Program-made: the position numbers and the translations under genes
Shown here: positions 1-36,922 of the stretch, in pieces
Numbering within the stretch: the first letter of the stretch is position 1
How the letters are laid out: each line of letters opens with the position of its first letter
The notes under the pieces: model-generated
The model's input: only the letters and a program-made list of their open reading frames with translations
Databases searched by the model: none
Told to the model about the DNA's origin: nothing
Assembly: GCA_030591965.1 (NCBI GenBank)
Contig: JAUVAA010000010.1
Coordinates: forward strand, 1-36,922
From: a bacterium
GTDB taxonomy: Bacteria; Pseudomonadota; Gammaproteobacteria; Methylococcales; Methylomonadaceae
DNA: 36,922 bases
Reading direction: 5' to 3'

Positions 1-1203
1 CAGTAGAGTTAGTGCAATTGAGCCGAAAATAACCGTCACTGAAACCAGCATATTATTCAGCCATTCTGGTTTTAGGAGCAGTATCGAACCCAACCCGAGC
101 ATCATGCTACCGGAGAGCATTTTCAATAAGCGACCCTCTTGTTCGGATAGTTTTTTACTACCTAATGTAAGGCTAAAAAGAATAACAATAAGTAAGAGTG
201 GAATAATGTAAATGACATTATACAGGGCTAAATATAGATAATATTGAGTTGTCGGTAAATCGCTTAAAGTTAAGATGCGCGTGTACACCATCGGCAAGCC
301 AGCCGTACATAGCAATTCATAGCTGTTAGCCGCTATCGCTAAAATTATGGTCGCCATAATCATACTAGACCAAGAGCCAGTTTGAGTGAGAGTACGCATG
401 CGCGTAAATAGCCTTATTCTTGACGAGTCTGAGAGCGAGAGGGAAATGCCCTGTTTAAAGAAGAAATAATCCTTGATATTAAGCAAGCCAAAAATAATCG
501 CAATAACGCCTGCTGTTGCAGTAATAAAGATCAACTGCTCGGTAATTAAGAATAAATTAAGCCAAGCACTCATAAATAGAAAGTACATAAGTCCTGAGCA
601 TAAAACAAATGTGCCACCGATAACTAGCATCCGTGCGCGACTACGGTGATGTACCATTAAGCTTAAGAGAAAGAACAGAATAAAAAATGCGCAGGGGTTA
701 AAAGCATCAAGCGCAGCAATTAATAAAGTAAATACAGGAAGCGAAAAATCTTGATAATGAGTTTTTCCTAGACCAGGGATATTGAAGTTTTCTTGTACTT
801 GCGTAGTCTGTGTGTTTTCTTGTCGATGACAGGCTAGAAGCTTTTCTTCTAATTCTTTGCCAGTAGTTTCCGCTTGGTCATAACCAACCATCATTTGCCC
901 ACAAAAAATAAAAGCAGGGACTGAATTAGCAGGTTGATCTAATTGTTGTGCCATTAATAAGAAACGCTTTTGATTGACGCGACTGTCAACCAAGTCATAA
1001 CGGTGTAAAGTTAGCCAAGGATAGGTTTGGGGGAGTTTGTTAATAAAGGGCTTAGCGGTTTTGCAGTGAGGGCAATGTCGTGACCAGAAATAATATAAAG
1101 TGACTTCATTAGTCGGCTGTTGAACTAACTGCTTATTAGTTTCCGCCTGTAAATCAGGTGATAGCAGGGCGCTGATAAGCAAGAATAAGTAGCTAATGAT
1201 CAT
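1..1203 (-). CDS. Partial CDS (runs off window start): N-terminal thioredoxin-like domain (CPHC) fused to a polytopic DsbD/CcdA-like membrane domain
   Basis: My reverse-strand translation from ATG at 1203: MIISYLFLLISALLSPDLQAETNKQLVQQPTNEVTLYYFWSRHCPHCKTAKPFINKLP... followed by hydrophobic segments with LDAFNPCAFFILFF and NSYELLCTAGLPMVYTRIL (membrane Cys pair). Open for 401 codons to the window edge; absent from the supplied ORF track. Confidence 0.75.
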   Translation of the reverse strand, partial: MIISYLFLLISALLSPDLQAETNKQLVQQPTNEVTLYYFWSRHCPHCKTAKPFINKLPQTYPWLTLHRYDLVDSRVNQKRFLLMAQQLDQPANSVPAFIFCGQMMVGYDQAETTGKELEEKLLACHRQENTQTTQVQENFNIPGLGKTHYQDFSLPVFTLLIAALDAFNPCAFFILFFLLSLMVHHRSRARMLVIGGTFVLCSGLMYFLFMSAWLNLFLITEQLIFITATAGVIAIIFGLLNIKDYFFFKQGISLSLSDSSRIRLFTRMRTLTQTGSWSSMIMATIILAIAANSYELLCTAGLPMVYTRILTLSDLPTTQYYLYLALYNVIYIIPLLLIVILFSLTLGSKKLSEQEGRLLKMLSGSMMLGLGSILLLKPEWLNNMLVSVTVIFGSIALTLL

Positions 1204-1302
1204 AATGATTTGGTCGTCGGCTTATGAGAGTAGGTGGTTAATCATTATACAGCGGACAAGTTTTACCATAGGGTGTATATGGTTTTGTTAGGGCAGCTTA
1301 GG

Positions 1303-1428
1303 AGTCAATTAAGCCCTCTCTTGTTGGAGAGGGTTGGGTGAGGAGAATAAAATCATGCCTTTATAATTCCCCTCATCATCAACCTCCCCCTTTTGGAGAA
1401 AGAGCTTATCCTTAAGTCAACAGCATTG
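1303..1428. repeat. Expanded or interrupted copy of repeat family A
   Basis: AGTCAATTAAGCCCTCTCTTGTTGGAGA at the left and CTTAAGTCAACAGCATTG at the right, separated by an additional palindromic block. Confidence 0.55.
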
Positions 1429-1532
1429 AATCTTAGGTGTGAAGTAAAAAATGGAAAAACAGAATACGCAACGAGAAGTGTTTTCTCTGTGCTCTCTGTG
1501 GTTAAAATCTTATTTTTAAGCTACTTGAAATA

Positions 1533-2378
1533 TTAACTGCCAAAAATAAATTCTACAGAGAAATTCATCGACCAAGTCGGCCCAGCATCCGGCGTCACTG
1601 GATTATAATAGCCACCTAAGCGACTATTAATCGCGTTGTCGCCGATTTTAAATAACTTCCCTACGCCTGCACCGATAGGGACTGTCCAACGCTGTTCTGA
1701 ATTAGAGCGCCAGTTAGCTACCATTTGCAGATCTGAAAGTAGATACCAGCCATCAGGCAGGTTGTAATAGATAGACGGCTGAATGATCATTTGACTGACA
1801 TTTTCTCTACCATCGCTACCAAATACTGACCAAATTTGCTGCACTTCCAGATTAATCGTCCAGTGTTCAGGTTGATACACCAGCATTAACGCAGGCCCTG
1901 CACTGAATTGACCGCTACCTAATTCTCGGCTTGGTTCATCGGTTGGGAAAGTAAATGTTGGCCCAAAACCATAAGTGAAGTCTTCACCTAGAGTCGAGGA
2001 AAAATAACTGGTAAAGTCGGTATCAGCTAAACCGGTAGCATAACCATCACTGCCGCCATGACCATCACCGGTATAAGGTTCGGGTAAGCCTTTAATGCCA
2101 GTAATGTCACCAGGCGTACCCATGATATTTAATGTCAGCTGGTTAATAATATTCCAGCCATCAAATTTGATCGGCATAATGGGGGAGAAACTACCGATAT
2201 GAACTTCGCCAGCAGGCGCACCACCATGAAAATTATATTTAAACGGTAATCTAAAATTAGGGCTTAACGGATTTTGCGCTGTTCTTTGCCACTCAGTATA
2301 AGAGGGAGTGAATTCTTTAGCCTGAATAGGCGATGAAAGAAAAGTAGCAGTACAAAGAGGGAGTAAATAACGTTCCAT
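1533..2378 (-). CDS. Putative outer-membrane beta-barrel protein
   Basis: 281-aa ORF with signal peptide, alternating aromatic/hydrophobic strands and terminal FSVEFIFGS. Confidence 0.6.
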   Translation of the reverse strand: MERYLLPLCTATFLSSPIQAKEFTPSYTEWQRTAQNPLSPNFRLPFKYNFHGGAPAGEVHIGSFSPIMPIKFDGWNIINQLTLNIMGTPGDITGIKGLPEPYTGDGHGGSDGYATGLADTDFTSYFSSTLGEDFTYGFGPTFTFPTDEPSRELGSGQFSAGPALMLVYQPEHWTINLEVQQIWSVFGSDGRENVSQMIIQPSIYYNLPDGWYLLSDLQMVANWRSNSEQRWTVPIGAGVGKLFKIGDNAINSRLGGYYNPVTPDAGPTWSMNFSVEFIFGS

Positions 2379-2381
2379 TAA

Positions 2382-3398
2382 TTAGTCTTTCGTAAAATGA
2401 GAATGGGCTAGTTCGTTAAAAGAAAAATCATCGCCTACAGGCTCAATCTGGAAAATACGGTTAGGCATTTGCGTATTAAATTTACGTTCTTTACCATCTG
2501 CTGTGCGTTCACGTAAATTAAACGTATTACAGTCGGCAATTAGATGCGAACCAGAAGGTTGTTCGATCGTATCTTGAACCCATTTGACAGGGAATAAGGA
2601 ATTAGTCCCGTCGATAATTTCCAGTAATTGGAAATTGCGATCATAAATATGCGTTTCACCTTTGCGCGAATTAGAAAGCATATAGCCTTTCGAGTGAGGA
2701 CGAATATGATGTGCGCCATTCAAATTCTCAATAACATGCTCTAATTTTAACGTTTCTCTGTCTATACGAGCGACTTTGCCTTGATAGAACAGAATGGTGA
2801 GAATTTTACTTTCGTCATACGGATCAACGATGGCTGAATTCAAATGCGTGGTCTGTAATTTTCCTGAATAACAAAGCGTGCGGTGATCAAAGTCACGGTC
2901 AATTGTTCTTTCTCCACCACCGTAACGTGTTGAATAACCTTGTTCAGTGCCAAACCAGTCCCAGATTATTTCACCGCTTAAATTGACTTCTAATATGGCA
3001 TCTATGCCGCTAGAAGTGACTAATATGCCGTTTTTAGTTCGGCGTAGGGAACGCATTTGCGAAAATAGAGGGTGTTTGATGACTAAGTCGATTTCACCTT
3101 GATCATTTAATCTGAGAATATGTTCATCACCCGCTTGGCCATCAATGCAGCAAGGTAGGCCAGTAATAAAATAAAGCCCTTCACCCGCGACATATTCCAT
3201 ACCAAAAGGTTTGGTAGGATAGATTTCATCTAATAAGCGAAATTTTCCTAAAGGCTCAAGCTGTTCTAATAGCTGGATTTTTCCGCCGGGTGATCCGGTA
3301 AATACATCACTAGATTTATCTTTCCCTCTGATAATACGGTTTAAGCGGAACTTGGCATAATCCCAGTTCGTTTGCGGATAGGAAATTAAAAAACGCAT
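2382..3398 (-). CDS. Arylsulfotransferase-like beta-propeller protein
   Basis: 338-aa ORF; repeated blades such as GILVTSSGIDAILEVNLSGEIIWDWFG and NGAHHIRPHSKGYMLSNSRKGETHIYDRNFQLLEII resemble ASST-type propellers; 3 bp from the downstream OMP gene. Confidence 0.55.
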   Translation of the reverse strand: MRFLISYPQTNWDYAKFRLNRIIRGKDKSSDVFTGSPGGKIQLLEQLEPLGKFRLLDEIYPTKPFGMEYVAGEGLYFITGLPCCIDGQAGDEHILRLNDQGEIDLVIKHPLFSQMRSLRRTKNGILVTSSGIDAILEVNLSGEIIWDWFGTEQGYSTRYGGGERTIDRDFDHRTLCYSGKLQTTHLNSAIVDPYDESKILTILFYQGKVARIDRETLKLEHVIENLNGAHHIRPHSKGYMLSNSRKGETHIYDRNFQLLEIIDGTNSLFPVKWVQDTIEQPSGSHLIADCNTFNLRERTADGKERKFNTQMPNRIFQIEPVGDDFSFNELAHSHFTKD

Positions 3399-3837
3399 GA
3401 ATGATGTCTCCGAGAATATTAAATTGCTAGGAAACTTAGGAAGTAGCCTATAAAGAGAATAATGAATCCAGCAATCAAGGTGATATGTATGAACCTAGGT
3501 TCAATTTGAACCGATAATTATACCGTATAAACCGCATCCACTTTGGAATGTGTAGTTTTTAATTAATACTCTTTTCGTATTCGTCATTCCTGTATGCTTT
3601 GAGCAGGCATCTATTGATGATGATTAGATTTTCGATAAAGCTTGTGCCCATGCTTAACAGGGTAAACTTTGGGGATGACTGGAGTTTTCATAAACTACGA
3701 TATTTCAATATAGACTGAGTTTATCAGTTATCGCACAGAAAAATTGGGTTTGATTATAGAGAATATTATAACGCGGGGCATACTGAAAACTGTAGGGAGT
3801 GGCTTTAGCCCACCTTTATAGTAGGTGCGCGACATTG

Positions 3838-3860
3838 GCGGGCGTAAAAATACGCCCTAC
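3838..3860. repeat. Short palindrome GGGCGTA-AAAA-TACGCCC in a REP-like intergenic block
   Basis: Direct reading of the hairpin in the ~3780-3895 spacer. Confidence 0.6.
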
Positions 3861-3925
3861 CAATAAATGTAGGCTAAAGACCTGCGCCCCATGCGTTGTT
3901 TTAATTTTTCATTAAGGAGGAGAAT

Positions 3926-6900
3926 TTAATTCGACTTTTCTTTACTAAAGCGCTCACTAAAGCCTTGCATGACGGCATAAAACACAGGTGTAAATATTAA
4001 GGACATAGTCACTGCGGCAATCATACCGCCGTCCACTGCAGTACCAATCGCCTGACGACTTGCCGCACCTGCTCCACTAGCGACCATTAATGGCATAAAG
4101 CCTAAAATTGAGGAAAATGCCGTCATTAAAATCGCCCGGAAGCGTAACCGAGAAGCTTCAACGGCTGCATCAAAAATACTTATGCCTTTAGCGCGCTGTT
4201 CAGCTGCTAATTCAACAATCAAAATCGCATTTTTACTGGCCAAACCAATAATCAGTACAATCCCGATCTGGGTATAAACATTATTATCAAACTCGCGCAT
4301 CATTAAGGCAGCAACCGTACCCAATAAAGCTAATGGTACAACCAGTAGTACCGCCATCGGCAAACTCCAGCTTTCATATTGAGCGGCTAAAACCAAAAAC
4401 ACCAGAACAATCGCCAAAGCAAAAATAACGGTGGCTTCAGAGCCGACCTGCTTTTCTTGATAAGACATGCCTGTCCACTCAAAACCTAGTGAGTCAGGGA
4501 ATTTTTCTTGTGCCATTTGTTCCATTAGATTTAAGGCTTCGCCGGAACTAAATCCAGGTGCGGCACTGCCGGTAATGGAAGCGGCAGGGTAGAGGTTGTA
4601 ACGCAAAATAGTTTGTGGACCTAAAGTTTCATCCACTCTGATTAAGGTACCTAGCGGAATCATTTCGCCTTTTTTATTACGTACTTCGAGTTGACGTATG
4701 TCTTCGGGCTTTAAGCGAAACTCAGCATCTGCCTGGACTTTCACCTGCCAAGTACGACCAAATTGATTAAAATCATTTACATAAGCCGAGCCTAAGTAAG
4801 CCTGTAAGGTATTAAACACATCATTTAAAGGGATCTCTAAAGTTTTTGCTTTGGTACGATCTACTTCAGCAAATAATTGTGGTACACCAGCTCTAAAAGT
4901 GGAGTTAAGTTTCGCTAAGCCTGATTGGCTTTGGCTGTCTACGATCATTTCAGTTGCCATGCGCTGTAGTTCCTCTAAACCAGCATTGCCTCTGTCCTGA
5001 ATCTGCATTTGAAAACCACCGGAAACCCCTAAGCCCGGAATTGCGGGCGGGACAAAGGTAAATATAATGGCTTCTTGAATCTGGCTCAGCTTTTGATTCA
5101 GGTGTTGTAGAATGGCCTCTTGAGTTTCATTTTCAGCGGTGCGCTCTTCCCATGGCTTCATGACCACGAAAACTGTCGCTGCATTAGAGGCATTGGTGCC
5201 ATCGATCATGGAAAAGCCACCTAATGATATCCAGTCTCTTACACCTGGCGTTTCTTTTAAGATGTCATCAATTTTCCTTAGTACTTCATCGGTACGTTCC
5301 TTAGAGGAAGCATCGGGTAATTGCACTGCCGTAATGACATAACCTTGATCTTCTACTGGTAAAAAGGAAGCAGGAATTTTGCCAAATTGCCAGCCACTTG
5401 CAACCGCGATACCTAAAGCTAATAACATCATCAAAAAGCCACGGCGGACGACGATTTTTAAAAAATTGGCATAGCCATTAGAGCAGGCTTCAAAAAAACG
5501 ATCAAAGCCTCGAAAAAAAGCATTTTTGCTTTTTGGTGCAGGGCGTAATAATAATGCCGCTAATGCTGGGCTTAAGGTTAAAGCATTGAGTGAGCTGAAA
5601 ACGGTTGCTACTGCAATGGTGAGAGAAAATTGACGATACATTTCGCCGGTAATTCCAGGTAAAAAAGCGGTCGGTACAAATACGGCTAATAACACCAAAG
5701 TCGTTGCGACAACGGGGCCAGATACATCGCTCATGGCTTGAATGGCAGCTTCTCTTGAGGACATACCTTTTTCGATATAAGCGGCGGTCGCTTCGACCAC
5801 AACAATCGAGTCATCGACCACCACACCGATGGCAAGTACTAAACCAAATAAGGTCAGCATATTCAAGGAAAAGCCCATCATCGACATAACAATAAAAGTA
5901 GCAATTAATGATACCGGAATAGTCACTGCGGGAATCAGGGTAGAACGCCAGTCTTGCAAGAAAATAAATAAAACAATAAATACTAAAGCGCCGGCTTGAT
6001 ATAGGGTAACGAAAACTTCATTAATTGAAGCGCTAACAAAAAGTGTAGTGTCATAAGGGACTTTGTATTCAAGCCCTTGAGGGAAGTTTTTTTCTAATTC
6101 CTGCATTTTTGCGCGAACTTGATCGGCGACCTCTAAGGCGTTAGCCCCAGGTAATTGATAAATACTAATACTGGCTGAAGGTGCACCATTTACATTGGCG
6201 CTAATGTCGTAGGTTTTACCGCCTAAATCAATGCGAGCAACATCTTTTAAACGGGTGATAGCGCCATTTTTATCTGTTTTTATAATAATATCTTCAAATT
6301 GAGCAATATCTGTTAAGCGGCCTAAGACATTAATGGTGTATTGGAAGTTTGTGCCGGAAGGGACGGGAGGCTGGCCAATTTGGCCCGCTGCAACTTGTAC
6401 GTTTTGCTCACGCATCTCATTTAAGATATCTTGGGTGGTAATGCCCCGCGATTTCATTTGGTGAGGGTTGAGCCAAACCCGCATACTGTAATCACTAGGA
6501 GGGAAAATCATGACATCCCCAACCCCTTTAATACGTGCTAACTGGTCGCGAATATTTAAGGTTGCGTAATTACTTAAATACAATTCATCAAAGCTACTAT
6601 CTGGTGAGGTCAGGGTGATAAATAAGATAATATTAGCAGATTTCTTTTTGGTGCTAACGCCTTGGCGGTTTACTTCTTCAGGTAGATTAGGTGCTGCTAA
6701 AGCAACACGGTTTTGTACCATAACCTGAGCAATATCTAAGTCAGTACCGACTTCAAAAGTCACCGTTAAGGCATATGAGCCATCACCGGCACTGGTGGAT
6801 GACATATACAGCATGTTTTCCACACCGTTAACCTGTTGTTCAATTGGTGCCGCAACTGTCTCAGCAATAACCTGAGCATTAGCCCCTGGGTAAGTGGCTT

Positions 6901-7039
6901 TAACCTCAACGGTAGGTGGGGTGATTTCAGGATATTGCGCACTGGGTAAAGTTAAAACAGAGATGATACCTGCAATTAATAAGACTATAGAAATAACCGC
7001 GGCAAAAATAGGGCGATCTATAAAAAATTTAGAAAACAT
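3926..7039 (-). CDS. RND efflux pump inner-membrane subunit (HAE1/AcrB-like)
   Basis: MFSKFFIDRPIFAAVISIVLLIAGIISV N-terminus, GVVVDDSIVVVEA and ASKNAILIVE motifs. The supplied ORF starts upstream inside the adaptor gene; the natural start is the ATG at 7039. Confidence 0.96.
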   Translation of the reverse strand: MFSKFFIDRPIFAAVISIVLLIAGIISVLTLPSAQYPEITPPTVEVKATYPGANAQVIAETVAAPIEQQVNGVENMLYMSSTSAGDGSYALTVTFEVGTDLDIAQVMVQNRVALAAPNLPEEVNRQGVSTKKKSANIILFITLTSPDSSFDELYLSNYATLNIRDQLARIKGVGDVMIFPPSDYSMRVWLNPHQMKSRGITTQDILNEMREQNVQVAAGQIGQPPVPSGTNFQYTINVLGRLTDIAQFEDIIIKTDKNGAITRLKDVARIDLGGKTYDISANVNGAPSASISIYQLPGANALEVADQVRAKMQELEKNFPQGLEYKVPYDTTLFVSASINEVFVTLYQAGALVFIVLFIFLQDWRSTLIPAVTIPVSLIATFIVMSMMGFSLNMLTLFGLVLAIGVVVDDSIVVVEATAAYIEKGMSSREAAIQAMSDVSGPVVATTLVLLAVFVPTAFLPGITGEMYRQFSLTIAVATVFSSLNALTLSPALAALLLRPAPKSKNAFFRGFDRFFEACSNGYANFLKIVVRRGFLMMLLALGIAVASGWQFGKIPASFLPVEDQGYVITAVQLPDASSKERTDEVLRKIDDILKETPGVRDWISLGGFSMIDGTNASNAATVFVVMKPWEERTAENETQEAILQHLNQKLSQIQEAIIFTFVPPAIPGLGVSGGFQMQIQDRGNAGLEELQRMATEMIVDSQSQSGLAKLNSTFRAGVPQLFAEVDRTKAKTLEIPLNDVFNTLQAYLGSAYVNDFNQFGRTWQVKVQADAEFRLKPEDIRQLEVRNKKGEMIPLGTLIRVDETLGPQTILRYNLYPAASITGSAAPGFSSGEALNLMEQMAQEKFPDSLGFEWTGMSYQEKQVGSEATVIFALAIVLVFLVLAAQYESWSLPMAVLLVVPLALLGTVAALMMREFDNNVYTQIGIVLIIGLASKNAILIVELAAEQRAKGISIFDAAVEASRLRFRAILMTAFSSILGFMPLMVASGAGAASRQAIGTAVDGGMIAAVTMSLIFTPVFYAVMQGFSERFSKEKSN

Positions 7040-7043
7040 ACGT

Positions 7044-8219
7044 TTATCCTGCTGTGGCTGTAGCGGTTGTAGGATTAACGACACTGCCTGGCCTGGCTTT
7101 TTGCAAGCCATTAATAATCACTTTATCGTCTGCTTTGATGCCTTCACTTATGACGGTCATTCCATCTATGCGTTGCCCTAAAGTAATAGGACGTTTTTCA
7201 ACTTTATTTTCCTGATTCACAACTAAAACAAAGCGACCACTTTGGTCTGACCCTATAGCGCGTTCGTCAATTAATAAAGCGTCGGGCGTTTTTCCCACAG
7301 GTAAGCGTAAACGGCTAAATAAGCCAGGAACTAAGCGCTCTGGTTTTTCTGAATTAGCAAATATACCGCGTAATTCGATGGTGCCGGTATTAGTATTTAG
7401 TGTGGACTCAGCAAAATCTAATTTGCCTTCATGTGGATAACCTTTTTCATCAGCTAAACCTAAAAAGAGAGGAATGTTTAATTCCTGATCAGGTTCTTTA
7501 TCAGAATCATGTCCCATTTGCTGAACTTTTTCACCACGTAATGTCATTAAGCGTAATAAATCTCGTTCATTTAAATGAAAGTAGGTATACATGGGCTGAT
7601 ATTGCGTGACAGTCGTTAATAAAGTGGCCTCTCCTTCGCCTACTAAATTGCCAATATCGACGGTATTTCTGCTCACACGCCCAGCTATAGGTGCGGTAAC
7701 TCGCGTATAGCTTAGCTGGATTTCTGCGCTACGTACGCCAGCTGATTTTAAGCCAATAGTTGCTTGAGCTACGTCGCGTTCTGTTTTTCGGCGCAGGTGG
7801 TCTGTTTTGGAAATATAATTTTTCTTAATTAACTGATCAGCACGGTTTAATTCGGCTTGTGTGCGATTGAGTTGTGCTTGAGCGCTGACTAACTCTGCTT
7901 GTGCTGCGGCTAGTTTAGCCTGATAAAGGTCAGGGTCAATGATAAATAATAAATCTCCTTGTTTAACATTTGTTCCTGGCTCAAAGTGCATGCTTTTTAA
8001 GATACCTGAGGCTTGTGCTCTCACTTCGGCAAAGCCAACCGATTGCGTAGTGCCGGTAAATTCTAAATATTCAGTGACACTTTGCTGTACAGGTTGGCTA
8101 ACAGTGACTTCCGGTGGTGGAGGTGCGATATATTCATTTTTTTGATCGCAGGCCGTGAGCCATAGGGAACATAAAATAAGAATAAATTGAACTGATCGAT
8201 GATTATGCAATAGTGACAT
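7044..8219 (-). CDS. RND efflux periplasmic adaptor (membrane fusion protein)
   Basis: 391 aa; lipobox-like WLTAC, coiled-coil hairpin AELVSAQAQLNRTQAELNRADQLIKK, directly upstream of the RND gene. Confidence 0.95.
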   Translation of the reverse strand: MSLLHNHRSVQFILILCSLWLTACDQKNEYIAPPPPEVTVSQPVQQSVTEYLEFTGTTQSVGFAEVRAQASGILKSMHFEPGTNVKQGDLLFIIDPDLYQAKLAAAQAELVSAQAQLNRTQAELNRADQLIKKNYISKTDHLRRKTERDVAQATIGLKSAGVRSAEIQLSYTRVTAPIAGRVSRNTVDIGNLVGEGEATLLTTVTQYQPMYTYFHLNERDLLRLMTLRGEKVQQMGHDSDKEPDQELNIPLFLGLADEKGYPHEGKLDFAESTLNTNTGTIELRGIFANSEKPERLVPGLFSRLRLPVGKTPDALLIDERAIGSDQSGRFVLVVNQENKVEKRPITLGQRIDGMTVISEGIKADDKVIINGLQKARPGSVVNPTTATATAG

Positions 8220-8455
8220 AGATTAAGCTGAATAGTTAAATGATTGGTTTCAATTGCAATTATTTAAACACGTAATTATATTAAATGTTAGTGTAGGCGG
8301 CCTACTATAATTGTTTGCTTATAAATGTGACTTTCTTCACGTGAATAATAATTTTATCTAGTTAGCTGGCTATAATGAAGATTGTAGACTATTATCATGA
8401 AGCTATTCTTAATGGGGTAGCTTCTTTTTTAAATTTCCACCAATCAATAAAAATT

Positions 8456-9004
8456 ATGAAAAAATTACAAACCTTAAGCATACTTATGCTTGCTATTTTG
8501 ATTTCCGCTTGTGCTTCTCCATTAACAAAAGATATAGAAGTTGAGGCAGCATCGGACCCTAAAGTAAATTTAAAGGCTTATACAAGCTATGCTTGGTTGG
8601 GCTCAGCAGCGTTACTAAATGATCCGGAAGGAAAGTGGAAAACGCCAAATTTTGATGTTTCTAGCGATATTAAATTTCAGATTGACAGCGAATTACGTGC
8701 GAAAGGTCTTACCAAAGTTACAGACCAAAATGCTGAAGTTGCAATGAGCTTTTTTGCTGGTGTAGATATGGAAGCGCAGGGTTTAAAAGTTGATCCAGCA
8801 ACCGACGTTGAAATTCCTACAAATGTTCCTAAATCGGGGTTAATTGTTGTCGCTTCAGATGTAAAAACGGGTTACGTTATCTGGATCGGCGTAGCGACAG
8901 CTGATGTTAAAGAAGGTGCAACAGTTGCAGAGTCTAAAACGCGTATAGCGTATGCAATAAATAAAATGTTTAACCCTAAGTTTTATGATTCTTGGTTTAA
9001 ATAA
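8456..9004 (+). CDS. DUF4136-like lipoprotein
   Basis: Start MKKLQTLSILMLAILISACAS with lipobox; body YTSYAWLGSAALLND...AINKMFNPKF typical of DUF4136. Confidence 0.7.
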   Translation: MKKLQTLSILMLAILISACASPLTKDIEVEAASDPKVNLKAYTSYAWLGSAALLNDPEGKWKTPNFDVSSDIKFQIDSELRAKGLTKVTDQNAEVAMSFFAGVDMEAQGLKVDPATDVEIPTNVPKSGLIVVASDVKTGYVIWIGVATADVKEGATVAESKTRIAYAINKMFNPKFYDSWFK

Positions 9005-9029
9005 TATTTAGTTGGCTAGGTTTTAGCCT

Positions 9030-9093
9030 CAAGGCTGTTGACTTAAGTACTCTCTCTTTGGAGAAGGAGCTTATTCTTAAGTCAACAGCATTG
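9030..9093. repeat. 64-bp dispersed palindromic repeat, family A
   Basis: CAAGGCTGTTGACTTAAG...CTTAAGTCAACAGCATTG terminal inverted repeat; second 64-bp copy at 24192-24255. Confidence 0.8.
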
Positions 9094-9220
9094 GGTATTA
9101 GTCTTAGCCATAATAGAAAATAGCTCGCGTTGTCAGTATGATATGAAAACGTACCCCCATCATTCTCGCTAAAGCATATAGGATTAATGGGATAGAGCTA
9201 ATCTCATTAAGGATATAAAT

Positions 9221-10255
9221 ATGTCTTCCAAACGCGTTCCTATCCTTATTTCACTGGCAGCAATTTGCATTATTATTGCTGGCATGAAAGCAGCAGCACC
9301 TATTTTAACCCCCTTATTTCTATCGATTTTCATCGCTGTTATTTGTCTGCCACCCTTGGCATGGCTGAATAACAAGGGCATCTCTTCTTCATTAGCTGTG
9401 TTTTTGGTGGTTGGTGCTTTGTTTGTGGTGGTCGGTGGGCTTGGTATTTATGTTGCGAGTTCTATTGATGTTTTTACTAGGCAACTTCCTACCTATCAAA
9501 GAAATCTTCATCAACAGTTTGCATTTTTAGTTCATTGGCTGTCTGAGCGTGGTGTAGAGCATGCTTTTGATATGAGTATGTTAAACGAGTTTGATGCTAG
9601 TAAACTTATGAAGTTTATAGGTGGGCTCATTACTAGTATGGGTACTGTGTTTGCGGATATGTTCTTGATTCAATTAACGGCAATTTTTATTTTATTTGAA
9701 AGCTATATCTTACCGAAAAAGATCCATGCCGCTTTTGGCGAGTCTAATCTAAGCCATAATTCTCGTGAAATTATTCGTAGCATAAATCAATATCTTGCTA
9801 TAAAGGCAGTTACGAGTTTGGTTACTGGGCTGTTGATTACCGTGTGGTTGTCAATTATTGGTGTTGATTTCCCAGTGCTATGGGGCGTAATTGCTTTTAT
9901 GCTGAATTTTGTGCCGACGATTGGCTCCATTATTGCTGCCGTGCCAACTGTCTTATTAAGTTTGGTGCAGTTGGGTGTGGATAGCAGCTTACTAGTTATG
10001 TTAGGCTATTTTCTAGTTAATATGCTGGTGGGTAATGTTTGGGAGCCGCGAATTATGGGTAAAGGTTTGGGCTTATCGACACTTGTTGTGTTTTTGTCAT
10101 TAACCTTTTGGGGGTGGGTATTTGGCAGTGTTGGTATGTTACTGTCCGTGCCTTTTACTATGATTGCTAAGATTATTTTGGAGAGAAATCCCGAAACACA
10201 TTGGATTGCTATCCTGTTGGGTTCTGAGGATGATTTACCGCAAGCGGAAAGTTAG
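9221..10255 (+). CDS. AI-2E family transporter / PerM-like permease
   Basis: 344 aa, multiple TM segments, LNFVPTIGSIIAAVPTVLLSL and GLSTLVVFLSLTFWGWVFGSVGMLLSVPFTMIAKIILE motifs. Confidence 0.9.
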   Translation: MSSKRVPILISLAAICIIIAGMKAAAPILTPLFLSIFIAVICLPPLAWLNNKGISSSLAVFLVVGALFVVVGGLGIYVASSIDVFTRQLPTYQRNLHQQFAFLVHWLSERGVEHAFDMSMLNEFDASKLMKFIGGLITSMGTVFADMFLIQLTAIFILFESYILPKKIHAAFGESNLSHNSREIIRSINQYLAIKAVTSLVTGLLITVWLSIIGVDFPVLWGVIAFMLNFVPTIGSIIAAVPTVLLSLVQLGVDSSLLVMLGYFLVNMLVGNVWEPRIMGKGLGLSTLVVFLSLTFWGWVFGSVGMLLSVPFTMIAKIILERNPETHWIAILLGSEDDLPQAES

Positions 10256-10301
10256 CGTAATCGTTCACATACTCTCCTTAAATGTCATATAAAAATATCG
10301 T

Positions 10302-10378
10302 CTCATCCCCGAAGTTTTTTATCGGGGATCCCATGTTAAGCGTAGATTCCTGCTAATAGCATGCAGGGATGACGAGCT
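10302..10378. repeat. REP-like palindromic repeat, family B
   Basis: CTCATCCCCGAAG...CGGGGAT...ATTCCTGCTAATAGCATGCAGGGATGACGAG; related to the block at 16271-16427. Confidence 0.6.
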
Positions 10379-10518
10379 GAAAAATGTAAATATTGAGAGG
10401 CCTCACAAAAAAATTGATGAAATTTCTAGGGGGAGTACCTGAATATTTACAAGTTAGCTGGTTTGTCATGAGTTTTTCATATAAATAGCTGATACTGGGG
10501 TTTTCAATATGAGAGTAT

Positions 10519-10725
10519 ATGATGCAACAAATAGAAGCTTGTAATTATTGGCAGAAAATAAAAGCAGAAACACCTGAAGTTATTGAGCAATTGGCGGCTG
10601 ATACCGTATTAAGCCCTGAGGTTGTTGATTTTTTTGGGGCTAATGAATTATTGCCTGAAGTTGAACAGGAGTTGGTTGAAGTGCCGAGGGCGCTGGATGA
10701 TTATGAATTGGCGATGATCGCCTAA
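10519..10725 (+). CDS. Small acidic protein of unknown function
   Basis: 68-aa ORF MMQQIEACNYWQKIKAETPEVIEQL..., followed by an inverted repeat at 10748-10780. Confidence 0.45.
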   Translation: MMQQIEACNYWQKIKAETPEVIEQLAADTVLSPEVVDFFGANELLPEVEQELVEVPRALDDYELAMIA

Positions 10726-10747
10726 ACCTGGTGTGTTGTGCTGTTTT

Positions 10748-10780
10748 ACTCATTCCTGCTTAAAGACTACAGGAATGAGT
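10748..10780. terminator. Inverted repeat, possible terminator
   Basis: ACTCATTCCTG...CAGGAATGAGT; no strong T-tract. Confidence 0.4.
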
Positions 10781-10805
10781 GTTCATTATTTAATCTGCTA
10801 AACGC

Positions 10806-11195
10806 TTATTTTCTTTTTAAAAGGTAGTAAAGGTATTTGCAATGTAAGGTCATATCATCACCCTCTAATTTAACGACTTTACATGTTTCATATTTTTCTC
10901 TGCCAGGCTGGATTTGTTTTTGAATCGCGCCATTTTCAACGCTGTATTTAACTTGAACCGTTGCTTGAGCATCTAATCTTGGGTCAAAGGCTGTGGAAGA
11001 TAAGATTCCATCATCACGAAAGTGCCACTTGTTTTGTACTTGTTTCTTCTTTTTATGTAGAGCAGCGGTTTCAGCGTAAATCTCCCAGTTACCAAGAATT
11101 TGAGAATTATCTTCCAGCTGTATGGTTTTTTCTGCATGTACAGAGGCAGTAAACAATAGTGCGGCTAGAGGGAGTAATTTTATAATGTGTTTCAT
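10806..11195 (-). CDS. Secreted hypothetical protein (lipocalin-like size)
   Basis: 129 aa with signal peptide MKHIIKLLPLAALLFTASVHA. Confidence 0.6.
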   Translation of the reverse strand: MKHIIKLLPLAALLFTASVHAEKTIQLEDNSQILGNWEIYAETAALHKKKKQVQNKWHFRDDGILSSTAFDPRLDAQATVQVKYSVENGAIQKQIQPGREKYETCKVVKLEGDDMTLHCKYLYYLLKRK

Positions 11196-11370
11196 TTTTT
11201 AAGCTCCTGAGTTTAGTACGTAGTACAACTTCTTGAATTATAGCATGAGGAGTTTTTTTTGTGGGAGATAAAGAAGCTTATAATTAAATGCTTATTCCTT
11301 GTGTTTCATTCCTTTTACTACAGTGGTAAAATAACAGCCTTAAAAATAATAATGAAAAGAAGAGGAAGTT

Positions 11371-11724
11371 ATGAAATTAAAATTATTTGGTTTATTAGTG
11401 CTGTTGTTTGCTTTCGCTAGTCCATCTTATGCACTCAGTGTTGATGAGTGGGAGTATGAGTCTGTAACAGGGGATTTAAAGCCTACAGCCGGCTGTAAAG
11501 ATAAAGCGAAGGCCGAGAAACAAGCCTCTACTGGGTATCGTTTTAATAAATATACCACTAAGTTATGTAATCAAATTGCTTATGGTTGGGGTAAGGATAA
11601 AGTGCTTGATCAAGGTGAGTTAGTTTGTGAAGCTTGTGAGGGTGAATATGAAGGCACTGAAAAATATCGTTGCTATATGAAGGATGTTACTGTGCAATGC
11701 AAAATGGTTAAGCGCGGCTGGTAA
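11371..11724 (+). CDS. Small secreted cysteine-containing hypothetical protein
   Basis: 117 aa, signal peptide MKLKLFGLLVLLFAFASPSYA, six Cys in the mature part. Confidence 0.65.
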   Translation: MKLKLFGLLVLLFAFASPSYALSVDEWEYESVTGDLKPTAGCKDKAKAEKQASTGYRFNKYTTKLCNQIAYGWGKDKVLDQGELVCEACEGEYEGTEKYRCYMKDVTVQCKMVKRGW

Positions 11725-11738
11725 AAGCTATATATAAA

Positions 11739-11766
11739 TTGAGCAAGGGGCACCTCCCTTGCTCAA
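11739..11766. terminator. Possible bidirectional terminator hairpin
   Basis: TTGAGCAAGGG...CCCTTGCTCAA between convergent genes. Confidence 0.45.
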
Positions 11767-11778
11767 TGGTCTATCTCT

Positions 11779-12951
11779 CTAGGCAGCTTCAGCCGTATTC
11801 GCAGGTTCGCTATCTGATGAGGATGCGGTATTTTCTCTAGGCTTTAACATGGACGTCCGTCCAACCATAATATCTAAAGCTTTTCCTAACCTTTTAAATA
11901 CTGAATCTTGACGATAAGGTATGCCATGTTTTTTACACACCTCTACTACTTTTGGTTGTGCAAATTGATATTGACTTAAAGGGATATCAGGCCATAAGTG
12001 ATGTTCAACTTGGTAATTCAACCAGCCATAAAAGAAATCATTAAAATCAGAGCCTGTTGGGTAATTCACAGAGCCTAAAATCTGACGTAAATAAAACTCT
12101 CCACGTCCTTTCCCTTTTTCCTCGAACATCATTACATCATCACCCGCATGATTAGGTACGATGACTAAAAAGGTATGCATATTAGTAAATAATTCTGCCA
12201 GAATTGAAGTCAATAAAACGCTCGTTGCGGCAAATGTACTTATAGGTAAAAACAGTGCTGGTAATAAGACAAAGCGAAAAGCAGCATAAGGCAACATACT
12301 TTCAAACCATAAGGAGCGACCTTGTTTGGTAAATAAGCTCCACGCTTTGATGCGGCTCATATCCGGTTCAGGCTCACGATTTTGACGAGCATTGCTGATA
12401 CGTAACTCTTTGTGTGTTCTAGGTGTGTAATACAGAATTTTCCACACTGTCGTAAATAAGCCCACTAATAAGAACCGAAAAGCCATAGGTATTTTTGATT
12501 CTCTTAGCCATTCTAAGTTGTGCTGTAAATGGTCAGGGTCTAGCTTTTCACCTAAATTATAATGATGCAGAATATCATGTTCTTGGTGCCAGCCAGCGGG
12601 AGTGATCCAGTCAGGCCAATCGATAAAACGACGCCAGCCCACAGCAAATTTCTTGCTGGTATAGTGCTCAGGTATGCCGCCTACTTTATCGTAGCCTTTA
12701 TGGACAATCGGGTGGGTCATTTGTGTCCAGCGGGTAAAGCTACCTTGGCTGATTAATAGTGCTGAAATGGGGTTAGGGAAAATCCACGCGGTAGCATAAC
12801 CTAATAAAGAGCAGGCTCTGCCCCAGCGTTCCATTTTCTTTAAATGTTTGAAATCATCCTCGCCCACGCGGGCTAAGATTTCTGCTTGGATAGCATTAAG
12901 ATCTTTAGCAAGTTCTTCTCTATCTACATTTTGATAACTGTCTAAACTCAT
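11779..12951 (-). CDS. Fatty acid desaturase
   Basis: Histidine boxes WHQEHDILHHY, NMHTFLVIVPNH and YQVEHHLWP; start assigned to MSLDSYQNVDREEL. Confidence 0.88.
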   Translation of the reverse strand: MSLDSYQNVDREELAKDLNAIQAEILARVGEDDFKHLKKMERWGRACSLLGYATAWIFPNPISALLISQGSFTRWTQMTHPIVHKGYDKVGGIPEHYTSKKFAVGWRRFIDWPDWITPAGWHQEHDILHHYNLGEKLDPDHLQHNLEWLRESKIPMAFRFLLVGLFTTVWKILYYTPRTHKELRISNARQNREPEPDMSRIKAWSLFTKQGRSLWFESMLPYAAFRFVLLPALFLPISTFAATSVLLTSILAELFTNMHTFLVIVPNHAGDDVMMFEEKGKGRGEFYLRQILGSVNYPTGSDFNDFFYGWLNYQVEHHLWPDIPLSQYQFAQPKVVEVCKKHGIPYRQDSVFKRLGKALDIMVGRTSMLKPRENTASSSDSEPANTAEAA

Positions 12952-12961
12952 TGTGTCTCCG

Positions 12962-13933
12962 TTAAATAACTTGATCGGGTAAAGCTTCGCCGGCAAAAAA
13001 TGCATCTAGATTGGCTAAAGCTTTTTCCCCCATAGCGGTTCGGGTCGATAAAGTAGCACTACCTAGGTGAGGCAGCAGGGATACATTATCTAATGTTAAT
13101 AATTCATCTGGTACTGTGGGTTCGCCTTCGTATACATCTAGGCCAGCACCGGCAATTTGTTGTTTTTTTAAAGCGGCTATAAGCGCTTGAGTATCGACGA
13201 CATCGCCACGCGCGGTATTAATTAAGTGCGCTTCAGCTTTCATTAGTTTAAGTGTGTCGCTATTGATTAAATGTTTAGTTTCTGCATTTCCTGGGCAATG
13301 TAATGAAACAAAATCTGATTTTTGCAATAGTTCTTCTAGGCTCGTGCAGCGGGTTGCTTGTAAATCATCCGCGACATATTTGCTCGCGGGGCTGGGATTG
13401 AAATAAATAATATCCATATCAAAGCCATGATGCGCTTTTCTAGCCATAGCTTGAGCTATACGGCCGAAACCAATTAAACCTAAAGTTGCGCCTGTTACAT
13501 TACTACTCAACATATGAGTGGGGCACCAACCTTGCCATTGCTTGCTTCTAACTAAGCGATCACCTTCGGCCCCACGTCGAGCAGACATCAGTAATAAAGT
13601 CATGGCTATATCGGCAGTGCTATGGGTCAATACGCCAGGTGTATTGGTAATGATTAAGCCTTGTTCTTTGGCTGCGGTTACGTCGATATGGTTATAGCCG
13701 ACCCCGAAATTAGCCAGAATCTTACAGCGCTTATTGGCGACATTAATAACTTCAGCAGGGAAAGAGTCGCAGACAGTTGGGCAAACAGCATCGTATTGCT
13801 GTAGTGCAGACTTAAACTCTTCTGCACTGAGCGGTCGATCGTCCTCATTTAAGGTAACTTGATAGCGCTCTTTTAATTTAGCCTCGACAGATTCAGGCCA
13901 TTTGCGTGTAATAAAAACTTTAGGTTTATTCAT
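12962..13933 (-). CDS. D-2-hydroxyacid dehydrogenase (glyoxylate/hydroxypyruvate reductase)
   Basis: NAD-binding GATLGLIGFGRIAQAMARKA, LINTARGDVVD, LLPHLGSAT motifs; adjacent to serine-glyoxylate aminotransferase. Confidence 0.9.
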   Translation of the reverse strand: MNKPKVFITRKWPESVEAKLKERYQVTLNEDDRPLSAEEFKSALQQYDAVCPTVCDSFPAEVINVANKRCKILANFGVGYNHIDVTAAKEQGLIITNTPGVLTHSTADIAMTLLLMSARRGAEGDRLVRSKQWQGWCPTHMLSSNVTGATLGLIGFGRIAQAMARKAHHGFDMDIIYFNPSPASKYVADDLQATRCTSLEELLQKSDFVSLHCPGNAETKHLINSDTLKLMKAEAHLINTARGDVVDTQALIAALKKQQIAGAGLDVYEGEPTVPDELLTLDNVSLLPHLGSATLSTRTAMGEKALANLDAFFAGEALPDQVI

Positions 13934-13942
13934 GGCGTAGAG

Positions 13943-14002
13943 TAGGGCGAATTTTAGTCCGCTAATATAGAGAGTTTGATAAGCGGACTAAAGTGCGCCC
14001 TA
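13943..14002. repeat. REP-like palindrome, family C
   Basis: TAGGGCGAATTTTAGTCCGCT...AGCGGACTAAAGTGCGCCCTA; related half-sites near 31580-31605, 32470-32492 and 36020. Confidence 0.7.
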
Positions 14003-14023
14003 TGTATCTGTTCGTGTTCCAAA

Positions 14024-14062
14024 CAAAAAAGGCACCACTGTTCAAAATAACAGTGGTGCCTT
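14024..14062 (-). terminator. Rho-independent terminator of the aminotransferase gene
   Basis: AAGGCACCACTGTT-CAAAAT-AACAGTGGTGCCTT stem followed by a T-tract on the minus strand. Confidence 0.85.
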
Positions 14063-14085
14063 AGTGTTATCGAGACTGCACTAAT

Positions 14086-15255
14086 TTATGCTGAAGCAGT
14101 TGAGCGATAATATTCAATTGCAGCTGCAACACCGCTACCAGGTACGATATCAATACCGCAATCTAGTAGTGCCATTTCTACACCGGCAATTGCGCCTAGC
14201 ATAGACACGTCATTCATATCGCCGATATGACCAATACGGAATACTTTGCCCATTACTTCAGATAAGCCACCGCCTAAAGAAATGTCGTATTTATTAAATG
14301 CCGTTGAGATAACATCGCGCGCATCTTTGTCTTCAGGGACAACAATGGCTGAAACGGTATCTGATTCAAAGCCAGATTCTGCACAAAGCTTTAAGCCCCA
14401 AGCAGCAATCGCTCTACGTGTACCTTCTGCTAAGCGGTGGTGACGAGCGTATACATTTTCCATGCCTTCTTCTAGTAATATGTCTAATGCAGCACGTAAG
14501 CCATGTAGCATAGGAGTAGAAGGTGTGTAAGGTGTGTAACCTAAGGCATTTTGAGCCATTTGATCTTTAAGATCTAAGAAACAACGTGGAAAAGTGGCTG
14601 TTTCAGTTAAAGCTAAAGCTTTTTGGCTGAAAGCAACAATCGCTAAGCCTGCAGGTAGCATAAAGCCTTTTTGCGAACCACTGATTGCACCATCAATACC
14701 CCATTCATCCATGCGGAAATCAAGACTAGCAATTGAGCTTACGCCATCTACAAATAAGAGGGCAGGGTGGCTGGATGCGTTCATAGCTTTACGCACTCCA
14801 CCAATGTCACTGGTTACACCTGTTGCTGTTTCATTATGTGTCGCTAAAACGGCTTTGATTTCGTGCGCGGAATCTTCTTTTAAGCGTGCTTCTAAAGCAT
14901 CTAAAGGAATGCCTTTGCCCCACTCAACTTCATGCATCTCTACATCTAAGCCTAGGCGTTGTGCCATGTTCATCCATAAGTGACTGAACTGACCAAAACG
15001 ATAGATAAGTACTTTATCGCCAGGATTTAAGGTGTTTGTTAAGGCAATTTCCCAGCCCGCTGTTCCCGTCGCAGGAAAAACAAAAGCTTGTCCTGTTTCT
15101 GTTCTAAATACCTTTTTTAAGTCCTCTAAAATAGGCTTAAGTAACAGTGGGAAAGTTGGTGCACGGTGATCTTCCATAGGAAGATGCATAGCGCTTAATA
15201 CTTCGTGTGGAGAGTTTGTAGGTCCAGGGATATAAAGGTGGTTACGACCAGCCAT
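14086..15255 (-). CDS. sgaA: Serine--glyoxylate aminotransferase
   Basis: MAGRNHLYIPGPTNSPHEVLSAM..., PLP region AISGSQKGFMLPAGLAIVAFS. Confidence 0.9.
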   Translation of the reverse strand: MAGRNHLYIPGPTNSPHEVLSAMHLPMEDHRAPTFPLLLKPILEDLKKVFRTETGQAFVFPATGTAGWEIALTNTLNPGDKVLIYRFGQFSHLWMNMAQRLGLDVEMHEVEWGKGIPLDALEARLKEDSAHEIKAVLATHNETATGVTSDIGGVRKAMNASSHPALLFVDGVSSIASLDFRMDEWGIDGAISGSQKGFMLPAGLAIVAFSQKALALTETATFPRCFLDLKDQMAQNALGYTPYTPSTPMLHGLRAALDILLEEGMENVYARHHRLAEGTRRAIAAWGLKLCAESGFESDTVSAIVVPEDKDARDVISTAFNKYDISLGGGLSEVMGKVFRIGHIGDMNDVSMLGAIAGVEMALLDCGIDIVPGSGVAAAIEYYRSTASA

Positions 15256-15539
15256 TGAAATGCCTCTTAAAAGGTTAAAATTATTTGGAAAATCGTTCAA
15301 TGATGCCATATAAGTGATGGTTCATCAAGCGATGAAAATGAGTAGGCTAAGTTATTTCATATATTTATCTTTCTTTATGAAAGTGGGGTATGCCACAAGG
15401 AGTGTTAAATAGCTCCGTGCTTGATTAAGAGTTTTATGAGTTGTCGGTCTTAGCATAGCTGTTTATGTGTGAAGTGAGGCTTTCGTCTCCTAGGTTAGCG
15501 TGCTATTATTCAGTTTTTAATAAAACAGAGGAAAGCGTT

Positions 15540-15884
15540 ATGAGAAAAATTTTATTAGGTGTCTTGCCTGCTTTTTTAGCTTTAGCGGTTTTTGATGCAA
15601 GTGCAGGGTATGTGCCTTATGTAGCTCCTGCAGTCACTTCTACGCAAGTTGGTGGTTATGATCAGAATGGCGATAATTACATCACTGCTGATGAAGTTGA
15701 AGAAGAGTTGCGTGAAGATGCAATCGATAAAGTAATCGCAATGCAGAAAGAAGGTGCGTCTCAAAAAGAGGTTGATCGTGTCATTAAGAATATGGAACGT
15801 ACTGTTGAAAGAGATGCAGAAAAAATCATTGATATTTTAGATACAGATGGTGATGAGTTAGTTGAGCCTAAAGAGTTAAGGTAA
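15540..15884 (+). CDS. Secreted EF-hand protein
   Basis: Signal peptide MRKILLGVLPAFLALAVFDASA; EF-hand loops DQNGDNYITADE and DTDGDELVEPKE. Confidence 0.75.
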   Translation: MRKILLGVLPAFLALAVFDASAGYVPYVAPAVTSTQVGGYDQNGDNYITADEVEEELREDAIDKVIAMQKEGASQKEVDRVIKNMERTVERDAEKIIDILDTDGDELVEPKELR

Positions 15885-16003
15885 GGCTTTTACTTTAGGT
15901 GAAATAAGTTTCATTTTTGATTGCTGAATAGTGCGATCAATGACTATTTTCAGAAAAATATAGCGTAATTATAAAAACTGCTTTATAATTCCGTTTCTCG
16001 TTG

Positions 16004-16079
16004 GGGTGCTTAGCTCAGCTGGGAGAGCATCGCCCTTACAAGGCGAGGGTCGGGGGTTCGAACCCCTCAGCACCCACCA
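16004..16079 (+). tRNA. tRNA-Val (anticodon TAC), CCA encoded
   Basis: GGGTGCT acceptor pairs with AGCACCC; anticodon loop CTTACAA; GGTTCGAACC T-arm. Confidence 0.96.
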
Positions 16080-16087
16080 CAAGACTT

Positions 16088-16164
16088 GGAGCGGTAGTTC
16101 AGTTGGTTAGAATGCTGGCCTGTCACGCCGGAGGTCGCGGGTTCGAATCCCGTCCGCTCCGCCA
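16088..16164 (+). tRNA. tRNA-Asp (anticodon GTC), CCA encoded
   Basis: GGAGCGG acceptor, anticodon loop CTGTCAC, GGTTCGAATCC T-arm. Confidence 0.96.
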
Positions 16165-16170
16165 AATTAA

Positions 16171-16207
16171 AAAACCTCAAAGCCTTTGGCTTCGAGGTTT
16201 TTTTTTG
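16171..16207 (+). terminator. Rho-independent terminator after the tRNA pair
   Basis: AAACCTCAAAGCC-TTT-GGCTTCGAGGTTT followed by T9. Confidence 0.85.
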
Positions 16208-16270
16208 CTTAAAATATGACTCCAGTAGGTTTCATTTGCAAAGGCAAAGGAAGTGCTAACTTGTCGTGTA

Positions 16271-16427
16271 ATACCAATTCCAATATATTTGCACTTAAAC
16301 TCATATACCCAAGAAAAACCGTCATTCCTGCATGCTTTTAGCAGGAATCTATAGTGTGCGCATGGATTCCCGATTAAAGACTTCGGGAATGGCGACCATT
16401 ACAGTAATTATTTATTGGGGTTGGTAT
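16271..16427. repeat. MITE/REP-like element with terminal inverted repeats (family B)
   Basis: ATACCAATTCCAAT at the left and ATTGGGGTTGGTAT at the right, enclosing GTCATTCCTGCATGCTTTTAGCAGGAATCT and GGATTCCCGATTAAAGACTTCGGGAATGGCGAC. Confidence 0.65.
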
Positions 16428-16494
16428 AAAACCAAGCTGGCCGGCCTCTTGATCTCTTGAGCTTCTCGAAAATACTGTTAAAATTAACCCTGTT

Positions 16495-17727
16495 ATGTCT
16501 AAGTTTAATATTAATCTTCACGAAGCAATATACTCCCTATCTGATGCACTGGATCTGGTCGGCGTTGATCATATTCATCATGGTAAGCGAGTTGCCTTTA
16601 TGGCTGCTGAATGTGCTAAAGCTTTAAATTGGCCTGATCAGCAAATTGATGACCTGTTTCAGGCTGCTATTCTTCATGATTGCGGGGTATCTACTACTTC
16701 AGTCCATGCTAAATTAGTCCAGTTTGAGTGGGAGCGAGAAAAAGAACACTGCAAACTGGGGGCTAATATTCTGCAAGCCACCCCCGTTTTATCCCATTTA
16801 TCAGATATTATTTTATATCACCATACCCATTGGTCTGATCTGAAAACGTTTGATATTCCTGAGGATATTAAATTAAAAGCCAATTGCATTTACATGGTCG
16901 ATAGAGTTGATGTTTCAGTCTTGGGCTTTGTCTCAGGTGAATCTAATATTCTACTGGGTAAGGAAGAAATCAGAGAAAAAATAGCGGATAAAAAGAATGA
17001 CTGGTTTAACCCTGAACTGGTTGATATTTTTATGCAAGTATCCAATTCAGATGCGTTTTGGTTGTCTTTGGAAGGAGAGCATATTTCTGGGTATGTCTCA
17101 ACATGGGTTGCTCATGATTTGACTCAAGAAATTGACTTCAATGATTTAAAAAGTATTGTGCAAATATTTTCATACATCGTGGATGCAAAGAGTATTTATA
17201 CCAGTGAACATTCCGAAGGTGTCGCATGCCTATCCCGCTATTTAGCCGAGCGATTTAATTTACCTGAAGAAAACTGCGACCTTATTGAATTGGCTGGGTT
17301 ATTACATGATATAGGTAAGCTGAGAGTGCCTGATGAAATCATCGAAAAACCATCAAAACTTACGGATATAGAGTACCAAACAATGAAACGGCATAGTTTT
17401 GATACCTATAATATTCTTAAACAAGTCAAAGGTTTTGAACAAATAAGCCAATGGGCAGCTGATCATCATGAGCGTGTTGATGCCACAGGGTACCCCAATC
17501 ATAAAGGTAAAAAAGATTTGTCTATTGAAGCTAGAATTATTGCTGTAGCCGATGTGTTTCAAGCGTTAGCTCAGAGCCGCCCTTATCGAAAAGACTTACC
17601 ACCCGCTGAAATATTATCCATTTTAAAAGAACAAGCGCATACTGGACACTTGGATAAAGGTATTGTAAAAATGGTTGAAACTTATTTAGTCGAATGCTGG
17701 GAAAAGGCGATGCTTCAAACAAACTAA
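16495..17727 (+). CDS. Tandem HD / HD-GYP domain protein
   Basis: First HD region HGKRVAFMAAECAKAL...AAILHDCG; second LAGLLHDIGKLRVPDEIIEKPSKLT...HHERVDATGYP. Confidence 0.88.
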   Translation: MSKFNINLHEAIYSLSDALDLVGVDHIHHGKRVAFMAAECAKALNWPDQQIDDLFQAAILHDCGVSTTSVHAKLVQFEWEREKEHCKLGANILQATPVLSHLSDIILYHHTHWSDLKTFDIPEDIKLKANCIYMVDRVDVSVLGFVSGESNILLGKEEIREKIADKKNDWFNPELVDIFMQVSNSDAFWLSLEGEHISGYVSTWVAHDLTQEIDFNDLKSIVQIFSYIVDAKSIYTSEHSEGVACLSRYLAERFNLPEENCDLIELAGLLHDIGKLRVPDEIIEKPSKLTDIEYQTMKRHSFDTYNILKQVKGFEQISQWAADHHERVDATGYPNHKGKKDLSIEARIIAVADVFQALAQSRPYRKDLPPAEILSILKEQAHTGHLDKGIVKMVETYLVECWEKAMLQTN

Positions 17728-17772
17728 CATAAGTTTTTTTGTAACGTAGCATTCTTATAAAATTAGTTTAAA

Positions 17773-20700
17773 GTGAGATTTATGAAGAAGAATAAACCAT
17801 GGATTTATCGCCGATTTAGCTTGGTATTTCTCCCTGCTACCTCCTTGATGATGCGGTTAAACTTCACCAAACGTGCGATTGTACTTGCCATCATCACCTT
17901 ATTTGCTTTTTCAATCGTAACAAGCAATTTATATAACCGTATTAATGCAGTTATCAAAACTTCAGAAAAAGAGCTGATTGGCTTAACCCTCTTATCACCT
18001 TTATTTAAAACAGTTCAGTTGCTACAACAGCATAGAGGGCTTTCATCAGGTGTGCTTGGTGGGACGGCAACACTGATAGAGCAACGCATAGAAAGACAAA
18101 AACAAACGGATGATGCATTCATTGTTTTAGCTAACACACTGCCATTAATTATTAGTGATTTTGAGCAATGGAAAACAATCATCAATGAATGGAGCTTAAT
18201 AAAAGAACAAGGGATGACTTGGTCTGTAAAAGATAATTTTTCCGAGCAGACTCTGATTATCGATCAATTGCTAATTCTTTCACAATCAATTGCTGATACC
18301 TATGCGCTAACTAATGCCCCTGATTTAGGTACTTTTTATTTACTTAATACAACAATCCAGCAGCTTGCCTCAACACAAGAATACCTAGGCCAAACACGTG
18401 CTTTTGGCACAGGAATGCTGGCAGAAAAGACGTCTTCTAATCTACAGAAATTACAAATCAACACTCTAATTGCTCAAGCAAATAAAGCGATTCATTTACT
18501 GCAGCGTAACCTTAAAAAAACAGCGTTTTATAACCCTTCAATTGAACAAACGTTATTACAGTCTGCTCAAAAAACATTTAACAGTTCGCACTATATTTTC
18601 GACTTGGTGGAATTAGACATTATTCAAGAGCAGTACAGCACCACGCCAAAGGACTTTTTTCAAATAACGACTGACGCTATTGATAATACCTATGAGATCA
18701 TGTTCAAGGTATTGTTGCCCACAACTGAATTACTGATCAAAAAGCAACGTTCAAATGCCAAACAAGTTCTTATCACCAGTGCCGTTATTGTTGTTCTGAT
18801 TTTTTTAGTTATGCTATATTTTTCAATAGGGATATATATAGCGACAGTTAAAAGCATTGATAGTATAGCAAAAGCAACATTAGCTTTTGCTAAAGGTGAT
18901 TTACACTCACGCTTAAAGCCAGCACCTAGAAGTGAACTTAACACGGTAATTAAAAGCTTTAATCAGATGGCTGATGAGTTAACGCGTCTTATAAATGCTG
19001 AAAAAGAAGATAAAGCACGTATAAACTCAATTATTGAATCAGCTCATGATGCATTGGTTCAAATAAATGCAGATGGAAATATCACAGGATGGAGCCATCA
19101 AGCAGAAGATATCTTTGGCTGGTCAAAAGATGATGTATTAGGTAAGTCTTTGCAAAAGACCATCGTGCCTGATCAATATAAAAAGGCATATATTCTAGAG
19201 TTAAAGCAATCCTTGCTGGCCCGTAAGGCAACAACGATGAATGAAGTGCGAGAAAAGACCGCACTTCATCGCGATGGTCATGAGTTCCCCATCGAAATTA
19301 GTGTCGCCCCCGTTAAAACTCATGAGGGTTATGAATTTAATGCTTTTATTCGTGATATTAGCGAACGTAAAGTGATTGAACAATCACTATGGGACAGCGA
19401 AGAACGCTACGGAAGTATTTTTGAAAACGCATTAACAGAGATATTTATATTTGATGCAGAAAGCTACAAGTTTATTAAAGCAAACCGTGGTGCCTGTAAA
19501 AATATTGGCTATAGTGAAGAAGAGCTAACTCAATTAACACCATTAGATATAAAGCCTGATGTGTCGCTAAAACAATTTAATGAATGGGTTGAACCACTTC
19601 GAACAGGTACAAAAGAGATTGTCCATTTTACAGCTGCGCATCAAAGAAAAAATGGTTCACTCTATCCTGTAGAAATTTATTTACAACTCACGCATTTCTT
19701 ATCAAAACCTGCTTTTGTTGCGATTATTTTAGATATTACCGAAAGGCTAAAAGCAGAAGAGAAACAGCAGTTGTCTGAGAAAGTGTTTAATAACACCAAT
19801 GAAGGTATTACCATTACAGATAATAAAGGAATTATCTTTGATGTAAATCCTGCATTCACTGAAATTACTGGATATAGCCGTGAAGAGGTTATAGGTAAAA
19901 ATCCGCGAATGTTAAGCTCGGGTAAACAAAGCCCTGAGTTTTACGCCAACATGTGGCAAAAAATTAATGAACAGGGACATTGGCAAGGCGAGGTATGGAA
20001 TAAAACTAAGGGTGGAGAACTCTATGCCGAGTTACTTTCTATTTCACCTATGTTTGATGATACCGGTAAGGTATTGCATTATGTTGGTATATTCTCAGAT
20101 ATTACGCACAGTAAAACACAACAAGAGTCCCTTGTACAAATGGCACATTATGATGTGTTAACACAGCTTCCAAATCGAGTGCTTTTAACTGATCGATTTA
20201 CTCAAGCACTTGCCCATAGCAAACGACACGAAAATATACTTGCAGTCTGCTTTCTAGATTTGGATGATTTTAAACCTGTTAATGATCTTTATGGCCATAA
20301 AGCAGGTGATGAATTATTGATTGAAGTTGCTAAACGAATTAAAAGCACCATTAGAGAGGAGGATACTGTTTCTCGTCAAGGGGGAGATGAGTTTGTTCTT
20401 TTATTAGGCGATATTGAATCATTTTCTCAATGTGAGCATACGCTTAAACGGATTATAGAATCACTTTCTCAGCCTTATCATATTGCTAAGCAGTCAATGT
20501 CTATTAGCGCATCTATTGGTATTACTTTGTATCCTTTAGATAATGCAGACTTTGATACCTTAATGCGACATGCCGATCAAGCGATGTATCAAGCAAAATT
20601 AGCGGGAAAAAATCGTTACCATTTATTTAGTGCCGAGAAAGATCAACTCATTATTCAAAAAAACATCCAACTTAAGGAAGTGGAGCAGGCTTTAAAAAAC

Positions 20701-21813
20701 CAAGAGCTTTGTTTGTTTTATCAACCTAAAGTGAATATGAAAACAGGACAAGTTTTTGGTGCAGAAGCATTAATCCGCTGGCTTCACCCTGACAAAGGCT
20801 TAATTCCTCCTCTTAAGTTCTTACCCGTTATAGAGGAAACTGAATTAGAAATTCAGGTAGGTAATTGGGTGATTAATGAAGCCTTAAAACAACTTGATGA
20901 CTGGAGAGAGCAGGGGATTAATATAGAAGTCAGTATTAATATCTCCTCCTACCATATGCAGACCCCTTCTTTCGTTGCTGACCTTCGAGCCGCTATAGCC
21001 TTATACCCAAAAGTACATTCAAAGAAGGTCCAGCTGGAAATATTAGAAAGTAGTACCTTAGGTGATATTCAATCGATAAGTCGTATTATAAAATCCTGTA
21101 TTCATGAGTTAGGAGTTAATGTGGCTTTGGATGACTTTGGTACGGGCTATTCATCACTCACGCACTTAAGAAGCTTGCCGGCGCAAACGATTAAAATCGA
21201 CCAATCTTTTGTTAGGGATATGCTTGATGATCCAAATGACTATGCCATTATTGATGGGATTATCGGCCTTGCAGAATCTTTTAATCGTGAGGTTATTGCC
21301 GAAGGGGTTGAAACATCGGATCACGGATTAATGTTACTTGCAGCAGGCTGTTATGAAGCACAAGGTTATGGCATTGCACGCCCAATGCCAGCCGATAAAA
21401 TTCCAACATGGTTATCTGGCTATAAGCCGGATACACAGTGGACAACATTTGTTGAAAATAAATACTCAGCAAAACAAATTAAGATACAACTACTTTTACT
21501 AAGTTTAAAGCACTGGAAAAATAGCTTTGAAAATAACATGCAGTCTGAGCCAGGTAGTGTTGCTAAATGGCCTCAGTTAAAAAGAAAAAAATGCCATTGT
21601 GGTATTTTTATTAAGCAAGCTATCCAAGATCAACTCTTTGATGAGTCGTGGATAAAAGAACTGGAAGCAGCGCATAATGCGATGCACAATATTGCCAGTG
21701 ATTTGTCTAATAAATATCAAGAAGGTAATGTAGGCAGTGCAAGAAATGGGCTAGATAAACTTCAAATAGCTGTCGACAAAATGACGGATATTTTGGAGCA
21801 ATATGAAAAATAA
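17773..21813 (+). CDS. Membrane sensor: NIT-like periplasmic domain, HAMP, three PAS, GGDEF, EAL and CZB-like domain
   Basis: LLQQHRGLSSGVLGG (NIT-like) between two TM segments; RQGGDEFVLLLGD; GAEALIRWLHP; C-terminal LKHWKNSF...CHCGIFI...AAHNAMHNIA (CZB-like). Confidence 0.9.
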   Translation: MRFMKKNKPWIYRRFSLVFLPATSLMMRLNFTKRAIVLAIITLFAFSIVTSNLYNRINAVIKTSEKELIGLTLLSPLFKTVQLLQQHRGLSSGVLGGTATLIEQRIERQKQTDDAFIVLANTLPLIISDFEQWKTIINEWSLIKEQGMTWSVKDNFSEQTLIIDQLLILSQSIADTYALTNAPDLGTFYLLNTTIQQLASTQEYLGQTRAFGTGMLAEKTSSNLQKLQINTLIAQANKAIHLLQRNLKKTAFYNPSIEQTLLQSAQKTFNSSHYIFDLVELDIIQEQYSTTPKDFFQITTDAIDNTYEIMFKVLLPTTELLIKKQRSNAKQVLITSAVIVVLIFLVMLYFSIGIYIATVKSIDSIAKATLAFAKGDLHSRLKPAPRSELNTVIKSFNQMADELTRLINAEKEDKARINSIIESAHDALVQINADGNITGWSHQAEDIFGWSKDDVLGKSLQKTIVPDQYKKAYILELKQSLLARKATTMNEVREKTALHRDGHEFPIEISVAPVKTHEGYEFNAFIRDISERKVIEQSLWDSEERYGSIFENALTEIFIFDAESYKFIKANRGACKNIGYSEEELTQLTPLDIKPDVSLKQFNEWVEPLRTGTKEIVHFTAAHQRKNGSLYPVEIYLQLTHFLSKPAFVAIILDITERLKAEEKQQLSEKVFNNTNEGITITDNKGIIFDVNPAFTEITGYSREEVIGKNPRMLSSGKQSPEFYANMWQKINEQGHWQGEVWNKTKGGELYAELLSISPMFDDTGKVLHYVGIFSDITHSKTQQESLVQMAHYDVLTQLPNRVLLTDRFTQALAHSKRHENILAVCFLDLDDFKPVNDLYGHKAGDELLIEVAKRIKSTIREEDTVSRQGGDEFVLLLGDIESFSQCEHTLKRIIESLSQPYHIAKQSMSISASIGITLYPLDNADFDTLMRHADQAMYQAKLAGKNRYHLFSAEKDQLIIQKNIQLKEVEQALKNQELCLFYQPKVNMKTGQVFGAEALIRWLHPDKGLIPPLKFLPVIEETELEIQVGNWVINEALKQLDDWREQGINIEVSINISSYHMQTPSFVADLRAAIALYPKVHSKKVQLEILESSTLGDIQSISRIIKSCIHELGVNVALDDFGTGYSSLTHLRSLPAQTIKIDQSFVRDMLDDPNDYAIIDGIIGLAESFNREVIAEGVETSDHGLMLLAAGCYEAQGYGIARPMPADKIPTWLSGYKPDTQWTTFVENKYSAKQIKIQLLLLSLKHWKNSFENNMQSEPGSVAKWPQLKRKKCHCGIFIKQAIQDQLFDESWIKELEAAHNAMHNIASDLSNKYQEGNVGSARNGLDKLQIAVDKMTDILEQYEK

Positions 21814-22076
21814 ATCGCAAGTTAAGGTTGCCAATTATCATTGCCTTAGATAAAAGAAGTCTATCGACAGGCTGGTCTGGGTCGATTACTGTCTTTCAAT
21901 CTAGGATCTTAATCACGATTGATTTTCTAAAATTTCAGGTGTGGTCTAAGTTACTACAAAATAAGGCCCTCTATCTGAGCATAGGTACCTACACAACTTT
22001 TTGATATTAAAATACAATGAGTTGCAAGCCAGGATAGCTCCCTCGGATTGGCAACAACCCTTCGCCTACCGCGGAC

Positions 22077-22099
22077 TATCAGCCCATCCGGGGCTGATA
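22077..22099 (-). terminator. Possible terminator hairpin downstream of nirJ
   Basis: TATCAGCCC-ATCCG-GGGCTGATA 18 bp beyond the nirJ stop; weak T-tract. Confidence 0.5.
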
Positions 22100-22116
22100 G
22101 CGGCAGTTTAACTCGA

Positions 22117-23250
22117 CTAAATTTCCGCCTCAGTTAAATAACAGCCTGGGTCTTCTGCCCAAGCGTCACCATAAACTTGTTGTGCCCTAACTCGGGTATT
22201 GCCATTACAAATAGCTTGATAAGTACATGTTGCACAGCGGCCTTTTAACGGGCGTGGTGACTGTTTCATGCCTGCCATGAGCGGGTCAGACGTATCTTGC
22301 CAGATTTCTGAAAAAGGGCGTTGCCGTACATTGCCCAAATCATAATGCCACCAAAATGTATCGGGGTGAACATTGCCTAGGTTATCAATATTAGCGACAT
22401 TAACGCCAGAAGCATTGCCGCCCCATTGTTCGAGTTTGGCTTGAATATGTTCAGTTTGTTCTGGAAATCTGCGTTTTACCCAGTGCAAAAAATACACGGC
22501 ATCGGCATCATTATTACCCGTGACGATTTCTCTATGTAGCGCTTTTTGTTCCCATTCCAGGCACTTTTCAAATAGCATATCCATCACTTCGCGGGTCATG
22601 GTAAAAAAGGCATCGGCTTTACGGTTTTTATTGCCTCGGCCACCATAATTAAGATGGGATAGGTAAAACTTGTCTAAGTCTTCATCATCCATTAATTGCA
22701 GCATCGCAGGGAAATCCTGTACGTTGTCTTGGGTTAAGGTATAGCGAATGCCGGCTTTAATACCTTGTTGCTGACATAAGTGAATGCCACGAATCGAGGC
22801 ATCAAATGAGCCTTTTTGTTGGCGGAATGCATCATGTGTAGCACCAATACCATCTAAACTAATGCCGACATATTGATAATTAATTGCGGCTATTTGTTGG
22901 ATATTCTGTTTGGTAATTAATGTGCCATTACTGGATAGGGCAACATAAAAGCCCATATCACGTGCGCGTTGAGAAATCGTAAAAATATCAGGGTGTAATA
23001 AAGGTTCGCCACCGGATAAAATCAACACGGGGACTTTAAAGGCTTTCAAATCATCCATGACTTTAAAGATAGCATTCGTACTTAATTCATCTGGAAAATC
23101 AATATTCGCAGACGTGGTATAGCAATGTTTGCAGGTTAAATTACAGCGACGGATTAAGTTCCAGATAACGACTGGTGCGGCTGGTTTACGGGCTGGTTTT
23201 AGCGGAGTAGGGTGTAGTACCTCGCGCATAAATTGACTAAGACGAAACAT
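22117..23250 (-). CDS. nirJ: Heme d1 biosynthesis radical SAM protein NirJ
   Basis: Radical SAM motif CNLTCKHC, C-terminal Cys cluster GRCATCTYQAICNGN, and NirDLGH-like genes immediately upstream. Confidence 0.95.
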   Translation of the reverse strand: MFRLSQFMREVLHPTPLKPARKPAAPVVIWNLIRRCNLTCKHCYTTSANIDFPDELSTNAIFKVMDDLKAFKVPVLILSGGEPLLHPDIFTISQRARDMGFYVALSSNGTLITKQNIQQIAAINYQYVGISLDGIGATHDAFRQQKGSFDASIRGIHLCQQQGIKAGIRYTLTQDNVQDFPAMLQLMDDEDLDKFYLSHLNYGGRGNKNRKADAFFTMTREVMDMLFEKCLEWEQKALHREIVTGNNDADAVYFLHWVKRRFPEQTEHIQAKLEQWGGNASGVNVANIDNLGNVHPDTFWWHYDLGNVRQRPFSEIWQDTSDPLMAGMKQSPRPLKGRCATCTYQAICNGNTRVRAQQVYGDAWAEDPGCYLTEAEI

Positions 23251-23720
23251 TATTTAATCCTTAAACCGGTTTTTTTTAAAATGCGTGTGCTGTATAGCAC
23301 TTCATGCGCGCGACAATGTTCGCCCAGTAATTTAGCTATTTGTTGGATTTGTTGTTCGGCAGCATCGGCAGTTTTTCCATGAACCATAGCGAATAAATTA
23401 TATGACCAATCAGGCAAATGACGTGGGCGATGATAACAATGGCTGACAAACTCTAAAGCACCTACTTTTTTTCCTAACTGATCAATAAAGGCGTCGTCGA
23501 TATCCCAAACAGTCATGCCATTGTGTTTATAGCCTAATTTGTAATGATTAGGAATGGCACCAATACGCCGAATAATGCCAAGTTCTTGCATGCGTGTTAA
23601 GCGTTGCATGAGCTTGTCGGCGCTAATACCAATTTGTTCGGCAAGGGTTTGGTAGGGTTCGGGCGTTAGCGGCAATCCAGTTTGGCTGGCGCTGATAATT
23701 TTACGGTCTATTGCATCCAT
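23250..23720 (-). CDS. nirH: Siroheme decarboxylase subunit, NirH-like
   Basis: AsnC/Lrp-like 156-aa protein with HCYHRPRHLPDWSYNLFAMVHGK; position in the nir order; overlaps nirJ. Confidence 0.85.
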   Translation of the reverse strand: MDAIDRKIISASQTGLPLTPEPYQTLAEQIGISADKLMQRLTRMQELGIIRRIGAIPNHYKLGYKHNGMTVWDIDDAFIDQLGKKVGALEFVSHCYHRPRHLPDWSYNLFAMVHGKTADAAEQQIQQIAKLLGEHCRAHEVLYSTRILKKTGLRIK

Positions 23721-24163
23721 TAGGCTTCCAGTTTTAAGCCGACAAAGTATTCTTGTATTTTGGGCATGTTATAGACAGTTAATCCAGTTTGGGCTTCAAT
23801 TTGTCTAATCACTTGCTGGATTTGTTCAGGCGTTTCTGTGGCAAGAACAAACCACATATTTAATGTGTGTTCGCGTGCGTAATTATGCGCCACTTCAGGA
23901 AATGAATTAATAATCTCAGCAATAGTATCGTAGCTATCTTCGGGCGCCTTAACTGCCGCCAAAGTTAAAGCACCACCCATTTGTTCAGCATGAAACATCG
24001 GGCCAAAGCGCGATAATATGCCGCTATCTAATAATGTCTGTAAGCGCTCAATTAATGCCTGTTCGCTGATATTTAAAGTCTCGGCTACTTTTTTATAAGG
24101 TGAAGGGCAAATAGGAAAGCCATCTTGTAAACTGTTAATAATTGCGCGGTCTATTTCGTCCAT
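23720..24163 (-). CDS. nirG: Siroheme decarboxylase subunit, NirG-like
   Basis: 147 aa with FPEVAHNYAREHTLNMWFVLATE. Confidence 0.85.
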   Translation of the reverse strand: MDEIDRAIINSLQDGFPICPSPYKKVAETLNISEQALIERLQTLLDSGILSRFGPMFHAEQMGGALTLAAVKAPEDSYDTIAEIINSFPEVAHNYAREHTLNMWFVLATETPEQIQQVIRQIEAQTGLTVYNMPKIQEYFVGLKLEA

Positions 24164-24191
24164 TATTGTCTTTATAGGGGGATTATGGGAG

Positions 24192-24255
24192 CAATGCTGT
24201 TGACTTAAGCCCTCTCTTGTTGGAGAAGGTGCTTATTCTTAAGTCAACAGTATTG
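24192..24255. repeat. 64-bp dispersed palindromic repeat, family A
   Basis: CAATGCTGTTGACTTAAG...CTTAAGTCAACAGTATTG; between nirL and nirG. Confidence 0.8.
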
Positions 24256-24257
24256 GG

Positions 24258-24307
24258 TTGTGGGAGCGACTTTAGTCGCGGTTTTCGTGGCTAAAGCCAC
24301 TCCCACG
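24258..24307. repeat. REP-like palindrome overlapping the 3' end of nirL
   Basis: GTGGGAGCGACTTTAGTCGCGGTTTTCGTGGCTAAAGCCACTCCCAC hairpin. Confidence 0.85.
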
Positions 24308-24781
24308 CGGAAAATAAAGCGCACCACGCTGTTTAAAACAGCGACGGCTAAATAAAATATCATGTGCATAATTTTCTAAAGCACAGTTTTCAATGAGATA
24401 ACTTAGCTGCTGCAGTACTTTCTCACGGGTTTTTCCATGAATCATGCAAAACAAATTATATGGCCACTGTTCGCCATGACGCGGGCGTTGATAGCATAAG
24501 TTAATAAAATGAAACTGACTTATCCGCTGCCCCATTTCATTGGCGAGTGTATCTGGCATATCAAAAACCACCATCGCATTGGAGCGATAGCCTAAGCGAC
24601 GGTGTTTGACGATCACACCGAGTCGTTTAATTAAGCCTTGCTGTTTGAGCTTGCTAAGGCGTGTGATGACTTCGTTTTCATCTAAATTTAACTGTTCAGC
24701 AATCAGTGCATAAGGACGTGAAGCAATCGGTAAGCCTTCTTGCACGGCGGCAATTAATTGTAAGTCTATCGGCTCTATCAT
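24272..24781 (-). CDS. nirL: Siroheme decarboxylase subunit, NirL-like
   Basis: 169 aa with NLCYQRPRHGEQWPYNLFCMIHGK; C-terminal codons lie in the REP palindrome. Confidence 0.82.
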   Translation of the reverse strand: MIEPIDLQLIAAVQEGLPIASRPYALIAEQLNLDENEVITRLSKLKQQGLIKRLGVIVKHRRLGYRSNAMVVFDMPDTLANEMGQRISQFHFINLCYQRPRHGEQWPYNLFCMIHGKTREKVLQQLSYLIENCALENYAHDILFSRRCFKQRGALYFPRGSGFSHENRD

Positions 24782-25260
24782 GCGCTAACGAAAAGGTTTT
24801 CTTCTTGAGGTTCTAAATTGAGTTGAAAACCTAAGTTAATAAAATAATCTTCTAGCAAGGGCAGTTGCATGGTTTTAAAGCTTGTTTGTAGTTCAATTTT
24901 CTCAATAACGCTGGATAGATGTTGTTGATCGCTGGCAATAAGGACAAACCAAAGGTTAAAGCGATGCTCGCGTTCATAATTGTGGTTTACTTCGGGAAAC
25001 TGACTGACTATATCCGCGACTTTAATTATGTGTGTTTCGGGGATAGCCATAGCAACTAAGGTGCTGATACCCAATTGGTTCGGCTGGATAATCGGCCCGA
25101 TACGACTAATAAAGTCCTGCTCTGATAAGACAGAAAATGCCGCAAGCACTTCCTCTTCAGTGACGCCTAAGGAGTTGGCAATATCTAAGTAAGGCGTAGG
25201 TGATAGCGGAAAGTCCTGCTGATAATCATTGAGCAGTTGTTTGTGTAGTGTAGACAGCAT
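24778..25260 (-). CDS. nirD: Siroheme decarboxylase subunit, NirD-like
   Basis: 160 aa with FPEVNHNYEREHRFNLWFVLIAS; overlaps nirL by 4 bp. Confidence 0.82.
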   Translation of the reverse strand: MLSTLHKQLLNDYQQDFPLSPTPYLDIANSLGVTEEEVLAAFSVLSEQDFISRIGPIIQPNQLGISTLVAMAIPETHIIKVADIVSQFPEVNHNYEREHRFNLWFVLIASDQQHLSSVIEKIELQTSFKTMQLPLLEDYFINLGFQLNLEPQEENLFVSA

Positions 25261-25273
25261 TTCGATTCAACGA

Positions 25274-25546
25274 TTACACATCGAGGTGTATTTTATTGAT
25301 AGTATATTGGTGCACTAGCATTTGAATAATATTTTGATAGGGCACGCCATTTTCAAGGCTTTTTCTTTTTAATTCATAGAGATCATTTTCAGGTAATCTG
25401 ATTGAGACTGCTTTTTTTTTCTCCTGTTTGATATAGCTTTGTAACTCTAAAGTTCTTTGTTGTAGATCACCTGTACTGTGCCACTCGCCATTTTCAACGC
25501 TCTCTAAAATACCTTGCTCATATTCGTCTAACTTGTATTCAGTCAT
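25274..25546 (-). CDS. Ribbon-helix-helix antitoxin (BrnA/CopG-like)
   Basis: KKAVSIRLPENDLYELKRKSLENGVPYQNIIQMLVHQY; overlaps the toxin-like ORF by 8 bp. Confidence 0.8.
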   Translation of the reverse strand: MTEYKLDEYEQGILESVENGEWHSTGDLQQRTLELQSYIKQEKKKAVSIRLPENDLYELKRKSLENGVPYQNIIQMLVHQYTINKIHLDV

Positions 25547-25841
25547 TGTGTTTCTCCGTGTTGTAGCGCTTGTTCATTTTACGAGAAGGGATAATGGTTT
25601 TCAAAAAAATGGTATGCTCGTCTTCAACATACGGCACGATATAAACATAGTTTTTAATGCTTATGAGTATGATCAAAACTGACTGATTGGGGTATTTTTC
25701 GGTGTTTGGGTGCGCCAGATTAGCAAGTATATTATTTGAATTTATGGCGAGATATACATCTTCAAAACCAACGCCCCTTTCTTTTTTTAATTGAGCATTC
25801 TTTTCTGGAGAAAAGCGTATTTGTTTATTTTTAAATAGCAT
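25539..25841 (-). CDS. BrnT-like type II toxin
   Basis: IRFSPEKNAQLKKERGVGFEDVYLAI...DEHTIFLKTIIPSRKMNKRY; toxin-first gene order. Confidence 0.72.
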   Translation of the reverse strand: MLFKNKQIRFSPEKNAQLKKERGVGFEDVYLAINSNNILANLAHPNTEKYPNQSVLIILISIKNYVYIVPYVEDEHTIFLKTIIPSRKMNKRYNTEKHND

Positions 25842-25850
25842 ACATTGTAT
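25840..25850. promoter_or_regulatory. Candidate RHH operator palindrome at the toxin start
   Basis: Perfect ATACA-T-TGTAT at the 5' end of the toxin gene. Confidence 0.35.
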
Positions 25851-25884
25851 ATTACTTGTGTTGTGTAATAAAACTCATTGTGTC

Positions 25885-27078
25885 TTACAACCCCATCTTA
25901 TGCGCCCGTGAGCTAAAAAATATACCGCTGGGTTTATTCGCAGGTAAACGGCTTATTTCTTTAAAGCTGCTAGTATCATAAATAAGCACTTGGTTATCAT
26001 CACGCGCGGAAACCCAGACATGTTCACCGCGCGGGGTAAATTCCATATGTAAAACGGCTTTTCCCGGCGTTAAAGCTTTTACTATTTGTAGCTCCTTAGC
26101 ATCAATCACTTGTACCTGAGCATTATCAGGGAATGCAAAATTAACCCAAATTTGCCGGCCATCGGGACGTGCCATCACAAACACCGGCTGACCGATAACG
26201 GGAATGCGTTTAACTAACTGCCAAGTATTTTGATCGACAACTAAAACTTCATGCTGCCCGACGGCAGGGACAAACATTAAATTCCCCGCCATTGCCCAGC
26301 CTTCTAAATGCGGCATTTTATACACAGGCATTTTTTCGTCATTTTTACCGTAATCGGGCAAAATTCGTTTTACACCTTGTTCGGGTGACCATAAGTCTAA
26401 TAAAGCTAAGCCGCGATCACCAAATAAACCGGCAATATAATAACGGCCATCAGGCGAGAGCAGGGCATCATAAGGTTGCTTGCCGATGTTTTTAAATTTC
26501 TCAATTTTGGGTTGTGTCGGGTCTTTAAGGTCGGCAATCCAAATTTCACCGGCATCAAATAAACTGAAAATAAATTTCTGATCCGGTGCATCGACTAAGC
26601 CAACCACTTTGGATAATTGTTGACTATCATACAAAGCAGGAATATCCGCGATTAATTCCAGTGTTTCAGTGGAGAAAATTTTAACGCCGCCGGGGGTGTA
26701 ATTGGACACAGCAATCAGCTTGCCATCTTGAGAAATAGCACCGCCAATACTGTTACCCGCTTGAATAATACGTTTGGCTATTTTGTCTTGTAATAAGTCT
26801 ATTTTAGTCAGACCACCATCGCGACCAAAAATAAAAGCATAACGCGCATCGCGAGAATAAACGATAGAGGCATGAGATAAATCTCCTAGACCTGAAATCT
26901 TGCTGATGCTGTTATTCGTGCTGGTATTGATGATTTGTATGGCCGCAGGTTCGCGCTCAATAATCACGCCTAAATCACCTGTTCCACGTAATTCAGTACA
27001 GCCGAATTGGCTAAAAGCGAGGCTAAAGAGCAGCGGGAATTTACTGAAGCGTGAGAAGGAGAAAGGGCATTTAATCAT
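25885..27078 (-). CDS. nirF: Heme d1 biosynthesis protein NirF (lipoprotein)
   Basis: MPHLEGWAMAGNLMFVPAVGQHEVLVVDQ, GQPVFVMARPDGRQIWVNFAFPDN, terminal KPSGIFFSSRAHKMGL; lipobox-like SQFGC. Confidence 0.95.
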   Translation of the reverse strand: MIKCPFSFSRFSKFPLLFSLAFSQFGCTELRGTGDLGVIIEREPAAIQIINTSTNNSISKISGLGDLSHASIVYSRDARYAFIFGRDGGLTKIDLLQDKIAKRIIQAGNSIGGAISQDGKLIAVSNYTPGGVKIFSTETLELIADIPALYDSQQLSKVVGLVDAPDQKFIFSLFDAGEIWIADLKDPTQPKIEKFKNIGKQPYDALLSPDGRYYIAGLFGDRGLALLDLWSPEQGVKRILPDYGKNDEKMPVYKMPHLEGWAMAGNLMFVPAVGQHEVLVVDQNTWQLVKRIPVIGQPVFVMARPDGRQIWVNFAFPDNAQVQVIDAKELQIVKALTPGKAVLHMEFTPRGEHVWVSARDDNQVLIYDTSSFKEISRLPANKPSGIFFSSRAHKMGL

Positions 27079-27409
27079 GTTGTTGTCTTAGTAAGGTCTG
27101 AATAAACCAGCGAGTTTCTTGTTCGGTGATAAAAGGCTTCCATGGCGGCATCGCTGTACCTTTACGGCCATTTTGGATAGTATCTAACAAATAGTCGTCA
27201 GGTTTATTGGCCAAATCTTTGGCTAATAAAGAAGGACCGAGTCCACCTTTTAAGGTTAATCCATGGCAAGAGCCGCAATCATGCTTAAGCATGTTACGCA
27301 GTTCTTTTTGTCTGTCCTGCGGAGGATTCTGCGCGAAAGCGGGGGCTGTGTTAATAAAACATAAGCTTAATAATAGAGCTAATCGGTTGTGTGGCCATGA
27401 CAAATACAT
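27071..27409 (-). CDS. nirC: c-type cytochrome NirC
   Basis: CGSCHGLTLKGGLGPSLLAKDLANKPDDYLLDTIQNGRKGTAMPPWKPF; overlaps nirF. Confidence 0.85.
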   Translation of the reverse strand: MYLSWPHNRLALLLSLCFINTAPAFAQNPPQDRQKELRNMLKHDCGSCHGLTLKGGLGPSLLAKDLANKPDDYLLDTIQNGRKGTAMPPWKPFITEQETRWFIQTLLRQQHD

Positions 27410-27410
27410 T

Positions 27411-28154
27411 TTATTTTAGTATTTTGCGTGCATTTCTGGCTTGTAGCGGACGATTATTCGGGGTATCAATAATATGACCGAAATGTTCAATTTGTCCAGC
27501 GGCAGCCGTTAGTGGTTGCTTTAAAACTAACCATAAAACATTTTCAGTGCAAGGCGGGGTCGTTAATGAACCATTGTATCGGTAATAAGCCAAGTCATTT
27601 GGTAGCAGGCCTTTTGCTGATATGGCTGGTAATTGCTTATTTATTGCGCCTGATTTTTCCGGCATTAATGCCCAGATGTCTTTGAGTGTTGGGTTTTCCA
27701 TGCCTTTCGAAAACATAATTGAGAGTACCGCTAAATTACCTAATTTATCGATATGTGTTAACTGTGCTTCTAAAGGATATGATTTGCCGTCGATCTGATT
27801 TTCGCTAGGGGAGTGAAATTGTAACTGCGTTAACTCATACTTATGATCATTGATGGATAAGGTGCTGCCGCGTTGAAAGTTAATTTGAATCGTATGGCCA
27901 TTGTTAACAATGTCACTGGCATTGGCGTTATAGCGGACTGTCAGTGGTGCTAATTTGGCATCAACAAAATTACTAAGATTAATAGGTGCCTGGCCTGTGC
28001 CGGTAGTGCAAGTAGTGTAATCAGAGCTTAAAGTACCCCAGTTTTTAGGCCCTTCTTGTCCAGAGTATGCCCACGCTGCTAGTTTAGGTTGGTTGATTAG
28101 TGCACAGCCTGAACTTAGTAAGGCGATTGTTAGGAGGCTTAATTTTATTTTCAT
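27411..28154 (-). CDS. Alpha-carbonic-anhydrase-like (CA-related) lipoprotein with two substituted Zn ligands
   Basis: WAYSGQEGPKNWG, NNGHTIQINF, QLQFHSPSEN, YPLEAQLTHID, GSLTTPPCTENVLW; N-terminal ALLSSGC lipobox-like site. Confidence 0.9.
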   Translation of the reverse strand: MKIKLSLLTIALLSSGCALINQPKLAAWAYSGQEGPKNWGTLSSDYTTCTTGTGQAPINLSNFVDAKLAPLTVRYNANASDIVNNGHTIQINFQRGSTLSINDHKYELTQLQFHSPSENQIDGKSYPLEAQLTHIDKLGNLAVLSIMFSKGMENPTLKDIWALMPEKSGAINKQLPAISAKGLLPNDLAYYRYNGSLTTPPCTENVLWLVLKQPLTAAAGQIEHFGHIIDTPNNRPLQARNARKILK

Positions 28155-28281
28155 AGGAGGTAATTTCTCGTTCCCAAGTGCTATTTAGGAATACATGGTG
28201 AGAAGCTAGGCTTCGTGAGTGCTGAGTTGGTATTTGTCACAGGAGGAGCTGGTGAACAAGCTATAGCGAAATTTAAGTCTT

Positions 28282-28404
28282 GTAGGGTGGGCAACGCTTT
28301 TTTGCCCACCATTTTAAATGCAAATCCTATTGTGTATTACGGCTCAATGATAAAGAACCTTGTTTTTCATTATTTGGTGGGCAAAAGAAAGCTGCCCACC
28401 CTAC
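28282..28404. repeat. Paired hairpins forming a larger inverted repeat
   Basis: GTAGGGTGGGCAACGCTTTTTTGCCCACC (28282-28310) and GGTGGGCAAAAGAAAGCTGCCCACCCTAC (28376-28404). Confidence 0.9.
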
Positions 28405-28412
28405 GCCTAATA

Positions 28413-28724
28413 TTAAGGTTTTAAGCGACTATAATACGAGGCAATATTATCAATATCACGATCAGATAATGAACCCGCAATATTATTCATAATTTCGGAT
28501 ACGCGTGTTTTATTACGGTACTGTTTTAAGGCGTTTTCCATATACTCTTCATCACGCCCTGCTAAAGGCGGAAAAGGCGCTTCCGCACTTGTTTTACGAA
28601 TACCATGACATTGCGAACAGACAGCCGCGGCTTTAGATTTTCCAGCATAAATACTGGTCGCCTGACTGGGCGCGCTAAAGCTAAAAGCCAGTAGTGTTGC
28701 GAGTGAATAAGTAAGTAGTTTCAT
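28413..28724 (-). CDS. Small periplasmic class I cytochrome c
   Basis: Signal peptide; VCSQCHG heme motif; 103 aa. Confidence 0.88.
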   Translation of the reverse strand: MKLLTYSLATLLAFSFSAPSQATSIYAGKSKAAAVCSQCHGIRKTSAEAPFPPLAGRDEEYMENALKQYRNKTRVSEIMNNIAGSLSDRDIDNIASYYSRLKP

Positions 28725-28729
28725 TGGTC

Positions 28730-30298
28730 TTACTCCATTTCGTCAGGTGATAATCCACGCGTCATATATTTCACACGGCCACGCGAGAAAATACCTGCTG
28801 GGCTTTCCATTTGTATAGAACCGGTTTTTTTCAATGAAGTTGAATCGTAAACAACGACTTCATCACCGGCATAACCCGCGCTGACATATAAAGACTTACC
28901 ATCGGCACTGTATTCTGGGAAGTAGGCATGACCGCCGACATCTAAAGTTTTAACCACCTCTAATGATTTTTTATCAATCAATTGAATAGTACGAGCGCGT
29001 CTGTCTTTAGTAATAATATCCACGGCAACATAAGGTGCATTAGCATGAGCGGCTGGTGATTCTGTACCACCAGAAACAGGGATTAGTTTAACCAGTTTCA
29101 TCGTATCTAAGTCCCAAACGCTGACCACGGTTTTATCGCAAGTACCGAAGTTAGTACCAAAACCTAAAGTACGACCATCCACTTTAACGGCTGCGCCACC
29201 ACCCACATGTGGTACACAACCCGCTGGTAATTTTTTGATAATTTCGCGTTTTTCTAAATCAATCGCGGTCACAATGCTATCGTCATACGAGGCAATCATT
29301 AATTTTTTGCCTTTATGGGTTAAGAAAGCATCATGTAAATGACGGCCGACATTTTTTATTTTAGTGACAGGGAAGTCATCTTTTAAATCCACGACCCAAA
29401 CTTGGCCAGCATTTTCTAAGGCAATCGCGAAAATATCTGCATACGGCGTACCAATCACCATACCTGAATCAGAACTCACCATTTTACCGTCAGGATCGAT
29501 GCCTTCTAATTCAAATTGCTTTAAAGGCTCTAAAGTATCTGCGTCTAAAATAACGGCGTTATGCGGAACGAAAGAACCGGCCATCAAATATTTGCCATCG
29601 CGCGAAATACCGATGCCAGGGCCATTCCAGCCTGTTTTAATGCTGCGTACCGCTTGCATCGTATATAAATCAACTTTATAGATTTCTGCCGTATCGGTTT
29701 TTACATAAGCCCAGCGCTCATTAGCCGGACTAAATTCAATAATATGTGCTGCAGTTACCGTGGGTACTACACCGACTTGTTGGTGCGTTTTGCTATTAAT
29801 AAATACCGCTTCTGAACCATCGCCGCGACCGTATTTTCCGCGTGCAGCAACGCCGATAATATCGTCCATGCTATCGATTTTAAACGTCGGTTTATTCGGT
29901 AGTTTAGACTCGTCTTTTACATAAACTTTTAAAGACGCTTTCATATCTTTAATAGTGAAAGCAGGATTGGCTAATTTTGGCGTGCTTTGTAAATGCTTGA
30001 CCATGTCGCGGATATCGCTATCGGATAAACGGCCGAAAAACGGAGGCATTAAAGTTTCAAAGCTACCGGTCATAATCAAAGTACGTAAAGCCGTTGGGCT
30101 GCGACCTTTTAGGGTTTCGGAATTCAACGCTGGAGCTAAATAACCTCCATGATCTGAACCATGACAGCTGGCACAGTTGTCTTGATAAAGCTGGTGCATT
30201 TTATGCTTATTACCAGCCTCCGCGAATACGCTGGAGCTAAAGAGTAAACTGATGCTTGCGGCTAGAATGGATTTTTTTATTATTGTTGTCGCTTCCAT
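28730..30298 (-). CDS. Atypical cytochrome c-d1 protein (NirS/NirN-like)
   Basis: Signal peptide, CASCHG heme c motif, eight-bladed-type d1 propeller with TAAHIIEFSP, RHLHDAFL and VPHVGGGA; terminal SPAGIFSRGRVKYMTRGLSPDEME. Confidence 0.85.
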   Translation of the reverse strand: MEATTIIKKSILAASISLLFSSSVFAEAGNKHKMHQLYQDNCASCHGSDHGGYLAPALNSETLKGRSPTALRTLIMTGSFETLMPPFFGRLSDSDIRDMVKHLQSTPKLANPAFTIKDMKASLKVYVKDESKLPNKPTFKIDSMDDIIGVAARGKYGRGDGSEAVFINSKTHQQVGVVPTVTAAHIIEFSPANERWAYVKTDTAEIYKVDLYTMQAVRSIKTGWNGPGIGISRDGKYLMAGSFVPHNAVILDADTLEPLKQFELEGIDPDGKMVSSDSGMVIGTPYADIFAIALENAGQVWVVDLKDDFPVTKIKNVGRHLHDAFLTHKGKKLMIASYDDSIVTAIDLEKREIIKKLPAGCVPHVGGGAAVKVDGRTLGFGTNFGTCDKTVVSVWDLDTMKLVKLIPVSGGTESPAAHANAPYVAVDIITKDRRARTIQLIDKKSLEVVKTLDVGGHAYFPEYSADGKSLYVSAGYAGDEVVVYDSTSLKKTGSIQMESPAGIFSRGRVKYMTRGLSPDEME

Positions 30299-30406
30299 AA
30301 GAATTCCTAAGATTGATAAAGGTAATGTTGACTCGATATTGTTAAATTAAAACATGAAAAGCACTATAACGCATCATTTGTAAAGATCAGTAATTGAGCA
30401 AACGTA

Positions 30407-31567
30407 TTAATTTAGTTGGTAGTTGCCGGAATAGCTTGAGTATTCGACCTGATCAAAAGCACCGGTTTGTTGTAAATAAACGAGGCCACCTATAAGACCT
30501 AATGCAATAAGAACGGCAAAACCAATTTTCCAGATACTATAAGGGCGTTCGCCTTGCACTTCACCGGTACGGCCATTGATAACAAAGCGATAAACTTTAT
30601 TTCGGTACATAAAAGCGGCTGACCACACGGGTAAAAGGCAATGCTTATAAGTGACTTGGCTATGTTGAGTGCTGACTTGATGAATACGTTGATGATCACC
30701 GCCGATGTCATAGGCAATATCTTGGCGAATCATACCATCTATGACCTGTTTAGCGCGGTCAAAGCCTTCATCTAAGTTGACTTGATATAATTCACTTTGA
30801 AAACCACTGATATAATTTTCATCATAAGGTACTAAATTTTCCAGATCCCAAGGTTGCAAGCGATCCAGAATTTGTCGAGGTAGAGATAAGCTAGCACCAA
30901 TTAAAACATCATCAAAAAATCTTGATACTCGTCCTCGAACATTTGTCCAACGTATTTTTGGCACTCGTTTCACTGTGGAAACTTGGCGGCCTTTTTGTAT
31001 GTAACTGACGCGCTCATTAACATAGTAAGTGTCACCTCTAGCGCCTGTGTAAGTGCTATCTGTATGGCTGTCATAAGTCCAATAGGGCAGGTAGATACCG
31101 GTTAGTTTCGTATCTGCGCGTGCATATTTTTTGACTTTGTTAGGCGCAAACCATAATTTATTAAGCCATAGACTGAATTGTTTTTTGGCGTGCGCTTCTT
31201 CAATTAAAAAAGGGAGTAGCGACTTGGGTGGGAGTGGTTTGTTTTTTTGTGAGCTAATAACAATATCAGTACTACAAAAAGGGCATTCACCAGCATGTAT
31301 ACTGGCAGAAAATTTAAAACTTGCACCACAGGCTTCGCAGTGTGCTTGATTATTGACTTCGCTAGGTTGAGTTTCGGCTAGTTCACGTAATGCCTGAGCC
31401 AAGTCATATTCTTCGATGCGGTCTTGTTTGGCGCTAATATCATTTGTTTGGCCGCAGTGTGAACAAACCTGTTGCTGTGTGCCGGGCTGATATTTCAGCA
31501 TTGAGCCACATTGAGAGCAGGGAAACTGGTTGTGTGTAGATGGTGATTTTATTTTAGTAATTTTCAC
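30407..31567 (-). CDS. Zinc-ribbon membrane protein
   Basis: CSQCG...CSHCG and CEACG...CPFC; C-terminal TM IGFAVLIALGLIGGLVYL. Confidence 0.75.
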   Translation of the reverse strand: MKITKIKSPSTHNQFPCSQCGSMLKYQPGTQQQVCSHCGQTNDISAKQDRIEEYDLAQALRELAETQPSEVNNQAHCEACGASFKFSASIHAGECPFCSTDIVISSQKNKPLPPKSLLPFLIEEAHAKKQFSLWLNKLWFAPNKVKKYARADTKLTGIYLPYWTYDSHTDSTYTGARGDTYYVNERVSYIQKGRQVSTVKRVPKIRWTNVRGRVSRFFDDVLIGASLSLPRQILDRLQPWDLENLVPYDENYISGFQSELYQVNLDEGFDRAKQVIDGMIRQDIAYDIGGDHQRIHQVSTQHSQVTYKHCLLPVWSAAFMYRNKVYRFVINGRTGEVQGERPYSIWKIGFAVLIALGLIGGLVYLQQTGAFDQVEYSSYSGNYQLN

Positions 31568-31634
31568 ATATCTATAGGAGTAGGGCGGACTTCAGTCCGC
31601 TTGTTGACATTGATATTGAAACGAATTGAGGTTT

Positions 31635-31799
31635 CTAATTATTTTGCCGTTTAACCTCATCAAGTGTTCTTCCGCCTTTATATTTCCATTCAATCCAGCC
31701 ATTAGCGCTACGCCCTAATACAACAGCCGCAGAAGCACTCGGCGAGGAAAAGATATGGTCTTTAGTGAATAGTAAAATACCTTCTTTTTGGCTATGTAC
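31635..31799 (-). pseudogene. C-terminal remnant resembling a DUF4357 domain
   Basis: Reverse-strand reading VHSQKEGILLFTKDHIFSSPSASAAVVLGRSANGWIEWKYKGGRTLDEVKRQNN*; no start, upstream stop inside the adjacent inverted repeat. Confidence 0.55.
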
Positions 31800-31909
31800 T
31801 CATTAAGTGTTGGTGATCACCTATGCTATTGTTTTTACTTAAGTCATAGTAATAGGTAAGTGGCTGTAATCATTCGCCTGTACGCCTTACCAACAGCTAA
31901 TGAGTACAT
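31794..31909. repeat. 116-bp MITE-like element
   Basis: Terminal inverted repeats ATGTACTCATTAAGTGTTGG / CCAACAGCTAATGAGTACAT (18 of 20 matching). Confidence 0.65.
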
Positions 31910-31977
31910 ACCTTAATATAGATCTGTAGACTTAAGGGTTACCCTTATTGGCCTATTATTTACCTTAATCTTCATCT

Positions 31978-32259
31978 TTAAGGATGAAAGACATCACTAC
32001 CTGTGCGAATCTCCCAGTTTAAATATTTCATACAATTATTTCTTTTTCCTCGGTTCTCACTTTTTTGAGCTAATTGAGCATAGTTATTTGCCGCCCCATT
32101 ACCAAAAATAATAGCGGGGGTATCTAATTTCTTATCAGTTGCATTTGTGCAACGAGTTAGGTCTTCATAAAAGTCTTGATAAGTAGCTCCCTCTTTAGCA
32201 AAACCTCTCGAACATCCAGTCACCGTAACAAGTAATAATACTGCTATAACTATTTTCAA
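31978..32259 (-). CDS. Small lipoprotein, unknown function
   Basis: Probable TTG start after AAGGGGAAGGAA; LKIVIAVLLLVTVTGCSRG lipobox. Supplied ORF begins further upstream. Confidence 0.55.
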   Translation of the reverse strand: MKIVIAVLLLVTVTGCSRGFAKEGATYQDFYEDLTRCTNATDKKLDTPAIIFGNGAANNYAQLAQKSENRGKRNNCMKYLNWEIRTGSDVFHP

Positions 32260-32505
32260 TTCCTTCCCCTTAAATAAAATCAACCTAAAACGATAGACCG
32301 GCATCAACTGCCGATAGGTAAAAATTAACACCCAAATACCAGTATGGCTCGCAATAAATAGATAGTTTTTGAAAAGTCTATTCTGCAATTACAAGCACAA
32401 TACTTGACTTAACCTTATCAATTAATGTTGTTTTAGACAATTTTCTATTTATTAAGAGAGGTTACGCTTATTGGCGGACTAAAGTCTGCCCTACGTGAGA
32501 GTTTA

Positions 32506-33606
32506 TTATGTTGGTAACGGTGGCGGCATTATTGAGAAAGAGTTCGCTAATTCAGCAATCTCTCCCGCTTTAGTCCATTCCACTAACGCTTGATTCCAAA
32601 TCAAAGTTTGCCGCGTTATAATGCCGGATTTAATCTGGTTTGTTAGATCGGACAAGCTAAACGGGCCAGACTGCTGACCATTGAGTGCGACAAAATATTG
32701 TGTTTGTTGTGGAATAGGAGGTGGCGTAGATTGTATTGTATTATTAGGTGAAGGCGCAAAACTTTGGCCCATTTTATTAGCTAACGCAAAGCCCATGCCC
32801 ATTCCGATACCTTCAGAAGCACCACCGGATGGATTTTCTGCTGCGGCTTTCATAGATTCAGCAGCCTGAAATTCAGTGTAATTTTTTAAATTACCAATCA
32901 CACCCATACTGGTACGTTTATCTAATGCTTCTTCAACAGATGCAGGCAAAGAGATATTTTCCACTAACAATTTGGTGATTTCTAATCCATAGGCCATAAA
33001 TTCAGGGGCAATTTTGGCAGTGATATATTCACTTAAATCATCATAGTTACCCGCTAGATCGAGTACCGGAATTTTGGATTCTCCTAAAATACTAGCAAAG
33101 CGCGATAGAATCAGATTGCGTAATTGGTCGCTAATATCATCAGTGGAAAAATGTCCGTGTGTGCCAACAATTTCTTTGATAAAAGTGAGCGGGTCATTAA
33201 TTCTGACGCAATAACTACCAAAGGCGCGTAACCTGACCGCGCCAAATTCAGCGTCGCGCAACATAATCGGATTTTTTGTGCCCCATTTTAAATCAACGAA
33301 GCGGCGCATATTAAAGAAGTAAACTTCGGCTTTAAACGGGCTTTGAAAGCCGTGCGGCCAGTTTTCTAGCGTGGTCATAATCGGCATGTTATTGGTTTGC
33401 AACTCATACATGCCCGGCTCAAAAAAGTCCGCTGCTTTGCCTTCGTTTACTAAAATGGCAACTTGTGATTCGCGTACTGTTAATTTTGCACCGTACTTGA
33501 TTTCATTGTCGTAGCGTTCAAAACGATACACCATGGTGTCGCTAGACTGGTCTAACCATTCAATAACATCAACAAATTCACCAAATAGCTTGTCGAATAA
33601 CCCCAT
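32506..33606 (-). CDS. SPFH-domain protein with C-terminal GYF_2 domain (virion-core-like)
   Basis: MGLFDKLFGEFVDVIEW..., PVLDLAGNYDDLSEYITAKIAPEFMAYGLEITKLLVENISLP; C-terminal YFVALNGQQSGPFSLSDL. Confidence 0.82.
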   Translation of the reverse strand: MGLFDKLFGEFVDVIEWLDQSSDTMVYRFERYDNEIKYGAKLTVRESQVAILVNEGKAADFFEPGMYELQTNNMPIMTTLENWPHGFQSPFKAEVYFFNMRRFVDLKWGTKNPIMLRDAEFGAVRLRAFGSYCVRINDPLTFIKEIVGTHGHFSTDDISDQLRNLILSRFASILGESKIPVLDLAGNYDDLSEYITAKIAPEFMAYGLEITKLLVENISLPASVEEALDKRTSMGVIGNLKNYTEFQAAESMKAAAENPSGGASEGIGMGMGFALANKMGQSFAPSPNNTIQSTPPPIPQQTQYFVALNGQQSGPFSLSDLTNQIKSGIITRQTLIWNQALVEWTKAGEIAELANSFSIMPPPLPT

Positions 33607-33685
33607 CTATCTCTCCGGTCATGTTTTTAATTAACGTAAACAACACACTTCGATATATTCACGCCCTACTAGATGCCCAAATAAA

Positions 33686-34842
33686 TTAACTTGCTTCATT
33701 AATAGTTGTACGATTGACTGCAGAGCTAAGTGTTTTACGTAGTTCTGTTTCACATTCTTGTAATTGCACAACAGCATCGGCACGCATTTTTTTACCTTGA
33801 TCAGCGATTTGTAAACTCTCATTAATGGTATCAATTAATAAAGTGTTCGCTTTTTTTACTGACTCCAAATCAAATACGCCGCGCTCTAATTGTTTGCGCG
33901 TTAGTGAGTTGGCCTGTTTAAGATTTTCCGCATTGGCTTCTAATAAATCATTAGTTAAATCAGTAGCCGACTGTAGGGTGCTAGCTGCATCTGATGAACG
34001 GTATATAGCGACAGCTGTTGCTAATTGTTGACGCCATAGTGGAATAGTATTAACAACTGTTGAATTGATTTTATTAACCAAGCCTTTGTCATTATCCTGA
34101 ATCAAACGAATACTAGGCAAGCTTTGCATAGCGACTTGGCGTGTTAAACGTAAATCATGTACGCGCCGCTCTAAGTCATCTCTTGCAGCACGTAAATCTC
34201 TTAACTCCTGTGCTTCAATAATCGCTTCTGAAGCGGCTGCACTAGATGCTTTTTCGGGGATAACTTGCTCATCCAATTGTTTTAATTTTTCATCGCCAGC
34301 AGAAATATAATGATCTAGGTTGTGAAAATACTCTAAGTTAGCTTCGTAGAGTCTATCCAGCATGGTAATGTCGGTTAATAGCGTGGTTTTATGTCCATCT
34401 AGTTTGTCGGTAATGGTGTCGATTTGTTTGCGCACTTCTTCATATTTTTGTAAGAATTGCGCAACAGGTTTAGCTCTGCCTAATAGTTTGGCAAAAAACC
34501 GGGCTTTTTATTAGGGTCTAAGGCATTGACATCAAAGCCTCGTAAAGCAGCCACCATATTATTTAAATCGCCCCCCGCAGAACCTAAATCCTTGTTTTTG
34601 ACGCCGTCGAGCATTTTGTCGGAAATACTGGTGAGCTGTTCTTGCGCTTTGCTGCCGAAGTAAATAATAGACTTGCTATCATTGATATCTATTTCAGCTA
34701 TTTTTGTAGTGATATGCGCTTGGTTTTCTGCATCTGATTGTTCGAAAGCTAAAATCTCTTTGCTAACACCCGGTACGATTTCTTCAAATACTGAACTTCC
34801 GGGGATTGTAAGGTTTTCAGTAGTCGTATTTTGTTCGCTCAT
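33686..34842 (-). pseudogene. telA: TelA-like toxic anion resistance gene split by a frameshift
   Basis: ORFs 34480-34842 and 33686-34435 plus intervening GFFAKLLGRAKPVAQFLQKYEEV join as one TelA-like protein if one base is added to the A6 run at 34493-34498. Confidence 0.85.
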
Positions 34843-34878
34843 TTTAAGTTCCTTTAGTGATCGCTTAATCGGTAGGTT

Positions 34879-35742
34879 TTAAATCACGCCTTCATGCTTT
34901 AACTGGGCTGCCAAAACTTCAATTTGTACATCAAGATCAAGTACATCATCTTCGAGTAATTTCTGTTTTTGCTCAATAAAAACGGATTCTATGGTTTGTA
35001 ATACATGATCAAAATTCTCCGTCAATTGTTCTGATTGATGTTTTCTCTGCATATCGGCATAACCTTCAGTCACTTTGAATGCGCCATCCAGATAGATATT
35101 CAAGAATTTTCTTGCGCGCCGGATATCGCCGGGGTCTTCTTCTAGTAGCCCGACAATTTCTCTGGCATGGGTGCAAATAGTTTGAATACGTTGATTAAAC
35201 TGTCTATTATTAATTTGCTTATTGGCTCGTTCAATACCGGAAATTTTCAGTTCAGCTTCAGCTATGGTTTGAGATATTTCTTCTGCACTATAGCCATGCG
35301 AGCCAGTGATCATTTTTTCCTGACGGGGATCAAAGCCGTAGAGTAAAAACATTCCCGCTAAGGCTCCTAAGCCAAACACTATAGAGACTAATAAGGCATG
35401 TCCCGCGCCGAGTAATGCGATGCCTGTTGTAGTAAGCGCAACCAGTAATGCCGCTAGAGTTTTTAATGGCCACCTTGGCGCTTGAGTGATTTTTTTATCT
35501 TGATAGTCGGCTTCAGCAGCGAGTCCTTTGCGTAATAGATTGGCGGCAAATAGAAAAGTAGCACAGCCGCTGATATTGATAATAATGCGTAAAAAATCGG
35601 CATAAATAAAGGATAATATAGCTGCAGGAATCAATGCCAAAGGTAAGATATAAAGAAGCAGTCCGCGGCTGCCGTATATTAAGCCACTGGCCGTTTTTTT
35701 CTGGTAGGGTTTAGGCTTTCTTAATTGCTCGGAGTTATTCAT
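34879..35742 (-). CDS. XpaC-like (5-bromo-4-chloroindolyl phosphate hydrolysis) membrane protein
   Basis: N-terminal TM segments and long C-terminal helical domain; directly upstream of telA, a common pairing. Confidence 0.7.
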   Translation of the reverse strand: MNNSEQLRKPKPYQKKTASGLIYGSRGLLLYILPLALIPAAILSFIYADFLRIIINISGCATFLFAANLLRKGLAAEADYQDKKITQAPRWPLKTLAALLVALTTTGIALLGAGHALLVSIVFGLGALAGMFLLYGFDPRQEKMITGSHGYSAEEISQTIAEAELKISGIERANKQINNRQFNQRIQTICTHAREIVGLLEEDPGDIRRARKFLNIYLDGAFKVTEGYADMQRKHQSEQLTENFDHVLQTIESVFIEQKQKLLEDDVLDLDVQIEVLAAQLKHEGVI

Positions 35743-35760
35743 AGCGGACTTGTGTAAGGG

Positions 35761-35886
35761 TTATTTAATTTCTGCTACTGGGTTTGTACGAAATGGCGAG
35801 ACTTCGATTAGCGATTGACAGGTGACTAAGCTAACCGTGGTTAATAATAGTATAAGGCCAATAGCTGACTTTAAAAATTTAGGCAT
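35761..35886 (-). CDS. Very short putative lipoprotein
   Basis: My translation: MPKFLKSAIGLILLLTTVSLVTCQSLIEVSPFRTNPVAEIK*; not in the ORF track. Confidence 0.4.
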   Translation of the reverse strand: MPKFLKSAIGLILLLTTVSLVTCQSLIEVSPFRTNPVAEIK

Positions 35887-36088
35887 GGATTATTTCCTAG
35901 TAAGGCATAAACGCTAAGATATTGCATGGCGTGAGTTAGAAAATTGCTTTAGGCGGTTACGCTATTATATAGTGACTTATATTTTTGGCTACGCACTTAA
36001 CACGAAACATTAATAATATAGTAGGGCGGACTTTTAGCTGTTCTACCTTAAATTCGTAGCCACATTGTTTGAAAAAAATATAAGTTTA

Positions 36089-36910
36089 TCAAGGTTCATC
36101 GCGCACTCTTAAAAATACCGCAAACCTTGGAATACCTCTATCAGTAAAGCCTTGGTAACGAAAGCTGATGGTGCTGCCTATCGGTGGTGGGTTATCTCGT
36201 TCTTGATGACTAAAGCCACTACCAATAAAAAAGCTTTTGCCACCTGTGGATTTAACTTGAATCGAGCCCATTTTTCCCGTGAATTGTCCTTTGCCGAGAC
36301 GATAGCCCGTAACTATTGCCTCAGCATCCGCAAAGGGTTTTAATTTCAAAATATTGTGACTGCGCCCGCTGTTATACAAGCCCTGTTTACGATGTAGCAT
36401 CAAGCCTTCACCGTCTTGATCAGTCACTAATTGCAAACGTTGCATAAGCTGTTCGTGGGAAGCTATTTGAACTTGTTCAATAAATTTCAGAAAGGGAGAC
36501 GGTAATTGTTTTGCCATAGACTGCATTAGGCTAACTCGGTCTGAGAAAGTTCCTGAGTGATTGGGTAAATCAAAAACCATAAATTTGATTTTCTGCCAAC
36601 CTAAATGCGGCTGTTGTTTTCGGGCGATAGAAACTGTTTGCTGATATTTTCCTCTGGCAATCCATAATTCGCCATCTAATACAGTGTCAGGAAAATCTTG
36701 GATAAACCATTTTGGCGCATTTAATAAATTGCCACCTCTGGAGATAAGTTGTTGACCATCCCAGCGCGCACGCACTCCATCCAGTTTTTCGCTAACCCAA
36801 TATTGGGTATGTAGTGGTCTAATAAAGCAGGACACTTCTAGAGGCTGATTTATAATGTCATTAGAGGTGAATATGAGTAACGAAAACAAACAGACACAAC
36901 CTAAGTACAC
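36089..36910 (-). CDS. ATP-dependent DNA ligase, LigE-type, with N-terminal signal-like segment
   Basis: EKLDGVRARWDG nucleotidyltransferase motif, LDGELW, EGLMLH, LKLKPF; hydrophobic N-terminus YLGCVCLFSLLIFTS. Start codon close to the window edge. Confidence 0.85.
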   Translation of the reverse strand: MYLGCVCLFSLLIFTSNDIINQPLEVSCFIRPLHTQYWVSEKLDGVRARWDGQQLISRGGNLLNAPKWFIQDFPDTVLDGELWIARGKYQQTVSIARKQQPHLGWQKIKFMVFDLPNHSGTFSDRVSLMQSMAKQLPSPFLKFIEQVQIASHEQLMQRLQLVTDQDGEGLMLHRKQGLYNSGRSHNILKLKPFADAEAIVTGYRLGKGQFTGKMGSIQVKSTGGKSFFIGSGFSHQERDNPPPIGSTISFRYQGFTDRGIPRFAVFLRVRDEP

Positions 36911-36922
36911 ACTTGAATTTAA

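Follow-up and report, generated by a model that had tools for sequence, protein, structure and literature searches.

A carbonic anhydrase-related putative lipoprotein with a Gln-His-Gln zinc site in the heme d1 operon of a small group of methanotrophs

The window, a stretch of 36,922 nucleotides from a member of the Methylomonadaceae (contig JAUVAA010000010.1), carries a heme d1 operon on its minus strand. The gene order is NirS-like cytochrome cd1, cytochrome c, carbonic anhydrase (CA), NirC, NirF, a toxin-antitoxin pair, four NirD/L/G/H-like genes and NirJ. The features are listed below with their supporting matches.

28730-30298, minus strand: NirS-like cytochrome cd1, 522 aa (PF02239, 1.1e-48; 6rtd, 4.4e-42; 1bl9, 3.9e-20)
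28413-28724, minus strand: c-type cytochrome of the c4/c554 type, in the nirM position
27411-28154, minus strand: alpha-CA-related putative lipoprotein, 247 aa, Q94/H96/Q119 (PF00194; alignment to human CA II and 30 intact relatives; dN/dS)
28104-28154, minus strand: signal peptide with lipobox LSSG-C17 and Ala at +2 (read from the sequence; lipid anchoring predicted)
27071-27409, minus strand: NirC (cytochrome c55X; 6tp9, 7.5e-20)
25885-27078, minus strand: NirF (PF02239, 1.7e-114)
25539-25841, minus strand: BrnT-like toxin, an accessory gene inserted after nirF and before nirD (PF04365, 2.1e-5, under the profile's cut-off)
25274-25546, minus strand: CopG/BrnA-like antitoxin (PF12441, 2.2e-6)
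23250-25260, minus strand: four siroheme decarboxylase genes, nirD-, L-, G- and H-like (24778-25260 by PF22451/PF17805, AhbA-like)
22117-23250, minus strand: NirJ radical SAM enzyme (TIGR04051, 627.9 bits, cut-off 515)

The profile and PDB matches of the neighbours bear out the original prediction that the CA gene is flanked by a cytochrome c gene and by nirC-nirF in a d1 operon. Its stop codon and the nirC start are one base apart (TAA-A-ATG), and nirC and nirF overlap by eight bases. The profile scan covered the decarboxylase gene at 24778-25260, and the genes at 24272-24781, 23720-24163 and 23250-23720 were assigned by order and resemblance. Aligned to Pseudomonas NirS, the NirS-like protein retains the proximal His of the d1 site as well as the two distal His. 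It is nearer by sequence to NirN (6rtd) than to NirS, yet it has both distal His, one of which is missing from NirN; an additional nirN gene was not found in the operon. Divergent nirS genes in methanotrophs are already known (PMC4594100, PMC8788690). Partial relatives of the toxin-antitoxin pair (25274-25841) were found at the same joint in locus L036, and a CopG-like gene lies at a different joint in L089.

The ORF at 27411-28154 starts with ATG, and its product belongs to the alpha-CA family (PF00194, E=3.9e-39 over residues 35-245, 135.2 bits against a gathering score of 27). Bacterial alpha-CAs are its best solved relatives, for example that of Persephonella marina (6im0, E=1e-69). An AlphaFold (AF2) model with a mean pLDDT of 84 has the predicted alpha-CA fold, and its best Foldseek match in the PDB was the Neisseria gonorrhoeae CA 1koq (prob 1.0, TM 0.90 by target). 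The fold signatures read earlier from motifs are all present, including H64, E106, T199 and the invariant pair C49 and C202. The N-terminus (MKIKLSLLTIALLSSGC) has the form of a lipoprotein signal and would place the protein in the periplasm on a lipid anchor.

The metal site was read from a MAFFT alignment to human CA II, and alignments to solved bacterial CAs gave the same register. Opposite 6im0, 'qlqfh' stands against 'qfhfh' and 'leaqlth' against 'feahfvh'. The codons concerned are as follows.

27819-27821, minus strand: CAA, residue 112, position 94, His to Gln (alignment)
27813-27815, minus strand: CAC, residue 114, position 96, His retained (alignment)
27762-27764, minus strand: CAG, residue 131, position 119, His to Gln (alignment)
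27756-27758, minus strand: ACA, residue 133, position 121, Val to Thr (Val invariant in 30 intact relatives)

Where catalytic alpha-CAs have the zinc ligands His94, His96 and His119, this protein thus has Gln, His and Gln. The replacements at 94 and 119 and the retention of H96 agree with the earlier motif reading; H122, counted there as well, is kept but is no zinc ligand. The gatekeepers Thr199 and Glu106 and the shuttle residue His64 of catalytic alpha-CAs are retained, together with Q92, E117, T200 and W209. Other changes relative to human CA II are H107 to N and V121 to T. The PSEN motif (N107) was rejected as a hallmark of this protein, since most close intact relatives also have N107. 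With two of its three His replaced, the protein falls within the definition of a CA-related protein (CARP), an alpha-CA fold without at least one zinc-binding His (PMC2873310). The altered zinc site agrees with the earlier proposal that the protein is probably no classical CO2 hydratase.

Two congeneric methanotroph orthologues with 84-85% identity were found, one in a Methylococcaceae MAG (JAIPFI010000068.1) and one in the Bathymodiolus puteoserpentis endosymbiont (NZ_FQTQ01000017.1). Both have the identical Q/H/Q residues and gene order, with the CA gene one base upstream of nirC, so that the junction is the same in all three species having the CA. Sequencing error, chance and MAG contamination are rejected, because two other species, assembled independently, share these residues and the synteny. 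The Q/H/Q CA in the d1 operon is a trait of a small group of deep-sea-type methanotrophs. The next relatives, from the same family (44-53% identity), have His-His-His, and no nir genes were found near them. None of the intact CAs examined had nir genes beside it, the class-level contexts having been checked over about 1.5 kb of flank per side. In the tree the three Q/H/Q orthologues formed one clade (100/100) inside a group (100/93) with three intact methanotroph CAs. Because the clade nests with intact CAs, the histidines were lost in the Q/H/Q lineage, which sits on a long stem branch (0.5 changes per column). The window genome has a second alpha-CA, on contig C78, with His-His-His, and CO2 hydration need therefore not rest on the Q/H/Q protein.

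Pairwise dN/dS of the CA gene among the three species was 0.09-0.11 at dS 0.7-1.1. This is comparable to nirD and nirC and looser than the nirS-like gene (0.03-0.04). The gene is therefore maintained by purifying selection despite the lost ligands, and a pseudogene is rejected. Only positions 94, 119, 121 and 206 were conserved in at least 80% of the 30 intact relatives and yet changed in all three orthologues. Three of these four (94, 119 and 121) lie in the metal site, which indicates a focused alteration and not general decay. The codons at 94 (CAA) and 119 (CAG) are identical in the three species, whereas that for T121 differs silently (ACA/ACG); codon variation alone thus adds little support for the two Gln.

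Orthologues of nirF were found in 150 of the 237 genomes of the family. The same operon, known from methanotrophs such as Methylomicrobium album BG8, is thus widespread here, but the CA does not normally belong to it: among 23 d1 operons inspected the CA was present in three, and the operon stood without it at the other 20 loci. The genome sets held one genome per species, covering about half of the known species and including many MAGs, and absence from a draft genome is weak evidence. A remnant in genome G163 is direct evidence. In a tree of NirF and the NirS-like protein, the three CA carriers, G163 and G122 formed a five-species clade (100/100) whose inner branching was poorly resolved. 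The G163 operon lacks the CA, but the terminal 56 bases of the gene, its 3' end, remain (80% identity, E=6e-11 against the orthologous locus L033), at about 6340-6420 of locus L081 (G163:C110) in operon orientation. An ancestor of G163 therefore had the CA, which later disappeared from an operon that was itself retained. In G163 nirC an ATA replaces the old ATG, and an in-frame ATG lies upstream, within the CA remnant. The nirC gene now probably starts from the remnant, and the deletion appears to have re-made its start codon.

A general heme d1 factor is rejected on the distribution and the G163 deletion. Together with the ligand-deficient CAs found elsewhere without nir genes, these make the link to d1 synthesis weaker than the original prediction suggested, although the protein may have a more specific role as a scaffold or in handling d1 precursors. 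The CA is an accessory part of the d1 operon, and it is not the only one. In six relatives, other species of the same genus (L082, L083, L084, L089, L090 and L091), nirC and nirF are separated by a gene for a secreted CreA-family protein (153 aa, PF05981, 7e-51). A CopG-like gene precedes nirC in G046, and larger inserts occur in G091, G024 and G077.

The pattern of a kept H96, Gln at 119 and a changed residue at 94 (X-H-Q) is common to animals and bacteria and is not bound to nir operons. Among 88 collected alpha-CAs with readable ligands, human CA II included, 82 were His-His-His and three were the Q-H-Q clade. The remaining three were Ala-His-Gln (G603), Glu-His-Gln (G190) and His-His-Asp (G187). 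A DNA pattern census of position 94, in which divergent cases are undercounted because the pattern requires intact flanking residues, gave a His codon in 58 of 59 class-sample matches, the exception being the window. The same pattern in the phylum sample detected one more Gln94, in G843, where the protein is also Q-H-Q. A single origin of all X-H-Q proteins was rejected (p-AU 3e-5), the tree showing four changes, with the caveats that the grouping was defined post hoc and that long branches are present. X-H-Q arose at least three more times in the sampled bacteria (as Q-H-Q, E-H-Q and A-H-Q), outside nir operons. The link between the Gln pair and a nir neighbourhood holds for all three close Q/H/Q orthologues, but not for the X-H-Q CAs elsewhere.

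The independent Q94/H96/Q119 protein of G843 (L217, contig C359, 9521-10360, plus strand) has Arg64 and lies near MotA/MotB-like and FolD-like genes, not nir genes. The G190 protein (L128, contig C79, 6231-7136, minus strand) has Glu94, Gln119 and Arg121 and lies directly downstream of hemC-hemD-hemX-hemY. That of G603 (L127, contig C61, 8364-9077, minus strand) has Arg64, His92, Ala94, Gln119 and Thr121, shares Gln119-Thr121 with the window protein and lies in a region with phnM. The G187 protein (L129, contig C15) has Asp119 with His94 and His96. A general tie of ligand-deficient CAs to tetrapyrrole genes was considered and rejected, as an intact CA of G125 shares its contig stretch with hemCDY and the other X-H-Q cases lie near phnM or MotB/FolD-like genes. 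Coincidence is the likelier explanation for hemCDXY beside the G190 gene.

Animal CARPs (CARP VIII, X, XI and the cnidarian secreted forms) likewise combine the alpha-CA fold with the replacement of one or two zinc ligands. In cnidarian CARPs, His-His-His has repeatedly become Arg-His-Gln (PMC4981384). They resemble the window protein in their kept H96, Gln119 and changed position 94, but have Arg at 94 where it has Gln. Unlike the animal proteins, it is a predicted bacterial lipoprotein derived from gammaproteobacterial periplasmic alpha-CAs and encoded in a heme d1 operon. Its origin is likely to be separate, as it nests with intact methanotroph CAs at 100/93 in a tree built without animal CARPs. 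The bacterial periplasmic alpha-CAs of Neisseria (1koq), Persephonella (6im0) and Thermovibrio (4c3t) are closest by sequence and fold (42-49% identity). Those of them that were aligned residue by residue have His where the window protein has Gln. Dioscorin, a storage protein of yam, is a zinc-less case. It combines the alpha-CA fold with a small acid ligand (4twl, solved with ascorbate; match E=8e-22), but it is a plant protein with 33% identity and an unrelated context. Literature searches for a carbonic anhydrase with nirF/nirS found nothing, and those for bacterial CAs with lost zinc ligands found no description.

At about an even chance, we suggest that the protein is a bacterial CARP: a pseudoenzyme of the alpha-CA type, recruited as a non-catalytic binding partner in the periplasmic compartment of NirS, NirC and NirF. 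An alpha-CA would have entered the nirS-cytochrome c-nirC-nirF-nirDLGHJ operon of one small methanotroph clade. Two zinc ligands would then have been replaced by Gln (Q94/H96/Q119, plus T121), and the protein would since have been kept as a folded periplasmic lipoprotein. It would hold no catalytic zinc under physiological conditions and would not hydrate CO2 efficiently. By analogy with animal CARPs, it may bind a protein or a small acid or tetrapyrrole side group in the cavity that it retains (H64, H96, E106, E117, T199), the most plausible place for this being close to NirC/NirF or NirS. The role would be one of optional tuning, because relatives keep d1 operons without the CA. This reading is supported by Q-H-Q in three of three orthologues, the low dN/dS, the four focused changes, the third-base drift at T121 with Thr kept, the CA gene running in operon direction up to an exact TAA-A-ATG junction, and the second, His-His-His CA of the genome. 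The independent X-H-Q proteins of G843, G190 and G603 and the cnidarian Arg-His-Gln forms (PMC4981384) point the same way. Against a partner role, the operon also holds clearly accessory genes (the toxin-antitoxin pair, and CreA in relatives). The G163 deletion and the absence from most d1 operons mean that the place of the CA in the operon may be incidental.

If the place is incidental, the gene could encode a maintained periplasmic CARP unrelated to heme d1, for which the operon was a tolerant landing site giving expression. We consider this unlikely, although it comes nearest among the alternatives. Unrelated genes at several operon joints (BrnT/CopG, the CopG-like gene in G046, CreA in six relatives and the inserts in G091, G024 and G077), the intact G163 operon and the non-nir contexts of the other X-H-Q CAs all favour it. 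It fits less well with the same position and one-base nirC junction in three species, and with the finding that, among the CA loci checked (class-level flank about 1.5 kb), only the three orthologues had nir genes beside them. More doubtful is a re-tuned metalloprotein, in which Gln94/His96/Gln119 binds Zn or, for example, Cu weakly and keeps a hydratase, esterase or other activity, for instance at a metal-rich vent. H96, E106, E117, T199, T200 and H64 are all intact, as such a protein would need. Single His-to-carboxamide (Gln or Asn) variants of human CA II bind zinc more weakly, yet still bind it and keep some activity. H119N and H119Q are among the zinc-affinity mutants discussed in PMC10175565. 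Here, however, two ligands were altered at once and V121 along with them, and natural CARPs lacking at least one zinc-binding His are described as inactive (PMC2873310, PMC4981384).

Least probable is a decaying gene on its way to loss, with pseudogenisation begun at the active site. G163 is already without the CA and the clade has a long stem (0.5 changes per column), but the ORF is open in three species, dN/dS is about 0.1 at dS 0.7-1.1, and the fold residues and both Cys are kept. The selection signature largely refutes it. A narrower form of the partner role starts from the work of NirF and NirC, which were recently shown to use water in turning a dilactone precursor into the form that bears the heme d1 keto groups (PMC13168839). 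The CA could be their third periplasmic partner in this step, its zinc-free cavity binding, or helping to open, the lactone/carboxylate side groups of their substrate. We regard this as improbable, only slightly less so than decay; if true, it would be a CA-derived tetrapyrrole-handling protein, of which the present analysis found no example.

Carbonic anhydrases that have lost ligands to zinc are treated chiefly as proteins of animals, and the preferred reading as a co-opted CARP concerns a bacterial case kept by selection. Its defined operon holds few candidate partners, so that the function of such proteins becomes testable with simple proteins. Several independent bacterial cases are added to the X-His-Gln convergence, and the recurrence of Gln119 with His96 kept hints at a structural cause rather than random loss.

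Positions 28285-28401, in the gap that separates the cytochrome c gene from the CA, hold repeats of the form GGTGGGCAA...TTGCCCACC, of which the genome has partial copies at other places. The 145 bp upstream of the CA have only partial repeats elsewhere in the genome, and an RNA element there was dropped as a candidate since Rfam gave no match of weight. At L035 (the same locus as L033; 3363-4022 in operon orientation) a gene for a 219-aa protein with a Gly/Cys-rich tail follows the cytochrome c gene and precedes the CA; the protein has no Pfam match and occurs at this place in the Tobar MAG only. Beyond nirJ, on the opposite strand (17773-21813), the window encodes a 1346-aa NIT-HAMP-PAS-GGDEF-EAL protein, NIT being a nitrate/nitrite sensing domain.
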